A DNA stretch of 64,000 bases from a virus, in IMG/VR virus record IMGVR_UViG_3300035181_000471, positions 157,218 to 221,217 of that record. One strand, 5' to 3'. The position numbers and the translations under genes are program-made. Positions within the stretch are counted from its first letter, which is position 1; the number at the start of each line of letters is the position of its first letter. Positions 1-64,000 of this stretch are shown piece by piece. The notes below the pieces were generated by a model, which had not been told where the DNA came from, did no database searches, and saw only the letters and a program-made list of their open reading frames with translations.

Positions 1-2
1 CT

Positions 3-332
3 TGTCCTAAATGCGGAGCCGAAGCCGCATACCTAGCAATCCCCACCAGTATTTCTCTTGGAAGATCCACATTTTCTGAAGCTCCAATTGATGTAATGAT
101 TGGAAAAGATTCAGATAGGCGCTGGGAAGACATCAATAAGAGGCAAGAAGTCCGAGACAAGGTAAGAAAAGAAACTGGATCACAAGGTCTTTCCATGACC
201 GGAAGAGGGGAGTTCACTCCTGTAACCGAGGATACCAAAGCCAAGAGAGCCGAAAGTGTGGAAGTTTTGTCTCAGTCGGGGCATAAGCAAACCTTCGATT
301 CTCCAGCCGATCAGAAAATCCTAGGAGCATAA
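3..332 (+). CDS. Zinc-ribbon protein, 5' end outside window
   Basis: The reading frame is open from the first bases of the window, so the gene starts upstream; the visible part is about 109 residues. It begins with a CPKCG knuckle, the second half of a C-x2-C zinc ribbon of the kind seen in FmdB-like small phage proteins. The rest is charged and low in hydrophobics (a segment 'RRWEDINKRQEVRDKVRKE'), suggesting a flexible basic/acidic tail. It ends about 100 bases before the tail sheath gene. No function can be assigned; a zinc-binding role is inferred only from the CxxC pair. Confidence 0.6.
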   Translation, partial: CPKCGAEAAYLAIPTSISLGRSTFSEAPIDVMIGKDSDRRWEDINKRQEVRDKVRKETGSQGLSMTGRGEFTPVTEDTKAKRAESVEVLSQSGHKQTFDSPADQKILGA

Positions 333-430
333 GTGGAAGAGAATTAAACTTTCTAATCCTTATTTTGAACGAAATCTATCTAAGGGCTTTTGGAAAATAG
401 TCGCAAATTAGACCTCAAGGGAGAAAAAAC

Positions 431-3400
431 ATGGCACTTTTCGATCAGTACACAGAACCAGGAGTCTACACCCGTGAATCGGCGGACGCTCCTGGTGTCA
501 TCCTATTCGGTGACCTTCGTATTCCTATCTTCATCGGAGAGGGAGTCGAGGAATTCACCAATAAGAATGTGACCCTCCACAGAGGTTCTAGTTCTGTGGC
601 CGATGATCTAGTGGTCAAGGAAAACATCACTGACCAGCTTTACAACGAGAGCAACATCTACAGTCCCACTCGCTCCTTCCAGCTAACTTACTTTCCTGTT
701 GTTAAGGGTGATGGAACTGGAACCACCACTTCCCAGCCTACCGACATCACCGTCCTAGCTAACGGAGTTCCAGCCGCCGTAACCTCCCTAAACGGCGTTA
801 CTGGTGAGCTAATGCTCCACGACATCTACGGTGCTGATACCACCCTAGAAGTCACCTACTACTTCAAGCGCAAGGATACTTACTTCGCTAACGAGAATGT
901 GTCTTCTCAGGTTCCTACCTTCGCTACTTGGACACAGCAGGCCAACCTCGTCCTATCGCTAACTAACCCTGGCGCTCTAGGTAACAATGTCACCCTAGCT
1001 CTAACCAAGGTCACTCCCACCTCTGATGCACTAGCTGTGTCTGGTATCGGAACTGACTCCATCTCCATCGAGCTACAGCGCACCGCTAAGGCAATTGCTG
1101 TTGGCCTACCCCTAACCTTCAATGCCGCTGGTAAGACCATCACCAGAGCTACTGGAACTTGGCCTGCTGAGGGTGTTAAGATTGGTGACTCCATCACCCT
1201 ATCCGGTTTCGGAACTTCCGCCAACAACAAGGTTGTGACTGTATCTGGTGTGACTGACACCACCCTAACTGTGGCTGAGGTTCTAACCAACGCTACCACT
1301 GAAGTTGGAACTGTCTCCCTAATCGCAGTCAGATCCCTAACTGACCTAAAGAACCTAGTTCTTTCTGGAATCACCACCCTATCTGCTGGTGACCTAACCG
1401 TTGTTTCTCTAACTTCCGGTTTCGAAAATCTAGGTGCAACCGCCGCTTCCGCCTCCTTCTCCGGTGGTGCTGGACCCTCCTCTAACACCGTCTTTAAGGT
1501 AGCCCACACTCCTATCGTAGATGGTGCCAACGGTGGTGTTGTAACTTCCAACGCCTCTAAGGTTCAGGCTACTGTGAACGGGCTACCTGCTCCTATCGTA
1601 GCTGTTGATGGTCCTAACGGCCTAGTCACTCTAGCCTCCTCCGTGGTTGCTGGACAAACTGTGCTTCTAAGCTACTACTCCAACAACTATCAGGACACCT
1701 ACGAGCTTCTACCCTCTTCCAATGTCACCAGCATCTCTAATGTCGGTTACGGTCCTGACCGTGCTGATTTCGTAAACGGTGTTGATTATGTTCTAGAGAA
1801 CCTAGCTAACGGTTCCAGCCGCATCCAGTGGGGAGCTTCTGCCTCCGTTGCTACCGGAACTTGGACTGCTGGCTTCACTCCTTTCGATGCCTCTGTAGTC
1901 ACTACCACTCTAATTGACGAGAAGGTATACATGCAGCCTGTTCAGGGTGAGGTCAATGGCAAGAACGCCATCTTCACTCTAGCTGACAGCCCTGTTGATG
2001 GTTCTGGCCTCTCCAGAACTACTAACGATCCTGCTCTAGTTCAGATCTACATCGGCGCAAACCCTGTAGCCGCTCTAGCCGCTGGTGCTGTTCGCGTCAT
2101 TCAGGTCGTCGGGGCTAACCGCACTGTCAAGCTCTACAATCCTCCTGCATCTGGAACCGTCTACGCTTCCTACTACAGAAGCGCACTAAACGACCACAGC
2201 TACACCTTAACTGTCGGAACCCCCGGAATCACCGGACAGGGAACCTACAAGATCTCCAATGAGCTAGGTGCTGTTATCGCTCCAATCGTTGCTGGTGCTT
2301 CTGCTGTAAGCGAAGCCGCAAACTTCGCTTCTACCGGAATCGTATGGCCTATCAACAACGCCCTATCCGTTCCCGACCTCTCCACCACTCCTGGTGTAAG
2401 CCCTGATGAAACCATCACTCTCACCTTCCAGGATGACAGCCTTCAGTTCACCGTAACTCCTGCTGTCCAGGCCACTGCCAAGGACACCTCTGGAGCCGGA
2501 ACCAATGCCGCCATTCAGTTCCGCACCACTACCGCTTCTTCCGCTCCTAACGGTGTTGTGACTGTAGTGCTACAGGCTGGTGCTGGCGTTGCTGACGCAG
2601 TTGCCATCACTGGTGGTGGAACCAACGCCATCGTGGTCAACATCCTAAAGAATGGTGGAACTGTCTCCAGAACCCTACAGGAGATCATCAACCTATTCGC
2701 TACTTACCCCACCAGCACCCCCCTTGGTGGATTGATCATCTGCGAAGCCGCTCCTGGATCTGGCCTAAGCCTAACCGCTAACGCTGTTCCTACCTCTGGT
2801 GGCCCCATTGCCTTCACTGGCGGTGTGACTCTTGTTCAGACCCCCTACGCTATCCGCTACAAGGTGACTTCTTCCAGAACCACCACCAACCAGACCGCTG
2901 ATGGAATGGGCCTAACTGGTGGAGTACACACTCCTTCCTACCTCAACTACTCCGGTGGTGGAACTCCTGTAGGAGCCGATGGTTACCTAGATCAGACTTA
3001 CATTGATGCCGCAACTGGTGTCAAGTTCACCATCGTCAACCCAACTGACGCTCTAAGCTTCGGTTACACTTCCCTGCCCTCCCCTTCCTACCACTACCGT
3101 CCAGGTGACACCCTAACCTTCACCGTGAACAAGGCTACTGCTCGTTATACCTCTTCTGTCCCCACCGTCAGCATCCCTGGCCTAAAGGTCAAGGTAGCCT
3201 CTACCTACGGAATGAAGGCCGCTGACACCGCAGTCATCACCACCTACAACAAGGCTGGTAATGAGCCCTCAATCGGTGACTTCTACTATGCAAGCTATAC
3301 CGTGGCTAAGAGCGAGAGTGACATGGGTCTAAAGATCTACACTAACCCTGTAGACGCTTACGCTCAGTACGGTGATCCTAACCCAACCAACAAGCTATCC

Positions 3401-4321
3401 CTAGCTACCCGCCTCTTCACTCAGAATGGTGGACAGATCTTCGGATGCATCCAGGTTGCTAAGGAAGTTGGCCTAGAGACTGCCTCTGACCAGGCTTTCA
3501 TGACCGCAATCGCTTCTCTAGCAACTCCTCTACCCGGCACTGATCGTAAGGCCGATATGATTCAGCCTCTAACCACTTCTCCAGTGGTTGTACAGTATCT
3601 AAATCGTCACCTTCTAACCCAGTCCTCTCAGCGTAACTCTGGAGAAGCCACCGCAGTTTACGGCTTCGACTACTACGCAACCCCCGACACCATGAGAAAC
3701 TCTGCCCGTTCCATTAAGTCTGATCGTATGATCGCCGTTGGAACCCCCGGAGCCATCCTAGAAATTGATGTCGCTGGTAAGACCGCTGAGTTCGCTGTCG
3801 GTGGTGAGTTCCTCGCCGCTGGTATGGTCGGAATGATGATCAACCCCGCAATTGATGTTGCTACCACTCTAACCAGACAGAACCTAGTTGGTTTCAGCCG
3901 ACTCATCAAGAGATACGATGGTCCTACTATGGATCAGATGGCCTCTGACGGTGTTACCTGCATCCAGGAGAACAACGGCGCCTTCCAGGTTCGTCACTGG
4001 ATCACCACTGATAACTCCAGCCCCCTCAAGAGAGAGCCTACTTCTCGCTTGATCGTTGACTACACTCGCAAGATCGTTCGTAGAAACCTAGATCAGTTCA
4101 TTGGTCGTAAGCTAATGCAATCCACCATGAACTCTGTCTCCATCGTAGCCTCCTCTACTCTAAAGGCCCTAGTGGAACAGGAGATCATCGAAGGCTTCAA
4201 GAATCTCGTAATCGAGAGAGATCAGGCCGATCCTACTGTTCTTCATGTGAGGTTCTCCATGAAGCCCATCTTTGCTCTGCTCTACATTGATGTGGCTCTA
4301 ACGGTCTCCACCAAGCTATAA
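431..4321 (+). CDS. Contractile tail sheath protein (oversized)
   Basis: Sheath subunit that polymerises around the tail tube and contracts on infection. The N-terminus 'FDQYTEPGVYTRE' and the C-terminal domain (from about residue 1195, 'DYTRKIVRRNLDQFIGR', ending in a beta strand 'VHVRFSMKPIFALLYIDV'-like segment) match the conserved ends of myovirus sheath proteins. At 1296 residues it is about twice T4 gp18. The extra length is a Thr/Ala/Gly-rich beta region in the middle, which would lie on the outer surface. Residues about 229-296 hold a 'GTWPAEGVKIGDSI' module that recurs in three other proteins of this window. Start chosen at the ATG with a GGGAG box 10 bases upstream. Leucine is coded mostly by CTA. 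A hairpin follows the gene. Confidence 0.93.
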   Translation: MALFDQYTEPGVYTRESADAPGVILFGDLRIPIFIGEGVEEFTNKNVTLHRGSSSVADDLVVKENITDQLYNESNIYSPTRSFQLTYFPVVKGDGTGTTTSQPTDITVLANGVPAAVTSLNGVTGELMLHDIYGADTTLEVTYYFKRKDTYFANENVSSQVPTFATWTQQANLVLSLTNPGALGNNVTLALTKVTPTSDALAVSGIGTDSISIELQRTAKAIAVGLPLTFNAAGKTITRATGTWPAEGVKIGDSITLSGFGTSANNKVVTVSGVTDTTLTVAEVLTNATTEVGTVSLIAVRSLTDLKNLVLSGITTLSAGDLTVVSLTSGFENLGATAASASFSGGAGPSSNTVFKVAHTPIVDGANGGVVTSNASKVQATVNGLPAPIVAVDGPNGLVTLASSVVAGQTVLLSYYSNNYQDTYELLPSSNVTSISNVGYGPDRADFVNGVDYVLENLANGSSRIQWGASASVATGTWTAGFTPFDASVVTTTLIDEKVYMQPVQGEVNGKNAIFTLADSPVDGSGLSRTTNDPALVQIYIGANPVAALAAGAVRVIQVVGANRTVKLYNPPASGTVYASYYRSALNDHSYTLTVGTPGITGQGTYKISNELGAVIAPIVAGASAVSEAANFASTGIVWPINNALSVPDLSTTPGVSPDETITLTFQDDSLQFTVTPAVQATAKDTSGAGTNAAIQFRTTTASSAPNGVVTVVLQAGAGVADAVAITGGGTNAIVVNILKNGGTVSRTLQEIINLFATYPTSTPLGGLIICEAAPGSGLSLTANAVPTSGGPIAFTGGVTLVQTPYAIRYKVTSSRTTTNQTADGMGLTGGVHTPSYLNYSGGGTPVGADGYLDQTYIDAATGVKFTIVNPTDALSFGYTSLPSPSYHYRPGDTLTFTVNKATARYTSSVPTVSIPGLKVKVASTYGMKAADTAVITTYNKAGNEPSIGDFYYASYTVAKSESDMGLKIYTNPVDAYAQYGDPNPTNKLSLATRLFTQNGGQIFGCIQVAKEVGLETASDQAFMTAIASLATPLPGTDRKADMIQPLTTSPVVVQYLNRHLLTQSSQRNSGEATAVYGFDYYATPDTMRNSARSIKSDRMIAVGTPGAILEIDVAGKTAEFAVGGEFLAAGMVGMMINPAIDVATTLTRQNLVGFSRLIKRYDGPTMDQMASDGVTCIQENNGAFQVRHWITTDNSSPLKREPTSRLIVDYTRKIVRRNLDQFIGRKLMQSTMNSVSIVASSTLKALVEQEIIEGFKNLVIERDQADPTVLHVRFSMKPIFALLYIDVALTVSTKL
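1116..1330 (+). repeat. GSW/DGV beta-module, copy 1 (in sheath)
   Basis: Protein-level repeat: hydrophobic strand, then 'T(R)xxGxWxxxGVxIGDxIxxSG', then an N-rich turn and 'TVxxVTxTTLTV'. Related copies lie in the - strand fibre gene (about 26460-26680), the Ig-repeat protein (about 38756-38970) and the Baseplate_J protein (about 46921-47140). Similar modules are, to my recollection, common in tailed-phage structural proteins. Confidence 0.75.
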
Positions 4322-4330
4322 GGAATCAAA

Positions 4331-4360
4331 ATCAGGGGGAGCTTAAAACCTCCCCCTGAT
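4331..4360 (+). terminator. Strong hairpin after sheath gene
   Basis: An 11-bp perfect GC-rich stem (ATCAGGGGGAG / CTCCCCCTGAT) with an 8-base loop, starting 10 bases after the sheath stop codon. It is followed by only a short T stretch (TTTC), so it may attenuate or protect the sheath mRNA rather than fully terminate. The next gene starts 17 bases later. Confidence 0.65.
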
Positions 4361-4376
4361 TTCCTACCGAGGAACT

Positions 4377-4814
4377 ATGAAGATCCATCCCGTTATTCAG
4401 CACTTGAATTCAGTTGTAACTGTCACCCTACAGGCTAGTTTCGTGGGTGATGCAAACGACTCCACTGATAAACAAAGAATTACATCTTATGGTGATCCAA
4501 AGGTTAATATGGCAGGAGATTTCATTGATCCTGTTGGTGGGGTTTTCACTTTCTCATTTCCCGTGTCTGAGTATTACAAGGGAGTGACCACTGAGTTATC
4601 CAATTACTCCGTTAGATTTATGACTCAGCTTCCTGCTGGCGTACCCGGTCAGGTGGCACCGACTCAGGGACCACTCGACTGCATTACCTCAGATCCAATC
4701 CTAGCCGCAACCACATGGTCTACCGTCATGGGAACCAGGATTGGTGCCACCCTTACCACTCTAAGAGCTAAAACTCCAGCCACATTAACCACACTTCCTG
4801 ATGCTACTGTATAA
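4377..4814 (+). CDS. Unknown protein between sheath and tube genes
   Basis: A 145-residue protein of unknown function. It is rich in Thr, Val and Ala with alternating hydrophobic residues, so probably a small all-beta protein; no signal peptide, membrane segment or catalytic motif is seen. It has a good GAGG box 7 bases before its ATG. Its position between the sheath and tube genes makes a minor tail or baseplate component likely, but this is context only. Confidence 0.75.
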   Translation: MKIHPVIQHLNSVVTVTLQASFVGDANDSTDKQRITSYGDPKVNMAGDFIDPVGGVFTFSFPVSEYYKGVTTELSNYSVRFMTQLPAGVPGQVAPTQGPLDCITSDPILAATTWSTVMGTRIGATLTTLRAKTPATLTTLPDATV

Positions 4815-4826
4815 GGAGCTAGAAAA

Positions 4827-6182
4827 ATGCAATCGAATATGATGAGAAAAAGGGCCTTACAAGAAGCCAAGAAGTGTCCTGACTGTGAGAGTCAGGGTCA
4901 TGCTTGTGCAAAACACAACACTGTTGTAAGAGCGTTGGACCTACCTCAGTCTAAGAGTGCCATGCCCTCTAAGGAATATGAACAGGATAAGACCTACCAA
5001 GACAAGGGTTCCGAAACTGATTTACAAGTCAACATTCAAGGTGCCGTTAGTCCTGCTAAGGGAGTACTAGACTACATCAAGCAGAAGCGTGTTGCACTAG
5101 AACAAGTTCTACAAACCAGAGGTGAGGCAGCAGTAGTCACCATGGCTTCTAAAGATCTTGCTGAGACTGTCCCCGGTGTAGCCAACACCAACACCAGCCT
5201 GCTAGGTGGAGTAATCGCCAAATATCTAATCCAACTAACACAGAAGGCCAAAGGCCAGAAGGTGACCCCCGCTTTTAACGACAGCCAATTTCTACAAGAA
5301 ATCGAACCAATCCTAGAAAGGAAACACGCCTCCATGAACACCGCTGGAAAGAACCTAAAAGACAAGTCTGAGGAAGAATTAGAAGAGATGGAATCTTCTG
5401 ATAAGGCCAATAAGACCAAGATGAAGAGACAGCCAGAAGGTGACAAGAAGGCTTCCTCGAAGCTAGCCGCCGAAGGTGGAGCAGAGGACGAAGAAGAGAC
5501 TGAAGAGCAAACTTCTGTTGATTCAGCCGTGGTTGCCCTACTCGATTCCTGTAAGAACGAGTGGACCAATCTAGGTGAGCCTGTCAATCCTTCCACTTGG
5601 CCCAAGGAAATTGAAAGAGCCATTCTCAACCTAAACGACTCTATAATCAAAGCCATTGAGTCAACCGAGAGTAAGCTCATCGAGGGTGAGTTCTACTCTA
5701 AGAATGTTGACGAAGGTGTAAGCTCTGCTGGTGGTGGGTCTGCCATGATGAACGATCTATCTGTAGCTCCCGCTGAAGAAGGTGTAAATGGCGTCACCAA
5801 TGATGAAGTTGTAGAGGAAGCTCCTTTAGACAACGAGATCAAGGCCAAGAAGTCTTCCAAGACTGCCGCCGCTGATATCACCTCCACCGAAACCAAAAAG
5901 GCCCTCAAGTTCGTCGAAGATCTTCAGGAAAAAGTTGCCGCTCTGTTCTTCGACTATAAAAAGACCGTAGAAGCCACTAATAATTCTGCTCTAGTCAAGT
6001 CTGCTGGAGAGGATCTAGTTCGCCTCAAGACCAAGCTCAGCGAAGTAGAGAAGGTAATGAGCAAGCAGTTAACCGTTCTATCCGAGGCCGAGGAGTCCAC
6101 CGAGAAGCAGAACAAAGAAAACGCCAAGTCTTCAAAACAGTCATCCAAGTTTATGGGCCTATCTCTTGCCTCTGAAGAGTAA
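4827..6182 (+). CDS. Unknown acidic coiled-coil-like protein
   Basis: A 451-residue protein very rich in Glu, Lys and Ser. Near the N-terminus (residues 17-30) there is a small Cys/His cluster 'CPDCESQGHACAKH' that could bind zinc. Residues about 180-225 are a low-complexity Glu/Lys stretch, and the last 100 residues are predicted helical with heptad-like spacing ('VRLKTKLSEVEKVMSKQL'). It carries a 'SKTAAADI' segment like the KTA-motifs in other virion genes here. It has a GGAG box and lies between the sheath and tube genes. A virion or assembly-helper role is inferred from position; it does not look like a tape-measure protein. Confidence 0.75.
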   Translation: MQSNMMRKRALQEAKKCPDCESQGHACAKHNTVVRALDLPQSKSAMPSKEYEQDKTYQDKGSETDLQVNIQGAVSPAKGVLDYIKQKRVALEQVLQTRGEAAVVTMASKDLAETVPGVANTNTSLLGGVIAKYLIQLTQKAKGQKVTPAFNDSQFLQEIEPILERKHASMNTAGKNLKDKSEEELEEMESSDKANKTKMKRQPEGDKKASSKLAAEGGAEDEEETEEQTSVDSAVVALLDSCKNEWTNLGEPVNPSTWPKEIERAILNLNDSIIKAIESTESKLIEGEFYSKNVDEGVSSAGGGSAMMNDLSVAPAEEGVNGVTNDEVVEEAPLDNEIKAKKSSKTAAADITSTETKKALKFVEDLQEKVAALFFDYKKTVEATNNSALVKSAGEDLVRLKTKLSEVEKVMSKQLTVLSEAEESTEKQNKENAKSSKQSSKFMGLSLASEE

Positions 6183-6227
6183 TTAAAGGAAACTGCATTT
6201 TAATTTCTATGAAAGAGGAGTAAATAT

Positions 6228-6908
6228 ATGGCAGGCACATCTGACAGCTACCTTTACAGACAAGGCGCTTCCGCCCAAACGAAGTCTGTAATTTCTAGCC
6301 GCTTTAAAATTTTCAGTCATGTCGCTGGAGTGGGTAAGTTCGTGAAGATGGGTGTGACCACCTCCTTCAACATTTCCGAGTCCAAGAACATTGACACCAT
6401 TCGTGGTCTAGGCTATGGCGATCAAATTGCCGAGCTAGTCCCTGGCGTAACCCAGCCTATGTCCTTGACGATCAATCGTCACGCTCTCTACCTAGCCAAT
6501 ATCATGCAGATGTTCGGTTATAAGGCCGGAGCATCTGGACTAGTCCGTTCCCTCAAGCACCACAAGTGGCCCTTCGACATCAAGACCGAGATCGTGTTTT
6601 CTGAGCTAGCTTCAGAAGCCAAGGATACCGGACAGGCTCAGACTGCCGATGTTCCCTCTGAGGGTGGCCTAAACAATCTAGGAAACCCCGGCCTATACGC
6701 CATTGTAACCGTATACGAAGGTTGCTGGATGTCCAACTACTCCACCGCTTATCAGGTTGAGCAGGCCGCTGTATCTGAAGATGTGACTGTAATGGTCTCC
6801 GATGTCTTCGATGCTAACGGTTCCGTCTACGGTGAATTCATTGATTCCGGTCTAAATAAGGGTGATGCCACTGGCCGCTCCTTGAGACTAGCCAACGAAC
6901 CCAGATAA
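6228..6908 (+). CDS. Tail tube protein
   Basis: Forms the inner tube through which DNA passes, stacked inside the sheath. The 226-residue length, the beta-rich composition and the segment 'LVPGVTQPMSLTINRHALY' followed by a helix and 'TIVTVYEGCWMSNYS'-type strands fit tube proteins of large myoviruses, where a long loop and a helix join a beta sandwich. The gene is downstream of the sheath gene with two genes between, has a strong GGAG box, and ends just before a canonical terminator, suggesting high expression. Main alternative is another tail-tube-like structural protein such as an initiator or terminator protein. Confidence 0.82.
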   Translation: MAGTSDSYLYRQGASAQTKSVISSRFKIFSHVAGVGKFVKMGVTTSFNISESKNIDTIRGLGYGDQIAELVPGVTQPMSLTINRHALYLANIMQMFGYKAGASGLVRSLKHHKWPFDIKTEIVFSELASEAKDTGQAQTADVPSEGGLNNLGNPGLYAIVTVYEGCWMSNYSTAYQVEQAAVSEDVTVMVSDVFDANGSVYGEFIDSGLNKGDATGRSLRLANEPR

Positions 6909-6924
6909 CCAACAAAAACCGATG

Positions 6925-6955
6925 AAAGGCCCCTCATAAAATAGAGGGGCCTTTT
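6925..6955 (+). terminator. Rho-independent terminator after tail tube
   Basis: Stem AAAGGCCCCTC / GAGGGGCCTTT of 11 bp with an 8-base A/T loop, followed by a T run. It closes the sheath-tube transcription unit. Confidence 0.92.
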
Positions 6956-6999
6956 TCATAATAAACTGACTATTGCACTCTTTAAGTGAACGGTAGTAT

Positions 7000-7773
7000 A
7001 TGTCAAAAACCAAAATAGCCGACATCAACGACATCATAGAAATCCCTGGGAACAAGCTGTTCGACAACGGTCTTTGTGTAGATGCTGGTCTACCTCCGCT
7101 TACAGATAGTGCAGAAGGCACGGTAGTTGTAAGCTCCCTACTCAAGAAAAAGGGGGATTTAAATGAAGAACTCACGAAGAACCGCACTTACTACGACAAG
7201 ACTTACCAGACTGCACCAGGGCGTGATGGCGGTAACCCATTTGCTTCAAAACGAAATGAAGAGGATCAGTTACAGACTCAAGCAGACCCGCAGACGCATG
7301 ATCATAAACCTCTCCGTTCTTCTGAGGATAAGGCGTGGATGGGATCTATGGGCATAAAGCAATCGGAGTACCATAAAGATCCCGATGAGCTTCCCCCTAG
7401 GGAAGACCTTAGAAACTATAGTGCTGAGGGGATCAAGAAAGAAGTTCTAGAAGAAGATCGTGATTTAGAGAAAACCTCCTCCTTATTAATTGGATCATTC
7501 AATCATACCGTTGATACAAAAAGAGCCGCTGTAAAAGTTGCATCTGTAAAATCGTTAAGAGCATTCGTAACTCCTACTAATATCAAGATTCACGACCAAC
7601 ATCTAGTTGTCAATCTTCCAAGAACTGCCTCTCGTGACATCGAGTTTGATTCCAAGAAGCTATCCGCTATCGAAAATGAAATCTCCAGGGCTTTAAATGT
7701 GAGAGCTAAATACGCTCATTTTATGGTGTCCTCGTCCTATGACGGTGTGGCGTTGGAGTTTCTCTTATGCTAA
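7000..7773 (+). CDS. Unknown protein at start of head module
   Basis: A 257-residue protein, not recognised. The middle is highly charged and Pro/Asp/Glu-rich (likely disordered), and the C-terminal 90 residues look like a small alpha/beta domain ending 'AHFMVSSSYDGVALEFLLC'. The start has no clear Shine-Dalgarno box; the sequence before it is 'CGGTAGTAT', so initiation may be weak. It is the first gene after the tube terminator and its stop codon is embedded in the start of the next small gene (ATGCTAA), which implies translational coupling. Confidence 0.72.
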   Translation: MSKTKIADINDIIEIPGNKLFDNGLCVDAGLPPLTDSAEGTVVVSSLLKKKGDLNEELTKNRTYYDKTYQTAPGRDGGNPFASKRNEEDQLQTQADPQTHDHKPLRSSEDKAWMGSMGIKQSEYHKDPDELPPREDLRNYSAEGIKKEVLEEDRDLEKTSSLLIGSFNHTVDTKRAAVKVASVKSLRAFVTPTNIKIHDQHLVVNLPRTASRDIEFDSKKLSAIENEISRALNVRAKYAHFMVSSSYDGVALEFLLC

Positions 7774-7877
7774 ACCGAGCTAAACTAAGTTCCAGGATCT
7801 ACTCTGATGATTATAGGGCTAGAATGAAAGTAGCCCCAAAACTTAGAAGGGAAAGAGAAGCCCTCTTGAAAGTGTAA
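7767..7877 (+). CDS. Small basic peptide, translationally coupled
   Basis: A 36-residue open frame starting at an ATG that overlaps the stop of the preceding gene by seven bases (ATGCTAA) and ending two bases before the protease gene. The product is basic and Arg-rich ('RARMKVAPKLRREREALLK') and would be one helix. Tight packing on both sides is the main support. It could be a small scaffold- or protease-associated peptide; no function can be stated. Confidence 0.6.
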   Translation: MLNRAKLSSRIYSDDYRARMKVAPKLRREREALLKV

Positions 7878-7879
7878 CC

Positions 7880-8743
7880 ATGCCAATCAACAAAACCGCA
7901 ACAGCCGTGTTAACTGACCCAATCTATTCTTTGAATGATTGGAACAAGCTTCATGGGCCAAAAGCCTTCGGCCAGAAGACCGCAGGCTTCAGCAAATTTG
8001 CTGGCAATACCTCCAAGTATCTTCTTTCGCATGTCACCATCATGTCTTCTGTCATGACTGAGAACGAGCCTGATGACTACCTCATCAAGCCTGAGTGTTC
8101 TTATCTAGTCAACCAGAATGAAGATGGTTGGGAAAACGAAGTTCTCAAGATGTCCTACAGATCCTTCGTAGGAGCTTTTAACTTCCTTGAACACATGCAG
8201 AACAGAAAGCAATCCAAAGGTCACATTATCGACTCCGTTCTCAGAAAGATCAGCATCACTGGGGATGTCTGGGTCTATTTCGTAGATCTCTTGGTTGCAA
8301 CTGACCTAGCTCACGAAAAGCTTGTGAGTCAGATCAGAAATGGCGAAGTAAAATATCTCTCGATGGGATGTGTCACCGATCTAGTTATCTGCTCATATTG
8401 TGGACACAGAGTTACTGAGGATGGAAATTACTGCAACCACCTATCATACAATAAGGGGCAGTTCATCCCTGACGACGATGGTGTGTCTAGAAGAGTGGCC
8501 GAGCTTTGTGGTCACAAATCCCTACCCAACGGTGGCGTAAAGTTCGTTGAAGCCTCATGGGTAGAGATTCCCGCTTTCCCTGGAGCCGCTGTAAGAGAAA
8601 TCATTGCAGACTCTTGGGAGGGTCCAAAGACCGCTTACACCAAAGACGCAGAAGAGCTAGGAAGGCGTAAAGCCGCATCTTCATTGATTCTACCCGGAGC
8701 CGATGCTACTGATGCCGCCTTTAATAGATTGCTTATGAGGTAA
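7880..8743 (+). CDS. Prohead maturation protease (T4 gp21-like), with zinc site
   Basis: Predicted serine protease of the herpesvirus/T4 prohead type that cuts scaffold and capsid proteins during head maturation. The family pattern is visible: 'KGHIIDSV' gives the catalytic His (about H115), the strand 'YFVDLLVA' follows, and 'IRNGEVKYLSMGC' contains the nucleophile Ser (about S161) in an S-x-G motif. Directly after it comes a Cys/His group (C171, C174, C185, H187: 'CSYCG...YCNHL') which probably binds zinc and which I recall from proteases of other large phages. The order protease, scaffold, capsid equals T4 genes 21-22-23. The 287-residue length is normal. The N-terminal 40 residues contain a KTA motif and may be a self-cleaved propeptide. 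Confidence 0.8.
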   Translation: MPINKTATAVLTDPIYSLNDWNKLHGPKAFGQKTAGFSKFAGNTSKYLLSHVTIMSSVMTENEPDDYLIKPECSYLVNQNEDGWENEVLKMSYRSFVGAFNFLEHMQNRKQSKGHIIDSVLRKISITGDVWVYFVDLLVATDLAHEKLVSQIRNGEVKYLSMGCVTDLVICSYCGHRVTEDGNYCNHLSYNKGQFIPDDDGVSRRVAELCGHKSLPNGGVKFVEASWVEIPAFPGAAVREIIADSWEGPKTAYTKDAEELGRRKAASSLILPGADATDAAFNRLLMR

Positions 8744-8823
8744 ACTATTAAAGCTATGCAATATTTAAACTTTTAATGTCTTTAAAGAAGAAGTCGAATT
8801 TCAAATAACCAGGAGTCTTCAAC

Positions 8824-10116
8824 ATGACCGCAAAACCTTCACTAAGAGAAAGAATCGCTACCCTAAAGGCCGAGAAAGAAGCCAAGACCGCCGCTTCTGC
8901 TTCCAAATTCTCTGCTAAGGAAGCAAAAACTCGTGTAGCCGCTTCTTGGACAATCGCCAAGACCCTACTTCCCTCCGCTCCTAGCGAAGTGCAGTATAAG
9001 TTGGCTTCTTCCCTACTAGGGAACTCCACCAATGCTTTGACCGCCATCGTGCGTCAGGCCGCTGTAAATGCTCACTGGACCAAGGTCGCAGAGAAGTTCG
9101 AAGAGATGCACAAGGTCGAACTAAATGAGCTAATCGAAGACCCCTCTCTTCTCAGCAAGATGCAGAATGAAGTTGAGAAAGAGCTAAAGGGCGAAGCCAA
9201 GAATGCTTCTGCTAAGTGTGAGTGTGGTAAACCCGGTTGCCCCGAGTGCAACCCTAAGACTGCAAAGGCTAAAAAGGCCGAAGGTGAGAACAAGCCCATT
9301 GAGAACAAGCCCATTGAGGATAATGAAATCAAGGAACCCGAAACGGAAGTCCCCGCTCCTTCAGTTGAAGACTCCTCTATGGAAGACTCCTCTATGGAAG
9401 ACTCCTCTAATGAAGCTGACGCCGATGCCTCTGATGCTCCCGTTTCTCCTGCCGAGAACAAAAAGGACATTCTAGTAGAGCAGATTCAGACCATTAAGGA
9501 TGATGTTGCCGCTCTAGAGGAAGAAGTAACTGAAGGCGAGGAACTTGACTTCTCTGCCATCTTCGATGAAGAGGGAATGGAAGACAAGGCTGACAATCTA
9601 GCCAATGAGAATGAGGATTTTGATGGCGACATCGAAGCTTCTGGTGAAGGATTCTTCACTCCCTCTGATGCTGGTGATCTAGAAGGCGCAATGGACGCTG
9701 ATGGCATGGACTTCGCTGACGCTTCTGACTTCTTCTCCCACTCCGCCTCCGTAGACTCTATGGATGGCTTATTCGCTGGTGAAGCCAAGACCGCCGCTAA
9801 GGATGATGTCATTGCTCCTGGTGAGATGGGTGACAAGATCGTAAGCAAGGGAAATGTGGATGATGCTGAGTCGGACCACGAGGACAACATCCTATTCGAA
9901 ATCCTAGGCGATATCAAGTCTGTTGCTTATGAAGATGGCGAGTATAAGAGAACCACTGAGCCTAAGTTTGAGAAGGCTGCTTCTGCCAAGCCTGCTCCTG
10001 CTGTGAAGCGCCCAATTCGTTCCCTAGGTAATGTGAAGACTGCCGCTCCTTCACAAAGCGTTGAGAAGACTGCACTGGCTTCTCTAGTCTTCCCCGATGA
10101 CGAACTCTTCGGATAA
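8824..10116 (+). CDS. Prohead scaffold/core protein candidate
   Basis: A 430-residue protein between the protease and capsid genes, the place of the T4 scaffold gene 22. It has a basic, helical N-terminal part (residues 1-120, Ala/Lys/Glu-rich), a small Cys cluster 'CECGKPGCPEC' around residues 135-145, then about 200 very acidic, probably disordered residues, and a basic C-terminus. Two sets of in-frame 15-base tandem repeats sit in the linker. At least five K-T-A motifs occur along the chain and could be processing sites. Start ATG has a GGAG box. Scaffold role is inferred from composition and position; a capsid-internal protein is the alternative. Confidence 0.65.
   Translation: MTAKPSLRERIATLKAEKEAKTAASASKFSAKEAKTRVAASWTIAKTLLPSAPSEVQYKLASSLLGNSTNALTAIVRQAAVNAHWTKVAEKFEEMHKVELNELIEDPSLLSKMQNEVEKELKGEAKNASAKCECGKPGCPECNPKTAKAKKAEGENKPIENKPIEDNEIKEPETEVPAPSVEDSSMEDSSMEDSSNEADADASDAPVSPAENKKDILVEQIQTIKDDVAALEEEVTEGEELDFSAIFDEEGMEDKADNLANENEDFDGDIEASGEGFFTPSDAGDLEGAMDADGMDFADASDFFSHSASVDSMDGLFAGEAKTAAKDDVIAPGEMGDKIVSKGNVDDAESDHEDNILFEILGDIKSVAYEDGEYKRTTEPKFEKAASAKPAPAVKRPIRSLGNVKTAAPSQSVEKTALASLVFPDDELFG
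9286..9411 (+). repeat. In-frame 15-bp tandem repeats in scaffold-like gene
   Basis: GAGAACAAGCCCATT occurs twice in a row (9286-9315, peptide ENKPI x2) and GAAGACTCCTCTATG occurs about three times (9367-9411, peptide EDSSM/EDSSN). The two sets lie in the acidic linker; copy number changes would keep the frame. Confidence 0.9.
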
Positions 10117-10133
10117 ACAACACAAATCAAGTT

Positions 10134-10170
10134 AAGTTGAGGCCCTGGGAAACTGGGGTCTCAACTTTTA
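10134..10170 (+). terminator. Rho-independent terminator after scaffold-like gene
   Basis: Stem AAGTTGAGgCCC / GGGtCTCAACTT with one G-U pair, small loop, then TTTTA. It separates the scaffold-like gene from the decoration and capsid genes, which therefore probably have their own promoter in the 140 bases that follow. Confidence 0.85.
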
Positions 10171-10312
10171 TAGACACAAATTTAAAGTAAAAGTACAAGT
10201 AAAGAAGAAATAAAATTAGCAATCCTATATTACATGAGACTTATCTCCTTGTGATCTTGCACTGTGCTGATCCGGTAAGCCTCGACCAAAATTTCTATAG
10301 GAGATACTTATT
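10171..10312 (+). promoter_or_regulatory. Leader of decoration-capsid operon
   Basis: A/T-rich 142-base leader between a terminator and the GGAG box of the decoration-like gene; a promoter must lie here if the terminator works. It contains TTGTGATC-TTGCACT (10249-10263), a copy with a 2-base gap of the motif repeated at 61-63.5 kb. No textbook -35/-10 pair is obvious. Confidence 0.4.
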
Positions 10313-10807
10313 ATGTATCTTGAGTTGGAATACTACGGCCAGAACGATGGCATGACCATCCCTGATGTAGTCCTAACTGGCGATCCTGGTGTTGATAACG
10401 CAACCCTAACCGCTGGCGGCTATAACAGTGGTGCGCTCGTGTCCGTTAAGGCTGGCGTCACCAACAATGCCAATGGCATTGTTATCAATCCCTTCATTGG
10501 AACTTCTTCCACTGAAGTCCCCTACGGCTTCCTGCTTCTAGGTGCTGGACAGTTCTCTTCCTCCATTACCCCCTCCGGTTCTGGGAAGACCCCTGTTGTT
10601 CGCGCTCTACCTAAGTTCAAGCTACCTTCTTCTCAGGTAGACGGTGCTGGTACTGCTGGACTAGGCAAGTACATCTACGGTTCTCAGGTTACTGCTGGGA
10701 AGGTTTCGTTTGCCCCCGGAACTAACAACGGGCTAACCCCCGTGGGTATCTGCACCCACCTCATTACCGCTGCTGAGCCTTGGCTTGGCGTGTCTTCGTT
10801 GCTATAA
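10313..10807 (+). CDS. Head decoration-like protein
   Basis: A 164-residue Gly/Thr/Val-rich all-beta protein encoded 15 bases before the major capsid gene. In many phages a small beta protein in this place trimerises on the capsid surface and stabilises it; the assignment here rests on position, size and composition. It has a strong GGAG box and the same biased, highly expressed codon use (CTA leucine) as the capsid gene, consistent with production in amounts equal to the capsid protein. Could instead be a head-fibre base or minor capsid protein. Confidence 0.6.
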   Translation: MYLELEYYGQNDGMTIPDVVLTGDPGVDNATLTAGGYNSGALVSVKAGVTNNANGIVINPFIGTSSTEVPYGFLLLGAGQFSSSITPSGSGKTPVVRALPKFKLPSSQVDGAGTAGLGKYIYGSQVTAGKVSFAPGTNNGLTPVGICTHLITAAEPWLGVSSLL

Positions 10808-10822
10808 GAGGAGATAACTACT

Positions 10823-11728
10823 ATGGCTACTCTATCCCGCACCCAAGCACAGACCGCTCAGCTAGGTCAGATCCTAAAGACCGCCGCTGGCCGTCAGAAA
10901 CTTGCCGCCGCTCTCGGACCTTCGCTCCGTAGACGCCGCGACTATATGTCCATCGCTCGTAAGGCCCTCATGGTTGAAACACTACCTGATGGCGCACTAC
11001 CAATCTACGACAAGGAATTCGATGAAACTGGTCGTTCCTTCGTTGAAGCATTCGTAGTAGGTGAGCAGGGTGGCGACATCGTGAAGTTGGCTAACCCCCT
11101 TCGCGTAACCGTCCCCACCTTCGAAATCGCCTCCAACCCAATGATTCCTATCACTCAGATCAAGGAGCGTAGATTCGACATCGTTTCTCGCGCCCTAAAT
11201 CTAGCAAAGGCTGAAATTGGCGCTGCTGAAGATGGTTTCGTGTTCAACCTCTTCGATACGATTGCTACTGCTGCCAACGGCAAGGCTACCAGCGATCCTA
11301 TCTACAATGTGAACTACCCCCTATCTGGTAGCATCACTCCTGATGCTATGGCCGATCTATTCGGACAGGTCCAGAGACATGACAACTCCGTTGCCTATGT
11401 ATTCGTCAATCCCCGCGATTACACTGACTTCCTCAAGTGGCATGACTCCACCCTAGACCGTGAGACCCAGAGACACCTACTCAAGACTGGTATCATGGGC
11501 TACCTCTGGGGCGCAACCGTCCTACAGAGCAGAAAAGTGGGCTACGGCTCAGTTTATGTCCTAGCTGACGCTGAGTTCCTAGGCGTAATTCCTGAGAGAG
11601 TTCCTCTCACAGTGCTTTCTGCTGATCGCCCTGACCTCCGTCAGATCGGTTTCAGCGTCTTCGAAATCGCTGGATTCCTCGTCTTCAACCCCTCTGGCGT
11701 TCAGAAGATGATCGTAACTCGTCCCTAA
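10823..11728 (+). CDS. Major capsid protein
   Basis: A 301-residue protein that forms the icosahedral shell (HK97 fold). Support: the basic N-terminal arm with 'LKTAAGRQKLAAALG' and 'RRRRDYMSIARKAL', followed by 'VETLPDGALPIYDKEF', a pattern I know from major capsid proteins of large myoviruses; then mixed alpha/beta sequence ending 'VFNPSGVQKMIVTRP'. It follows a decoration-like gene, has a GAGGAG box and is closed by a strong terminator. The N-terminal 20-40 residues could be removed by the protease encoded upstream. Confidence 0.82.
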   Translation: MATLSRTQAQTAQLGQILKTAAGRQKLAAALGPSLRRRRDYMSIARKALMVETLPDGALPIYDKEFDETGRSFVEAFVVGEQGGDIVKLANPLRVTVPTFEIASNPMIPITQIKERRFDIVSRALNLAKAEIGAAEDGFVFNLFDTIATAANGKATSDPIYNVNYPLSGSITPDAMADLFGQVQRHDNSVAYVFVNPRDYTDFLKWHDSTLDRETQRHLLKTGIMGYLWGATVLQSRKVGYGSVYVLADAEFLGVIPERVPLTVLSADRPDLRQIGFSVFEIAGFLVFNPSGVQKMIVTRP

Positions 11729-11750
11729 TCAATACCTAGGGATCTAAGAT

Positions 11751-11776
11751 AAGGCCCCGCTTCGGTGGGGCCTTTT
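11751..11776 (+). terminator. Rho-independent terminator after major capsid gene
   Basis: Stem AAGGCCCCGC / GTGGGGCCTT closed by a TTCG tetraloop and followed by TTTT: a very stable classic terminator 23 bases after the capsid stop codon. Confidence 0.95.
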
Positions 11777-11833
11777 CCATTGCAGTTAATTTTTTTCTCA
11801 ATATTTGCAGTAATAAACCATGAAGGAGCTTAT

Positions 11834-12454
11834 ATGCAGAAGCAGTATGTCAGTAACCACACAGTCAATTTCTCGGACTTTAAATTCTTTGTCCGTCCAG
11901 GGGATGTTTGTGTGCATAACGAGGCCACAAATGACTTCGTGATCTACCGTAATGGCGACCTAGTTGCTACCCTCAAGACCTCAGTCATGGCTCTCAAGAG
12001 CATGATGACCCCAGAGACCAACTATTTCTCTGAGATCAAAGAAGATGCTGTCCCCAATGTTGTTGTCGTAGATGACGCTCCTGGCGACGATAAGATCACC
12101 CTTATTAACGAGCTAGCCTCCAAAGGTCTAGATGACCTGGAAGCTGGTAATGTCACTTCTCAGGAGGACGCCAAGCTCAAGCTTTCCAAGTTTTCTGTGG
12201 AAGAAGAGGGGACCGATGAAGATCTTGCCGATGACGAAGAGGGCACAGAGACTACTGGAGTGGCAGTTGCCACCGAAGAAAAGGGTGTGACCGTAACTCA
12301 GGTAGATCTTAATGAGGAAGCTATCGTCCAAACCATTCCCAGTGATCTAGCTCCCCCAGTCAAGGAAGTCATCGTAACTAAAGACCCTGATAAGATCAAA
12401 GCTATCGCTGAGGCTCAGAAGGCTAAGGCCGCTAAGAAACCCAAATCTAAGTAA
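11834..12454 (+). CDS. Unknown protein, N-terminal beta domain and acidic tail
   Basis: A 206-residue product. I start it at the ATG at 11834, which has a GAAGGAG box 8 bases upstream; a longer in-frame reading from 11765 would begin inside the capsid terminator. The first 70 residues look like a compact beta domain ('FKFFVRPGDVCVHNEATNDF'); the rest is acidic and flexible and ends with a Lys/Ala-rich tail. Its place just after the capsid gene suggests a head-completion or head-associated protein, but no family is recognised. Confidence 0.7.
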   Translation: MQKQYVSNHTVNFSDFKFFVRPGDVCVHNEATNDFVIYRNGDLVATLKTSVMALKSMMTPETNYFSEIKEDAVPNVVVVDDAPGDDKITLINELASKGLDDLEAGNVTSQEDAKLKLSKFSVEEEGTDEDLADDEEGTETTGVAVATEEKGVTVTQVDLNEEAIVQTIPSDLAPPVKEVIVTKDPDKIKAIAEAQKAKAAKKPKSK

Positions 12455-12488
12455 ATTGACTTTCCCTTACATTTGTAGGTGGTAAGTT

Positions 12489-13235
12489 ATGGCCGAAACT
12501 GAGCAGAAACCAAGAATGTGGATGAGTATACCCCTCCAACACTTGGCTTCTAAAAAATACAAAGTAGCCTTCTCCATCAAGGAGTTAGCACAAGCTTCAA
12601 ACGATTTTTCTAAGAAGTATGTGGGTGGATGCACACCATCACTAATCAAGTCCGAGCCTAAGAAGCTCTTCATGCACTATAGGGTTACCTGCACCAAGGC
12701 CGATTCAGACCCCAAGGGTCATGAAGTCAGGGTGCAGTTTGACCTTTCTAAGATCGACACCTCCTCTACCATCAACAATCTAGATGTGAGAGTGTCGTGT
12801 AGTTGCCCAGCTTTCCTATACTGGGGCGCTCAGTGGAATTTGAATTCCCTCGATTCTTTAGAGGGTGTGCCTCGTCCTGAGCTAAAGGCTCCAACCGAAC
12901 AGCTTGAAAAGCGTGACACATACTTCATTTGCAAACATATCAAGGTGGTTAGTGACAGAATCACTCCAGCTATCGGTAATGTTCTTAATAGAATCAAGGA
13001 CAGGCTCAGACTTGAGAAGATCCGTGATGATAGAGAGCAGGAACTAGCTGATAAGAAGTTAAGACAACAAGAGCAGGAAACCAAACAGCAAGAACCAGAG
13101 AAGCCTCAGCCACAAGAGCAAGCATCTCCAGCTACTCCCCCTAAGCCCAAGAAGCCGCCTGTGAAGCCTGATAGGGGGCATCTTGACATGGGACAGAGCA
13201 AACCGTCCAGGACAAGACCTGGGGTCATTAACTAA
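12489..13235 (+). CDS. SWIM-type zinc-finger protein
   Basis: A 248-residue protein with a C-x-C...C-x-H arrangement: 'VSCSCPAFLYWG' (C104, C106) and 'YFICKHIKVV' (C148, H150), the SWIM zinc-finger pattern. The insert between the two halves is about 41 residues, longer than usual. SWIM domains bind DNA or proteins in other systems. After residue 175 the sequence is a charged helix and then a Pro/Gln/Lys-rich tail (likely disordered). It sits in the virion gene block, 34 bases after its neighbour. What it binds in a phage is unknown; a packaged or head-associated role is inferred from position only. Confidence 0.7.
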   Translation: MAETEQKPRMWMSIPLQHLASKKYKVAFSIKELAQASNDFSKKYVGGCTPSLIKSEPKKLFMHYRVTCTKADSDPKGHEVRVQFDLSKIDTSSTINNLDVRVSCSCPAFLYWGAQWNLNSLDSLEGVPRPELKAPTEQLEKRDTYFICKHIKVVSDRITPAIGNVLNRIKDRLRLEKIRDDREQELADKKLRQQEQETKQQEPEKPQPQEQASPATPPKPKKPPVKPDRGHLDMGQSKPSRTRPGVIN

Positions 13236-13246
13236 GCGAGAAAGCC

Positions 13247-13669
13247 ATGCACGAATTACTTGTCAAGAAAGCCGCCCCTTTAAGCGATGATGCCAAAGAC
13301 CGCCTTGGTCAGCATGGTGATGTCGTAGTTGAGGAGAGGGCTATCGGTGATTACGAATTCTTCCTGGTTCAGAACCGTTATATGCGTTATGTCCAGTTAG
13401 GTATGCAAAGAGTGGGTCAGGACATGACCAATATTGAGGAGCAGACAACCAAAATCCCTCAAGAAAAAGGAAAATTTTCTATGAGTGAACTGAAAAGTTT
13501 GCTCAATGAGTGGGTATTTGAATATGAGAAGATCCTGATTGGGACTTACGAACCTAGAAAACGAGCATTCTACGCTAAGATTATCAGGGCGCTAGGATTC
13601 AAATTAGGCGAGATGATGGTGGCCGGACATTCAGTCCTGGTCCTCAACGAACCCGCCGATAGCGAGTAA
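13247..13669 (+). CDS. Unknown 140-residue protein
   Basis: Mostly helical, charged protein with a short N-terminal beta stretch ('GDVVVEERAIGDYEFFLVQ') and a C-terminal 'SVLVLNEPADSE'. No catalytic or metal-binding motif is seen. It lies 11 bases after the SWIM gene and has only a weak ribosome site (GCGAGA), so it may be translated by coupling. Function unknown; might be a small head-tail connector, judged by size and place only. Confidence 0.68.
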   Translation: MHELLVKKAAPLSDDAKDRLGQHGDVVVEERAIGDYEFFLVQNRYMRYVQLGMQRVGQDMTNIEEQTTKIPQEKGKFSMSELKSLLNEWVFEYEKILIGTYEPRKRAFYAKIIRALGFKLGEMMVAGHSVLVLNEPADSE

Positions 13670-13727
13670 GTCCTTCCATAAAACAGACTTTCAGAATCTT
13701 AAGATGTAGGATTAACAAGGAGTCTAT

Positions 13728-13925
13728 ATGGCTAAAATTGCCGCTACAGATAACACCGCTATGAACAAGCTCTTCGCCCTTGAAGCCACCAAAGCTGGCA
13801 GTAAGGTCGCCGCTGGAGATGTTCAGGCATTCGAAGATCACAAGGACTATGTATCCACCCTAGAGTCCATCCTCAGCGATGACAAGAAGACCTCTTGGTC
13901 CCCCAACGATCTTCTACTAGACTAA
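13728..13925 (+). CDS. Unknown 65-residue protein
   Basis: Small, mildly acidic, probably helical protein with strong AAGGAG ribosome site. Upstream, ACTTTCAG occurs at 13694, an element also found before other genes here, so it may have its own promoter. Highly biased codons (GCC, CTA) suggest good expression. No function can be assigned. Confidence 0.7.
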   Translation: MAKIAATDNTAMNKLFALEATKAGSKVAAGDVQAFEDHKDYVSTLESILSDDKKTSWSPNDLLLD

Positions 13926-13940
13926 AGATACGAGGTTCAA

Positions 13941-16253
13941 ATGACTCGTAATCTTCTAGATGCCCTGATTACGGCAACATCCGAGGTCTCCGTGAAAACT
14001 GGTTATTTACAGCCAGGGGATATGGCCGTTGCCGCTAACGGTAAGGCTTTCGTGGTTACCGCTTCTCGTTCTATGGGTAAAAAGAACACCTACAAAGTCG
14101 CCTTTGAAGACGGCACTGAGGTTCCCCTAGAAGGCGATGGAGTGATGACTTTTGAAGACATGGGCGCAGAGAATTCTCCCATGGAAAAACTTTCAACGCT
14201 GCATAAACTGGCGTTGAATCCTGACTTTGATCTTTATGTAAAAACCTCCATCTCGGACCACAACCTCCCAATTGATGAAGATGTCAATTGGGCTAAGTGG
14301 CTTGAAGCTACCTACAGAATGATGGTGGCTCCAACTAACGATGAAGTGAGAGATGAAGCCATTCACCATATGCTTATCGAAAATCTATTCAGGTACGATG
14401 CCCTGGCTAGGTTCGATGCTTCAAGACTCCCTGCCTCTATTCAAGCCCTGCCAGTTGAGAAGCAAGTGTCTTCTTACCTGAAGGGTTATTTCCTTAAGCA
14501 GAGATCTGACTGCGTTGAGTGGGTCAAAAAGACTTACGCAACGGGTAAAGAAATGCTCGTCATGGACGATGCTGACGGTAGCGAAGCCTTCATTAACAGC
14601 CCTGAATACTCCGAGGCCGATTCTGGTTTTGAGGGCTCCATCTCTAAGATGGACACAGAGAAATTCAGAAAGTCCTTCCTGCACTTCCTAGAGAATGGTG
14701 CTGGGCTAACCCACAAGAAAACAAAAGAGAAGGTTGCACTTCTTCTCAACTTGATCCTAGACACTCCTGCTACCAAGCCTGGAGAGATTATTCAACGACT
14801 CGCTGATCAAGCTGAGGTGTCGCACTCCACAGCTACCAAGCTATTCTTCACTACGCTTCCTCCTCTAATTGAAAAGTTTATGAAGACTCCTGAGGGTGCT
14901 TCATTGAACAGTGAGAAACAACCCTCTGTAGCTAAGCATTCTAATTTGGAGGACTCCTCGATGCGTAAATCCCGTTTTGCAAAAAGTAAGCAAGCTGAAG
15001 CTGATAAATGCCCTCAGTGCGGCCAGAATCTAGTAAATGGAATCTGCCCTACCTGTAAGGACAAGGCTGACAAGGCCGCTAAGGAACAGTCCAAGGCTCT
15101 AAATACCCAGCAACAGCCTGAAAAGACTGGTCCCCAGGTCAAGTCTTACGGCTCCGTAACCGCTGGTAACAAGGCAGCTAGAACTGAAGGAACCCCTTCT
15201 GCATGGTCCGTAGATAACAATAGAGTTCTACCCTCCAAGGACGGTGAACCCGAAGGTCCAAAGATCAAGATCAAGGCTTCTACTGATAAGTATGCCACCT
15301 TCCGTCACCTAGCTGAAGAGGAGGCTCCCGCAATTTCTGAGGCTCTAGTAGAACTTTCTCAGGCTTTCGCTACTCTAGCTGAAGCTTCTGAAGCTCTAGT
15401 AGAGAATCTAGACCTAGCCCCTATTCCCGAAGAGGGCTCTATTAAGGATAAGGTCGCTTCTCGCAAGAAGTTCGCATCCACCCTTAAGAAGCTAGCCGAA
15501 GAAGCACCTGATAAGGTTGAAGAGGCCGTCAAGGAACTTTACAGTTCTCTAGATGAGATCGCTTCGGCTATGGAAAATCTAGCTTCTAACCTAGGTATTG
15601 ATCTAGTCAGTGAAGAATCTGAGTTGGATGAAGAAGTCCATGATGAGCTAGCTGATACCCATGACACTGAAGAAGTTGTTGAAGAAGTTGACAACTCTGA
15701 AGTGCCTGAGGATGTTCAGATTGATGGTGCCGATGCTCCTGCTATCCTGGATGAGTTTGTCGGTGAGAACAAAAAGAGCAAAGAAGCAATTAAGAAGCTT
15801 CACACTGAAAAAGGGAAAGAAATTGAGTACGGTCCTGGTGGAAAGGTAAAATGCCCTTACTGCAATACCTGGAAGAAGGCTCAGGAACCTTGCCCTAACT
15901 GTGGTAATAAAGAAGCCTCTCTACGCGAGAGAATCATGGCCCGTAGAGCCGCCAGAACTAAGACCGCCGCTCAAGTAGTCTGCAATACCGAGTCTGGTGG
16001 CGTGTGGACCAAGTATGAAGCTGGGGATGATGAAGCCATTATGAAGGCTTGTGAGGGTACCAAGTGGTCCCTTTGTGACCCAAGAATGGCCGCTGAGTAT
16101 CTAGCTAAAGGTCCTCTATTCATCTTGTCTGAAGGCCCCGAATCCTTCGCTGTGTATGATCCCACCAGAGACATCATTTACGATGTGGATGATGCCGAGA
16201 CTGACTTCTTTGATGAGGAACTAGCAGAACTAAAAACCTGCCTAGGCCAGTAA
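13941..16253 (+). CDS. Multidomain protein: SH3-like, helical, zinc ribbons, degenerate WCT domain
   Basis: A 770-residue mosaic. Residues 20-75 look like an SH3/KOW-type barrel ('LQPGDMAVAANGKAFVV'). Residues about 110-320 are helical and include a helix-turn-helix-like 'IIQRLADQAEVSHSTATKLF', weakly reminiscent of sigma factors. A zinc ribbon (C357, C360, C369, C372) and a second one ('CPYCNTWKKAQEPCPNCG', around residue 640) flank a long Ala/Glu-rich helical region. The end ('TKWSLCDPRMAAEYLAKGPL', W709, C712) resembles the WCT domain of three other genes here. A strong internal ribosome site and ATG at 14961 could give a separate 430-residue product. Function unknown. Confidence 0.72.
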   Translation: MTRNLLDALITATSEVSVKTGYLQPGDMAVAANGKAFVVTASRSMGKKNTYKVAFEDGTEVPLEGDGVMTFEDMGAENSPMEKLSTLHKLALNPDFDLYVKTSISDHNLPIDEDVNWAKWLEATYRMMVAPTNDEVRDEAIHHMLIENLFRYDALARFDASRLPASIQALPVEKQVSSYLKGYFLKQRSDCVEWVKKTYATGKEMLVMDDADGSEAFINSPEYSEADSGFEGSISKMDTEKFRKSFLHFLENGAGLTHKKTKEKVALLLNLILDTPATKPGEIIQRLADQAEVSHSTATKLFFTTLPPLIEKFMKTPEGASLNSEKQPSVAKHSNLEDSSMRKSRFAKSKQAEADKCPQCGQNLVNGICPTCKDKADKAAKEQSKALNTQQQPEKTGPQVKSYGSVTAGNKAARTEGTPSAWSVDNNRVLPSKDGEPEGPKIKIKASTDKYATFRHLAEEEAPAISEALVELSQAFATLAEASEALVENLDLAPIPEEGSIKDKVASRKKFASTLKKLAEEAPDKVEEAVKELYSSLDEIASAMENLASNLGIDLVSEESELDEEVHDELADTHDTEEVVEEVDNSEVPEDVQIDGADAPAILDEFVGENKKSKEAIKKLHTEKGKEIEYGPGGKVKCPYCNTWKKAQEPCPNCGNKEASLRERIMARRAARTKTAAQVVCNTESGGVWTKYEAGDDEAIMKACEGTKWSLCDPRMAAEYLAKGPLFILSEGPESFAVYDPTRDIIYDVDDAETDFFDEELAELKTCLGQ
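14948..14963 (+). promoter_or_regulatory. Internal ribosome site and start codon
   Basis: GGAGGA followed after 7 bases by an in-frame ATG (codon 341 of the gene at 13941). Spacing is ideal. It lies exactly at a domain border, just before the first zinc ribbon, so it may direct an independent C-terminal protein. Confidence 0.5.
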
Positions 16254-16272
16254 TATACGAAAAAATGCATTT

Positions 16273-16307
16273 AACTTCGGGGATTGAATAAGTCCCTGAA
16301 GTTTTTT
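16273..16307 (+). terminator. Rho-independent terminator before homing endonuclease gene
   Basis: Stem AACTTCGGGGA / TCCCTGAAGTT (one G-U pair), 9-base loop, then TTTT, giving a run of T six long. It ends the unit that contains the 770-residue protein. Confidence 0.9.
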
Positions 16308-16368
16308 GTTTAAAAATAAGTATCAATAGATGAGCGAGTAGTTAACTTGCAAGAACGAGGTATACTTA

Positions 16369-16983
16369 ATGGCGTCACCTGATGTGGGGATTTACGGGAT
16401 AGAGAATACGATAACTGACAAATGGTATATCGGATCTTCGGTTGAACTTAGTAAGAGGTTCAGTAGGCATCTATGGGAGTTGAGGTCTGGTAGACACCAC
16501 TCCGACAAGCTTCAAAGATCATTCGATAAGCATGGTGTTAAGGCATTTGATTTCAAGTTACTAATGGTCTGCTCCAAAGAGGATCTTGAGTTCTATGAGT
16601 CGAGAGCAATCAAGGCTTATAGGGGGTTTACCGATGGCTATAATGTCGCGGCTGAGGCTAAGGGGGGATTTATGCGAGGTCGTAATTGGCCCGAAGCTAC
16701 CAAGGCCGCTAGGATTGAAGAGATGAAGACGCGCAGAATGACAGAGGAACAAAAGACAAAAATCTCTGAGCTTAAAAAGGCTGAGTGGTCTAACCCAGAA
16801 ATTCACGAAGCTAGATCAGCGAGTATGCGTAAGCCCAAGAGTAAAGAGGGTGCCGCTAACATTGCCGCCGCCTCATTGAAACGCTTGCGTGACCCAGATC
16901 CGGCTCAAGTTGAAGCTAGGCGTCAGAACTTACTTAAGGGCTGGGAAACCAGGAGAAATAATAAAAGACAAGGGAGTCTTTAA
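16369..16983 (+). CDS. GIY-YIG homing endonuclease (free-standing)
   Basis: A 204-residue nuclease of the phage Seg/I-Tev family type. The catalytic domain shows GIY (residues 7-9), YIG (20-22), the conserved Arg (R30 in 'SKRFSRH') and the Glu ('FYESRAI', E77). The C-terminal half carries a NUMOD3-like DNA-binding motif ('TEEQKTKISELKKAEWSNPE') and is rich in Lys/Arg. It would cut phage-related DNA lacking this gene and spread by repair. It is inserted between two transcription blocks, preceded by a terminator, and its stop overlaps the next start (TAATG). Codon use (many AGG/AGA, mixed leucine) differs from the virion genes, in line with transfer. Confidence 0.9.
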   Translation: MASPDVGIYGIENTITDKWYIGSSVELSKRFSRHLWELRSGRHHSDKLQRSFDKHGVKAFDFKLLMVCSKEDLEFYESRAIKAYRGFTDGYNVAAEAKGGFMRGRNWPEATKAARIEEMKTRRMTEEQKTKISELKKAEWSNPEIHEARSASMRKPKSKEGAANIAAASLKRLRDPDPAQVEARRQNLLKGWETRRNNKRQGSL

Positions 16984-17717
16984 TGGCTGAGAACTCGCCG
17001 TACTTCGAGTCAATTGTAGCTGATAGAGCATTACTATTAGATCCAGAAGACTACCAGGGTGACCACACCCTTTCCCTAGAAACCCAAGCCGACATCGTAG
17101 CGCAAGACATAGCGTCTTACATCTTCGAAAATTTTAGAGACTTTTTAAAGATCCTTAAATTTCTCTCACCAGAAGATCAGGAACTTTTACTCGGCTATTA
17201 CATCCTATCCAAAACCCAGTGGAGTTTAGCCAGAATTCACAATTCCACTCAAACCATCTGTAGCTTTAAACTTCGACTCGCCGTAAAAAAGCTCGGGACT
17301 TACATGCTCCTTGGAGTGCCAACGGCAGAGAAGATTAACGAGATCCTAGAGAAGTTTGGTAGAACGAATTTCAATGAAGAGGTCCGACTCGCTGACCTAA
17401 TCGACTACTACGCCAAGACTCGTTCGTTTAAAACCGTTGCCTCCCATTTCAAGGTCAAGAGACCTGATGTGAGAAGGGCTATGAGTAGTCTTGCTAAGGA
17501 ACTGATGGATCAGAGAGACATTCACATGATGGCCTTGGGTGCTTTCGTATTCGGATTAATCGACAAAGCATCGGCTCAAGGCAAGGGTTTATCGGCCAGA
17601 GAGAAGGCAAAAATTTGTCCCATCTATCGCAGAGACCCACCCATTCTAGGGGAATTCCAAGTCAATGTTCAGGATTCCGACTTTGAGCATCTCTTAGTAA
17701 CCAAGGCTAATTATTAG
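16983..17717 (+). CDS. DNA-binding protein with two helix-turn-helix segments
   Basis: A 244-residue protein. 'LSPEDQELLLGYYILSKTQ' followed by 'WSLARIHNSTQTICSFKLRL' has the layout of sigma-70 region 4-like HTH domains, and 'FKTVASHFKVKRPDVRRAM' is a second HTH. It therefore probably binds DNA and could be a sigma-like or late-transcription factor, but the region 2 signature of true sigma factors is not visible. Start overlaps the endonuclease stop. Alternatives: small-terminase-like DNA-recognition protein. It is followed by a promoter-like motif. Confidence 0.6.
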   Translation: MAENSPYFESIVADRALLLDPEDYQGDHTLSLETQADIVAQDIASYIFENFRDFLKILKFLSPEDQELLLGYYILSKTQWSLARIHNSTQTICSFKLRLAVKKLGTYMLLGVPTAEKINEILEKFGRTNFNEEVRLADLIDYYAKTRSFKTVASHFKVKRPDVRRAMSSLAKELMDQRDIHMMALGAFVFGLIDKASAQGKGLSAREKAKICPIYRRDPPILGEFQVNVQDSDFEHLLVTKANY

Positions 17718-17735
17718 AACTGCTCTCATTTTAAA

Positions 17736-17755
17736 ACTTTCAGCCTCTAGTATAG
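17736..17755 (+). promoter_or_regulatory. Candidate promoter motif ACTTTCAG-N6-GTATAG
   Basis: ACTTTCAG (17736-17743), six bases, then GTATAG (17750-17755), followed by a GCGGAG ribosome site. The same pair of elements with 7-base spacing occurs before the homing endonuclease at 57394, and variants before the small genes at 58530 and 61732. Confidence 0.4.
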
Positions 17756-17769
17756 AGCGGAGTCATGCA

Positions 17770-18048
17770 ATGCGTTCCAAAAATAATCAAATCCATTACC
17801 TAGGAAGAGTTAAGTCTACCATTCCTCCTGCGGAAAAAGGTGCTAAACAAGCCGCTTCTATGGGCCTTGTAAGGATCGCTGGGAATGTTTTTGAATGTCC
17901 TAGCTCTAAGGATTTATGGAAGGTTGAGGGTTCCAAGGTCATTCGACTATCCTCATCTGAGGTAGATAATGACGAATCCCTCAAGCCTGCGAATAAGGCG
18001 AATCCTTCCAAGTTCTTGAAAGACATTCTAGCTGAACTAGAGCTATAA
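17770..18048 (+). CDS. Unknown 92-residue protein
   Basis: Small protein, basic N-terminal half and acidic C-terminal half, with a possible beta hairpin 'GLVRIAGNVFECPSSKDLWK'. The ATG at 17770 is used because the upstream ATG at 17765 opens a frame that stops after 11 codons. Preceded by the candidate promoter motif and followed 10 bases later by the next gene. Function unknown. Confidence 0.68.
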   Translation: MRSKNNQIHYLGRVKSTIPPAEKGAKQAASMGLVRIAGNVFECPSSKDLWKVEGSKVIRLSSSEVDNDESLKPANKANPSKFLKDILAELEL

Positions 18049-18058
18049 GAGAGACAAA

Positions 18059-19366
18059 ATGACCAAACCAAAATACGCCGTTACCTCCCTGTTAGACCAG
18101 TTTCTTGAAGAGACTGAGCCTGACTATAACGCTTTGGGACTAAAAGGCCCCAAGGCTATCGGTGACCAATTCAGGGAACTCTCAGCCGATGAAGCTGATT
18201 TCGGTTTCCTAGATGGCATTGCTGGACACTCCAGACACCAGACCGCCCTTGGTCACACCTCCAGTTACACGCCTCGTCAGCTAAATAGAAGCACTGATGA
18301 GACCAATGACTCCGTGCTTGGTGAGGCTACCCAGTCCTTCCAAAAGGCCGAGAACACTGATTACGAGAAAAAGGGGCTTAACGAAAGTGAAATTCACAAT
18401 CGTCTGAAGCTCCTTTTGAATTTAGGGTTCACTCCTGAGAAGATCGCTGGCTTCATTAAGTCTGCTGATCTAAAGGTATTTGACACCTCTCAGTCCCTTG
18501 GCACCTTCATTCAGGATTACGCTCCCGGCCTAGGTCTAGCCTACATCGAACCCAATTTTTACATGCAGTCTTGTGATCAGTCTTTCGCCAAGATTCAGAA
18601 AGAAGGCAAGCTAAGAGCAATGGCCGTTAAGAAGGTTTCTGCTTGTGAAGGTTGCGCCAAGCTCAAGAATGGTAATTGCAATTTATACCGCAAGCCTGTA
18701 GTAGCCAATGCCTCCGAGTTAACTACCGTAGTAAAGGCAGAGCTAGAGAAGAAGAATATCAAGTCAGCCTCCCTCAAGGAAGGTCTAGCCAAGCTAGCAT
18801 CCAATGAGAAGGTTGCTCAGCCCTCCATCACCGCTATGCAAAATACTGGCACCGTAAGAACTGCTGGTGACAAGACTGCAATGATCAAGAAGGAAGCTTC
18901 TGTTGCTGAGATCGGAGCCGCTATTACCGCTGGCATTCCTGTTCAGAAGGTATTCAAGCAAGCCGCCGCTCAGTATGGTAAGATCTCCGCTATGGCCGCT
19001 GTAAAGCGTTATATCGCCTCCCTAAAGGGTTCCAAGGCCAAGGTTGTTATCGCCGCTCTAGACTGCTCTTACCTTAAGGGTAAGCTAGCATCCACCAATG
19101 CAATCATTGGTGAGTCCAAGTGTGCCTCTTGCTCTTACAGAGGCGGGATGCACTGTGGCTTGACTGGTGGAACTCTTCTATCCTTCCCTGGAATGAACAG
19201 AGTCGCAACCAACAAGATTTCCCACAGCACTGAGACCGATGGTCGTTCCGTTCTATTCGAATACGAGATGCTTGATACCAACGAAGATGTTCCTCTAACG
19301 ATTGACGAAGATAGAACTGATACCGATGTCGAGTTGACAACCACTTCTAAGATTGATGTAGAATAA
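18059..19366 (+). CDS. Unknown protein with two related Cys clusters
   Basis: A 435-residue protein of unknown role. Two similar cysteine patterns are seen: 'CEGCAKLKNGNCNLY' with an earlier Cys ('YMQSCDQSF'), and 'CASCSYRGGMHCGLTGG' with an earlier Cys ('LDCSYLKG'). Each has one distant Cys followed by C-x2-C-x7-C, which would suit a zinc or iron-sulfur site. Between them is an Ala/Lys-rich helical region with KTA motifs. The C-terminus is acidic and disordered. The stop overlaps the next start (TAATG). It belongs to the run of virion-associated unknown genes. Confidence 0.7.
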   Translation: MTKPKYAVTSLLDQFLEETEPDYNALGLKGPKAIGDQFRELSADEADFGFLDGIAGHSRHQTALGHTSSYTPRQLNRSTDETNDSVLGEATQSFQKAENTDYEKKGLNESEIHNRLKLLLNLGFTPEKIAGFIKSADLKVFDTSQSLGTFIQDYAPGLGLAYIEPNFYMQSCDQSFAKIQKEGKLRAMAVKKVSACEGCAKLKNGNCNLYRKPVVANASELTTVVKAELEKKNIKSASLKEGLAKLASNEKVAQPSITAMQNTGTVRTAGDKTAMIKKEASVAEIGAAITAGIPVQKVFKQAAAQYGKISAMAAVKRYIASLKGSKAKVVIAALDCSYLKGKLASTNAIIGESKCASCSYRGGMHCGLTGGTLLSFPGMNRVATNKISHSTETDGRSVLFEYEMLDTNEDVPLTIDEDRTDTDVELTTTSKIDVE

Positions 19367-19857
19367 TGAGCGATGATACTCTTGTCGTTATAGACGATTC
19401 GGATGAGATTCCGACCCTGCTGACTAGCATCCCCGCTAATCGTATGGTTGAAATCCTGGATCTAATTGAAGATCCACTAAAACCCGTATCCGATATCAAC
19501 CGCATTATTGCACAAGAGATCGCCGCAGTAACCGGGGAAATGGCATCACTCACCCAGTCTAATGCTTACAAGCTAGCCATCCTCAAAGAGCAAGTCAGAG
19601 CTTTGAGAGAGTTAGCCAAAACACTAGTAGAAAACGAAGTTCTATCCAAGAAGGATATCCTAAACTTCGATGGACCTAAGTTCCAATTCGTTTTCCAAGA
19701 AATTACTTCCAGCTTCAAGAAAGCGATGAAAGATTCTGGAGTTTCTGAAGCCTCTGCAAATGATGTTCTCCGTAATTTCAGAGACATCATGGCAGCTAAG
19801 GAAGTAGAACTACGCAAGGCCACTGAGAAAGTGGAATCAACCTTCATTTTGAAATAA
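19366..19857 (+). CDS. Unknown helical protein, coupled
   Basis: A 163-residue acidic, almost wholly helical protein; the last 100 residues have coiled-coil character ('ILKEQVRALRELAKTL', 'MAAKEVELRKATEKVE'). Its ATG overlaps the stop of the preceding gene by one base and its stop is nine bases before the next start, so the three genes are probably translated together. No family is recognised. Confidence 0.7.
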   Translation: MSDDTLVVIDDSDEIPTLLTSIPANRMVEILDLIEDPLKPVSDINRIIAQEIAAVTGEMASLTQSNAYKLAILKEQVRALRELAKTLVENEVLSKKDILNFDGPKFQFVFQEITSSFKKAMKDSGVSEASANDVLRNFRDIMAAKEVELRKATEKVESTFILK

Positions 19858-19866
19858 GGGGTAATG

Positions 19867-22800
19867 ATGAGTAATGTTCAAAAGTCTTTCACTACAATGG
19901 GTCTACAGGCCGTTCTTGGTGCTGTAACCAATGCAGTCATTGAGGCCGAAAAGAAGGCCAAGAGTTCCAGGGAGATTCAGTCCCTAGACATCCTTCGTCC
20001 AGGACTTCGCCAGGATCTATACATTGGCAAGCTAATGGTCGTTCCTTACAATGTCATGGAAGATGTCAGCAAGGTTCCCCTACCTCTACTCAAAGGCGCT
20101 ACCCTAAGTCTATTTGATGGTGAGGAAGCCTCCTGCCTAGAAGCTCATAGACTAGCTGAGACCGAATTCGATGAGCTAGAGCCTAAGGACTTCGTAACCT
20201 ACAAGGATAAGGTCTTCCGTGATGAAGATGGTAAACTGGGGTGCCTCTGTGTGTTCCTACCCGCTTGGTCTAATCCTCGTGATTACGCTGGCTTCCGCTT
20301 TGTCAAGGACGCCACTAAGCTAGAGCAGTTGATTCGTCACTTAGTATTCTCCGCTTATTTCAAGCCTTCTCTCTCCGCAATGTTCGACATTCTAGAAGAG
20401 GACCAGCTAAAGCTTGACGCCGTAAACATCCAGCACGAACACATGGGGCCAATGTCTGAACTAATGGCTAAATCCAACACCTACCCTGTGCTTGAGAGCG
20501 GTGCTACAAAGACCGCTGGGGTGGCTAGGAAGCCTCTATTGAGGTTTGCTGCATCCGAGATCAACTCCATTAAAGAGGAGTTCCTAAGCCCCGAAGAGAA
20601 GGCTGTAATGGATCAACTATCTGAAGCTGTGGTATCCAAAGCTTCTTCTTTATCTGATGGGCCTACGGGTCACACCTATAATCACAGCAATGGCATAGTC
20701 CCTCAAAGAGGCGGCTATAATGACAGACCAGCGTCAGAGCCAGTAACCAACGCCTGCCGTAAATGCAATGAAAGCCTAGACGGAAATAAGAGTGATTACT
20801 ATTGCGATAAGTGTAACATGCCTCTCAAGAAGTATGCTGAAGGTGAGGAGCCAGTAGAGGCTTCCATGATGCGTATTGGTGACGAGGATGGCGCTGTTGT
20901 ATCCGGCCCTAACACAGATGAAGATCTAATCATTGCCATCGCCAAGGATGCAGAAGACCTAGTATCCGAGAAATATCTAGCTTTGGGAGACTCTCTGGAC
21001 CTAGTTGAGAATGTCGATTCCGGCGCTTACGATCTGGCTCTTGAAGAGGCTATTTACGAAATCATGGAAAAGAAGTCCATTCCTTACCATGATGCCGAGG
21101 AAGTTGCCGCTAAGGTCAAGGAGTACTTGACTGAAGAATGGGACGGAGAGACCACTGAAGGATGGGACGAAGAGAAGGTAGACGGACTAGACCCCGAGCT
21201 AGAAGCGGAACTAAACAGTGTCTACGGTGATCCCGACATTGACATTGATGCTGAAGAATCCAAGACCTCTTCCAAGAAAGTTGCATTCATTGACTTTTTC
21301 GGTAAGTGTGAGAAGTGCGGCGCTCTAGTTGGTGTCCCCCCAGGTTCCGCTCCCGAGGGTCATGCGATCCTCTGCCCCAAGTGCCAGGGTGGGGATAACG
21401 ACCCCAAGAAGACTTCTTCCAAGAAGAAGGCCGGTAATCCTACCGCTGGGTCCGTGGGTAACCACAAAGCTGAGCCTAAGAAGGCTACTCCTACTTCTTG
21501 GTCTGTAGATAACACTAGACCTGAACCCTCTACTCTTCCTCAGGAAACCACTGAAGAGCAGATCGAAGCCAAGGAAAAGACTACCCCCAGTATTAATACT
21601 TCCGTATCTGCAAGCCTAAAGTTCGCTAAGGCCACTGAATACTTTGATGTGGTAAGAGAAGAACTACAAGAGCCCGAAGAAGCTGCCGTTACTGATGACT
21701 CCGGCCTAGATGTCCCAACTGAAGTCCAGACTGCCGCCGATGTTCTCTCTGAGGATTTCGCTGGTCAGAGGGGCCTAGGCTCCAAGCCTGACTATGATTC
21801 TGAAAAGTCGGTTGGTGCCATTGAGCCAGAGGACGCAGAGAAAGAGCCTAAGAAGACTCCAGAAGATGTGGAGAGAGAACTAAATTCTCCCGCTGAAGAG
21901 AAGCCAGAGCCTAAGAAGACTCCAGAAGATGTGGAGAAGGAACTGGACGAGCCTAAGCCTGAGGAAAAGGCCAAGGAAGAGAAAGAAGAGCCCACCCCTA
22001 AGCAGGGCGGATTAAAAAAAAAATTAAATAAAGAGGCTATCACCTACCAGCATCCTGGTGACGGACTTCACGCTCTAGACATGGATCAGGAGGATGTTCT
22101 TCTCCGTCCAGAGTCTCTCAGCGCCCCCAAAATTAGCAAAAAGAAGCTAGCCTTTGACTGGGCCACTCCTGGACAAGTTCTAAGAGAATTCCAGCCTGGA
22201 TTATACAATCAGCTTCAGGATCAAATGCACGACAGGGATGACTACTTCCCCGTAGAAGAGTCCATGAATAAACCAACCTCTCATCCAGGAGAGCCTAGCC
22301 GTGATGAGAGCAATGCAGAAGAAAAGCACACGCTAACTTCTCCCGGCCTAGTATCTACTGAATCCGGTGGCGGAACCCCTCTTCGCTCTCAGGAGAGAAA
22401 CATCCGTGGACCCTTCTTCATGGATCAGTTCTACAAGATTCACGCTGATATTGCTCCTGCGAACTTGACCGTGAAGTCCTCCTCCCTGAAGACGGCATCC
22501 AACGAAGAGAAACAGAGCTTAGTCTCTGACTACCTCCTCAAGCTTTCTGCTGAGATCGGGTCTTCCCTACTAGCCGCTTGCATGGTAACTGACAAGCCTT
22601 CATTCGTTGGAGTCCCAACTGAAGGAACTATCGACCTAAGCAATGGTTGGACGGAAATGAACTCCATGTTTGCAACTGCAAATCCTATGGTTGCACAGCT
22701 TAAGTCACTATTTGAATCCATCTCCGATAGTGAACTTTCTGATGCTATTAATGACGCTTGGTCTCAAGCCGCAGTATGGAAAAGCTCTGGAATCCAGGCA

Positions 22801-22893
22801 TTCTTATACGAAGTCTTCGTCAGAATCGAATCTGTTGATACCGAAACCATGCTAGTCAAATACAAGTTCATAACCAGCCTAAAAGAAAAGTAA
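19867..22893 (+). CDS. Unknown giant zinc-ribbon protein with repeats
   Basis: A 1008-residue protein. I use the second of two adjacent ATGs because its spacing to the AGGGG box is better. Residues 1-210 form an alpha/beta domain ('LRPGLRQDLYIGKLMVVP'). Two zinc ribbons follow ('CRKCNESL...CDKC' and 'CEKCGALV...CPKC'), then long acidic, Pro/Lys-rich linkers with a duplicated 'PKKTPEDVE' segment, and a helical C-terminal domain. The linker motif 'TPTSWSVDNTRPEPS' closely resembles 'TPSAWSVDNNRVLPS' in the 770-residue protein at 13941. An A10 tract at 22014 is followed by stops in both other frames. Likely a virion or assembly protein; function unknown. Confidence 0.7.
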   Translation: MSNVQKSFTTMGLQAVLGAVTNAVIEAEKKAKSSREIQSLDILRPGLRQDLYIGKLMVVPYNVMEDVSKVPLPLLKGATLSLFDGEEASCLEAHRLAETEFDELEPKDFVTYKDKVFRDEDGKLGCLCVFLPAWSNPRDYAGFRFVKDATKLEQLIRHLVFSAYFKPSLSAMFDILEEDQLKLDAVNIQHEHMGPMSELMAKSNTYPVLESGATKTAGVARKPLLRFAASEINSIKEEFLSPEEKAVMDQLSEAVVSKASSLSDGPTGHTYNHSNGIVPQRGGYNDRPASEPVTNACRKCNESLDGNKSDYYCDKCNMPLKKYAEGEEPVEASMMRIGDEDGAVVSGPNTDEDLIIAIAKDAEDLVSEKYLALGDSLDLVENVDSGAYDLALEEAIYEIMEKKSIPYHDAEEVAAKVKEYLTEEWDGETTEGWDEEKVDGLDPELEAELNSVYGDPDIDIDAEESKTSSKKVAFIDFFGKCEKCGALVGVPPGSAPEGHAILCPKCQGGDNDPKKTSSKKKAGNPTAGSVGNHKAEPKKATPTSWSVDNTRPEPSTLPQETTEEQIEAKEKTTPSINTSVSASLKFAKATEYFDVVREELQEPEEAAVTDDSGLDVPTEVQTAADVLSEDFAGQRGLGSKPDYDSEKSVGAIEPEDAEKEPKKTPEDVERELNSPAEEKPEPKKTPEDVEKELDEPKPEEKAKEEKEEPTPKQGGLKKKLNKEAITYQHPGDGLHALDMDQEDVLLRPESLSAPKISKKKLAFDWATPGQVLREFQPGLYNQLQDQMHDRDDYFPVEESMNKPTSHPGEPSRDESNAEEKHTLTSPGLVSTESGGGTPLRSQERNIRGPFFMDQFYKIHADIAPANLTVKSSSLKTASNEEKQSLVSDYLLKLSAEIGSSLLAACMVTDKPSFVGVPTEGTIDLSNGWTEMNSMFATANPMVAQLKSLFESISDSELSDAINDAWSQAAVWKSSGIQAFLYEVFVRIESVDTETMLVKYKFITSLKEK
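21844..21937 (+). repeat. 31-bp in-frame direct repeat
   Basis: A 31-base sequence (GAGCCTAAGAAGACTCCAGA...) occurs at 21844-21874 and again, identical, at 21907-21937, exactly 21 codons apart. It encodes 'EPKKTPEDVE' twice in a disordered linker. Confidence 0.92.
22014..22023 (+). other. A10 homopolymer, possible slippage site
   Basis: Ten consecutive A inside the gene at 19867, read as three Lys codons. In the -1 frame a TAA lies at 22029-22031, in the +1 frame a TAA lies at 22025-22027, so slippage by polymerase or ribosome would end translation at about residue 720. Confidence 0.6.
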
Positions 22894-22902
22894 GGGGACA
22901 AC

Positions 22903-23238
22903 ATGGAAAAGAAAGCCACCATTCCAATGCTGGGCAATCTAAAGTTTGCTAGCGATGTAGCTGAGTATCTATACACTCTTGAATTTGATAGATCCATTGG
23001 GTTGCCGGAGGATATCGGCTGGCACGGACTCTATGTTGGTGACTTAGCTGATGGTGCTGGGTTTGACCAGTTAACAACTGCTGATCAAGAGGCCCTAAAA
23101 ACTGCATCAGCCGCCATCCTAATGGAAGACGAACATCACTTTGTAGACGCTGAATTTTTCGATGACGAGCAGGAAGCCAAAAGAACCTGGGAAGACATCG
23201 AAGATAGTTATTACGACTTTTATGATAAGAGATCATAA
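22903..23238 (+). CDS. Unknown acidic 111-residue protein
   Basis: Very acidic small protein rich in Asp/Glu and aromatic residues at the C-terminus ('TWEDIEDSYYDFYDKRS'). No motif recognised. It has a GGGGA box and is the next-to-last + strand gene before the inverted fibre gene. Could be a small inhibitor or DNA-mimic-like protein by composition, but this is a guess. Confidence 0.65.
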   Translation: MEKKATIPMLGNLKFASDVAEYLYTLEFDRSIGLPEDIGWHGLYVGDLADGAGFDQLTTADQEALKTASAAILMEDEHHFVDAEFFDDEQEAKRTWEDIEDSYYDFYDKRS

Positions 23239-23247
23239 GGAGCTAAG

Positions 23248-23844
23248 ATGTACGAACTTAAACCAGGACATATCCTCTTAGCTGAGAAAACTAGAGGATG
23301 GAAACTCTCTAACTTCTTCCCATTTGCAATTCGACTTATCACTGGCAACAAAATCACTCATGTTGCCATAGTAGAGTCTTGTGATTTAAATTCTGTCTCC
23401 TACTGGGACGCCAACTCTGGTAAGGGAGTAAAATGTTCTCTAGTTCCCAACATGGAAAATTCAAAAGAAGGCGGTCTACTACTAGCCAACGATATGGTTG
23501 TAACTAAGGTCGCGGAGCTTCCACTTATTGATAGCATTCATGTTAGTGCTATTATAAATGAACTTCATTTGCTTGAAGGCTCTAAGTATAATTATGCCAG
23601 TATTCTTACATTAATGAAAGACCACATTCTAAGACAATTCTACACTCTACCTACCACAAAACCAGATTCAAGTTTTGGTAGAAAGTTCACTTGCTCTCAG
23701 CTTGTGACCCACCTTCTTTTGAAGGCCGGATTCCCTTTCTCCAGGCTATTTACGACCGTGACTTACCCAGCCCTAGTAGAGCCAGATAATTTCACAACCG
23801 CTCCATTCGTGGTTATTCCCCTCTCTGAATTAAAGAGGGGTTAG
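23248..23844 (+). CDS. Permuted papain-fold (NlpC/P60-like) hydrolase
   Basis: A 198-residue protein with the layout of the circularly permuted NlpC/P60 group (YiiX/YebB-like): 'LKPGHILLAEK' at the N-terminus, 'KITHVAIVES' giving the conserved His (about H38), and 'KFTCSQLVTHLLLKAG' giving the nucleophile Cys (about C149). Family members hydrolyse amide or ester bonds in peptidoglycan peptides or lipids. No signal peptide. It closes the + strand block and overlaps the 3' end of the - strand fibre gene by 15 bases. It could be a virion enzyme that opens the cell wall, or an intracellular modifier; the sequence does not decide. Confidence 0.65.
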   Translation: MYELKPGHILLAEKTRGWKLSNFFPFAIRLITGNKITHVAIVESCDLNSVSYWDANSGKGVKCSLVPNMENSKEGGLLLANDMVVTKVAELPLIDSIHVSAIINELHLLEGSKYNYASILTLMKDHILRQFYTLPTTKPDSSFGRKFTCSQLVTHLLLKAGFPFSRLFTTVTYPALVEPDNFTTAPFVVIPLSELKRG

Positions 23845-26800
23845 CACGATTGAGTATAGCGAGGGTTCATTGGCGATGATAGCCCATGCCGTTCCAGCTA
23901 CATTCCCCCAATCAGAGACATAAGAAACTTGATCAGGAAGCAGGGAGTAGGCCCAACCATAATCTGGCATTCTATTGGGTAGGATTCCATTGTTAATCGT
24001 AACAATGGTGCTACTGTTTGATCCCAGCTTTCTGGCTAACAGTTCATATTGGAATGTGCCCTCTGACCAAGGATACGGGGATACTCCTGGGTATCCTCTG
24101 TCTGGTAGGTAGGGGACAAAGCCAGTTACAAGACCCACCGTCATTCTGAAGGCAAGAGCGTTAATGGATGCGGCTGTAGCTTTGGCAGTCTCTCCAGCGG
24201 CCAGTAAGAACATGGCTCCCCAAGTGTTTAAGTCCAGTGCATCAGCCGTATCTGGTGTTCCGTTGAACCCCTGGTAAAAACGCTCGGCATCTGCATTCCA
24301 AAGTTCTGCTACAATGGCTGTTTTCAGGCTGTTAGCTTCCGTGGTGTAAGAAGACACTCCTGTTACATGACCACAAGCCTGAAGAGCAAAATAGCAATCA
24401 ATGTTATGCTCGGTTGAGAACCAAGCAATAGGAGCGTTAGCGTAAACATCATTAGTGTAAACACCCCTGCCACCCTTAATCAATTGGTGGGGACCGACTG
24501 TAGCTTTGTCCTGTAGGAGTCTGTCTACACCCGCACGAGCAGCAGTAGTGGCCGCAGTTGCAAACTGTCCTTCAGGCATTAGATGAGCGTAAAGAAGGAG
24601 AGCGTAGCAACACCAAGCGTGAGCGCCAGTCCTATAGTAAGGATCAACACTTAACCCAGTAGTTGCATCAAAGCTGAAATACCACTCCTTAGAGGTTGAA
24701 TCTTGCGCTTTGATGAGCCATTCAGCGAGGAAGTCTGGTGTGTTAGGGTCTTGAACTTTGTAAGCCAATGATGCAATCAAGGCAACTGCCTGATCGTAAG
24801 CGTAGCATCGGTTACTCAGAGAGGCATACGCAGAATCGGTTGGAGGAATAATGTAGCTTCTAACCAAACCGCCATGATTTCTAGTGATCTCTGCGCGACT
24901 TCCAGGTGTTCCTGAAGCGGCTACGAGCTTTGCCGTGTAATCACCATCTAGGTAAGTCCAGGGTCTATTTCCGGTAGACCAAGTTTGATTGGTCAATGCT
25001 GGTACGGTGTCGATGTAGTATTCGATGTCCGTCTTTTTCCAAAGTTCAACTGCGTAATTTGGGTCGATAGATGCGGTGTAATCAGTGGTGGCAACCAAAG
25101 TATAAACAAAGTTACCCGTGCCAGTCCATTTGAGGGTTCCAGTGCCAGTGCTTTGAGCCAGAGTGACGGTAGCTCCGCTTAATGTGTAATCGGTCACTGA
25201 AGCCGTGCCACCAGTCGGAGTTGGTATAAAGCTAGTTCTAACTGTACCAAGCTCCACTTGAGGGTGACTAAATCTAATGGTTCCAGTTCCAGCCGCTACA
25301 GTGCCAATACCACAACGCAAGGTTGTAGCACCACTAGTTGCTCCAATTGTTAGTATTGTAGTAAGTATCCCAGTAGTTAAAGTTCCTGCTGCTGTTCCAG
25401 ATGGATTAGCTGGGCAAACAGGGTAAGTTATTGTGCCACTGGGGAGGGCACCACCAAGAACTTCCTGGGCAGTCAAACCACCAGAAACCGCCTCGACTAA
25501 CATGGAAAAACAGTAAGAAGTATTTGCATTCAGTGTGACTGTCTGGCTAAGGTAAGGTCTCTGCGCCGTAGCCGTTTGAGTGTAGGCTGTTCCAGGTCCA
25601 CCCAAAGTAGAGGCACCAGGAGTGGAAGTTCCAGTCGCAGTTGGTTGAGTCCATCCAGTTGGGGCCGCGCCTCCTCCCGTTAATAAAGAGTTCCAGAAGC
25701 TATTGGTTCTTGAAGTGGGGAGGAGCGGAATAGTCCCCTGCCAATCCGTGCGAGTTAGGGTACTGATTGTTGGAGATTGACTTGTTAACCCACCTAATGC
25801 CGTAAGGGTAAACGAAGTGCCGGAGCCACTAATAACTTCGTTTGTAAAGGATAGTGGCTGACTGGTTCCTTCTCCGAATTTCAGAAGCTTTGCAACTTTG
25901 TATCCAGCAGAGGCGTTAGCTATCGACCAATGCCCACTACCATCTAGCACGGAGTAGTAAGGTAGGGTAGGGTATTCCACATTAGCCACAATATCAAATG
26001 CAAGAACTCGGTAAAGTGGATAGTCGGTTACTACAACGCCTGAAACAGAACCAGCAATGGGGCCAGTGTAAGCGTCAGAGTAGCTACCTGAAAAAGATAC
26101 GGACCCTGTAAATGGAGCCGTGTAGTTAGGTGCGGTCCAATTACCTCTACCGGCAAAACTATTTGGAGTTGTGTGAGTGTAGGAAATGTCGTAACCTGGA
26201 GTTGCATTCAGAGCTTTTGTCTGGTTCAAGATCCACTTTCGTTCTTGGTAGAACCCGTTCCAGTTGATCAGGTCAGACAGGTCAGTTGAAGCGTAGTAGT
26301 TGCTGAAGTCTGCGTAAGCCTGATCCTGAACGAAGTCCAAGTGAAGAAAGACATTAGCTTCAATGTAAGAACCCTCTTCAGGTACAAACGATACGGTGAC
26401 TCTACCAGAACAGTATTGAATGGCCTTAGGCTCTAAGCGAGAGTGAGGGTAGATGGTAGTCGTGCCAAACTCATTAGCGTCCACAATGGCTTCATTCACA
26501 ATGATTCCAGTCAGGCTAGTGTCACCAGTCATATAACCAGCAACCGTTACAGTTAGATTATTACCAACGAAGCCAGAGAAGGTGATAGAGTCTCCGATCT
26601 TTACTCCGTCTTCCGGCCAAGATCCCAAGGAACGGATGATGGTTTTGGTGGAAGCATCAAAAGTTAAATTGCCAGTATCCAAGACTCTTGTTGGGGAGAA
26701 GTTGTCTAGCAGGGCATTCATGTCACCCTGGATGAACGACATCCATACAGTAAAGGGATTAGTTGACTGATCGAATATCGTCAAGCTAGTGGCTGAGGTT

Positions 26801-27078
26801 AGAATGACAGACTCTCTTGGGAACTCAATGGTGGCTCCGCGATTATCGCCTCTGCCCTCAGTGGCCCAGGAAGCCATCTGGAGGGGATCTAGAACCCCAT
26901 TAATATAGTGCTTTCCATCGAAGCTAAAACCAGTTAACCCTAGAGTTGGGTTGAAAAACGCATCGTTGTCTTCTACACGGATTACACAGGAAGCCGTGGC
27001 TCCGCTTCCAAACATCTGCTGTAGTCCCGTGGAGTCCAGGGACGAAGAAGAAATCAAGGGTGGAAAAGTGTTAACCAT
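23830..27078 (-). CDS. Tail fibre / receptor-binding protein with glycosidase-like domain
   Basis: A 1082-residue protein on the opposite strand to all its neighbours. The N-terminus is a beta-rich attachment region; residues about 140-210 carry the 'GSWPEDGVKIGDSITFSG' module shared with sheath and baseplate proteins. A Thr/Gly/Ser-rich beta shaft follows. The last 330 residues look like an (alpha/alpha)6 six-hairpin glycosidase: 'CYAYDQAVALIASLAY', 'GAHAWCCYALLLYAHL', 'AWFSTEHNIDCYFALQACG', 'DLNTWGAMFLLA'. It is probably a surface-polysaccharide depolymerase or lectin-like fibre. Start ATG has TAGGAG upstream. Leucine codons are mixed (TTA, TTG, CTT, CTA), unlike the CTA-biased genes around it, suggesting acquisition by transfer. 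Confidence 0.75.
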   Translation of the reverse strand: MVNTFPPLISSSSLDSTGLQQMFGSGATASCVIRVEDNDAFFNPTLGLTGFSFDGKHYINGVLDPLQMASWATEGRGDNRGATIEFPRESVILTSATSLTIFDQSTNPFTVWMSFIQGDMNALLDNFSPTRVLDTGNLTFDASTKTIIRSLGSWPEDGVKIGDSITFSGFVGNNLTVTVAGYMTGDTSLTGIIVNEAIVDANEFGTTTIYPHSRLEPKAIQYCSGRVTVSFVPEEGSYIEANVFLHLDFVQDQAYADFSNYYASTDLSDLINWNGFYQERKWILNQTKALNATPGYDISYTHTTPNSFAGRGNWTAPNYTAPFTGSVSFSGSYSDAYTGPIAGSVSGVVVTDYPLYRVLAFDIVANVEYPTLPYYSVLDGSGHWSIANASAGYKVAKLLKFGEGTSQPLSFTNEVISGSGTSFTLTALGGLTSQSPTISTLTRTDWQGTIPLLPTSRTNSFWNSLLTGGGAAPTGWTQPTATGTSTPGASTLGGPGTAYTQTATAQRPYLSQTVTLNANTSYCFSMLVEAVSGGLTAQEVLGGALPSGTITYPVCPANPSGTAAGTLTTGILTTILTIGATSGATTLRCGIGTVAAGTGTIRFSHPQVELGTVRTSFIPTPTGGTASVTDYTLSGATVTLAQSTGTGTLKWTGTGNFVYTLVATTDYTASIDPNYAVELWKKTDIEYYIDTVPALTNQTWSTGNRPWTYLDGDYTAKLVAASGTPGSRAEITRNHGGLVRSYIIPPTDSAYASLSNRCYAYDQAVALIASLAYKVQDPNTPDFLAEWLIKAQDSTSKEWYFSFDATTGLSVDPYYRTGAHAWCCYALLLYAHLMPEGQFATAATTAARAGVDRLLQDKATVGPHQLIKGGRGVYTNDVYANAPIAWFSTEHNIDCYFALQACGHVTGVSSYTTEANSLKTAIVAELWNADAERFYQGFNGTPDTADALDLNTWGAMFLLAAGETAKATAASINALAFRMTVGLVTGFVPYLPDRGYPGVSPYPWSEGTFQYELLARKLGSNSSTIVTINNGILPNRMPDYGWAYSLLPDQVSYVSDWGNVAGTAWAIIANEPSLYSIVLTPL

Positions 27079-27177
27079 AGAGACCGTTACTCCTACTAAA
27101 GTGTTTGAAAGTAGTTCTTCCAGCCAGAAACGAACTTCTGACTTCTTTTTTGAGCGTCTTTATGTTGAGGCTGATGA

Positions 27178-30100
27178 ATGACTAAGAGATATCCCCCTGC
27201 TTCAGTTAGCAGAACACTAGATCCCGCAGGTAGGAGCTTTACTACCGTTGTCGGAAAACATGACCGCAGATTAACTGATGCGGATATTAACCTTATCCAA
27301 GATATCCAGGATTATAAAAACTACAAAAAAGTAGACAATGACATCTTTTCTGGAATGATGGGCTACCAGCCGTTTATCCTCAATCCAACCAAGGAAAACT
27401 CCTTCACGGTGCCCGCCTTCGATGTCATGTTTAACGGTGAAGTGGTTACAATCGGTGGAAACAAGTCCTCGGATTTGAAGTCTAACTTGGTTACTCTCCC
27501 CGCTCCTCGGTCCAGGGGACCTATCAATAACGAAGAAGCTGGCCTATTCATCGTCTACTTAGAACTCTGGTATCGTGGCTTAGACCCCACTACTGGCGAT
27601 GGCTACCAGGTATCCGGCTCCCAGAACTTCATCTACCCTAACGGCTGTATTGAAGCCGATGCATCTCAGCTAATCCCTGACGATGCCATCGACCCATTCC
27701 AGGGGCTAAACACTACCTCTAGAAGCCAGATTCAGTGGGCCATTCGTGTGACCCCAGTGTCTCTATTCTACGACTTCTCCAAGTACCGCTTCGGCCTAGA
27801 CCCAGGCGCTAACTTGGCCTATGAGACTATTTTTGGAAGAGCCTTCCTACCATCTCCGCCAGAGACAAGTTCTCTAACCTATGCATTCAAAAACATGGGA
27901 ACCATCAATGGTGACTATGGCCTATGGAGAGCCGGAGATGGTGAGGTTGTCCCCGCCATTCCAACACTCGATGGTTATACCTACGCAATGCCTATGGCTG
28001 TGGTCTTCCAGAGAAACACTGGTCTATTCGATCAGGCTCTAAACCCATTCGGTTGCGGAGCCAATGTCGCTGACTCTTCTGGCACTCTAGCCACTATTTC
28101 AGGCCGTTACGACAGAAAATTTGCTGATGCCATCTATGACTCTGACATTGTAGACACCAGAATGACTGTATCTCTACAGGGTTATGACTGGGGTAAACTA
28201 CTAAATAATTCCTTCGCAGATCTCGTGGGTGGAGACACCAACCTAAAGATCTCCAGAGGCGAAACCCCAGGTAACCTACCTGTGGCCGTGGCTTCTAGAC
28301 CTTCCTACACCGTTGCAATCAGCCCAACTACGATGGCTAACACCGATAATCAGGGTGTGTTTGACGGCTACATGAACGGTTTCGGAACTGATGACCGTGT
28401 TTACTACACCACCAAGTCTTTCTCTGTCTCCAACAAGGCTGTAGGCATCAACGGGGCTAGATGGGAGAAGGGTGACGCAATCCAGCTAGACCTTTCCGAA
28501 CTAGCCGCTACCACCGCTCCTGTAGTAGCTTATGTACTGACCCAGGCGCTAGTCTTACAGATTGATGGTTCTAATTCCTTTGAGCCTGTCATGCTTCTAA
28601 ACGGACAGATCGAAGTAACCGGAATCGGGTCTAGACAAGTAGTTGTTAAGATTCTACAGGATCTAAAGAACACTCCTTATGACCCAGGTCTCCAGGATTT
28701 ATATGTGACCATCGGAGTTCGCTACGGGGTTCAGGTGGCCGCTACTGGCATCTCTGGATACTCTACAGTAAAGACCCCATTCTCCATCGAGGGCGGCGCT
28801 CTATTCGATTACGAATCCCTAAAGACCCTACCAGTATTCGGCATTTCCGACTTCAGAACAACGAAGAATTTCTCTGCTGGAGACCTACAACTTGTCTCCT
28901 ACAACCCTCAGTATTCCAACAAGGTATTCGGAACTAGAGCAGAAGTTATCGTAGCCGCTGAGGATGGAAGCGAAGATGTCCAACCCACCTATACCCACAC
29001 TACCTACAGTATCCCAAGATTAGGGCTAGCTGGTGTCTACACAGGACTCTATGTAGTGAAAGCTAGGGACCAAGTTTCTGGTAAGAGCTACACGGTCATC
29101 AGCAATGAAATCTTTGATGAAACCATTAGCGTTGTTCTAAACGGATCTATCCCAGCGCACACTAGCGTTGTGTTATCCGTCCTACTAGACAAGACTACGC
29201 AGATGGGTTACAACGCACCCGTCAAGGCTATTACTGGAATCAAGGAAACTGTCATTATCGGAAACATTTCGAACTCAAGCTTTGAAACCGATAATAGAGT
29301 CAAGATCGTATCCAAGAAGATTGTTGGTGGAAACTATGTTATTCTGCTTGCCTCCAACAACTGTGTTCTCTCTGGTATCTCTGGTGATGATAACAACAAA
29401 TTCCTCTTCATTGAACAGGTACAAGAGGGGGAGGGTGGGCCACCAGCTACTTCTTATACTTCTTGGCCTATTGCTTCTGCTAGTTTCACTAATGCATTCG
29501 TCACTTTGACTGTCCCCATCTCTGCCAACGGTTTAAGCATCAACCTAGACAGTAGCAAGTTCTTCCTAGTCGGTGCTATTGCTCCAGCCCTCGATCCTCA
29601 GTCCTCACTAGTCTTCACTTTCGACTACATCCCCTACCAGGGAGAGGGCGAGACTGATAGAGAATACTCCTTCATTCATTCTGATGAGCTAGCTCACATT
29701 ACTACTAACGGAACAGGTGCCGCTCCTATTGTCGGTCTAAAGGATGTCTACCCTTACAATCGTGAACTTCCTATGGCTACCATTCTTCCTTCTCAGCCAA
29801 CTTGGGATGATGCTGAATTGAACAACCAAGCCGTATCTGGTTACTTTGATAGTAATTATGATGCAAAGAAGTTTTCCAATGTTGAACATACTTTTGCCAC
29901 CCCCTTGAAGACAAATGACTTTATTGAACCAGTAGCTAGCTGGAGAAGAAAGAAAATCAAGCTTTCCACCCCATCCGGTCGTGGTTTCGCTAAGGCGTTC
30001 CCTCATGTTGGCTTCGCTATTCGTCCTCCTGCACCAAAAGCAGTCCAGGGAAACCCTGTTCTAGCCACTACCGGAGCCATCTACCTCTATGTAAACAACG

Positions 30101-31008
30101 CTTCTGGTAATGACTCTTACGATGGATTCACACAAACTACACCTAAGAGAACTATTAAGTCTGCTATGGCTGCACTACCTCCAGTGCTTCAGCATCCCTG
30201 CTACATCTTCTTAGTCTCTACCGCAGTCCCCTACAAGATGAAGTCCCTGAAGTCTCAGCTAGGCGCAGCTAAGCTAGGTGACGGTGAGATCACTCCTATT
30301 AATCGCTACTGCTTGGATAGCATCGCCTTCTCCGTCCAGGACGAAGGACGCCTCTATGTTGGGAGAGAACCTAATGCAACCGACTATGCCATCATTGATG
30401 CAACTGATTTCGTAGCATTCGGTGATGGACCAACCTCGGCCTTCGTAGTTGACAACACTAGAGTTGTATTCAACGGAATCAAGTTCGTTGGGTTCAGAGA
30501 TGCTGCCGTATACGGTGTGTCTTCTTCCATCGAATTGGTTGATTGCTGGTTCAACGGTAACTTGGTTTCCGGTTCGTTCTACAACGGATGCAATGTTACA
30601 GCCTCTCGTTGCAAGATCGACCTCCAGCCCTCAGCAACCGGATTCATTGTATCTAACTCAGATCTTCTCGCCTCCAGCACCGCTCTTACCGCTATCTCCC
30701 CCAAGGTTAACGCCTTCTATGTGGTCGAGAGATCTGGCAGCTTGACCCTATCCAACCACAAACCAACGGAAGAGACTAATCTAGCCATTGATGTGTGGAA
30801 TCCTGACACCTCTCAGTTCGTTACTCAGTATGAAACAGTAGTGCTTGGGAAGTTGAGCAGTTCTGTTATCTGTGAGCAAACTTTCGCTTCGAATGGTGCT
30901 GCCAAGTTGCAGTCCAACTCCACCCTAACCAAGCCAGTAACCGTGACCTCATTTACCGGAGGCGTGTCCACTGATTCTAGTGCTGTGGTCACAACAGATG
31001 TTTCTTAA
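27178..31008 (+). CDS. Large fibre/baseplate protein with beta-helix C-terminus
   Basis: A 1276-residue protein. The N-terminal 'YPPASVSRTLDPAGRSFTTV' and 'DADINLIQDIQDYK' resemble the virion-attachment end of large phage fibre or adsorption proteins as I recall them. The middle is beta-rich with jelly-roll-like segments. From about residue 965 it has 'LYVNNASGNDSYDGFTQTTP' and 'KRTIKSAMAALP', the usual entry into a right-handed parallel beta-helix (pectate-lyase-like), followed by regular short strands with Asn/Gly turns. Role inferred: host contact or a baseplate-attached fibre. It starts 100 bases from the start of the divergent fibre gene. Confidence 0.7.
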   Translation: MTKRYPPASVSRTLDPAGRSFTTVVGKHDRRLTDADINLIQDIQDYKNYKKVDNDIFSGMMGYQPFILNPTKENSFTVPAFDVMFNGEVVTIGGNKSSDLKSNLVTLPAPRSRGPINNEEAGLFIVYLELWYRGLDPTTGDGYQVSGSQNFIYPNGCIEADASQLIPDDAIDPFQGLNTTSRSQIQWAIRVTPVSLFYDFSKYRFGLDPGANLAYETIFGRAFLPSPPETSSLTYAFKNMGTINGDYGLWRAGDGEVVPAIPTLDGYTYAMPMAVVFQRNTGLFDQALNPFGCGANVADSSGTLATISGRYDRKFADAIYDSDIVDTRMTVSLQGYDWGKLLNNSFADLVGGDTNLKISRGETPGNLPVAVASRPSYTVAISPTTMANTDNQGVFDGYMNGFGTDDRVYYTTKSFSVSNKAVGINGARWEKGDAIQLDLSELAATTAPVVAYVLTQALVLQIDGSNSFEPVMLLNGQIEVTGIGSRQVVVKILQDLKNTPYDPGLQDLYVTIGVRYGVQVAATGISGYSTVKTPFSIEGGALFDYESLKTLPVFGISDFRTTKNFSAGDLQLVSYNPQYSNKVFGTRAEVIVAAEDGSEDVQPTYTHTTYSIPRLGLAGVYTGLYVVKARDQVSGKSYTVISNEIFDETISVVLNGSIPAHTSVVLSVLLDKTTQMGYNAPVKAITGIKETVIIGNISNSSFETDNRVKIVSKKIVGGNYVILLASNNCVLSGISGDDNNKFLFIEQVQEGEGGPPATSYTSWPIASASFTNAFVTLTVPISANGLSINLDSSKFFLVGAIAPALDPQSSLVFTFDYIPYQGEGETDREYSFIHSDELAHITTNGTGAAPIVGLKDVYPYNRELPMATILPSQPTWDDAELNNQAVSGYFDSNYDAKKFSNVEHTFATPLKTNDFIEPVASWRRKKIKLSTPSGRGFAKAFPHVGFAIRPPAPKAVQGNPVLATTGAIYLYVNNASGNDSYDGFTQTTPKRTIKSAMAALPPVLQHPCYIFLVSTAVPYKMKSLKSQLGAAKLGDGEITPINRYCLDSIAFSVQDEGRLYVGREPNATDYAIIDATDFVAFGDGPTSAFVVDNTRVVFNGIKFVGFRDAAVYGVSSSIELVDCWFNGNLVSGSFYNGCNVTASRCKIDLQPSATGFIVSNSDLLASSTALTAISPKVNAFYVVERSGSLTLSNHKPTEETNLAIDVWNPDTSQFVTQYETVVLGKLSSSVICEQTFASNGAAKLQSNSTLTKPVTVTSFTGGVSTDSSAVVTTDVS

Positions 31009-31046
31009 TTTCTAATTTGCATCCCTTTAGAAGAAGCAGGTAACTA

Positions 31047-34000
31047 ATGGCCTTAACGCTAACCCCCATCATTCTCTCTGAACAAAACAGAGTTTTTCCT
31101 TTAACCTCAGAATCTACAGGGGTTACGATTCGATTAGCCACTGGCAGTTCCGGTGAAATTGGAACTATCAAGGTGGAGGGGTTCGCTCCTCCTATCGCAA
31201 ATCTGGATTGGAGCATCTATCAGAACCCTTCTTGGGTCACTCTAGAGGTAGATTCCTCCGACCCATCCTTGGTCCATCTCCGCTACACCAACGCTACTCC
31301 AAATCCTCAGGGCCTGCACCAATTCTTCGTAAGTGTTAATGATGGAAACTCTATCATTAGGTACCCTATTGCTATTGATGTCAAGAAGCCTTTCTACCTA
31401 TCCGTGTTATCTCCTAGGACTGACACCATTGATCTAAGAGCTTATGACGCCGGAACTGCTGTCACCACTATTAAAGCATACGGTCAGTCTGATAGGGAGA
31501 TTACCTCTGGTGATGTGTGTTTCCTACCTCCTGTCCTTCCTGACGGTTTGGAGTTCCTAACGGGTCTCGGCAATGAGGCAGTAATCCAGGTAGCCCAACC
31601 TTCCGCTTCCGATGCCTCTGGTGGTGTAAAGGTTGTAACTCCTTACTCCCAGGTCATTCAGGTTCAGGCTTACCAGCCTGGATCAATGTATGACATTCCT
31701 AATGATCCTGTCAGAACTTATACAAAGAACATCACCCTCAATGTCAATACCTCGCTACCCGGAACCTTCGGGTCTGCTGTAACTTGCTCTTACGATGACA
31801 CCAACAATTACTTCGTGCTAAAGGCTGTTACTTCCTTTGCGCTAGGCGAACCTAAGGCACTAACCTACGCTTGGTCTGCCACTGGGACCGGAACCGGAGT
31901 AATGACCGGAGCTACCACTGACACAATGCACTTTGCTCCTAATGTTGCCTCGGGAGCCGTCACTTTCCACCTAGATATTAAGGACGCCAATAACGGCAAT
32001 GTGCTTCTACAGCACTACGATATTGGACCCATGAATGTTTGCAACGCTGGATCTGACGGAGCAACCTGGGAGGCTAACAACGCCTTGAAGCTCTGGGCCA
32101 CTGCTCCAGTTGTATCCGGTGCTGCTGGAGAACCTGTGTCTATCACCATCGCTGGTGATCCTGGTGTAGCTAGCGTGGTAGTTTCGTTCTCTGTGTCAGG
32201 AAGTGGAATCACCGCTCCAGGCAACATCACCCTTCTAAACGGTGTACCACAGACCCTCATCCTCAATGTCCCAGGTGGAGCCACCAACAAACAGAAGTGG
32301 ACCCTTACCGCTAATGGAACATCCGGGTCTGCTACTGGGCAAGCTAGGGTTGTTATTGAAAGTGCCGGAACTCCCGCTCTTTTGGTATCCGCCTCTAATT
32401 CTTCTATCGTCCAGGACACCGGGAGCCTAATCAACCCATCCATAATGACTGCCGCTTACCCAACCCTAAGCACGGTTATTCCAGGCGTGGACTTCTATCT
32501 AGTGAACGCTCCTGCTGGGTTGAAGCTAGGGCAGGACGGGGTTATCACTGGTGGATCGCTTTTCAATACAGTAGATGATTCTGCTTTCTCCTTCAAGGTC
32601 ATGGCTGTCAAGCCTGGGTACTCACCTAGCTACTTGAACATGACCCTAGATGTCACTACAAGTGCAACACCTATCGAGTTCAGCAAGTTCTTCTCTTCTG
32701 TCACCAACACCACGGACAATTCCCCATTCACTCTTTCCTGGCGCTACCCTGAGACTACCGCCTCCCTATGGCTTCAGAAGAATGTAGAAGCTCCCGTAGA
32801 GGTTGTTTCCAATGCCTCTGCTACCGTAGTCGGGGACTCACTATTCTCCCTAACCGGAACTAACTTCTACGGAACCGCTTACTCTACACCTTTGGTTGTC
32901 ATCTCCGACACCGCCGCGAATCTGACCAAGCTCCCTTCTGCAAAGACTTCGGCTGTCATCGACATGAATAACAAGATGACAATCAAGTGGAGTCCTGATC
33001 CAATCAATAACCTCTACAATCTCTACAAGGGATGGTCGATCACCTACAAGAAAAATGGTGGGTCTGTTCTAGCTCTACCTAACGCTGACACCATCATCAC
33101 TGGACTAGAGGACGCCACTGGAACTCTCTCTACCAGAGTGTTCTCCTATCAGATGGGTCCAGACAACATCGCTCTATCCATGAAGGCTTTGTCTGCCAAT
33201 CGTGTAGCCATCGGAGATTCCGATGCTTGGAGTCACCTCCTAGACTTCCCACCTGTCCTAACCCCCACCACCTTCACCCTGGACAAGACTACTGCCAAAC
33301 TAGGGGAGCCTGTAACTATCTCTATGGACAGCGGCTACATTGGTGGATCTGCTTGGAGAGTTCGTTACGCAGAGGGTAAGGCTACTGAGTGGCTACCTAC
33401 CTCTTTGAAGACCAGCACTCATGTCTTTACTACTCCTGGACCTCAGACCATCACTATCGAAATCGAGTCTGATTTCTCCGTAGAAAAGCCTCCTGTCTCT
33501 CTACAAAGAACTATGACTCTTTCTCTATTTGTAGAGGATGAGCAGTTCCTAGTCAGCAATGCTAATGCAAGTGTTATAGGTAACATCGGTATAGGTGGAG
33601 CAGAAGGATTTGAAGTCACCGATTCCTCCTCTGGAACCTACAGCAGAGAGCCTTACGAAGTCATCACTAGATCCATTGTTAAGGATGAGCAAACTCAGGA
33701 AGTCAAACTCCTCATCGCCACTTCCAGAAACAACAACGCCTCCTCTGCTCTAGGAACTATGGCTCTCGATGTCTTCCCAATCCAGGGTAGACCTCATATG
33801 AAGAACCTAGTTCTTCCAGCACTAAACCTAAACGGTAACACTGGGCTTGTTTCTTCTGTAAAGATCGTTTCTGAGTCGCTGCCTGACGCCGTAGTCGGAA
33901 AGCCTATGCCTGAAACCCAGCTTCAGGTATCTGGTGGAACTGCACCTTACGACTGGTATTCCAGCAATCTACCTCAGGGTCTAGTCCTCAACACTGACGG

Positions 34001-37000
34001 CACCCTATCTGGAACCCCAATGCTGATGGGTGTTTACACCATTGACTTCTCTGTCAAGGACTCCACTTCTCCTGCATACATCGACAGCAGAACTCTAGTC
34101 TTCTCTGTAAAGAGCGACATCGCAATCAGCGAGGTTTCTGCTCCTACCGCTAAGGTCGGAACTTTCTACTCTCACACCATCGCTTCCTTGGGTGGCCTAG
34201 CCCCATTCTCTTGGAGACTTGCTAACGGTGAGCTACCAATCGGTCTAAGCATCGAACCTTCTTCTGGTAAGATCCTAGGTCTACCCTGCACCTACAATTC
34301 TACTACTGACTTCACAAAGAACTTCCTCTTCACTCCTGAAGTTACTGACTCCATTGGAGCAAAGGCATCCAAGCAACTCTATATGTCTCTAGCCCCTGCC
34401 GATCTAACACTAGGTAGCATGGATCAGTCGATCATCTACAAGGATGAGGATGCCAAGTTTGCCATCCCTGTTTACGGTGGACAATCCCCTTACCATCTCG
34501 CTTCCTTCACCTCTGATGGAACAATTGGTAGTGATCTGACCCTCAAGACTCCTGAAGTCATTAACGCTGTATCCGAACTAACTCCTAGTCTCCTAGTGAT
34601 CACCACTGGGGACCAGATCTTCAACCCACAGGGAACTCCTGTAGCTGGTGTCTACCCAACTCCTTACAATGTTTCGTTCTCCGTAGATGTTGCTGGTGGA
34701 GTCCCAGGTTACAGACTTTCTATTGACACTTCCAACCCTAGCTTAAACACTCTACCTAACGCTGATATCATCGGTAATGTGGTAACTGGAACTGTCACCG
34801 CAGATGGTCACTACACTGTGAACATCAAGGTTGTGGATTCTGATGGATTCGGAGTCTCTTACTCCAAGGTTATCAGAGTAACCACCAACGACAACAGCAC
34901 TGAAGCCTACTCCACCACTCTTGAGTTTGTAGGTGTAAAGAAGAACGGTTCTAACAACACTGCCACCTGGACCTTCAGAAAACTATCCGCTCTACCCAAC
35001 ATCCTGAAGGATGTCCCCTACAAGAACCTCGCTGACACCGCTGAATTCTATGGTCTAGCCCTCTGGGACAACGATCTAAATCAGCCAGCACAGGCTCTAG
35101 CTCTCCCAATCACCGCTGGTAAGCTAAGCACCTCCGTACAGGGTGGTGCAGAGGGTCAGTATGCCGCTCTAGGTATCTCAGCTTTTACACCTTCTTGGAC
35201 CATCACCACTGAAGGAACTGGCGTATTCAATGTCGCTGGGTCTCTACCAATCGGCTACGGAACCTCTGGAACTGCCTCTGGACCTTACGCATTCTTCCTC
35301 TTTGCAGACAGCACCGCAGGGGCAGGAATCCCAGTCATAAACCAGAAGATCTCCAAGGTCACTGACCCTACCTTCGGAATCCTAAGCGACTACCAGATTG
35401 GAACCATCACCCTCTACTCTGTAACTGGTGACCCTCTCTACTCTAAGTCCATGTTCATCTACTGCTCTGACTCTGGAGACAACACTACTTCTACTCCTGT
35501 AGTCGAGGTCACTTCTACCAGAACTCAAACCATTGAAGGCGACATCTACGATCCTCTCTCTGCCACCTACAATAGCTCTGAGGCTCGTCACTTTGAGTAT
35601 CCACTAACTGCCGCCTCTGGTGCCGCTCCCTATGTCTTCACCGTTAAAGATGGTTCCACCCTACCTGGAGCTTCAATCGGCGTAGCTAACGGGGTTCCTA
35701 CACTAATGGTCCCCAGCACTTCACCAATATACACTGGAACCACCTCAGCCTCTTATGTGGCTTATGTAGCCGCTACAGATAAGAATGGCATTGTGTCTCA
35801 GACAGCCACCATCAATGTCAACTATGTCCCCAAGACCGCCTCTACTAACCCAGTTCAGATTGTGGGTGTCACCTATCTCCAGGACATCGCAGTCACCGAT
35901 CCGACCTTCCGTGGTTATACTGGTGCCGATCTAGGTGTTCTAGACATGATGATGTGGGCTAACCAGGATGTCACTTGGAGCCTACCTCCTTCCGAGAAGG
36001 CAGATCACGAATCTCATGGAATCGTGTTCATCACCAAGCCTGACAACTCCTTCCAGATTGCTGGAACTCCCAATGTTGCTCAGAGATACATTTTCAATGT
36101 CACCGCAACCGCTGTGGGCGCTGGGTCTGATACTCGCGTGGTCTACCTAGACATCGTTGATCCTATCGTCACTATCCAAGGACCAACCTCTCCTCTAACC
36201 CTAAACGCCAAGTATAACTATGCCACCAACCACTCTGTAATGAAGGTGAGCATCGAAGGGTACAAGGTCGGAACTTGCCCTGTGGTTCTAGTCACTAACT
36301 TGGGAACCTTGAACCCCGTTCCAACCAATGTCAACATTACCAGTGACATGGGAATGGGTCATCTCGGAAACCCTGCTTACGCTCAGAAATGGGATGCCTA
36401 CTATGACTTCTCTACCACCGTATCCGGTGCTGGAGTTCTAACCACTACTGGTGGGGTTGCAACCACTCCTTACCCCTTCTCTGCTGCCGCTACAACTCTC
36501 GTGGCAAAGGGAATTGTCCAGCCTGTAGTCCATGTGTCTGAATACGCTACCACCTTCCTACCTGCTCCTCCTCTCACCATCACTGGCGGAACTGCACCTT
36601 ACACCTACACCGTATCCTCCATTTCAAACCCAACTAACTTCACTATCTCAGGTGGGCAGCTTGCCATGCTAATGAATAGCGTATCTCCGACTAACCAGCC
36701 TGGAGCTTGTGATGTCACCTACACCGTAACCGATAGCTCTACTCCTACTCAGACTGTTGTCTCTACCGCAGGAAATGTCAGTGTCATCGTAGATGCTGAA
36801 AGCTACATCTCTGCTGCCTTCCCCACAAAGGAATGGGTCTACACCGCAGGAGCATCCACCTTCCCACTCTATCAGGTCATCCAACCTAAGTTGGGTCACA
36901 AGCCTTATCAGTGGACCATCACTAGCGTTGATTTCTCTGCTATTAGCGGGGGCATGACCGGACTAGTCCACAAGTCTAGCACCAACAGCATTCTATCCAT

Positions 37001-37232
37001 CAACACCAGCACTTCGGACTATAGCATCAAGGACTTCACCAGCACCGATGTTCTATACGAAACCACTCCTGGAACTTGGGTAGCCACTCCAACTGGATTG
37101 CTATACTCCCACGCTTGGTCCTCTATCGTCCCAACCCCAGGCCGCTATGTAATCCCCATTGGCGTCACCATCACCGATGCCAAGGGAATCTCAGTCGCCG
37201 GAACCACTTCTGTTACCCTGATTGTTCCTTAA
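31047..37232 (+). CDS. Giant Ig-domain (He_PIG) surface protein
   Basis: A 2061-residue protein made largely of tandem immunoglobulin-like domains. The He_PIG signature recurs: 'GGTAPYDWYSSNLPQGLVLN', then 'GTLSGTPMLMGVYTIDFSVK'; again near 'GGLAPFSWRLANGELPIGL', 'GGVPGYRLSID' and 'GGTAPYTYTVSSI'. Such domains make long, rigid, adhesive fibres on virions. There is no signal peptide, as expected for a virion protein assembled in the cytoplasm. It is followed by two more proteins of the same style, so the three may form one fibre system. Ribosome site AGG-N7-ATG. Confidence 0.75.
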   Translation: MALTLTPIILSEQNRVFPLTSESTGVTIRLATGSSGEIGTIKVEGFAPPIANLDWSIYQNPSWVTLEVDSSDPSLVHLRYTNATPNPQGLHQFFVSVNDGNSIIRYPIAIDVKKPFYLSVLSPRTDTIDLRAYDAGTAVTTIKAYGQSDREITSGDVCFLPPVLPDGLEFLTGLGNEAVIQVAQPSASDASGGVKVVTPYSQVIQVQAYQPGSMYDIPNDPVRTYTKNITLNVNTSLPGTFGSAVTCSYDDTNNYFVLKAVTSFALGEPKALTYAWSATGTGTGVMTGATTDTMHFAPNVASGAVTFHLDIKDANNGNVLLQHYDIGPMNVCNAGSDGATWEANNALKLWATAPVVSGAAGEPVSITIAGDPGVASVVVSFSVSGSGITAPGNITLLNGVPQTLILNVPGGATNKQKWTLTANGTSGSATGQARVVIESAGTPALLVSASNSSIVQDTGSLINPSIMTAAYPTLSTVIPGVDFYLVNAPAGLKLGQDGVITGGSLFNTVDDSAFSFKVMAVKPGYSPSYLNMTLDVTTSATPIEFSKFFSSVTNTTDNSPFTLSWRYPETTASLWLQKNVEAPVEVVSNASATVVGDSLFSLTGTNFYGTAYSTPLVVISDTAANLTKLPSAKTSAVIDMNNKMTIKWSPDPINNLYNLYKGWSITYKKNGGSVLALPNADTIITGLEDATGTLSTRVFSYQMGPDNIALSMKALSANRVAIGDSDAWSHLLDFPPVLTPTTFTLDKTTAKLGEPVTISMDSGYIGGSAWRVRYAEGKATEWLPTSLKTSTHVFTTPGPQTITIEIESDFSVEKPPVSLQRTMTLSLFVEDEQFLVSNANASVIGNIGIGGAEGFEVTDSSSGTYSREPYEVITRSIVKDEQTQEVKLLIATSRNNNASSALGTMALDVFPIQGRPHMKNLVLPALNLNGNTGLVSSVKIVSESLPDAVVGKPMPETQLQVSGGTAPYDWYSSNLPQGLVLNTDGTLSGTPMLMGVYTIDFSVKDSTSPAYIDSRTLVFSVKSDIAISEVSAPTAKVGTFYSHTIASLGGLAPFSWRLANGELPIGLSIEPSSGKILGLPCTYNSTTDFTKNFLFTPEVTDSIGAKASKQLYMSLAPADLTLGSMDQSIIYKDEDAKFAIPVYGGQSPYHLASFTSDGTIGSDLTLKTPEVINAVSELTPSLLVITTGDQIFNPQGTPVAGVYPTPYNVSFSVDVAGGVPGYRLSIDTSNPSLNTLPNADIIGNVVTGTVTADGHYTVNIKVVDSDGFGVSYSKVIRVTTNDNSTEAYSTTLEFVGVKKNGSNNTATWTFRKLSALPNILKDVPYKNLADTAEFYGLALWDNDLNQPAQALALPITAGKLSTSVQGGAEGQYAALGISAFTPSWTITTEGTGVFNVAGSLPIGYGTSGTASGPYAFFLFADSTAGAGIPVINQKISKVTDPTFGILSDYQIGTITLYSVTGDPLYSKSMFIYCSDSGDNTTSTPVVEVTSTRTQTIEGDIYDPLSATYNSSEARHFEYPLTAASGAAPYVFTVKDGSTLPGASIGVANGVPTLMVPSTSPIYTGTTSASYVAYVAATDKNGIVSQTATINVNYVPKTASTNPVQIVGVTYLQDIAVTDPTFRGYTGADLGVLDMMMWANQDVTWSLPPSEKADHESHGIVFITKPDNSFQIAGTPNVAQRYIFNVTATAVGAGSDTRVVYLDIVDPIVTIQGPTSPLTLNAKYNYATNHSVMKVSIEGYKVGTCPVVLVTNLGTLNPVPTNVNITSDMGMGHLGNPAYAQKWDAYYDFSTTVSGAGVLTTTGGVATTPYPFSAAATTLVAKGIVQPVVHVSEYATTFLPAPPLTITGGTAPYTYTVSSISNPTNFTISGGQLAMLMNSVSPTNQPGACDVTYTVTDSSTPTQTVVSTAGNVSVIVDAESYISAAFPTKEWVYTAGASTFPLYQVIQPKLGHKPYQWTITSVDFSAISGGMTGLVHKSSTNSILSINTSTSDYSIKDFTSTDVLYETTPGTWVATPTGLLYSHAWSSIVPTPGRYVIPIGVTITDAKGISVAGTTSVTLIVP

Positions 37233-37272
37233 TAAAATAATCAGGTTTCTGCTCCTATATTGAGGATCATAG

Positions 37273-40200
37273 ATGGCCGCTCAAACTATTAAACTTGTAA
37301 CCACCGGGGGCCAAGCCCCCTACACTTATTCTATCATTCATGATAACCTAACTACTCTCCCTTTGCCTTCCTATCCTCAGCCTGGAAATGCTAGTTACGC
37401 TACAGTTAGCTTCAATATGGGTAGCTCTGAAATCGTAGTTGACGCCACCAATGTCAACCCCGGAACCTACAAGCTCCACCTAAATATCACTGACTCCACA
37501 ACCCCTGTAGCCAAGATCACTACCAAAGTTATCACCATCAAGGTCTTGAACATTACCAAATTTGCCATCCTAAACGAATCTGAATCAGTCATTCCAGGTA
37601 GCTTCCCCTACCAAGGCTATGTCTTCCTAGAAGCCTCTGGAGCCACTGGAGCCGTGACTTGGAGCATTATTGATTCCATGACCACCCTCCCTGGAGCCGC
37701 AATCACCACTGACGGTTTCGGTAATTTAGTAGTGGCCTACTCAACTAGCCAGTATGGTGACTTCACTTTAGGACTCCAGGCTAAGGACAGTTTCAAGACC
37801 GTAACTCGCACCCTCACTATTAGTGTGATCGCTCCATCTGCCTACAAGTTAGTAGACGGTCAGGTCGAAGTAGTTTTTAGTGACGCAGGATACACCGAAG
37901 GAACTCACACCTTCAGTGTCAATGTAACTGACTCTCAATCCTCTCCCGCCTCCACCGCTCGCTCCTTCGAATACCTACTTCAGCCAGCTATCTCTACAAT
38001 CCATGTCCCCCAATCCTTCGTAAAATACTGGCACATGGACGATACCAATGAGGTCTATTTCCCCATCACTGGAACCTTATCAGGGCTTTCCATCAAGGAT
38101 TCTAGCGGAACCTTCTCCAATGGAGTGACCTATAGCGTAGAGGGTGCCGCCAGAAGAATCAAGTTCTCAGGGCCTCCAACTGTAGCCGAGAACTCCCAGC
38201 TTGTCATCCCAATTAACTTGCAGTTTAGTAACACTATCGTTGCCTCTGTGTCCAAAACTTTCACAGTGCCAGCTTTCGATGGTGCCTATGACGAGTCATC
38301 TATCTCCAGCAGTTGCTACACTAGACCTCTAGTGTCGGGTGAGTTCTTCTCTCTAAACCCCCAGAAACCTTACTACAACTCCCCCAGCATTGAGCGTCAC
38401 ACTTGGACCGCCAGAGTAGCGTCTGGGAACACCCTCCCTCAGGGCTTGAGCTTGGATGCCAACACCGGACTTATCTACGGAAAGCTTCTAGCTACGACTC
38501 CTCAGACTACATCTATCGAGTTCGTGGACCCCAACACAAAGCTCGTTAAGGGAATCATTGTCATTCACTTTGACATCGTAGCTTACGATTTCTCCTTGGT
38601 TGAAACCCTCTCGGCGGGTGCCGTGTCTTTCCCCTACACCGGATTGATCTCCACCACCTCTAATTCCGATCTGCTAGACGCCACTCTTTACTCTGGCACT
38701 CTCCCAAGTGGCCTAACCTTGGGCGTGTCAAGAACTCTAGCAACTGGTATTCTAACTTTCAACCACACACTATCCACTATCGCTAGAGCGGGTGGAAGTT
38801 GGGTTGATGATGCCGTTCACATTGGTAGCCAGCTTGTGTTCTCTGGCTTCACTACCACCGCAAACAACAAAACCTTCACCGTTACAGATGTCACTCCCTC
38901 CACTATTACCGTAGCTGAAAATGTTACCCTAGCTACTGAAACTGGTGTGGTTACTGCTAAGACTAAGGCTGTTATCTCTGGAACTCCAACTGAGTCCGGT
39001 CACTTCGACCTCTGGATTAAGGTGAGAAATGTGGATGGTAAAATCGGGCTCCTATACAAGAGGTTTGAAGTATCCTACTCCACTCCGCTCTCGGTTATCA
39101 CCACCTCACTCCCAACTCTAACCAATCAGCCTTATGCTGGAGTTCTAAGCGCAGTAGGTGGAACTGGCGTGTTCACTTGGAGCCTAAATTCCGGCTCCCC
39201 CGCACTCCCCGCTGGCATTACCCTATCCTCTTCAGGACTCCTAAGCGGAACTTACGCAGGGTCATCCTACAACCAGAACATCGTAGTGAAAGTTGTGGAC
39301 TCTAAGGGTGCATCGGCTACCGCCACTTTGAACTTCGCATTCAGCAACACTCTATCGGTCTCTACCGCAAGCATCCCCAAGATCATTCGTGGAGAGTACT
39401 ACTCTTTCACCTTGAAGGCATACGGCGGAACCGGAACCTACTCTAACTGGACTGTCACCGCTGGTGGGAGCTTACCATCAGGCATCACCTTAAACTCCGC
39501 TGGCGTCCTAAGCGGATTCGTAGCTACTGGAACTGCTTACACTCCAGCCAACTTGACTTTCACCGTTACCGACTCCTCTGCCGCCACCTCCAATAAGGTT
39601 CTAGCAGTAGGTGTGGCTGACGCCGCATCTGTTCTAGCTATTGACACTTCGGGAATCGGGGTGATCAGCAAGGGTAGCAACTATCAAGGTGTCATGAAGG
39701 TTTCCATCGGAGCCTCCACCGCTGTCGGCCCTTTCCACTGGGAAATCGCTCCTGGATCGCCTAACCAGCTTCCCACTGGCTTAGTTCTATCTGCCAACAC
39801 CACTGACTCCGGCATGACTGCCTTCATCTCTGGAAAGTGCATCTTAGCCCTAAGCAACTACTCGGTAAAAATCAGAGTAGTTGATGCAAATGGTCTATCT
39901 GCCACCACTTACATTCTTCTTTCCTCTGTTCCAAGTGTCACTATCTCCACCAAGGCACTATCTCAGGGTAAGGTAACTGAGGCATACACTCAGACCATTC
40001 TAGGTGACAGCGCCAATCTACCGATCACCTTCAGCCTAGACACCCCTCCTACCCTTCCAGCAGGTATGTCATTCAACTCCTCTGGAGTCCTATCTGGGAC
40101 ACCCTCTGGTGTGTATAACAACACCATCAATGTGAGACTCACCGATGCTCTCAATGACTATGTTGTTAAGCCTCTCCTCCTAGTTGTGAAGAACTCTAAT

Positions 40201-40923
40201 CTAGTCCTAACCACCACAAGCATCCCCACCATTTCAAGCGGCAAAGATTGGTCATACACTCTAACCGCCACTGGTAGCGCCGGAGGCTTTAAGTGGAGTA
40301 TCTCTCCTGATTCTACCGTTGGGTTACCTTCCAATGTGCAGTTGAATGAAACAACTGGTGTACTTTCCACTACTGGAACGAACTCTCTAGGAGTTCGTTC
40401 CATTATCTTCAGAGTCACAGACGCAGACGGAACTCACACCGACAAGGCCCTCTCTATGACTGTGGTTGCCAGCCAAGCCATCACCGCTGGACCTGACTAC
40501 ATCAACGGAACCACTCATGGCTATCTCGGTTATGTGAGACAGGACATCGCTTCCTTAACTTCTCAGATTCTACCTAGAAGCTCTAAGTCCTTCTACGCAA
40601 TTCTAACCAATTTTGCATCCACTTCCTTGACCCAGATTTCAGTATCAACTTCAGACCCAGCAGTCACCGCTGTAGCCGAAGCCATGACTGCTTCCGAGGT
40701 TCTAATTAACATCACTCAAGTCCCTGCCAGCACTCTAGGGGACAACACCTTCACCCTCACAATTGTTGATAATGCCACACCAATATCAGCAGTTTTGAAG
40801 TATAAAGTAATTGAAGGAAGAGATGTTAAGGTAACTCTACTAGATGGGTCTACACTTCCTGTCCAGTCCTTCACAGCCGAAGGTTGGATTGGAAGACCCC
40901 AGCCCTCACCAACCACCGCATAA
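37273..40923 (+). CDS. Large Ig-domain (He_PIG) surface protein
   Basis: A 1216-residue protein that opens directly with a He_PIG-type segment ('TTGGQAPYTYSIIHDN') and contains at least five further copies ('GGTGVFTWSLNSG...LPAGITLSSSGLLSGT', 'TLPAGMSFNSSGVLSGTPSG'). Residues about 495-565 hold the 'GSWVDDAVHIGSQLVFSG' module. It is 40 bases downstream of the 2061-residue relative; both end in short intergenic gaps with AGGA/GAGGA boxes. Probably a fibre or adhesin of the virion. The opening inside a domain-like sequence suggests that the two genes arose by splitting or duplication of one long repeat gene. Confidence 0.74.
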   Translation: MAAQTIKLVTTGGQAPYTYSIIHDNLTTLPLPSYPQPGNASYATVSFNMGSSEIVVDATNVNPGTYKLHLNITDSTTPVAKITTKVITIKVLNITKFAILNESESVIPGSFPYQGYVFLEASGATGAVTWSIIDSMTTLPGAAITTDGFGNLVVAYSTSQYGDFTLGLQAKDSFKTVTRTLTISVIAPSAYKLVDGQVEVVFSDAGYTEGTHTFSVNVTDSQSSPASTARSFEYLLQPAISTIHVPQSFVKYWHMDDTNEVYFPITGTLSGLSIKDSSGTFSNGVTYSVEGAARRIKFSGPPTVAENSQLVIPINLQFSNTIVASVSKTFTVPAFDGAYDESSISSSCYTRPLVSGEFFSLNPQKPYYNSPSIERHTWTARVASGNTLPQGLSLDANTGLIYGKLLATTPQTTSIEFVDPNTKLVKGIIVIHFDIVAYDFSLVETLSAGAVSFPYTGLISTTSNSDLLDATLYSGTLPSGLTLGVSRTLATGILTFNHTLSTIARAGGSWVDDAVHIGSQLVFSGFTTTANNKTFTVTDVTPSTITVAENVTLATETGVVTAKTKAVISGTPTESGHFDLWIKVRNVDGKIGLLYKRFEVSYSTPLSVITTSLPTLTNQPYAGVLSAVGGTGVFTWSLNSGSPALPAGITLSSSGLLSGTYAGSSYNQNIVVKVVDSKGASATATLNFAFSNTLSVSTASIPKIIRGEYYSFTLKAYGGTGTYSNWTVTAGGSLPSGITLNSAGVLSGFVATGTAYTPANLTFTVTDSSAATSNKVLAVGVADAASVLAIDTSGIGVISKGSNYQGVMKVSIGASTAVGPFHWEIAPGSPNQLPTGLVLSANTTDSGMTAFISGKCILALSNYSVKIRVVDANGLSATTYILLSSVPSVTISTKALSQGKVTEAYTQTILGDSANLPITFSLDTPPTLPAGMSFNSSGVLSGTPSGVYNNTINVRLTDALNDYVVKPLLLVVKNSNLVLTTTSIPTISSGKDWSYTLTATGSAGGFKWSISPDSTVGLPSNVQLNETTGVLSTTGTNSLGVRSIIFRVTDADGTHTDKALSMTVVASQAITAGPDYINGTTHGYLGYVRQDIASLTSQILPRSSKSFYAILTNFASTSLTQISVSTSDPAVTAVAEAMTASEVLINITQVPASTLGDNTFTLTIVDNATPISAVLKYKVIEGRDVKVTLLDGSTLPVQSFTAEGWIGRPQPSPTTA

Positions 40924-40932
40924 AGGTAAATC

Positions 40933-43140
40933 ATGATCGCACCTCAAGTTAATTTACAGGGACAGACAATTTACCAGTATTACCTTCCTCTCCTAGAGGG
41001 TGAAGCGGGGCAAGTCTATGTGAACAACGGCACCCTAGGGCAGATCAATTTCGATTATTACAATGGGATTACTCCTAGTGTTGCAGACGCTCTAAGTAGC
41101 GGAGTTATTAGAATTTCAAGTGATTCAGATGCACTCCACCAGGGGCGCATAAAGCTAGCCACTTATGGCTCCGGTGTGAGGCTTGAATACACAGGAGCTA
41201 AGTGGGCGGATGTAGCCCAGAGTCTACCTCCCCAATTCAATCTCAATATTGAAGAGGAGGACATCGTTTGGTACGCCCCCGGCAGCGGCTTTGATCTTTC
41301 TGCCATCTCTCTGCCTCTCGTAGTTCCTCCCAATACTCCTACTGGTCCTACCTACGAGTATTCGGGTGGAAGCAAGCTACAGATCAAGGTGTTCCCTCTA
41401 GTGTCCCCTGAGGTGGCTTCAGTCAGTCCTACTGTTCTAGCTGGCGGAGCTACCCAGGACATCACTGTCACCCTTAAGAGGCCCTTACACCCAACTCAGA
41501 CTCCTACTGTGGCCTTCCAGTCTGCCTCGGGTCTTTTAACCTTTAACGGGGCTCCCAGAGTCAATAAAAACGCCTCGGGTGGGATCGTGTCTTGGACCAT
41601 TTCTGTCACCGCCTCTTCTTCCGCCGCTTCCTCTGTCGCAGTCACAATGACCGCCCAGGATGCCGCACTACACTACCTAAGCGGAGATGTGATAGTAACT
41701 CAGGCTTACAATTACACACCCACTCCAATCAATCTTCCAGCCATGTCGATTAGCAAAGCTATCGCCACTCAGCCGCTAGCTATTACTTCCGTGCAAGCTG
41801 TTGGTCCAGACTCCGCTTATGGAGTGGCCGCTACCGATGGGTGGACTGCTACCGCTAGCGGTCAGCAAGCATTCGCCGGTAAGATCGTTGTAACCGCTAC
41901 TGTGTCCTCCCCTGCTAATAACTTCAGTAGCGGATCAGTTATTGCGAAAGCAACCGGAACCACGGCCCGTATCACTCTAGGAACTGCTTCACTTAAGGGT
42001 AGTCCCTATGTCGGAAACAACTCCTCCGGCACAACCCTTTACTACCAGGACTACTACATGGTCGTGGATACCGGACTTCTACTCACTAGAGACCAGTCTT
42101 ATGACATCGGATTCTCTGCTGTAGCTGATGGAGTTACCACTACTTCCTGGATTAATAATGTCTTTGTAAATCAGAACCTAACTAAGCAGTTCACTTCCTA
42201 CAATATGACTGTGAACTTCAGTGGAGCAGCCAGTTACACCGCAGTTGGTATCCCAGCATCTACATGGGTGGCGTCTTCAACTGGAACTTCTGGTGCAGTT
42301 CCCTCCTTGAATGGCGGAGCTTCTTTTGGAATCCAAGAACTCTGGGGCTACAAGTCAGCAGGAGCTTCTTTTGATTCTATCTTGAAGCAAGAGCTTCGTG
42401 TCACTGGCCCTGGAAAGACTGATGAACTCGTCAAGTCTGTTACTGCCAGAGACCCCAATGGCTACCTGGAGATCGCAAATGTTGACACCTCTGCGTGGAC
42501 CGCTGGCTATTACGATTTTGTGTTCAGAATCTACTCTAAGGCTACCACTTACTCCTTCGATGGAGTAAACCAGGGTTACATCGACACTCCCGCTCAGTCG
42601 TTTAGAGTCGCCCACTCCACTGGTGGTGGAGGAGGGTGTTTCGCTGGCAAAACCTATGTCATGACCGTTGATGGTCCCAAGACCATTGATAGCATCAAGG
42701 TTGACGCACTAGTGATGTCGGCCTCTGATGTTGACTTCCAGGCTGGCAACTTCACTCTAACTCCCAAGAAGACTTTGGCAGTTCTAGTCCACGATGATAG
42801 AGCTTACGAAACCGTCAATCTAAACGGAATCCTAACCACTCCAGAGCATCCTTGGGCCACCTCTGATCGTGAATTCACTGAAGTCTCCGAGATGACGGAC
42901 GCCTCCCTAGTAATGTCCGTAGATATCCTACACAATGAAACATACCCTGTTTCAGCGATTCAGATTCCCGGCCCAGACCTAGAAACCGTATACAACCTAA
43001 CTATCGAGGATACTCATACTTACTTGGTTGCCCCCAGTATATTCGGACCTTGGTATCTTGTCCACAATGCCAAGAAGATCGAGTATAAGACACTATGGGA
43101 TATGAACAACCCCGAAGTTAATATCAATAACACGGTGTAA
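40933..43140 (+). CDS. Virion surface protein ending in a Hint (intein-like) domain
   Basis: A 735-residue protein. Residues 1-565 are beta-rich and look like a fibre or adhesin part. A Gly stretch leads to Cys569 ('GGGGGCFAGKTYVMTVDGPK'), the start of a Hint self-splicing fold: block B-like 'LTTPEHPWAT' with the T-x-x-H, then 'VYNLTIEDTHTYLV' and 'WYLVHNA' with the penultimate His-Asn (H711-N712). The residue after Asn is Ala, not Cys/Ser/Thr, so cleavage rather than splicing is expected, as in bacterial intein-like and polymorphic-toxin Hint domains. A 23-residue tail follows. Inference: the tail protein is cut at Gly-Cys during maturation or on the cell surface. Confidence 0.75.
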   Translation: MIAPQVNLQGQTIYQYYLPLLEGEAGQVYVNNGTLGQINFDYYNGITPSVADALSSGVIRISSDSDALHQGRIKLATYGSGVRLEYTGAKWADVAQSLPPQFNLNIEEEDIVWYAPGSGFDLSAISLPLVVPPNTPTGPTYEYSGGSKLQIKVFPLVSPEVASVSPTVLAGGATQDITVTLKRPLHPTQTPTVAFQSASGLLTFNGAPRVNKNASGGIVSWTISVTASSSAASSVAVTMTAQDAALHYLSGDVIVTQAYNYTPTPINLPAMSISKAIATQPLAITSVQAVGPDSAYGVAATDGWTATASGQQAFAGKIVVTATVSSPANNFSSGSVIAKATGTTARITLGTASLKGSPYVGNNSSGTTLYYQDYYMVVDTGLLLTRDQSYDIGFSAVADGVTTTSWINNVFVNQNLTKQFTSYNMTVNFSGAASYTAVGIPASTWVASSTGTSGAVPSLNGGASFGIQELWGYKSAGASFDSILKQELRVTGPGKTDELVKSVTARDPNGYLEIANVDTSAWTAGYYDFVFRIYSKATTYSFDGVNQGYIDTPAQSFRVAHSTGGGGGCFAGKTYVMTVDGPKTIDSIKVDALVMSASDVDFQAGNFTLTPKKTLAVLVHDDRAYETVNLNGILTTPEHPWATSDREFTEVSEMTDASLVMSVDILHNETYPVSAIQIPGPDLETVYNLTIEDTHTYLVAPSIFGPWYLVHNAKKIEYKTLWDMNNPEVNINNTV
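42637..43071 (+). other. Hint self-processing domain
   Basis: Encodes Cys569 to the Ala after H711-N712 of the preceding entry. Key residues: Cys nucleophile after five Gly, T-x-x-H in 'TTPEHPW', and terminal 'LVHN'. Confidence 0.72.
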
Positions 43141-43143
43141 CGG

Positions 43144-43755
43144 ATGAGTAAATATGCTAGAGTAGGTGCCCCGTTTAACTTCCTTGGACATATGTCCTTG
43201 GACCAGAAGAATGCGTTCTATTCTTGGCTCGACTCAAAGAAAGCCAACTTTGCTCCAATCCAAGAGTTCCACCAGATTCGATCCCAGCAATTGAGAAAAA
43301 CTGCTGGACTTTTGGAAGATTTTTACGCCTCGGAAAAGTTGAAACCATCCTTTGCTAAAGCTCCTTGGGAACCGGGGCCGCAGGGCTATTTCCCTTATAC
43401 TCAAAGGGATGATCAGCAACCAGCCGTCCTAGTTCAGCGAATTAAAGAACGAGTGAAAGAACAACTTCAACATGATGACGAAGCCGTATTTTGGATGAAC
43501 TGGCTTAGGACTCACATTGAAAAGCAAGAGGATATGGCTCAGATTGCTAGCGAAGCTTCGGCAGAAATTACCGCCTTGAAGAAAGAATTGGACGCTCTGT
43601 TTGATGGGGGGACCTACGACGCAGTATTAGTTAAAGATACGAAAGTTTATCGTGTCCATCAACTTGATGATCCAACAGAAACGGAAATGAAACGAGTGGC
43701 CTATGACGCCTCGGACAAAAATGGGTATACCATCAAAATGCCAGAGGGGGTGTAA
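43144..43755 (+). CDS. Unknown 203-residue protein before baseplate wedge genes
   Basis: Largely helical in the middle ('VLVQRIKERVKEQLQHDDEA'), with a small beta C-terminus ('YDAVLVKDTKVYRVHQLDD'). Contains 'LRKTAGLLEDF', a KTA motif. Weak ribosome site (CGG-ATG) four bases after the Hint gene stop, and the ATG of the next gene overlaps its TAA by one base, so coupled translation is likely. Position suggests a baseplate or fibre-assembly protein; function unknown. Confidence 0.68.
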   Translation: MSKYARVGAPFNFLGHMSLDQKNAFYSWLDSKKANFAPIQEFHQIRSQQLRKTAGLLEDFYASEKLKPSFAKAPWEPGPQGYFPYTQRDDQQPAVLVQRIKERVKEQLQHDDEAVFWMNWLRTHIEKQEDMAQIASEASAEITALKKELDALFDGGTYDAVLVKDTKVYRVHQLDDPTETEMKRVAYDASDKNGYTIKMPEGV

Positions 43756-44507
43756 TGAGCTATGATTTTGATGTAAGAAATAAAGCCTGTGACCACCTCC
43801 AAACAAAGGAGCGCCAAACTTTATCTGATGATCTAAGAACCTTAGTTAACATCAATCACCCCGAGTGGGGTATTCGTGGTGCTGTAGCTTCGTCCTCTAC
43901 CGTTAAACTTTATATGAATGGTGTGGAGATACCATCCGGCCATGCTCAGTATGCTTGGAGTTTAGTCCCAGATTTGGATGCCTTGGGGGACAAACGCTAT
44001 AAAATCATGTTTGCCAATCAATTACGCTTTACTCAAGCCATTTTTGAAGTCAGCTACTTTACTGCGCCAGCTTACTGCTTGAAGTGCAACGGCTATACCC
44101 AGACTAATGACTTTACCATTAGTTCTCAGGGTTCGTTTGTCCATGTAACCGACCACAACAAGCTCATTCAAAGAGTGATGAAGTTCCTTCTATCCTCGTC
44201 TTGCCCCTTCTATCCTCGGTTCACATCTCGGCTAAAGGAATTTATTGGAAGGAAATTTGGCTTATCTCTTACAGAGGAGGACATTTCTTACGAATGTATC
44301 ACGGCTCTGGAGAACATGAGAAACATTCAAGTTACCCAAAAGAATGTGCAACTCCTGTCCCCAGAGGAAATTCTAAGGAATGTAGAGTCGGTAGATTCCA
44401 AAAGAGATTCAGTAGACCCCACCATCGTAAAAACACAAATTCGCGTTTCCTCCTACGGGCCTGATAGAGTAAATCCTCTAAACTTCGCCATCAGAACAAA
44501 AAATTAA
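43755..44507 (+). CDS. Baseplate wedge protein candidate (gp25-like neighbour)
   Basis: A 250-residue protein directly upstream of the Baseplate_J gene, where gp25/W-type wedge proteins usually lie. The C-terminal half has 'HNKLIQRVMKFLLSSSCPFY', 'LKEFIGRKFGLSLTEEDISY' and a final strand 'YGPDRVNPLNFAIRTKN', an order compatible with the small wedge fold; the N-terminal half is a beta domain with 'AYCLKCNGYTQTNDF'. The assignment is from context and loose pattern, not from strong motifs. Confidence 0.55.
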   Translation: MSYDFDVRNKACDHLQTKERQTLSDDLRTLVNINHPEWGIRGAVASSSTVKLYMNGVEIPSGHAQYAWSLVPDLDALGDKRYKIMFANQLRFTQAIFEVSYFTAPAYCLKCNGYTQTNDFTISSQGSFVHVTDHNKLIQRVMKFLLSSSCPFYPRFTSRLKEFIGRKFGLSLTEEDISYECITALENMRNIQVTQKNVQLLSPEEILRNVESVDSKRDSVDPTIVKTQIRVSSYGPDRVNPLNFAIRTKN

Positions 44508-44516
44508 GGATACTCC

Positions 44517-47500
44517 ATGTCAGTTGTTCCAGTAGCCCTACTCTCTAAGTTAACCCTGATCAAGCCAGCCCTCAATGGGACTCTAGTGTCCGTGGACTCA
44601 GGAGTTCTACCTATTGTTGTCGATGCTGATATCAAAACGATTCAGGTGTCGGTTGCTATCGAAGGTGTTGTAACTACGGCGTCTACTTGGGAAACTGTGG
44701 GCGGTAAGCGTAGATTCACGCTATCTCCAGTAATTCTACCAACCATCTCCCCCATCAAGATCACCTTGACTGGGAGAGATTTCGATGTTGCTAATCCTCC
44801 CGCTGTCGGACCCTGGAAAGTAACTCCAACTCTTGCCTTTGAATACATCTACTCTCAGTCCACTACACTACCCTCCATCACGCCTCCAAGCGGAGTCAAG
44901 ATTTACAGAGGTGCATCTAGCTGTAAGGTGGAGTGGGTTAAGCCTGATGAACTTACAGGGTTTCTAGGGGTTCGTGTGCAGGTTAGCACCGACCCCACAG
45001 GTGTCAATGTTCCCTATGTTCAGCTTGGTGGTTTGATTTCTGGAGTATCTAGAAGCACAAATAGTGTGATCTCCTCCAATTCAACAACCGCAACCGACTC
45101 CGTTGACACTTCCAAGGTGACAATCACAACTGTTCAGTCCACTATTCCAATCAATTTCTCCCAGGTTGTTGTCGATAAACTAGCTGTAGGTAACGCAGAT
45201 AAATTCTATGTAGTCCTATCCTCAGTTGTCCAAGATCCTGAGTCTAACCACATCTACGAGTCGAACTTCAACGGACCATTTACCTGTGGTTTCGTGGATT
45301 TAAGACAGGTATCCCCAACCGATTTCCTGACTGTCCAGCAGAAAGAAGAAATCGCTCTACGCTTAATCACAGCTACTACCCAGAATTACCCTGACCTAGA
45401 TCTAACTCCTCGCTCCGAGTTACGAGATGTTTTAATTGACCCCATCTCCCTAGAGCTTTCAGAGCAATCGGTTCGTGAGTGGTTTGGTAGGGTCTCTACT
45501 TCAATCTCGGCTCTAGCTACCCTCGATGACTACGATGGTGATGGCTTCTCTGATCCTCTTGCCTCCAATCCCTACAAGCCAATCATTGCTAGAGCTTGGA
45601 ACATGAATGAGGCGGATACTCAGACTTTGATTGACAAGCAGTTTGATATTATTGGCGAAAGAGCCGGATTGTATCGTGGCGGAGCAACCTCCGCTATCGT
45701 AACTATGACCCTCTACACCTACTCTAAGCCTTCTTCTAGAGTTTCTATTGACGCTTCAACTACTCAAGTAAGCTCTATCGCTGATTCGGATACCGCTGCC
45801 TTGACCTTCTATTGCCGTGGTTCTGTGGTTATTGACCCAGGCTCCGCTGACTCACTCTATGACCCTGTTAAGGGATGGTGGGCTGTTCAGCTTCCATTCG
45901 AATGCGCCATCACTGGTAGCGTTGGAAATGTCGGAGTTGGGACCATTCGCCAGCCTATTTCTGGCACTCCTTCTGGATGGCTTTGCACCAATCAGACTCC
46001 TGCTGATTTCGGTAGCGATGGAGAACTCAACGCTAGATACGCTGAAAGGATCAAGGACAGGCTTGTGGTCGGAATCGACTCAGGTAGACGCCTTGGTTAT
46101 TTGAACACGGCTAGGGCCATCCCAGGTGTTATTAGCGCCAATGTAGTGGCCTCCGGTGATCTAGAAATGCTCCGCGACTGGGATGATCTCAGAAAGAAGC
46201 ACACCTACGGGACCGTTGATGTGTATGTCAGAGGAACCTCCTCTTCACAGCAGACTGAAATCGTGCCGTTCTCTTACGAGACTAAAGCCACTCCTGGTGA
46301 TGTTTCAACTTACCAGATTTCCGACTACATCTCTCGTGTGTTTGATACCTCCAACATTGGTAAGAAAGAACCCAGACTCCAGTTCAAGGTCAGAGACTTT
46401 GATAAGTGGGGCTACCCAATGGTGGCAATCATTGACATGATCGCTTCAGGTAACAGTGGTGTGGTTCATCTCGGAACCCAGAGGGTTAAGATTGATGCCT
46501 CCAATGGTCTAATTAGCCTTGACCCAAACGAAGCGGTGTACAAGATCAAGAATGCTGGAACTACGGGTGAATACAAAGAAGATTACACCATCAACGGTGT
46601 CGTTATCAACAATCAAGCTTTCATCGCCTCCCTAGCATCCTCTGTCGTTGAATACAGAGTGGCTCCAAGACTCGCTTCTCCTCTTGCCTATGTCCCCTCT
46701 AACCAGCCTGTAACCAGTGTGTCTACGGTAACTGGTAGTGCAGATAGAACTGGCGTAATCCCCGCCTCTAATCTTCGTTTGATCAAGAGAGATGACCCAC
46801 TTCTTGAGGGTTTCTCTAGCAGATCCACAGACCAAATTCGCGTGGATTCCTACACTTTGGTAAGCCCACCCTTGGTCAAGACCATTCAGTTCACTGGGAA
46901 AGAACTACCAACTGGAAGTTTGAAATTCACTTCTAAGAAGATCACCAGAACCAGTGGGTCTTGGACCACCGATGGTGTACAGATTAACGACACAATCTTC
47001 ATTTCAGGTGTTGCTAGCAATAACGGCGCATTCACTGTAACCACTGTAACCCCAACCGCCATCACTACCCTTGAGGCTTTAGTTGCTGACGGTCCCGGCG
47101 CTCCCGATCAAGCTGGTAAGGTTCTGCTTGTCCCTGTAGTGCCTATTGACACTGGTATGGTGCTAAACTCTACTGGAAACATTTGGTCTGTAAGAAGTGC
47201 CGATTCCTCCATCGTCTACTCTTACGGAACCGCATCTACTGGTAACGACTACACAATTGTCCCATTGGATCGCTATGGCAATTACGGCATTCGTCTTCTA
47301 AGCACTTCTAGAACTCCCGAGAAGATTCTAGCTGGCCTATCTTTAAATCTGGATACCGATATCCTAGTATCTTACGATAAATATAGCCTAACTGAGTTCT
47401 GTGGAATGGTAGAGGAGACTCTTCTAATCTCAGGTTCAACCCCAACTCAGTTATCTCACAACGGATTCATCAAGAACATATGGGTTCCTGAAAGCTACGG

Positions 47501-48563
47501 CTACACCACACTATCTATGGATGGCTGGAATCTAGACCCTCTACAATGCACTCCAAACAGCCTATGTGCCGAGGGTGTATCCAAGGCAGATCGTTACATC
47601 AAAGTCACCTACAATAACTTGCTGATGAAGCAGGGACAGGACTACACCCTAACCGTCGATCCCGTATCTGGACAGGCTGCTATTACAAGAGTCATGACAG
47701 GTAGAATCCCTCAGGACTCTGCTTACATCACTGTAATGTATTTCGCACACGAGCCTTTCTCCGTGACCTCCTCTTACCCTGGATACATCAATCAGGTCGT
47801 GAACTCTATTGAAACCATGCGTCATGCCGCTGGTGACATCCTAGTCAAGAACATGGTTGGTAACGCCGTAGATGTGGACATGACAGTGGAGATCAATTCT
47901 AACGCCGCCGCTGATGTCATGGATGCCAGAATCAGAACTACAATTGGAGTAGTGCTAGATAACGCCAAGGGCCGTTTAACTCAGTCCGAGCTTATCAGAC
48001 AAGTCAAGAGTCTCAATGGAGTGTCAAACATCCTAGTCCCTCTGACCAAGTTCGCAAAGTCTAATGGAGCCTACAATGTAGGAGTTGTAATCCCCACTGG
48101 CACTTCCTGGACTATTGCCAAGGATGATGCCCTATTCGCTGGTAGGGCCGTCAGTCTTCCTAGCAATTCCTGGATTACCAGCGAGAGGGTTTTGATCGAC
48201 AACACCCTCCCCTCCGGTGGATTGAAGGACTCCTTCGTGGGTCTACTCTATGAAGGTGAATCCTACAAGCGCACTTTCTCCATCGAGGAGTTCGGTAACG
48301 CTGGACCTGGAGCTTTCTATATCATCGGAGCCGATGACTACTTCATGGACGGAACCATTAAGGTTTTCACCAACGATGTCGGAAGAGTTTTAATCTCCCT
48401 CAAGGAAGATGTGGCTGGCAAGGTTAACTACACTCCATCCTATAGCTCCTACAGAGTTACCTATCAGGTATGGGAAGACGGTGGAACCAAGGACATCACC
48501 CTATCCCCAACCGAGTATCTAAAGGCTGGAAGAATTACAATCAATTATCTGATGGCACAGTAA
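44517..48563 (+). CDS. Baseplate_J-like wedge protein
   Basis: Core baseplate wedge subunit (T4 gp6 / Mu gp47 type), 1348 residues. Baseplate_J features: 'DLTPRSELRDVLIDPISLEL', the central 'LYRGGATSAIVTMTLYTYSK' with 'VGTIRQPISGTPSGW', 'DGELNARYAERIKDRL' and 'GYLNTARAIPGVISANVV', and the C-terminal domain 'DARIRTTIGVVLDNAKGRLT' plus 'SELIRQVKSLNGVSNILVPL'. An N-terminal fibronectin-like part and the 'GSWTTDGVQINDTIFISG' module (about residues 802-875) are insertions. It lies between a wedge-like gene and a gpI-like gene, as in many myoviruses. Confidence 0.88.
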   Translation: MSVVPVALLSKLTLIKPALNGTLVSVDSGVLPIVVDADIKTIQVSVAIEGVVTTASTWETVGGKRRFTLSPVILPTISPIKITLTGRDFDVANPPAVGPWKVTPTLAFEYIYSQSTTLPSITPPSGVKIYRGASSCKVEWVKPDELTGFLGVRVQVSTDPTGVNVPYVQLGGLISGVSRSTNSVISSNSTTATDSVDTSKVTITTVQSTIPINFSQVVVDKLAVGNADKFYVVLSSVVQDPESNHIYESNFNGPFTCGFVDLRQVSPTDFLTVQQKEEIALRLITATTQNYPDLDLTPRSELRDVLIDPISLELSEQSVREWFGRVSTSISALATLDDYDGDGFSDPLASNPYKPIIARAWNMNEADTQTLIDKQFDIIGERAGLYRGGATSAIVTMTLYTYSKPSSRVSIDASTTQVSSIADSDTAALTFYCRGSVVIDPGSADSLYDPVKGWWAVQLPFECAITGSVGNVGVGTIRQPISGTPSGWLCTNQTPADFGSDGELNARYAERIKDRLVVGIDSGRRLGYLNTARAIPGVISANVVASGDLEMLRDWDDLRKKHTYGTVDVYVRGTSSSQQTEIVPFSYETKATPGDVSTYQISDYISRVFDTSNIGKKEPRLQFKVRDFDKWGYPMVAIIDMIASGNSGVVHLGTQRVKIDASNGLISLDPNEAVYKIKNAGTTGEYKEDYTINGVVINNQAFIASLASSVVEYRVAPRLASPLAYVPSNQPVTSVSTVTGSADRTGVIPASNLRLIKRDDPLLEGFSSRSTDQIRVDSYTLVSPPLVKTIQFTGKELPTGSLKFTSKKITRTSGSWTTDGVQINDTIFISGVASNNGAFTVTTVTPTAITTLEALVADGPGAPDQAGKVLLVPVVPIDTGMVLNSTGNIWSVRSADSSIVYSYGTASTGNDYTIVPLDRYGNYGIRLLSTSRTPEKILAGLSLNLDTDILVSYDKYSLTEFCGMVEETLLISGSTPTQLSHNGFIKNIWVPESYGYTTLSMDGWNLDPLQCTPNSLCAEGVSKADRYIKVTYNNLLMKQGQDYTLTVDPVSGQAAITRVMTGRIPQDSAYITVMYFAHEPFSVTSSYPGYINQVVNSIETMRHAAGDILVKNMVGNAVDVDMTVEINSNAAADVMDARIRTTIGVVLDNAKGRLTQSELIRQVKSLNGVSNILVPLTKFAKSNGAYNVGVVIPTGTSWTIAKDDALFAGRAVSLPSNSWITSERVLIDNTLPSGGLKDSFVGLLYEGESYKRTFSIEEFGNAGPGAFYIIGADDYFMDGTIKVFTNDVGRVLISLKEDVAGKVNYTPSYSSYRVTYQVWEDGGTKDITLSPTEYLKAGRITINYLMAQ

Positions 48564-48581
48564 TAGGAAGTAGGGGAACCA

Positions 48582-49718
48582 ATGCAAGATGTAACCAAGG
48601 CTTACGAAAAGACTAGAGAAGACCTTATTCAATATGAGGACTCTGAGTTTCGTCAGCTTATCGCTAATGTTCCCAATTTCTACATCTCCCGTAATGACCA
48701 AACAATGTGGGGCAGACACCTAAGAAATGTCGCCGCAGAGCTAGGCCGTCTTGAATTTTACCACGCATACGACATCGTAGGTAAAGACCCCCGTTTCTTA
48801 AATCCCGCAGATGCCAAAAGACAGTGGGAAGGCCCTTTATTCATTAATCGTAACTACCCTGGAGTTACCGGATACGATCAGGACTACAAGAACCTTGTCA
48901 TTGATCTGCTCAAGGCTTACACCAAGGGGGCAACCACAGCATCCATTAGTGCCATTCTAACCGCTTACACTGGACAGCCAACTCTAGTAGAAGAACTATT
49001 TAAGAAGATCGGTAAGACCTCTGATGTGAGTGACCGCAACACCTTGAAGATCAGTGTTCGTGCAGTTGGACTACCCGATTCCGCTATCAACGCTACCAAT
49101 ATTTCTTGGCTACAGAACATCACTAGCGATCTTTATTCCGCAGTTGACAAGGCTAAGCCAGCCCATGTAGGTGTGGATCTCGGTGTCGCCGTTGGTCCTA
49201 TTGAGGATGTCAGTGTATTTATCACTGGCAGATTCGGCATCACGGATGAACTCAGAATCATTGCTCAGGTGGTCGAACACAGCAAGCTTGATGACCCTAT
49301 TTATCAAGCGCCGTTCCTCGATGGCACCACGCCAAACACCGGATTGGCCTCAACCTCTATCGTATTCTTCTCCCCCGCCTCTGGCCCTGTTGGTCAGGAA
49401 GTCAATGTCTACGGAGCCGGGTTCACGGGGGCCACTCAGGTCAAGGTTAATGATATTATTCTATTCCCAAGATCTATCAGCAACCCCAACGGATTCCTAC
49501 TACTTGGGGATGGTCAGCTAGTCTTTAACATCCCAGTTAACGCTACCACCGGACCAGTAGTCATCTCTACTCCAACCACCAGCATTGAAAGCCCAATTGA
49601 CCTCATTATCCAGGATGGACCTCTAACCTATGCCTCCCGCCCCGGAGCCGTGTCCCCCAACATCTCTAAGGTTTGGGAGATCAAGGGCGAGAAGCTAGAT
49701 ACCTTCAATTTGGACTAA
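48582..49718 (+). CDS. Baseplate/tail protein (gpI-like) with IPT/TIG domain
   Basis: A 378-residue protein. The first 220 residues ('LGRLEFYHAYDIVGKDPRFL', 'GYDQDYKNLVIDLLKAYTKG') fit the P2 gpI-like group of baseplate proteins that follow Baseplate_J genes. Residues about 260-350 are an IPT/TIG immunoglobulin-like domain ('FFSPASGPVGQEVNVYGAGF' ... 'LVFNIPVNATTGPVVISTP'), often used for adhesion. Strong GGAAG/GGGG ribosome region. It ends the recognisable tail block. Confidence 0.72.
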   Translation: MQDVTKAYEKTREDLIQYEDSEFRQLIANVPNFYISRNDQTMWGRHLRNVAAELGRLEFYHAYDIVGKDPRFLNPADAKRQWEGPLFINRNYPGVTGYDQDYKNLVIDLLKAYTKGATTASISAILTAYTGQPTLVEELFKKIGKTSDVSDRNTLKISVRAVGLPDSAINATNISWLQNITSDLYSAVDKAKPAHVGVDLGVAVGPIEDVSVFITGRFGITDELRIIAQVVEHSKLDDPIYQAPFLDGTTPNTGLASTSIVFFSPASGPVGQEVNVYGAGFTGATQVKVNDIILFPRSISNPNGFLLLGDGQLVFNIPVNATTGPVVISTPTTSIESPIDLIIQDGPLTYASRPGAVSPNISKVWEIKGEKLDTFNLD

Positions 49719-49755
49719 ATAGCTAATTTGAGAGTCTATATTGAAGGCGTCATCC

Positions 49756-51816
49756 ATGAAGCAAGCATTCATTAGCGAGAAATATGGGACTCTCACACTG
49801 AGCGTCCTCAGGGATGCCAATCCCCGTATGCAGATTACCGTGGACCTAGGTCTACCTACCTTTCCACAGTTCTCGCTAACTTTACCATTCCCTGAGACAG
49901 AAGCTCTAAACTCCAACTATATCTTCAGTTGTGGAGTAGCTCTTCTCGTTGAACAAATGCATATCTTCTTGAATGAGAGGGGATTCGTTGAGACCGTCAT
50001 TGTGGGTCTCATGGAAAGCCTTTATCTAGCCTTAGAGCAATACAAAGTGGAAAACAAGGAAGCCTTTGAGGAGGGAGATCCTTGTGAGGTTCATGAAGTT
50101 AAATTCGGCGTGTCCGTTGACTTCTATAGGGAAGTCCAGGAACACCTAGTATCCAATAAACAAGCCGCTCCTTATGTGAACCATGCCAAAGAGTTTGAGC
50201 TTCGTCTGAAGAAAAGACAGATGGATAAGTCCCAGGAGACAAAGGCCAAAGAAGAAGCTGGGGAGATCATTAGCCGCTTCAAGAACAATATCTATAAGAA
50301 CACACCCGGTCAGCTATTCGTGACCCTCTATGACCGTAATGGGAAGCCTGCTGGTGTTGCTAGAGTGACTAATCAAGGCTTGACCAAGTTTGCTGAGGAG
50401 AAGGAAGCCGCTACCTGGAAAAACTTCGTCCGTGGTGAATACTGGCTTAACTCCGACAATGGTCACTACATGGACTGCCAGACTGGTGACTACAACCACG
50501 AGTCCTATGCACAAGAGACAATTATTTGTGGTCGCTGGGATGATATCAAGCAAGCCTTAGAGGAGAACTATCTCAGATTAAAATCCATGAACCCGGATTT
50601 AGTGGCTAGGGAAACTGGAGTGGAGATCGAAGAGTTAGCAGAGGAGTGGAGGGAAATAGCTTCCGTTAATGACCCCCTAACTAATGCAGTCGCTTGGGAT
50701 TTCCAATACACTTCCTTATGGACCTCACTACCAGAGCAAGAACAGAACGAGCTATTCAATAACGATTACGAGCTTTACAGGAGAGATATTCGTTACTTCT
50801 TCATGAAGCATTATAATGAGATCAGAGTTATCAACAATAACTTCGAAGTATGGAAACTCACATCTCAGAACATGAATGCTATCACCTCTTTCATCCTAGA
50901 GATGGCTGGGGATCGCCTAGATAACTCAGCCGAGTTAATGATCGAAGAAGTTTCAACTAAGCGTTGGGCTTCCGTCCCATTGGGCGAGTTTCTCAACATG
51001 AAACATCCTGGACAAATGTGGAGAGCGCATGGAACTGTGTTGGCTGGTAAGGTCGCCTTCGCTGAGTTCAGAGCTAAAGAGCTAGAGGTTGGAGATTATT
51101 ACACCTCTCCTGAGAACCAAGCGGATACCATGAAGGTCTTAACCAAGGACATGAAGAACGGCTTTGTGTTTCTTGAGGTCGAAATGGCCGATGGAGAGCA
51201 GAAGAGTATTCGTTACGATGCCAATAAGATCCTTTATCTAGGCCGTAGCTTCGCAAAGACAGGACTATTTAACCCCGAAACTTTCACCTTCTCTAGAACC
51301 CAATTCTCCAACAAGCCCCTACCACGAGGGATGTATAAGTTCAAGATGGATGAGGAAAAGAAGACCATCTATCAAGAGTCTATCCAACTCCCTCCCCCAG
51401 AGCCAGAACACCGCGCCAGCAAGACTGCCGCTGAAAATGTATACATGGTTGACGAGGGTGATGGCACTCCTCAGTTCTTAAACATTGAGCTAGAGAGTCG
51501 TTTCGGAAACTGGCATCTTCGTGTTAAGGATAGTGCTGAAGCTGAATGGATCATCGCTGACATTGAGCTAGACTCTATTGATCGTCCAATGACGGCCAAG
51601 GGTAAGAACTCATGGGACCTTGAAAGGGATCTAAAGAGCAAGATTGATTGGCATTATATCATGCTAAAGAAAGACCTGAAGAGAGAGATTGAGTCAGGCC
51701 ACAAACCAAAGTATACATACCATGATCTAGAGCTTGATAATGCAAGACTTATACAGGAAATGATCTATGAGGTGGAACGACATCTCGGACCTGAACAACC
51801 AAAAACGAGGTGGTAA
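49756..51816 (+). CDS. Unknown 686-residue protein
   Basis: I start at ATG 49756, which has AAGG eight bases upstream; a TTG at 49741 is the alternative. Mixed alpha/beta protein. Residues about 450-505 look like a small SH3-like barrel ('LEVGDYYTSPENQADTMKVL'), comparable to the N-terminus of the 770-residue protein at 13941. A 'RASKTAAENVYM' KTA motif precedes the C-terminal domain. No catalytic motif recognised. The TAA overlaps the ATG of the following WCT gene, so the two are translationally coupled and may work together. Confidence 0.7.
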   Translation: MKQAFISEKYGTLTLSVLRDANPRMQITVDLGLPTFPQFSLTLPFPETEALNSNYIFSCGVALLVEQMHIFLNERGFVETVIVGLMESLYLALEQYKVENKEAFEEGDPCEVHEVKFGVSVDFYREVQEHLVSNKQAAPYVNHAKEFELRLKKRQMDKSQETKAKEEAGEIISRFKNNIYKNTPGQLFVTLYDRNGKPAGVARVTNQGLTKFAEEKEAATWKNFVRGEYWLNSDNGHYMDCQTGDYNHESYAQETIICGRWDDIKQALEENYLRLKSMNPDLVARETGVEIEELAEEWREIASVNDPLTNAVAWDFQYTSLWTSLPEQEQNELFNNDYELYRRDIRYFFMKHYNEIRVINNNFEVWKLTSQNMNAITSFILEMAGDRLDNSAELMIEEVSTKRWASVPLGEFLNMKHPGQMWRAHGTVLAGKVAFAEFRAKELEVGDYYTSPENQADTMKVLTKDMKNGFVFLEVEMADGEQKSIRYDANKILYLGRSFAKTGLFNPETFTFSRTQFSNKPLPRGMYKFKMDEEKKTIYQESIQLPPPEPEHRASKTAAENVYMVDEGDGTPQFLNIELESRFGNWHLRVKDSAEAEWIIADIELDSIDRPMTAKGKNSWDLERDLKSKIDWHYIMLKKDLKREIESGHKPKYTYHDLELDNARLIQEMIYEVERHLGPEQPKTRW

Positions 51817-53423
51817 TGTTTCGCTTTAAAAATTTCTTTCTAACTGCGGCGGCTTCTCAGGCTAAGAAGGATGCGCTTGTAAAAAAATATAAACTTGACC
51901 CGCAAGTCGTGGATAAGTTGGCCGACATTGACCCAACTCCGAATGGCGAATTCACGGACTGGTTATGCCGTGAAGCGTCCAGAACTCATCTCCCAGGCTT
52001 ACGCCAGTTAAGCGAGATCAATACATATCTACAAGAGTATATCAAGCTCAAGCGTAATCCTGAATGGAAGGGCGAGAAGAATGTCCTAAACCTGTCTTAT
52101 GATGCCTTCAAGACTTTGATAGAGGCAGCATCTCGTGAGGACTACTCTAAGAAACAAAAGGTTAGAGACATTGAAGAGAATGCCAAGAAGTATATCAGAG
52201 ATGGCGTCAACTACCTAGGCAAAGTCGAGGGAGCTTACTGCTATCAAATATTGACTCCTGAAGCATCACAAGTCATGTCAGCAGGAACTCATTGGTGTAC
52301 TCAAAGTGAGAGCTATAGTAAGAGCTACTTATCGGACGGCAGACTCTATGTCTTCACTAAATCTGGAAGTCAGAATTCTTATGGTAACGACAAATACGCT
52401 CAGATTTATGTATCAGAAAACAGGATCGAGGGGGAACTGGCTAGTGGCAATGACATAACCTCAAACAATACCTGGGGTTTAGTGTTCAATGACGAAACCT
52501 TAAAATTTATGGAGTTTTTAGGCCAATTCGATGGTCTAGTAAAGAAGGGTCTAGAAGAAGGTAAAATCCGTGTAAAATCGGGAGCCGCCAGAGAGTGCCA
52601 CGAGTGCGGTGGGGAAATTGATGAAGATGACGACGATATTAGAACAGATGATGATGGTAACTACTATCACACAGACTGCTACTATGATCGTTATTCATCT
52701 TGTGAAAATTGCGGGAATGAGATTGACAGAGAGAACGACTACTACGCATATACCGATGACGGCTTTTTTTGCTCTGACTGTTCTAGGCATTGCCCTCATT
52801 GTGATGAAAGCTATAGAACTGCTGGTAGAGGAGCCACCGATTTTTACGATGTTAACTTAGAAGGAAGGGAGCTAGCCGTGTGCGAAAGCTGCTTCATGCA
52901 TGACTTCTACAGTTGTGCTAGCTGTGGTGAGGGCTTTGAGCAGGGTACCAATATGGAGTTCAATGGTGATGAAGTTTGCCCTAGTTGCTTTGCCAAAGAG
53001 TGGGATGAAGACACTGGTAGCATCATAGACGCTTGGGTAGAGTCTGAAGGTCTAGGTGACACCATTAAGGCAGAAGTTATAGCTTATGCTGAGAAACGCT
53101 TCCAGGAGATAAAATTAGCTGTAGTTTACCCATACTATGAGAAGATGAAGAAGGAAGGCTATCTCTACGACTGGAACGATGTAGACCTAGCAACAGCACT
53201 AGAGTTTGTCCCCCCAGGCCAAGAGCAGGCATTAGAGGCTCTTCGTAAGATGGTGAAGGCACCCTTGGACTACATTCTAGAGAAGCTTCCAGAAGCCATA
53301 AGAGAGGACGCTCACCCCAATGAAAAGTGGGACGCCAGCGAGATTGTCTCCTGGCTTGAAGACAACGGAATCATCGAAGACGATCAGTATCAAAATAACC
53401 TAGTAGAACTCCTGGTTGACTAA
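51816..53423 (+). CDS. WCT-family protein with LIM-like zinc fingers
   Basis: A 535-residue member of a family with three clear copies in this window. I use ATG 51816 (overlapping the previous stop, AGG box upstream) rather than GTG 51810. Residues 10-100: shared helical domain with 'KKYKLDPQVVDKLADIDPTP' and 'GEFTDWL'. Residues 155-185: 'GTHWCTQSESYSKSYL' (W160, C161, T162), the family motif. Residues 261-391: cysteine pairs C261/C264, H285/C288, C296/C299, C319/C322, then C326/C329, C356/C359, C367/C370, C388/C391, a LIM-domain-like double-finger layout rare in viruses. C-terminal 120 residues are helical and acidic. Function unknown. Confidence 0.78.
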   Translation: MFRFKNFFLTAAASQAKKDALVKKYKLDPQVVDKLADIDPTPNGEFTDWLCREASRTHLPGLRQLSEINTYLQEYIKLKRNPEWKGEKNVLNLSYDAFKTLIEAASREDYSKKQKVRDIEENAKKYIRDGVNYLGKVEGAYCYQILTPEASQVMSAGTHWCTQSESYSKSYLSDGRLYVFTKSGSQNSYGNDKYAQIYVSENRIEGELASGNDITSNNTWGLVFNDETLKFMEFLGQFDGLVKKGLEEGKIRVKSGAARECHECGGEIDEDDDDIRTDDDGNYYHTDCYYDRYSSCENCGNEIDRENDYYAYTDDGFFCSDCSRHCPHCDESYRTAGRGATDFYDVNLEGRELAVCESCFMHDFYSCASCGEGFEQGTNMEFNGDEVCPSCFAKEWDEDTGSIIDAWVESEGLGDTIKAEVIAYAEKRFQEIKLAVVYPYYEKMKKEGYLYDWNDVDLATALEFVPPGQEQALEALRKMVKAPLDYILEKLPEAIREDAHPNEKWDASEIVSWLEDNGIIEDDQYQNNLVELLVD

Positions 53424-53785
53424 TGAGTGTCTTATCCCCCATCCTTCGCTTAGCCCAGGACAACACGCTTTTGTTCTGGTGCCCCGGCTGTAACGAATGC
53501 CACGGAGTAAAGGTTGGAGATGGCCCCGGCCCTAGGTGGGCTTGGAACACTGACCCTACTAAACCCACTTTCACCCCCTCTATTTTAGTAAGATCAGGAC
53601 ATTATATGCCAGATCATAAAGGAGAATGCTGGTGTGACTATAATAAACTATATCCTGAGGACTTAGGTGGTTATAAATGCTCTGTATGTCATTCATTTAT
53701 ACAAGAAGGTAGTATAATTTTCTTGGATGACTGCACTCATACACTAAGAGGTCAGACAGTCCCTCTACCAGAATGGACAAACTGA
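53423..53785 (+). CDS. DUF6527-like zinc-binding protein
   Basis: A 120-residue protein matching the pattern I know for DUF6527: 'LFWCPGCNECHGVKVG', 'WAWNTDPTKPTFTPSILV', 'CSVCHSFIQEGSIIFLDDCT' and 'LRGQTVPLPEW'. The Cys/His pairs suggest a zinc site. The family is found in phages and prophages and has no known function. Its ATG overlaps the stop of the WCT gene (TAATG) and its own stop overlaps the next ATG (TGATG). Confidence 0.8.
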   Translation: MSVLSPILRLAQDNTLLFWCPGCNECHGVKVGDGPGPRWAWNTDPTKPTFTPSILVRSGHYMPDHKGECWCDYNKLYPEDLGGYKCSVCHSFIQEGSIIFLDDCTHTLRGQTVPLPEWTN

Positions 53786-53934
53786 TGAAAGGCTACAGAT
53801 TAGACGGCTACACACCAATGACCCAGGAAGAGATTGACGCTTGGGATGACAGAGAAGAACGCCTAAAACTGGGTAGATTCCCGCAAAGTCAGTATAGTAA
53901 AGAGGGTGAGAATAGCCACCACTATGAAGAATAA
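53785..53934 (+). CDS. Small acidic protein, coupled
   Basis: A 49-residue open frame whose ATG overlaps the preceding TGA (TGATG). Product is highly charged ('MTQEEIDAWDDREERLKLG', ends 'SHHYEE'). The tight coupling is the support; no function is evident. Confidence 0.6.
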   Translation: MKGYRLDGYTPMTQEEIDAWDDREERLKLGRFPQSQYSKEGENSHHYEE

Positions 53935-53988
53935 CAACGATTGATCAGGAATCTTATTCCCGTATCTATGATAGATAGAGGACTCTAA

Positions 53989-56784
53989 ATGAAACTTAGT
54001 GCATTGACTCTCTTAGCCGCCATTTCTGATGGGAAGAAGCGTATTCTAATGGACCGCTATGGTGCCACAGAAGAACAGCTAACCATTGTAGATGCCGCAG
54101 ACCCAACATCCTCCGGCACATATGCTGAGTGGATTACTCGTTCCTGGCTTAACCAGCACCTAATCAACCTTCCTGAAGACACCGCTATTGTCCGTGCTGA
54201 CCTAGGTAAGTTCAATCGTGTTAAGAATAAGGCTGAGTGGGGACAGAACTCCAAGGATGTAATGACTTACAATCCCGAGAGACTTCGTGCCGCCCTACTC
54301 ACCGTAACTGAGCCAAAGGCTGAAGGCATCCCTGATGTCTCCGCTGAAGTCCTCATTGATGACGGAACTTACATTATGTGGAAGGTCACCACCGTAGCTG
54401 ACGCTATGGCGCTATCCGCTAAGTCCGGTTGGTGTACAAAAGGCGAGAATATGGCTTCTCATTACCTAAAGGAAGCTCCTTTATACACCGCATTCAAGAA
54501 CGGTGAGCCTCTCTTCCAGTATCACTCTGGCGGAACCACCGGACACCCCCAGTTCATGAACCGCTTCAACTCCACCATGCAGTCTGCAAAGATCATGAAT
54601 GCTGAAGCTTACGACCTCATCTCAAGAGTTCCAAACCCAGATCCCGACCTTGTTACCGTTCTAGAAAAGTTCAAGGCTCCTAACCTATCTGAAGCTGAAA
54701 CCTTCTCCTACCTCAAGGATGTCCTCGCCACCAATCCAGAGTTCGCTAAGGGAAACAAAGAGTTTCAGGAACTAGAAAGAAGGTTCCTTGAGCAGAGATA
54801 CAAGATCTTCGATGAAGAAGAGCTAGTGGCCCTCATCGACAAGTATGGGCGCACTGGAGAAGTCGTATCCAAGTTCCTTGAGGACAACCCAAGAGTCCGT
54901 GGTATCATCAAGAAAATTGAAGACACCCCCGACTGGGCCGCTCTCTGTAAGGCTATGGAGAACAATGAAACCTTTGACGAGAACGAAAAGAAGATCATCT
55001 TTAAGATCCCTGGCCTATTCTCCAAGGTATTCGCCAAGTTCTCAGCCGCTAATAATTTTGATGCTGAAGTTGCTACACTAAAGTCTCTGATCAAAGAAGG
55101 TAAGGACACAGAAGCCTACGAGCTAGCCAACAAGCTAGTCAAGCTCCTAGGAAGTGGATTCCAAGAGCAGAGATACCGTTACTACAATGACCCTCAGGGA
55201 ACCATACCTTGCATTAAGAACTCTGCTGGCTATGCCGCCGTTCAGAAATACAAAGACATCATCATCAACATGGTTCGTCCTTTGATGGCCTCCACTCTAA
55301 CCAACATCGCCAATAAGGGTCTCGGTCTAACCGAACTAGCCAAGGAACTAAATGAAGCCATCGACAAGATCCAATCTGCCGCTAACAACGACAACAAAGT
55401 AATTGAGTGGTGCAACAAGCGTAGAAAGGAAATCCTAGTCCCTGCGGCTAAGGCTTCCGTAGCTGAGGCTGTTGCTAGTGCCTCTACTTTAACCGATCTA
55501 GCACAGGTCATGGGAACTGTTGAGCGCAATCTAGATCAAGCTCATATCAACTGGCAGGAAAAAAACGAAATCAAGGAAGAGATCAAAACCAATTCCATCA
55601 TCCCTAGGATCAAGGAAGAGTTTGATGCTATCACCAACTCCTCTGCTGGGAAGTCCTTCGAAGAGCTAGCCAAGGAATTCAAGGACAAGTATAACGAAGT
55701 CATCGGTGTATTCAGATACGACAGCACTATCGAAGGTGTCCTTGCCTCTATCGGTAAGGAAATGCTAACTGCTGGCCTAACCACCGATCTTGCCACTGTT
55801 CCTAAGTTGAAAGCCGTCACTGACAGACTCGACGCTCTAGACCTAGAGACCTTCCACTGGGCCGAGCGTATTGCTGAGAACCGCAAGGCTGAGATTCGTG
55901 CTGAGCGAGATGCCAAGGCACAGGCTCGTGGTGAGGCTCGTGGAACTGGTGATACCACAGTAAGAACTCGCTACGCTCCAAAGAAGGAGCTAGAGACTTA
56001 CTACAATCTAATGAGAGCATGGCAACACAACCCTGACACGGTAGCTCGTGGCGAGAAGCCTAAGCTCTCTGACAGGGGAGAAACATTCCTAATTACATCT
56101 CCTACTATCAATCTTAGTGACGCAATCACCTACTTCAAGGAGCAGGGTAAGACCTCTCCAGAATTAGAAGCCAAGATTCTAGCTTCCAATAATCTCAGTG
56201 CTGGTATTTCCTACTTGAGAGAGGTAAAGAAGGAAGCATGGCCTGAGCTAGCCGAGAAAATTCTTGATTATGGTTTTGATTCCGAATACGCCAAGGCTTA
56301 CAAGGAAGTAGTCTTCAAGGACAAGGAATGGCCTGAACAGAAAGCCAAGGCTGTTGCGGCGTTCACCAATGATTCCGTAGCTCAGAACCACTACCTCATC
56401 AATGAGATGAAACAGTATAATGATAAGAACAACGAGGGAGCCAAGTGGGGCCTTCTAGAGAAGAAAGCCTTAGACTTCCTATCCTCTGGTCAGTTCGACA
56501 GCATCAGACACGCTTGGTGGGTGAATGATCGCTTCTTTGAACCTCTCCTCGCCTATGTCAAGTCTACCAAGAGCCGTCTAGATAAGAAGCTAGAAGAGAA
56601 GGTCTGTGAGAAGAATGAAGACTTCGCCACCAAGTATCTCTTCACTCTAATCCCCAAGGATAAGATCTCTGAGATCATCGAAAAGTATTCCGCCGCAACT
56701 GAGGCATCAGAAAAAGCCAAGACTTCTTCGCACCACTTTAACCTCTTCGCCGCACTAATGAAGGAATTGGAGAACTACCTATGA
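53989..56784 (+). CDS. WCT-family protein, long form
   Basis: A 931-residue paralogue of the WCT proteins at 51816 and 59437. Residues 10-110 match the shared N-terminal domain ('KKRILMDRYGATEEQL', 'DPTSSGTYAEWITRSW', 'FNRVKNKAEW'). The motif is 'SGWCTKGENMASHYLKEAPL' (W148, C149, T150), followed by 'GEPLFQYHSGGTTGHPQFMN'. The remaining 700 residues are almost entirely helical and charged, without zinc fingers. Strongly CTA/GCC-biased codons suggest high expression. The last codons overlap the next gene (ATGA). Function unknown; a structural or packaged protein is plausible. Confidence 0.75.
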   Translation: MKLSALTLLAAISDGKKRILMDRYGATEEQLTIVDAADPTSSGTYAEWITRSWLNQHLINLPEDTAIVRADLGKFNRVKNKAEWGQNSKDVMTYNPERLRAALLTVTEPKAEGIPDVSAEVLIDDGTYIMWKVTTVADAMALSAKSGWCTKGENMASHYLKEAPLYTAFKNGEPLFQYHSGGTTGHPQFMNRFNSTMQSAKIMNAEAYDLISRVPNPDPDLVTVLEKFKAPNLSEAETFSYLKDVLATNPEFAKGNKEFQELERRFLEQRYKIFDEEELVALIDKYGRTGEVVSKFLEDNPRVRGIIKKIEDTPDWAALCKAMENNETFDENEKKIIFKIPGLFSKVFAKFSAANNFDAEVATLKSLIKEGKDTEAYELANKLVKLLGSGFQEQRYRYYNDPQGTIPCIKNSAGYAAVQKYKDIIINMVRPLMASTLTNIANKGLGLTELAKELNEAIDKIQSAANNDNKVIEWCNKRRKEILVPAAKASVAEAVASASTLTDLAQVMGTVERNLDQAHINWQEKNEIKEEIKTNSIIPRIKEEFDAITNSSAGKSFEELAKEFKDKYNEVIGVFRYDSTIEGVLASIGKEMLTAGLTTDLATVPKLKAVTDRLDALDLETFHWAERIAENRKAEIRAERDAKAQARGEARGTGDTTVRTRYAPKKELETYYNLMRAWQHNPDTVARGEKPKLSDRGETFLITSPTINLSDAITYFKEQGKTSPELEAKILASNNLSAGISYLREVKKEAWPELAEKILDYGFDSEYAKAYKEVVFKDKEWPEQKAKAVAAFTNDSVAQNHYLINEMKQYNDKNNEGAKWGLLEKKALDFLSSGQFDSIRHAWWVNDRFFEPLLAYVKSTKSRLDKKLEEKVCEKNEDFATKYLFTLIPKDKISEIIEKYSAATEASEKAKTSSHHFNLFAALMKELENYL

Positions 56785-57350
56785 GTCTAACGGACAGCGT
56801 TACCCCAATTAGAAAGGGTCACATTAGGATCTTTGAAGAGGGTAATCCTTCCAACATCCTATATGAGAACGACAATGCTATCTGCAACGGAGCCTCTTGG
56901 CTCTTCGCTAGAATGTTCGCCAACATCAATGAGCCTCAGAATGGGGTATGGGGTCTAGCTGTAGGCGCTGGTGATTCTACATGGCCTGCTAACAACCAGC
57001 CAGATGCCATGCCTACCCAGACTGCCATTATCACCCCAATCGCCCGTAAGCCCCTGTCTAGCGCCAAGATGGTCGATGCCAATTTCAATCAGGTAGAGCA
57101 TTCCACCTTAGTTGAGTTCCAGACCGTTCTAAACGCAACTACAGATAACCTCCTGATTCCCATCAGAGAGATGGGTCTAATCGGTGGCGGGACCGCTGGC
57201 ACGGATATGATGAACCAGATCAACACCCCCTTCTTTGATCCAACCAACCCAAACAACAATAGCGCCGTTCTAATCAACTACAAGACCCTCCCTCCCCTTC
57301 TCCTACCTTCCGGTATTAACTTTGTGTTCTCTTGGACCCTCGCATTTTGA
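56781..57350 (+). CDS. Probable virion/tail-fibre-associated protein
   Basis: A 189-residue beta-rich protein with 'GHIRIFEEGNPSNILYENDN' and 'NGVWGLAVGAGDSTWPANNQ', a style typical of small phage structural proteins. Its ATG overlaps the stop of the WCT gene (ATGA). The downstream homing endonuclease gene starts 44 bases after it; the endonuclease promoter-like sequence begins at this gene's final codons. Role inferred from composition and context only. Confidence 0.62.
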   Translation: MSLTDSVTPIRKGHIRIFEEGNPSNILYENDNAICNGASWLFARMFANINEPQNGVWGLAVGAGDSTWPANNQPDAMPTQTAIITPIARKPLSSAKMVDANFNQVEHSTLVEFQTVLNATTDNLLIPIREMGLIGGGTAGTDMMNQINTPFFDPTNPNNNSAVLINYKTLPPLLLPSGINFVFSWTLAF

Positions 57351-57383
57351 CCAAAAATACAAACTTTCAGTATTGTTGTATAC
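57347..57383 (+). promoter_or_regulatory. Candidate promoter of the second homing endonuclease
   Basis: TTGACC (57347-57352), 18 bases, TATTGT (57371-57376) fits a weak sigma-70 promoter; within it ACTTTCAG (57363-57370) and GTATAC (57378-57383) repeat the pair seen at 17736. Confidence 0.45.
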
Positions 57384-57393
57384 TGGAGTGTTT

Positions 57394-58500
57394 GTGCCAA
57401 GAACAAAAGAAGCTCAGAAGTTATATCTAGAAGCTAAGAGAAATGAAACCCCGCCTGAGGGTCAGCTATGTGAAAATGGCTGTAACTCATTGGCGGGGTT
57501 TCACCTTATGCGTAGCATCAAAACAGAAACCGGGACAATTATTAGGTGGTTCTGGTGTTGTTCCAACCACTACAGAAAATGTCCTGCCAAACTCAAAAAG
57601 GCTGAAGAAGCCCGAACCGCCACTTCGCTAGCTAAGTATGGTGTAGCTCATCATATGCAGCTAGCCGAGACTATTGAAAAACGAGATAAGACATCTGTTA
57701 AACTCTTCGGAGTTTCTCATGCCATGAAGCTACCTGAAGTAATAGAACGAAAGCATCAAACCGAAATAAAGAATAATGGAGACCTGGGTCAAAGTTACAG
57801 GACTAGATCGGCGGCTCTCATGGACACTCACGGAGTGGAGAACATCTCCCAGGTTCCTGGTGTAGCAGAGAAGATACAAGAGTCTATCCTACAGAGGTTT
57901 GGGGGTTACTTCTCCTCTAACGAAGAGTGGAAGCGCCAGTATAAGGAGGTCACTGGTTATGAACACCCCAGGCAAAGACCGGAGGTTGAAGCGCAAAGAG
58001 CCTTGACTTGTATTCAAAGATATGGGGTTAAATACCCTCTTCAAATAGGGGTATTTAGACAGAAAGCCAGGGCTACATTCTTAAGGAAATACGGCGCTCC
58101 CCATCCAATGCAGTCACCAGCTTTCTATTTTGCTAAGCTGAGAAACGGGTATAAATGGAAGCCCTTTACTTATCCAAGCGGACGAGTCATAAACACTCAA
58201 GGATATGAATCTTTGATCATTCAAGAGCTTCTAGATTCAGGAGTCCAAGAAGAAGACATCTATGTTGGGTTAGAATGCCCCAACTTCGAATACTCATTTG
58301 AAGGCAAAGAGCGTAGATATTACCCTGATATCTATGTAAAGAGTCAGAATTTAATCATTGAGGTTAAGTCTACTTACACCTATCAAAGAAATTACGAGCT
58401 AAATCAAGCTAAGAAAGCTAGCATAAAATCTGCTGGTTATGAGTTTCAATTTAGAGTTAAGCACCCTAACCGTCTGCAAGAAACTACTTTAATCAACTAA
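57394..58500 (+). CDS. Homing endonuclease, PD-(D/E)XK/Vsr-like, with DNA-binding repeats
   Basis: I start at GTG 57394, five bases after GGAG; the frame is open further upstream (ATG 57322) but that would overlap the preceding gene. Product 368 residues. The N-terminal part has Cys pairs ('CENGCNSLAGF', 'WFWCCSNHYRKCP') and at least four repeats of the type 'KYGVAHHMQLAETIEK' / 'LFGVSHAMKLPEVIER' / 'RYGVKYPLQIGVFRQK', known as DNA-reading repeats of phage endonucleases (DUF7487-like as I recall). The C-terminal nuclease core shows 'YYPDIYVKSQNLIIEVKSTY' (D ... E-x-K). It is inserted with its own promoter after a structural gene, the mark of a selfish element. Confidence 0.8.
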   Translation: MPRTKEAQKLYLEAKRNETPPEGQLCENGCNSLAGFHLMRSIKTETGTIIRWFWCCSNHYRKCPAKLKKAEEARTATSLAKYGVAHHMQLAETIEKRDKTSVKLFGVSHAMKLPEVIERKHQTEIKNNGDLGQSYRTRSAALMDTHGVENISQVPGVAEKIQESILQRFGGYFSSNEEWKRQYKEVTGYEHPRQRPEVEAQRALTCIQRYGVKYPLQIGVFRQKARATFLRKYGAPHPMQSPAFYFAKLRNGYKWKPFTYPSGRVINTQGYESLIIQELLDSGVQEEDIYVGLECPNFEYSFEGKERRYYPDIYVKSQNLIIEVKSTYTYQRNYELNQAKKASIKSAGYEFQFRVKHPNRLQETTLIN

Positions 58501-58503
58501 TAG

Positions 58504-58516
58504 ACTCTCAGTATAG
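58504..58516 (+). promoter_or_regulatory. Promoter-like CTCAGTATAG element
   Basis: ACTCTCAG directly joined to GTATAG, then AAGGGAG ribosome site of the tiny gene at 58530. Related to CAGTATAAT elements at 61704 and 62130. Confidence 0.35.
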
Positions 58517-58529
58517 AAGGGAGACCAGC

Positions 58530-58634
58530 ATGGCTCTAGACGGAAAGAACAGCAAGAAGATCATCAAGAAGAAAGTTACCAAGCGCAAGAAGACCTCGCC
58601 TAGAGGTAAAAAGGTTAAGAAGCACGAGAGATAA
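58530..58634 (+). CDS. Tiny, extremely basic peptide
   Basis: A 34-residue open frame with AAGGGAG upstream, own promoter-like element, and a strong terminator 18 bases after its stop, so it looks like a monocistronic unit. More than half of the residues are Lys/Arg ('KKIIKKKVTKRKKTSPRGKK'). It could bind nucleic acid or act on a host complex; function unknown. Confidence 0.62.
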   Translation: MALDGKNSKKIIKKKVTKRKKTSPRGKKVKKHER

Positions 58635-58651
58635 TCAGGCATCTCCGTAAG

Positions 58652-58695
58652 AAATCCCCTCCAGTCCGAGTATTATATGGGTGGAGGGGATTTTT
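58652..58695 (+). terminator. Rho-independent terminator
   Basis: Stem AAATCCCCTCCA / TGGAGGGGATTT of 12 bp, loop of 18 bases, followed by TT; the run of T is five long in total. The 170 bases that follow up to the next gene hold no open frame or RNA gene that I can support. Confidence 0.9.
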
Positions 58696-58866
58696 CTATC
58701 GTTGAGGGCGGGATCGAGTCCTGGTAAGTGACCCCCGCGCCCCCAGCCGCCTCAACCCTAGCTACAAAATTAAGTGGCGTCAGCCACCGCGAAAATTTAG
58801 AGTGATTTACATCACACCGTATTCTATCCCCCAAGAGCAGTTCATCAAGACAGGAGTGCCAGACCC

Positions 58867-59091
58867 ATGCCGATGGTAGAGTTCTCATGCAAGTGTGGTC
58901 ATAACTGGATAGAGGAGGTGCAGGTAGCCCCTGTAATGTCCCTTCAATTCCTGGTTGCCAACCCATGCATTGAATGTGGCAATATGCCTTATCGCGCCGA
59001 GAGAAGACCATCCAGGGACTTCTACAAGGATAGGGACGCCATGAATGCGAAAGACATAGCGATAGCGAAAAGCCTGGGAATTAAGTTATAG
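58867..59091 (+). CDS. Small zinc-ribbon protein
   Basis: A 74-residue protein with 'CKCGHNWIEE' and 'PCIECGNMPYRAERRP': two Cys pairs about 25 residues apart, a typical zinc ribbon. The C-terminus is charged and helical. Ribosome site GGAG is 11 bases upstream of the chosen ATG; the ATG two codons later is an alternative. Function unknown. Confidence 0.68.
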   Translation: MPMVEFSCKCGHNWIEEVQVAPVMSLQFLVANPCIECGNMPYRAERRPSRDFYKDRDAMNAKDIAIAKSLGIKL

Positions 59092-59114
59092 CCATCTCTT
59101 TATAGGGAGGCTAT

Positions 59115-59444
59115 ATGGAAGAAGGCTTGACAATGCGACACCTTACCGGGGACAAGTACGAAGTGTCTCTAGGAGGATGTAAAGCCATAATCGAATTTCA
59201 TCATGGCTATGTAGAGGTCAAGGTAATCACCTCTGAAAATAAGCGTAAGGGCGAAGCCCGACAGCTACTCCTTAAATTGAAGGACCGCTACGGTCATGTC
59301 GAAACGGAATCATGCATAGACTCAAGCATAGCCGCCGAGGGAGCCCAAGGAGCGGAACCCTTTTGGCAAGCCATGTTGAATGAAGGCGTGGTAAGATTAG
59401 TAGGAACGATGGAAGGCAGAACACTACGGAGCAAACATGAGTAG
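59115..59444 (+). CDS. Small GNAT-like protein (tentative)
   Basis: A 109-residue protein with strong GGGAGG box. 'YVEVKVITSENKRKGEARQL' resembles the acetyl-CoA pyrophosphate loop (R/K-x-x-G-x-A/G) of GNAT acetyltransferases, and 'EPFWQAMLNEGVVRL' the C-terminal helix-strand of that fold. The protein is shorter than a full GNAT domain (about 140 residues), so this is a weak call. It overlaps the start of the next WCT gene by eight bases. Confidence 0.5.
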   Translation: MEEGLTMRHLTGDKYEVSLGGCKAIIEFHHGYVEVKVITSENKRKGEARQLLLKLKDRYGHVETESCIDSSIAAEGAQGAEPFWQAMLNEGVVRLVGTMEGRTLRSKHE

Positions 59445-60558
59445 TAACAATCTAAACTGGTCTGACTTAATCAAGTTAGCTCATGGCTTCGACATCGAAG
59501 CAGCGGCATCAGAGGCGAAGAAGAACGCTTTGGCAAAGAAGTATGACATGCCTCTTGAGGATGTTAATGCTTGCTCTGAAATTGACCCAACACCTAATGG
59601 TGAATATACCGAATGGCTATGTAAGGAACTGAAGCGTGATGAGTTGGGGTTTGATCGTATCCCAGCCCATGACATCACAACGCATCTAGTCATATTCAGC
59701 AGGCTAAAGAACTCCCCAGAATTCAGGAATGCTTGCGCTAAGCACATCTATTCAATGGATATCAACAAGTATGACTTGTCCGAGTTTCTGGTGAAGATGA
59801 AAGAAGCAGAGAGCTTAGTGAGTAAAAATCAGAGGATAAAAAATGTCCTGACCAAAAGCCTACTATGGTCCGGTGAGTTTGAAGGGCATAAGATCGAGGT
59901 ATTCAAATTTGAGTCCAATGAGGAAGCTTACGCTCTTATCTCTGGTGGCCCTAGCCTGAGTCGTCATTTTAACCCCTCTCCACAAACTTCCTGGTGTACC
60001 ACCCAAGAAGATACCGCCAGGGACTACCTAGAGGAAGGTGACGCCTACATCATCCGTGTGGACGGCAAGAACTATTGCAACCTCCATGAAGGTTCCTCAC
60101 AATGTATGGATAGTGCAAACCGCTCTTTCGCTACTAACCGCGTGATCAAAGACCCCATCGTAGAATTCGCCATAGAGGAGGCCAAGATCCATCTGGAATA
60201 CTTCAAGACCAGCAATGGCAATGTGCCAGAATGCTCTGAATGTCATGAAGCCCTTGGAGGTAAAGTTTATCTCGATACCAGGGAGGCATACGGGGAGGAA
60301 AAATTCCTATGCCAGAGATGCTTTGAGACCCTTTGGGTTAAAGACATTCAAGCATTCATCAGGGATCTCCCATCAGAGTACTTCGTTGAGCCTAAGACTT
60401 ACGAAAACGAGTATAAATGGATTCAGGCTCTATGGGAGCTAGACGGCAAGGAGCCAGGGGGACGCAATTTTTGGAATCCTGAGGATGTCAAGCAAGCACT
60501 AGAGCAGATGGGTGTGTATAGCGAAGCCATTTACACCGGACCAATAACCACAGAGTAG
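59437..60558 (+). CDS. WCT-family protein, short form
   Basis: A 373-residue paralogue. Shared N-terminal domain: 'EAKKNALAKKYDMPLEDVNA', 'IDPTPNGEYTEWLCKEL', nearly the same as the protein at 51816. Family motif 'QTSWCTTQEDTARDYLEEGD' (W186, C187, T188), then 'YCNLHEGSSQCMDSANRSF', where the H...Q..D residues may complete a site. A single zinc-finger-like pair follows ('CSECHEAL...CQRCFETL'), a reduced version of the LIM-like region. It faces the - strand gene at 60572, with only 13 bases between the stops. Confidence 0.75.
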   Translation: MSSNNLNWSDLIKLAHGFDIEAAASEAKKNALAKKYDMPLEDVNACSEIDPTPNGEYTEWLCKELKRDELGFDRIPAHDITTHLVIFSRLKNSPEFRNACAKHIYSMDINKYDLSEFLVKMKEAESLVSKNQRIKNVLTKSLLWSGEFEGHKIEVFKFESNEEAYALISGGPSLSRHFNPSPQTSWCTTQEDTARDYLEEGDAYIIRVDGKNYCNLHEGSSQCMDSANRSFATNRVIKDPIVEFAIEEAKIHLEYFKTSNGNVPECSECHEALGGKVYLDTREAYGEEKFLCQRCFETLWVKDIQAFIRDLPSEYFVEPKTYENEYKWIQALWELDGKEPGGRNFWNPEDVKQALEQMGVYSEAIYTGPITTE

Positions 60559-60571
60559 GTCCAACGATTTT

Positions 60572-61312
60572 CTACTTGATCTCTATAGCACCGACTGGTT
60601 TGTTCGTGGCGCATGATTGCATTAGCTGGCTTATGTAGCTAGCTCTCGTTTGCCCTGCCTGCTTCCACTTCAAGATTTTCGTGACTGGGGTATTGGCATA
60701 ATGAGCTAGATTAGGAAACTGATCCAATATGTCGTAAGCCACAGGTGCAGGCATGTCGTGGATCATTTCTTTGTCAGTCATGTCAGGATAACGGTCAATG
60801 TAGTCATTGATCCAATCCACGGACTCTGGTTTCAAGTAAGAGTATTCCCCAGACTGTAGCATATCGCTTAGGTGGTCTTCATCAATTTCGATATTGGCGG
60901 TCAGGTTGCGGCCATCCACAACAGCAACGAATAGAGCGGGTGGAATTTGATCTTTTTGACTATCGAAGACCAGATCTTCTTGACTATCGAAGACCAGATC
61001 TAGTGGAGCGGCTCTGTCTCCAGCGTAGCCTAGAGCCATAGCTAGATTAATGGTGAGGTAGACGGCCTCTTGAGGTTGCAAGGAAGCTCCCCATCTCTCC
61101 CCACGCTTAGGATCAATCGTGAGCCCTTCAGCTAGGATCTTCCTGGCTAGGTCATCATGGCAGTTCGCAATGCCGTGGTAATAGGTTTCCGCCTTATGGA
61201 TGTCCATTGGTGGGGGAGTGGCTCTGCGGTTTAATCTGGCCTTCATGGTTAGGAGCTTGGACATAGTGTGCCTCATATAAGGGAGGGGAAGTTCATGACC
61301 TTTAAAATGCAT
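60572..61312 (-). CDS. ADP-ribosyltransferase-like protein
   Basis: A 246-residue protein on the - strand. The pattern 'AETYYHGIANCHDDLARKIL' + 'AEGLTIDPKRG' + 'PQEAVYLTINLAMALGYAGD' + 'ALFVAVVDGRNL' matches the H-(Y/G), S/T-strand and downstream elements of ADP-ribosyltransferase/KptA-like folds; phages use such enzymes on host RNA polymerase, ribosome or defence proteins. The exact catalytic Glu is not identified. A Met at residue 17 (61264) with AGG upstream may be the true start. An in-frame 24-bp duplication lies in the middle. Its start codon overlaps a 20-bp direct repeat. Lone - strand position suggests an acquired accessory gene. Confidence 0.55.
   Translation of the reverse strand: MHFKGHELPLPYMRHTMSKLLTMKARLNRRATPPPMDIHKAETYYHGIANCHDDLARKILAEGLTIDPKRGERWGASLQPQEAVYLTINLAMALGYAGDRAAPLDLVFDSQEDLVFDSQKDQIPPALFVAVVDGRNLTANIEIDEDHLSDMLQSGEYSYLKPESVDWINDYIDRYPDMTDKEMIHDMPAPVAYDILDQFPNLAHYANTPVTKILKWKQAGQTRASYISQLMQSCATNKPVGAIEIK
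60949..60996 (-). repeat. 24-bp in-frame tandem duplication
   Basis: GATCTTYTTGACTATCGAAG... occurs at 60949-60972 and 60973-60996 with one mismatch, giving 'VFDSQED' and 'VFDSQKD' back to back in the ADP-ribosyltransferase-like protein. Confidence 0.92.
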
Positions 61313-61447
61313 AGATTGAAATCCCCAGGAAAAATTTTCAAATTTTTTTTGACCCTACTTTGTTTCAAGGTGTGAAAGATTTTGACCTTTTATTCAGGGG
61401 GGGGGGGGTATAACTGATTAGGAATACTTAAAATGCATAGATTGAAA
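61302..61447. repeat. 20-bp direct repeat pair flanking a G12 tract
   Basis: TTAAAATGCATAGATTGAAA occurs at 61302-61321 and again, identical, at 61428-61447. The first copy includes the start codon of the - strand gene. Each has the palindrome ATGCAT at its centre, which suits a dimeric regulator. Confidence 0.9.
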
Positions 61448-61607
61448 ATTGGTTTTGAATAAGGACATTTAACGACCCACCCCCACCCCCTCCAAAAAGT
61501 CAAGCCTTTTTTCACAATCGACCTCTTTTTTTGACCATAGTCACAAGTGGCCCTAAAAAATTTCTAAATTTTTGTTGACCTCAGTATACTCACTCCTCCA
61601 AATATTT
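61322..61607. promoter_or_regulatory. Noncoding control region rich in TTGACC
   Basis: No gene is seen. TTGACC occurs at 61349, 61382, 61531, 61575 (and 61623 just beyond), several after T runs, as if repeated -35 boxes; near 61575 TTGACC is followed by CAGTATA. C-rich stretch 61482-61494. Candidate promoter cluster or replication origin. Confidence 0.45.
61397..61408. repeat. G12 homopolymer
   Basis: Twelve consecutive G in the noncoding region between the 20-bp repeats; a likely length-variable tract and a possible G-quadruplex or transcription block. Confidence 0.9.
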
Positions 61608-61734
61608 TCACCTTCAACTTCGTTGACCTTGAGATCCGTTGACATTGTGATCGCCTGCATTATGGTTGGCTGGAACTTTCTAGTATGATCCTGGAGATCC
61701 CCCAGTATAATAGGAGTGGAGGGATATACCTATG
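61608..61734 (+). promoter_or_regulatory. Duplicated leader/promoter, copy A
   Basis: Order of elements: TCACCTTCAACT, TTGACA (61639), TTGTGATCGCCTGCATT (61645-61661), CTTTC, TGATCC...GATCCCC, CAGTATAAT with a perfect TATAAT (61706-61711), AGGAG, GGGATAT, ATG. The 29-base core 61636-61664 is identical to copy B. Confidence 0.65.
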
Positions 61735-61860
61735 CCTACTAAGCCAGGGTCCACCTATAAGCCATTGACCGATAAAGAATTGGCTAAGCTCTTGAAGCAG
61801 GAGCAGAAGGATGCCAGTCGTTGCAACAAGGCCATGCGTAGGCGGGAGCGGGAGAAGTAG
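61732..61860 (+). CDS. Small basic 42-residue protein
   Basis: Starts right after leader copy A with a GGAG box. Product is basic and helical ('ELAKLLKQEQKDASRCNKAM', ends 'RRREREK'). Its TAG overlaps the GTG of the next frame. Probably an early accessory protein; function unknown. Confidence 0.6.
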   Translation: MPTKPGSTYKPLTDKELAKLLKQEQKDASRCNKAMRRREREK

Positions 61861-62045
61861 TGTCTAGCCACGAAAGACGAACCCGCATCAACTGGCTACT
61901 CGATAACCGTTGGGATAGGCGTGTCCCTGGTAATGATCGTAGACAAGAACAGAATCCACTTATGCGATACCTAAAGATGCCAGTAGGGATTATCCTGAGG
62001 CGACATCTTGATATGTTCTTGTATTGGTATAAGCATCTAGCCTAA
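61860..62045 (+). CDS. Small basic 61-residue protein (GTG start)
   Basis: GTG start overlaps the previous stop (TAGTG). Arg-rich N-terminus ('SHERRTRINWLLDNRWDRRV') and a hydrophobic-basic C-terminus ('IILRRHLDMFLYWYKHL'). Support is the coupling and lack of other features; moderate. Confidence 0.5.
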   Translation: MSSHERRTRINWLLDNRWDRRVPGNDRRQEQNPLMRYLKMPVGIILRRHLDMFLYWYKHLA

Positions 62046-62047
62046 GG

Positions 62048-62158
62048 TCACCTTCAACTCCGTTGACATTGTGATCGCCTGCATTATGCCACAATCTTTC
62101 AATCCCCTGGTGTGATCCTAGTGATCCCCAGTATAATATGGTGAAGGGAATATCTATG
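62048..62158 (+). promoter_or_regulatory. Duplicated leader/promoter, copy B
   Basis: Same order as copy A: TCACCTTCAACT, TTGACA, TTGTGATCGCCTGCATT (62069-62085), CTTTC, TGATCC...GATCCCC, CAGTATAAT (TATAAT 62132-62137), GAAGGGAATAT, ATG. Copy A has a 16-base insertion between the first two elements. Confidence 0.65.
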
Positions 62159-62308
62159 CGTCCAGCTACACTCGTCTACTTCCTTGGCGTCCTACTCCTA
62201 GGTCTGGGTATCGCCACAGCCGCTAAGGAACTCGCCGCCATCCCTATCACTGTAGGTATTGGCTGTATCATCGCCGCCTTGTTCAAGCATTTTGAGAGGG
62301 CTAACTAA
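62156..62308 (+). CDS. Small membrane protein, two segments
   Basis: 50 residues with two hydrophobic segments ('LVYFLGVLLLGLGIATAA' and 'IPITVGIGCIIAALF') and a short charged tail. Translated from leader copy B. TAA overlaps the next ATG. Could be a holin-like or membrane-targeted accessory protein; nothing decides this. Confidence 0.62.
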   Translation: MRPATLVYFLGVLLLGLGIATAAKELAAIPITVGIGCIIAALFKHFERAN

Positions 62309-62397
62309 TGAAACCTGTATCCGAATGGCAGAAGGGATTCTATGCGGGGCTTGGTATATGGGCCTTGTCTATCCTGCTATCATGGCTGGGGAGGTAA
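62308..62397 (+). CDS. Tiny membrane peptide
   Basis: 29 residues with one hydrophobic segment ('FYAGLGIWALSILLSWLG'). Start overlaps the preceding stop (TAATG). Together with its neighbour it resembles small paired membrane proteins of phage accessory or lysis loci, but that is inference. Confidence 0.55.
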   Translation: MKPVSEWQKGFYAGLGIWALSILLSWLGR

Positions 62398-62398
62398 C

Positions 62399-62590
62399 AT
62401 GGACACTAATGATACTGTATTCGTAAAGGTTCTAGCCAAGACGCTTGGAGAAGAGGCTACCAAGGAGCTTAAGCAGAGTGTAGATTTTGCTAAGCAAAAG
62501 GACTTTTCAGAGGCTAATTATCACGCCGGTATAGCTCTAGGATTGACGAGAGCTAATGATTTGATGACTGAGTTGTTCGTGAGACAATAG
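62399..62590 (+). CDS. Unknown 63-residue protein
   Basis: Start at ATG 62399 with a GGGGAGG box; a longer in-frame reading would run back through the tiny membrane gene. Helical, mildly charged ('TKELKQSVDFAKQKDFSEAN'). Function unknown. Confidence 0.66.
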   Translation: MDTNDTVFVKVLAKTLGEEATKELKQSVDFAKQKDFSEANYHAGIALGLTRANDLMTELFVRQ

Positions 62591-62599
62591 GAGATACGC

Positions 62600-62788
62600 A
62601 TGAGATGGATTAAAAAACCACAAGCAAAGCTAGGTGATACGCGTACCCTTTGTCGATTCCTATGGACCCCAAAGACCATCGGCCTAGAGGTTAGATGGCT
62701 AGAGAAGGCTACATGGAAAGAGATGTATGCCCGGAACCCTCTAACCGGGGCTACATACTGGAAGCCTTTCGATTGGGTCTTGTATTAG
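62600..62788 (+). CDS. Unknown 62-residue basic protein
   Basis: Strong AGGAG box. Rich in Trp, Lys and Arg ('RWIKKPQAKLGDTRTLCRFL'), perhaps a small compact domain. No motif recognised. Ten bases after the previous gene, so same operon. Confidence 0.65.
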   Translation: MRWIKKPQAKLGDTRTLCRFLWTPKTIGLEVRWLEKATWKEMYARNPLTGATYWKPFDWVLY

Positions 62789-62836
62789 ACTTCTTAGATA
62801 CAGACACAAAGCCATACCCATACTAAGGAGCCTAAC

Positions 62837-63214
62837 ATGAGCCTATCCAATTTCCAGCTATACCTTCTACTGGAAGAACTAGACAAGAGGATGAAACCAC
62901 TCAAGGATGCTGTGGATAAACATCCCTCCTTGACTCAGATGGATATGCTACAAGCCGCTCATGATACTGGCAGGCTGATGGGTATACTACAGACTAAGGC
63001 TCTCATTACAGATATGATGAATGAGGCTGAGGACAAGAGGCGGATAGAACTAGAGAAGTTCAAGGAGAGTCATCAGGTATTAGATCCATGCGATGAACAA
63101 GTTCTTTCAAGTCATCCAACACCTCAAGCTCCTTGGGAATATGGTAACAGTGCATTCGATGAATCAGCTAAGATGACCACGGAGATGGATGACCACGGAG
63201 ATGGATGCTCATAG
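62837..63214 (+). CDS. Unknown helical protein, 3' end shifted by tandem duplication
   Basis: A 125-residue helical protein ('FQLYLLLEELDKRMKPLKDA', 'LQAAHDTGRLMGILQTKALI'). At its 3' end a 16-base tandem duplication (63172-63203) changes the frame and brings an early TAG. If one copy is removed, the frame continues for about 24 more residues ('DAHSRPGEGALDHFNRLKRM', 'NDWQRR') to a TAG at 63283-63285, which looks like real protein. So the C-terminus seen here is probably a recent mutation. Confidence 0.65.
   Translation: MSLSNFQLYLLLEELDKRMKPLKDAVDKHPSLTQMDMLQAAHDTGRLMGILQTKALITDMMNEAEDKRRIELEKFKESHQVLDPCDEQVLSSHPTPQAPWEYGNSAFDESAKMTTEMDDHGDGCS
63172..63203 (+). repeat. 16-bp tandem duplication causing frameshift
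   Basis: GATGACCACGGAGATG occurs twice in direct succession (63172-63187, 63188-63203). Sixteen is not a multiple of three, so the second copy is read in a different frame. Confidence 0.93.
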
Positions 63215-63285
63215 CAGACCAGGAGAGGGTGCCTTAGACCATTTTAATAGGTTGAAGAGGATGAATGACTGGCAACGGCGATAGC

Positions 63286-63672
63286 AAATAGCGCCTAGCA
63301 TATCTCGGGAAGCAAGTCAAGCGAAGCTTAAGGTGCCTAGCAAATTTGTTAAAAGGTGTTCATCCATACCATACATCATTTCAATATGCAAGTGAAATCG
63401 TTGCAGACTGGCTTGCAACATTGTGATCGCCTGCACTTTGAGGATATTACAAATGGAATGTGGATGATTTTCCCTAGGTGGGAATGCAATTATTTGTGAT
63501 CGCTTGCATTTTGAGGATATTCCAAGAACTGTTTTTTCATGGGGGTTTTGTGGGAGTGGAAAAAAGTGGGTGGGATCGGCCTAAAATGGACCAAAATCTA
63601 GTATCAAGAAACTGAATCGGCATCTCCGTTCCTGACAGTGCTAGTAGAAATGAATTCTAAAAGGAGCTACAC
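63286..63672. other. Noncoding stretch with repeat pair
   Basis: No gene seen on either strand that I can support. It holds two copies of the TTGTGATCGC motif (next entry), a T6 and a GGGGGTTTTG stretch, and the AAAGGAG ribosome site of the gene at 63673. Confidence 0.6.
63421..63525. repeat. Two 32-bp direct repeats with TTGTGATCGCYTGCAYT core
   Basis: Positions 63421-63452 and 63494-63525 match at 29 of 32 bases, start to start 73 bases. Core is the same as in leader copies A and B; here it is followed by TTGAGGATATT instead of ATG and is preceded by TTGCAA / TGCAAT. Confidence 0.88.
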
Positions 63673-63906
63673 ATGGCAAGATACAGTCGAGAGATTTCAA
63701 TTGACGATTACCTAAAGCGTTTCCCTGATAGCCAGATTACTCGCACTCAACTTGAGGCAGGGTTGAAGTGGAAGCAGGCTGGTTTCCCCTGTAGAACCTG
63801 TGGGGAAAAGATCTGGGCGTATGGTTCTGCTGGTATAGGGGAAGCTTCCTGTTTCACTTGTCTTACTGGTGAAGCTGATGCCTCTGGGGATCTGGAGATT
63901 AAGTAA
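63673..63906 (+). CDS. Small zinc-finger protein
   Basis: 77 residues with 'CRTCGEKIWAYG' and 'ASCFTCLTG': two C-x2-C pairs about 20 residues apart. AAAGGAG box. The segment 'LKWKQAG' also occurs near the C-terminus of the ADP-ribosyltransferase-like protein, with 17 identical bases. TAA overlaps the next ATG. Function unknown. Confidence 0.7.
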   Translation: MARYSREISIDDYLKRFPDSQITRTQLEAGLKWKQAGFPCRTCGEKIWAYGSAGIGEASCFTCLTGEADASGDLEIK

Positions 63907-64000
63907 TGAGTGAAGCATCCGACTACCTGAGAGAAGCTCTTGCTGACGATCCTAAGGGTCTGAAGGCTCTCAAGCATATAGAGGACCAACTCGATAGCTT
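63906..64000 (+). CDS. Gene start, runs off window
   Basis: ATG overlapping the previous stop (TAATG); open to the end of the window. First residues 'MSEASDYLREALADDPKGLK', acidic and helical. Too short to identify. Confidence 0.6.
   Translation, partial: MSEASDYLREALADDPKGLKALKHIEDQLDS

Follow-up and report, generated by a model that had tools for sequence, protein, structure and literature searches.

Type A bacterial intein-like (BIL) domains, which end in His-Asn and have no nucleophile at the +1 position, both cleave and splice, and cleavage dominates over splicing (PMC4031507; PMC7664689). Autoprocessing via a thioester at the N-terminal junction is also described for BIL2 (PMC8616854) and for hedgehog (PMC7664689). 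The phage intein literature that we found in open-access PMC concerns TerL, RNR, and similar genes, and no paper there was found to describe or test a Hint on a phage tail protein. Domains of this kind are already known; the phage tail setting is new.

We analyzed a stretch of 64,000 nucleotides (the window) that forms the terminal part of a 221,217-base virus record and holds a 735-aa ORF, taken from the ORF list and its translation, with a Hint at its C-terminal end (Table 1). Residues 10–200 of this carrier match gp244 of Tunturiibacter phage Tunturi_5, annotated as 'minor tail protein' (tblastn and alignment; 32.7% identity, E 5e-9), which is the only relative of the carrier that was detected. 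Since neither gp244 nor any other part of the 308,711-base Tunturi_5 record has a Hint, the domain is an accessory of the lineage to which the window belongs. The following genes keep the Tunturi_5 arrangement, including a baseplate gene two genes on, and homology marks the carrier as a tail protein whose gene adjoins the baseplate genes of a large phage, perhaps one with an acidobacterial host. The initial annotation had placed the domain on a fibre; a tail protein it is, whereas a fibre remains unproven, the sole detected relative being a minor tail protein by annotation.

Residues C569–N712 are a Hint domain in which no catalytic block of the intein type is missing. A profile search set against shuffled sequence, invariant catalytic columns, and the agreement of the predicted fold with solved structures of BILs, inteins, and hedgehog put this far beyond chance. 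The best Pfam match is PT-HINT (PF07591), which the isolated domain reaches with E 4e-6 and 27.6 bits against a cut-off of 27.7; the window protein scored 23.5 and 27.6 bits here, and exceeded the cut-off with 28 bits when the genome was searched with neighbours in frame. The intein C-terminal region model TIGR01443 gave 14.3 bits against a cut-off of 15.6. A profile was made from 31 Hint domains of phages other than the window's; against it the domain scores 57.3 bits, and residues 561–735, shuffled 1000 times, reach 10.7 at most. In a 71-row alignment, partly selected for glycine and with most rows selected for Cys, C569, F570, T574, T636, and H639 are invariant and H711 and N712 near-invariant. 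All four splicing blocks are present, H695-T-Y697 also lies within the domain, and C569 is the sole cysteine of the carrier protein.

The AlphaFold2 model made from this alignment adopts a Hint fold (mean pLDDT 80, pTM 0.76), with the core mostly above 85, at about 90–98. Its top match among solved structures is 2LWY, the type A BIL of Clostridium thermocellum (26% identity; Z 18.2 and rmsd 2.0 for 133 residues), and further matches include the NpuDnaB intein 4O1R, BIL2 6Y75 and 6TMM, and the hedgehog Hint 1AT0 at Z 16.4. A full-length model is confident only for the Hint and for parts of residues 156–240 and 483–550. The C-terminal Hint, its glycine run with Cys569, T-x-x-H, and terminal His-Asn followed by Ala, and the missing +1 nucleophile had all been read from the DNA beforehand, and each is borne out here; the Hint fold is kept in structure prediction. 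The start given at that time, 42610, lies a few codons ahead of the glycine run, and the Hint itself spans the narrower interval of Table 1.

Table 1. Positions in the window of the carrier gene, the parts of its Hint domain, and the neighbouring genes.
Feature	Positions	Strand	Basis
Upstream 1216-aa protein with repeated Ig-like (He_PIG) domains	37273..40923	+	
Tail-protein ORF bearing the Hint	40933..43140	+	ORF list, translation; residues 10–200 match Tunturi_5 gp244
Residues 10–200, homologous to Tunturi_5 gp244	40960..41532	+	tblastn, alignment
Residues 483–550, predicted beta-strand domain preceding the Gly linker	42379..42582	+	full-length model, pLDDT about 52–82, moderate to low confidence
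Glycine run G564–G568; G568 is −1 of the N-terminal junction	42622..42636	+	−1 Gly near-invariant in the 71-row alignment, partly glycine-selected
Hint domain C569–N712, 144 aa	42637..43068	+	Pfam, profile, AlphaFold2, PDB matches
C569, block A nucleophile	42637..42639	+	invariant in alignment (most rows Cys-selected)
Block B T636-P-E-H639	42838..42849	+	T and H invariant in alignment
Block F VYNLTIEDTHTY, residues 686–697 (V686–Y697)	42988..43023	+	
Block G V710-H711-N712	43060..43068	+	H and N near-invariant; TIGR01443 sub-cut-off match
A713–V735, 23-residue tail behind the Hint; +1 is Ala	43069..43137	+	low-confidence short helix in models
Next gene, 48% identical to Tunturi_5 gp243	43144..43755	+	
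Baseplate protein	43755..44507	+	phrog_2669, E 0.0011; Tunturi_5 gp242 'baseplate protein' in the same place

Among annotated phages, the window Hint matches only those of the Ruminococcus phages NatCom, at 26–28% identity. In these phages (L002, L003) several ORFs per phage share a Hint before differing C-terminal domains, an arrangement reminiscent of polymorphic toxin sets. In a tree of Hint domains the window domain sits on an end branch of 2.3 changes per column and is claimed by no supported group; its nominal partner, L125, was rejected as a long-branch join and the placement discarded. Described type A BIL sequences are absent from this tree, and the likeness to them rests on the 2LWY structure match.

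Hints of this layout recur on phage tail proteins. A DNA pattern for GGGG-C-F-xxx-T returned at least 120 viral stretches from IMG/VR, and the profile made without the window's phage places a Hint domain at the pattern cysteine in 107 of the 120 listed; since the pattern itself requires the glycine run and the cysteine, this sample shows existence and breadth, not frequency. Separately, L010 was set aside, being a terminase intein in which a single peptide matched by chance. By Pfam and PHROGs the carriers include the central tail fibre J (phrog_31), the tail assembly protein gpI (phrog_32), and the tail-hub family phrog_2048, which comprises minor-tail-L homologues. Among the listed matches the Hint is either internal with glycine on both sides (typically VHN/AGLG... 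or VHN/GGGGK...) or C-terminal. J-type Hints lie near the N-terminus and gpI-type Hints mid-protein, both with glycine-rich sequence on either side, and their +1 residue is mostly Ala, Gly, or Lys. A search of 50,697 annotated phage records with the J-type Hint turned up no J homologue; glycine-flanked Hints inside J and gpI appear abundant in the uncultured phages of L013–L132. In phrog_2048, Roseobacter phage homologues without a Hint end at the point where L070, L072, and L067 add poly-Gly, a Hint, and 12–14 residues, and the Hint there was therefore appended to a complete protein. Together with Tunturi_5, these Hint-free relatives argue that the working protein does without the Hint, which is an addition to it. 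By the pattern search, glycine-junction tail Hints are a broad class in uncultured phages, found on J, gpI, minor tail L, and baseplate-proximal proteins.

Among the 24 C-terminal Hints listed, 17 have His-Asn 3–23 residues from the protein end, the tail of the window protein being the longest, and His-Asn is missing in four members of one related family and in one other. In L047, L088, L102, L113, and L130, a family of C-terminal domains that follow GGGG has block A and G-x-H and lacks the terminal His-Asn. In Hint scoring L047, L088, L102, and L130 pass and L113 falls below the threshold; these may possibly be Hints that cleave at the N-terminal junction only.

We favour, at a probability of roughly 0.6, the reading that residues 569–712 form an active type A BIL Hint fused to a baseplate-proximal tail protein, from which it would remove itself post-translationally. 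It is favoured since all four splicing blocks are present and the predicted fold is nearest to 2LWY, since the catalytic residues are kept despite strong sequence divergence, and since the 3–23 residues that follow His-Asn in most of the listed C-terminal Hints are too few for a released functional domain. We infer each chemical step, the removal of the Hint, and any timing or chaperone role, as follows. After folding, C569 would attack the G568–C569 bond (N-to-S acyl shift) and leave a thioester on the glycine run, and N712 would cyclise and free the tail A713–V735. The thioester could then be hydrolysed, so that the tail protein would end in ...GGGGG and lose the Hint, or the freed amine of A713 could attack it to give spliced ...GGGGG-AKKIEY.... 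By either branch the Hint would come off the working tail protein and would have been a temporary self-removing C-terminal module, present perhaps during folding or assembly; the comparison with the self-cleaving chaperone domains of tailspikes is one of analogy only. The claim that such a domain would cleave rather than splice holds insofar as cleavage dominates and is overstated as exclusive cleavage: an Ala at +1 does not exclude splicing, as type A BILs without a +1 nucleophile splice too, though they mostly cleave. Ala, as in A713, is reportedly also the native +1 residue of the type A BIL from C. thermocellum that Dassa et al. examined in 2004. The proposals of the initial annotation, namely loss of the last 23 residues, release of a part, and cross-linking, are all chemically possible. 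Counting against self-removal, several of the 24 listed C-terminal Hints have no His-Asn, and full processing is therefore not universal; additionally, the domain lies on a long branch outside the supported groups, and the phage is known from IMG/VR contigs whose DNA, carrier gene included, is identical in every one found.

The glycine junction bears on a different outcome. When the last two blocks were searched with a pattern that ignores glycine, at least 120 viral and 115 cellular stretches were returned. Among the matches listed, unclustered, Gly precedes the Cys of Hints without a +1 nucleophile in 81 of 98 viral and 25 of 79 cellular cases; a run of at least four Gly is present in 64/98 viral versus 10/79 cellular BILs. 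After clustering of the listed matches at 60%, Gly at −1 is seen in 15/17 viral versus 28/49 cellular BILs (p 0.036), whereas long Gly runs are seen in 5/17 versus 7/49 (p 0.27). The long glycine run was consequently rejected as a phage hallmark; as only the difference in −1 Gly survives clustering, the run is a frequent and not an exclusive setting. That surviving excess would suit a ligation device, in which the poly-Gly thioester at G568–C569 is passed to the amine of another molecule, such as a Lys of an adjacent virion protein or of the host surface, so that the tail protein becomes covalently fixed. The G-C junction, which resembles that of hedgehog, and the C-terminal position, which leaves no functional C-flank for joining, point the same way. 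BIL2 structures are among the top fold matches, and BIL2 needs no ATP to form isopeptide bonds with several substrates (PMC8616854). No acceptor is known, however, the His-Asn expected of ordinary type A BIL processing is kept, an unhindered glycine favours plain hydrolysis or splicing as well, and the excess of long runs is not significant once clustered, so that we consider ligation unlikely. The wider proposal, that glycine-junction Hints are widespread on the tail-tip and baseplate proteins of phages and pass a poly-Gly thioester to a virion or host amine as an ATP-free covalent bonding device, with the window protein as a member, we hold to be less probable again.

Processing might also stop at the C-terminal cut between N712 and A713, with the Hint staying on the tail protein and only the last 23 residues lost. 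Asn cyclisation can proceed uncoupled, the His-Asn-Ala end suits a type A BIL, and the lost tail is predicted to be disordered or a short helix; but C569 and the T-x-x-H block, which serve the N-terminal junction, are kept as well, and the tails of the other listed C-terminal Hints, at 3–14 residues, are mutually unlike, which gives trimming no obvious purpose and makes this outcome improbable. Were the Hint an inert leftover on the tail, decayed or silent and derived from an intein or pretoxin module, this would account for the missing homing endonuclease and C-extein and for the sequence divergence of the domain, and the related Ruminococcus phage Hints, which join effector-like C-terminal domains, offer a conceivable origin. 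This is nevertheless a doubtful explanation, as the diverged sequence keeps every catalytic residue, the ORF is unbroken, and a His-Asn near the protein end recurs across the C-terminal cases. Other candidates were rejected. An inserted intein with a homing endonuclease does not fit a 144-aa domain that has no endonuclease and Ala at +1, and a canonical class 1 intein does not fit a +1 residue other than Cys, Ser, or Thr with just 23 residues behind the Hint. For toxin delivery or a pretoxin system, no toxin domain lies behind the Hint, where the short tail is followed by a tail gene instead of an immunity gene, and for a frameshift or split C-extein, the stop codon stands at 43138–43140 and the next gene follows from 43144, with nothing Hint-related downstream.

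The same phage encodes a second C-terminal Hint outside the window (G000:C1:135470-135868; L321:9255-9875), in a 206-aa ORF that ends LLNHN/IKN and has the Cys-rich stretch CTCDLNCASDGGCC at the N-terminal junction. This ORF lies directly behind, and is coupled to, a collagen-like fibre gene, and the gene directly after it encodes a radical SAM protein of 455 aa (PF04055, E 4e-16) whose terminal Cys motifs look SPASM-like by eye; this is the only radical SAM gene found in the virus record. One might guess that the second Hint releases a modified Cys-rich peptide. Long collagen-like repeats (GATGNTG...) were observed in several adjacent fibre genes of this phage (L321:523-1974, 5200-9255, 12869-15520, 15529-17814).

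Tailspikes have self-cleaving intramolecular chaperone domains at their C-terminus, and these are the known case of how self-removing C-terminal domains bear on phage tail building. If the tail Hints are active, intein chemistry would be a second route by which tail-tip proteins mature or become bonded, and virion proteins predicted from DNA would carry the wrong ends. The jumbo phage NCTB and the phage of the window are concrete cases in which tail Hints could be tested.

Set against known systems, the domain shows the features of the HINT superfamily (the Hint fold, the block A Cys at position 1, and the block B T-x-x-H) and those of type A BILs (terminal H711-N712 and, at A713, no +1 nucleophile). 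Canonical inteins, such as those of TerL, helicases, and Salicola phage SCTP-2 gp4, share the Hint fold and blocks with it; they have Cys, Ser, or Thr at +1 and a functional C-extein, whereas the window protein has Ala and no C-extein. The Salicola intein (L328:2141-4954; +1 Cys) interrupts the GWAL/CDGSNGTPDL motif of a tail-collar-like fibre protein. Pretoxin HINT domains (PF07591), as in the Ruminococcus phages NatCom, are followed by an effector-like C-terminal domain, in contrast to the short tail seen here. Tetrahymena BUBL1 BIL2 (6Y75, 6TMM) and the hedgehog Hint (1AT0) have the fold in common with the window Hint; BIL2 passes ubiquitin-like domains to lysines and hedgehog its N-domain to cholesterol, whereas for the window protein there is no known counterpart of these acceptors. 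Apparent tandem Hints linked by KGGGG were observed in bacterial L210, L315, L289, and L302, Planctomycetota and Syntrophales among them, where the VHN-KGGGGG end of one Hint runs into the C-F-x-x-G-T start of the next. Closer in setting, the J (phrog_31) and gpI (phrog_32) Hints share the GGGG-C-F..T start and the His-Asn end with the window Hint and differ by their internal place. In NCTB (LT598654, L325) a span of about 8 kb contains three tail genes that encode C-terminal Hints: BN7874_132, _136, and _135 likewise bear them on tail-region proteins, and two start at GGGG-C. Their ends read VHN/APVDQKH, IHN/AVMVAKK, and VHN/KVD; they are annotated only as intein domain proteins, their carriers differ from that of the window, and BLASTP of the window Hint against BN7874_132 gave no significant match. 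The nearest solved domain, the C. thermocellum type A BIL 2LWY (PMC4031507), shares the fold, Cys1, T-x-x-H, the terminal His-Asn, and the lack of a +1 nucleophile, whereas the window Hint, 26% identical to it, stands at the very C-terminus of a phage tail protein, with a Gly run before it and 23 residues behind.

Follow-up and report, generated by a model that had tools for sequence, protein, structure and literature searches.

A described domain that appears to be related to the proteins considered here is the PcfJ-like domain (PF14284), which is carried by PcfJ of pCF10 and by many phage proteins. Hundreds of phage records contain PcfJ-like proteins (a single PcfJ query matched 371 of them), and so does a conjugative plasmid. 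A further comparison is with the polyvalent proteins of phages and conjugative elements. These are multidomain proteins, those of phages typically being encoded near late virion genes, and they are thought to enter the host along with the DNA; the paper describing them (PMC5512222) does not mention PcfJ in its text. The existing record of the family described below is, as judged from profile matches, the pair PHROG_17056 and PHROG_28193, both annotated as of unknown function, which match 45 and 39, respectively, of the 59 family members collected (PA5oct gp279 included).

The window analysed here is a stretch of 64,000 nucleotides, bases 157218-221217 of a 221-kb virus contig (G000). It is a virion module, encoding a tail sheath, a head protease, the major head protein, a tail fibre and baseplate-like proteins, together with three proteins that share a W-C-T motif (WCT proteins 1, 2 and 3, Table 1). 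WCT proteins resemble polyvalent proteins in being multidomain; those of the window phage, PA5oct and record L053 are encoded among virion genes, a location that is not general elsewhere. Unlike polyvalent proteins, most WCT proteins have one recognised domain followed by an unassigned tail, and their entry into the host is only putative. Gp279 of Pseudomonas phage PA5oct (Wroclawvirus) is, like the window copies, a WCT protein (482 residues, single copy, adjoining TerL), but it has a different tail, only about 25% identity to them and a place on another branch of the tree.

Table 1. Locations of WCT genes and associated features (window coordinates unless a record is named)
Feature	Location	Strand	Length	Details
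Gene upstream of WCT protein 1	49741..51816	+	691 aa	
WCT protein 1	51816..53423	+	535 aa	W160-C161-T162
WCT protein 2	53989..56784	+	931 aa	W148-C149-T150
WCT protein 3	59437..60558	+	373 aa	W186-C187-T188
Probable divergent WCT core	C-terminal ~70 residues of protein at 13941..16253	+	770 aa (whole protein)	W709-SLC
Major head protein	10823-11725	+		
Homing-endonuclease-like gene	57322-58500	+		phrog_3339, E=8e-16
Protein downstream of WCT protein 3	60572-61312	-	246 aa	
One-domain WCT protein	G000:150897-152456	+		outside window; profile search
Three-domain WCT protein	G000:26040-21355	-	1562 aa	outside window, in L022; profile search
Two WCT domains, then S-adenosylmethionine decarboxylase domain	L003:5527-9237 (phage G003)		1236 aa	PF02675, E=3e-13
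Four PcfJ genes in a row	L102:2-9840 (viral contig)			
'RWPEAE'-type tandem repeats	L002:11177-12786			

WCT proteins of the window and their relatives

Each of the three window proteins has a helical N-terminus followed by the WCT core, and they differ in what comes after it: WCT protein 1 has a Cys-rich tail with seven CxxC motifs, WCT protein 2 a tail of ~670 residues without CxxC and WCT protein 3 a short tail in which CxxC occurs twice. When the N-terminal ~185-290 residues were compared pairwise by blastp, W-C-T was aligned among all three, with E=5e-23 for proteins 1 and 3, E=3e-11 for proteins 1 and 2, and E=6e-9 for proteins 2 and 3. By these alignments the N-terminal homology is beyond doubt and the three are true paralogues, as the original prediction had proposed, together with the divergence after the motif. 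Its suggestion of LIM-like fingers in the tails did not hold up, since LIM and the other Pfam zinc-finger families searched for in the window WCT tails all fell below cut-off, with LIM (PF00412) scoring 14 and 12.8 bits (E=0.06-0.14) against a curated cut-off of 22.9 bits. A degenerate fourth copy had also been proposed at the C-terminus of the 770-residue protein, which contains 'TKWSLC', and this is likely. Pairwise BLAST of that C-terminus against the three WCT proteins gave no match (E 0.4-3); a profile of 11 relatives matched it with E=4e-5 (domain 1e-4), as did the WCT protein of L036 (phmmer E 2e-4, blastp E 7e-4). It is probably a short divergent WCT copy without the N-terminal helical part, and is rated as probable rather than certain because a later, broader WCT profile gives only E=0.056.

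Four further WCT domains outside the window were found in G000 by a profile of the three window proteins, and in total the seven WCT domains of the genome are spread over five clear WCT proteins. One of these proteins has three domains and ends in an MYM/FCS-type zinc finger (PF06467, E=1e-6). In L039, which is largely collinear with G000 at 11-28 kb, the syntenic counterpart of this protein shows one WCT domain, and therefore the domain number changes between close relatives. Related proteins contain one, two or three WCT domains, and the domain mostly begins near the N-terminus of the protein and is followed by a tail of 1-783 residues. Phage G003 contains an orthologue of WCT protein 2 with 1078 residues. 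In a quick tree, in which many inner forks were unresolved, the copies of the window phage's group group together in a single set of 14 rows (support 99) that divides into two clusters, the first comprising WCT proteins 1 and 3, the repeat proteins and L039, and the second WCT protein 2, the one-domain protein outside the window and L036. Different phages have repeatedly copied the WCT module and attached different tails to it. The original prediction took four copies in one window to suggest a system, which is not supported: the copies are accessory genes that lie scattered, each phage having from one to about eight.

The tails themselves provide several side observations. Tandem WCT domains and S-adenosylmethionine decarboxylase are joined in a single G003 protein, an unusual fusion. 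Repeats of the type 'RWPEAE-x2-I-A-x-D-P-x-x-A-Y-x-Y-A' follow the WCT cores in the tails of L065, L058, L071, L053 and L036; 'RWPEAE'-type repeats are also present in tandem in L002 and in unrelated phage proteins neighbouring WCT. The WCT tails of SCTP-2 and L233 contain DUF4116-like repeats.

No match was obtained among isolated phages by tblastn with WCT proteins 1 and 3. When divergent copies were used as stepping stones, however, tblastn reached Pseudomonas phages PA5oct, MIJ3 and Paride, Caulobacter phage CcrBL9 and Salicola phage SCTP-2, and relatives are also present in dozens of metagenomic phages. A DNA pattern derived from the G-x-x-T-K-W-C-T-A-like motif matched 42 stretches of viral contigs, all 42 of which contain a WCT domain by profile search, whereas only one of its 16 matches in 257 Gb of cellular genomes is a real member (on a Saccharibacteria MAG contig). 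On the strength of these searches the WCT family is large and nearly virus-restricted. Its members have a helical part at the N-terminus and a core of about 100 residues. The number of matches per record is nine in G011 (two of these being parts of one frame), seven in SCTP-2, six in G008 and one each in PA5oct and CcrBL9, with none in Bacillus phage G, Atu_ph07 and Tunturi_5. WCT proteins make up a sizeable group of paralogues within the unknowns of jumbo-phage genomes.

Among 59 diverse WCT proteins only W and C are invariant, while D108, G170, T188 and Y197 (numbering of WCT protein 3) are each conserved in at least 90%. The original prediction is borne out in its invariant W and C, in the conservation of the motif among homologues on which it had been staked, and in its mention of similar motifs in unannotated phage proteins. 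The conserved H and Q that it placed downstream are not general in the family, where the wider pattern at that position is F/M-x-D-x-x-D/N. It had further described the family as undescribed, which is correct only in part. The family is already recorded as PHROG_17056 and PHROG_28193, with the annotation given above, but the window copies are too divergent to be recognized directly: none of the three gave a match to either PHROG at E<=1, and they connect to them only via intermediate relatives. No Pfam family covering the WCT domain was found, and PDB sequence searches returned nothing credible. Weak matches to DUF4291, Cellulose_synt, SNAPC3 and SbcC were taken as chance or coiled coil.

Predicted fold of the WCT core and its relation to PcfJ

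An AlphaFold2 model of WCT protein 3 was built from 46 sequences (mean pLDDT 73, with values of about 85-97 for the greater part of residues 11-170 and 191-230). It comprises helices through residue 141, strands 142-148 and 151-158 and a helix at 161-168; a low-confidence loop (172-181) lies just ahead of W186, and W186-C187 is followed by a helix (191-200) and strands 203-208, 211-217 and 222-224. The core (~100 residues) is hence predicted to run from a long helix through two strands and a helix to W-C, and from there to a helix and three strands. When the model was compared with predicted viral structures using Foldseek, members of the family came first (CcrBL9 E=1e-6, PA5oct E=8e-6). These were followed by Marseillevirus-labelled proteins and others, and then by PcfJ-named proteins at ranks 7, 8, 11, 12, 16 and 19 (E from 3e-3 to 0.2, with low TM-scores); rank 9 was Brochothrix phage A9 gp163, which is itself matched by PcfJ tblastn. 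The Marseillevirus-labelled matches, BFVD entries A0A481YZT2 and A0A481YW50 (LCMAC202/LCMAC201; E 6e-5 and 8e-5), one of which is named glutamate-tRNA ligase, could be true eukaryotic-virus members or mis-binned contigs.

The WCT core and the PcfJ domain also align by profile. A comparison of the core with 88 PcfJ sequences from viral contigs using hhalign covered 59 columns and placed Cys on Cys, with P=5e-5 and a score of 32.5, compared with 15 for a reversed PcfJ control and a score of at most 22.4 for 197 of 200 column shuffles. The three other PcfJ shuffles scored about 130 and were set aside as end artefacts (7-11 columns at the profile end). The PcfJ HMM reached at least 3 bits in nine of 46 WCT domains, versus none of 46 reversed and nine of 460 shuffled domains, and no Pfam family other than PcfJ (3/46) was touched by more than a single WCT member. 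One member, in G008, carries the intermediate motif T-K-W-C-V, and at that position it matches PF14284 below threshold. A PcfJ domain, when folded separately (pLDDT 94.8), runs long helix, b, b, a, (HC), a, b, b, b, a, as does the model of the WCT core. The two are alike in fold order, in the aligned Cys and in the aromatic residue and Gly that follow it, as well as in some downstream positions. However, the PcfJ motif E-G-x2-L-x-H-C-V, with Y, R, T and Q downstream, is not found in WCT. The H-C-V-G/A of PcfJ corresponds to W-C-T/V, with H replaced by W, the E-G, R and Q-x-R-G-x-x-N of PcfJ are absent, and the PcfJ domain is C-terminal in its proteins while the WCT core is near the N-terminus.

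By these comparisons WCT and PcfJ are probably distant relatives. The alternative is that the likeness is convergent, a separate small fold in WCT having come to place a Cys between two helices ahead of a three-stranded sheet. It is in keeping with this alternative that no WCT member passes the Pfam PcfJ cut-off of 25 bits (the best reaches about 14 bits, E 0.006-0.008), that WCT has not retained the E-G and H that are invariant in PcfJ and that the Foldseek TM-scores are low. We nonetheless consider convergence unlikely, since the profile-profile alignment, the control-checked sequence scores and the fold order all agree on the same residues. As WCT falls below the Pfam cut-off it is not filed as a PcfJ member. 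What is new in this analysis is the predicted tie between the WCT core and the C-terminal PcfJ domain, drawn from profile-profile comparison, Foldseek and fold order. It would join PcfJ to the WCT proteins of many jumbo phages, thereby providing more comparative material, and singles out the shared Cys for mutation. The succession of four PcfJ genes in L102 implies that tandem expansion has occurred in PcfJ too.

Genomic context and possible role

In the window phage the stop codon of the 691-residue upstream gene overlaps the start codon of WCT protein 1 (TAATG), and a homologue of that gene also adjoins a WCT gene in phage G003; the gene for WCT protein 3 overlaps the preceding gene. The nearest isolated relative is Tunturiibacter phage Tunturi_5, whose major head protein is 69% identical to that of the window and whose virion genes have a similar order. 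Tunturi_5 infects an acidobacterium, and an acidobacterial host is possible for the window phage. A search of Tunturi_5 revealed no recognisable WCT protein. Because its virion module is otherwise similar, the WCT proteins are regarded as accessory, and a role as an essential virion part is not supported.

A first alternative for the role of WCT proteins is that they are ordinary parts of the head, neck or tail, with the module serving as an assembly scaffold. The window is a virion module, PA5oct gp279 is flanked by TerL and a virion protein and has an ESI-MS/MS note in its record, the TerL-WCT order is kept in L053, and the WCT genes of L036, G000 and G003 lie near a conserved virion-region gene, all of which would suit such parts. 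The UvsX recombinase of PA5oct carries the same note, however, and therefore the tag may include non-virion proteins. Moreover, WCT genes in other phages have mixed neighbours (87 were considered), among which methyltransferases and endonucleases outnumber virion genes, and the statement that all WCT genes sit among virion genes was rejected on these grounds. Together with a copy number of 0 to 9, the lack of WCT in Tunturi_5 and the location of the three-domain gene (G000:21-26 kb) far from the virion module, this makes ordinary virion parts an improbable explanation.

A second alternative is that the WCT core is an enzyme, either a compact GNAT-derived acyl-transferase or a Cys-dependent one, that modifies host or phage proteins, with the tails choosing the substrate. 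The Cys is invariant in both WCT and PcfJ, and GNAT acetyltransferases make up nearly all of the best matches of the PcfJ model among solved structures (best E=0.03, probability 0.99). The Q-x-R-G-x-x-N of PcfJ would, by its inferred placement, come after the last strand and ahead of the next helix, the position at which GNATs bind acetyl-CoA. However, the likeness of the predicted PcfJ domain is weak and extends to one half of a GNAT acetyltransferase; the other half of the GNAT fold is missing, and the acetyl-CoA motif R/Q-x-x-G-x-G/A is absent from both consensus sequences. The WCT model has no significant PDB match by fold search (best E=1.3, with several GNATs among the matches), and no His or Asp partner for the Cys is conserved across the WCT family. 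Half-GNAT ancestry is thus plausible whereas catalysis is unsupported, and we regard the enzyme reading as quite doubtful. It would be bolder still to unite WCT and PcfJ as one superfamily derived from half a GNAT, a general effector chassis of mobile elements whose core seizes or modifies one conserved host target and whose exchangeable tails redirect it, the copies having expanded to about eight in jumbo phages, and this we consider very unlikely.

Tentatively, and at less than even chances, we propose that the WCT proteins are duplicated accessory host-interaction factors with a core that binds a common target and variable tails, made late in the window phage and perhaps carried in the virion. 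They are considered accessory and variable because there are from 0 to 9 matches per phage, with none in Tunturi_5, and because domain number and tails differ. The core, with a half-GNAT-like fold and without the GNAT cofactor motif, would be a binding module that places the protein on the common target, W-C and the following helix being either the contact itself or its buried support, and the tails (Cys-rich fingers, long tails or tandem repeats) would give each paralogue its own partner. The copies among the virion genes of the window are probably made late, and virions may carry them to the next host, which the mass-spectrometry tag of PA5oct gp279 would suggest. Repeated duplication with changing tails would fit an arms race with hosts or rival elements. 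However, an invariant W and C under arms-race pressure could equally mark catalysis, and the neighbours of WCT genes elsewhere, which are not mainly virion genes, count against this proposal. The PA5oct-like Pseudomonas phages, which have one copy and a cultured host, are a tractable system for WCT function.

Two other genes of the window are located close to the WCT genes. A homing-endonuclease-like gene lies between those of WCT proteins 2 and 3. The 246-residue protein encoded on the opposite strand gave no match to PHROG at E<=0.01, and begins with a 'YYHGI...L-x-E-G-L...YLT' pattern, which we take to recall ADP-ribosyltransferase-like folds.
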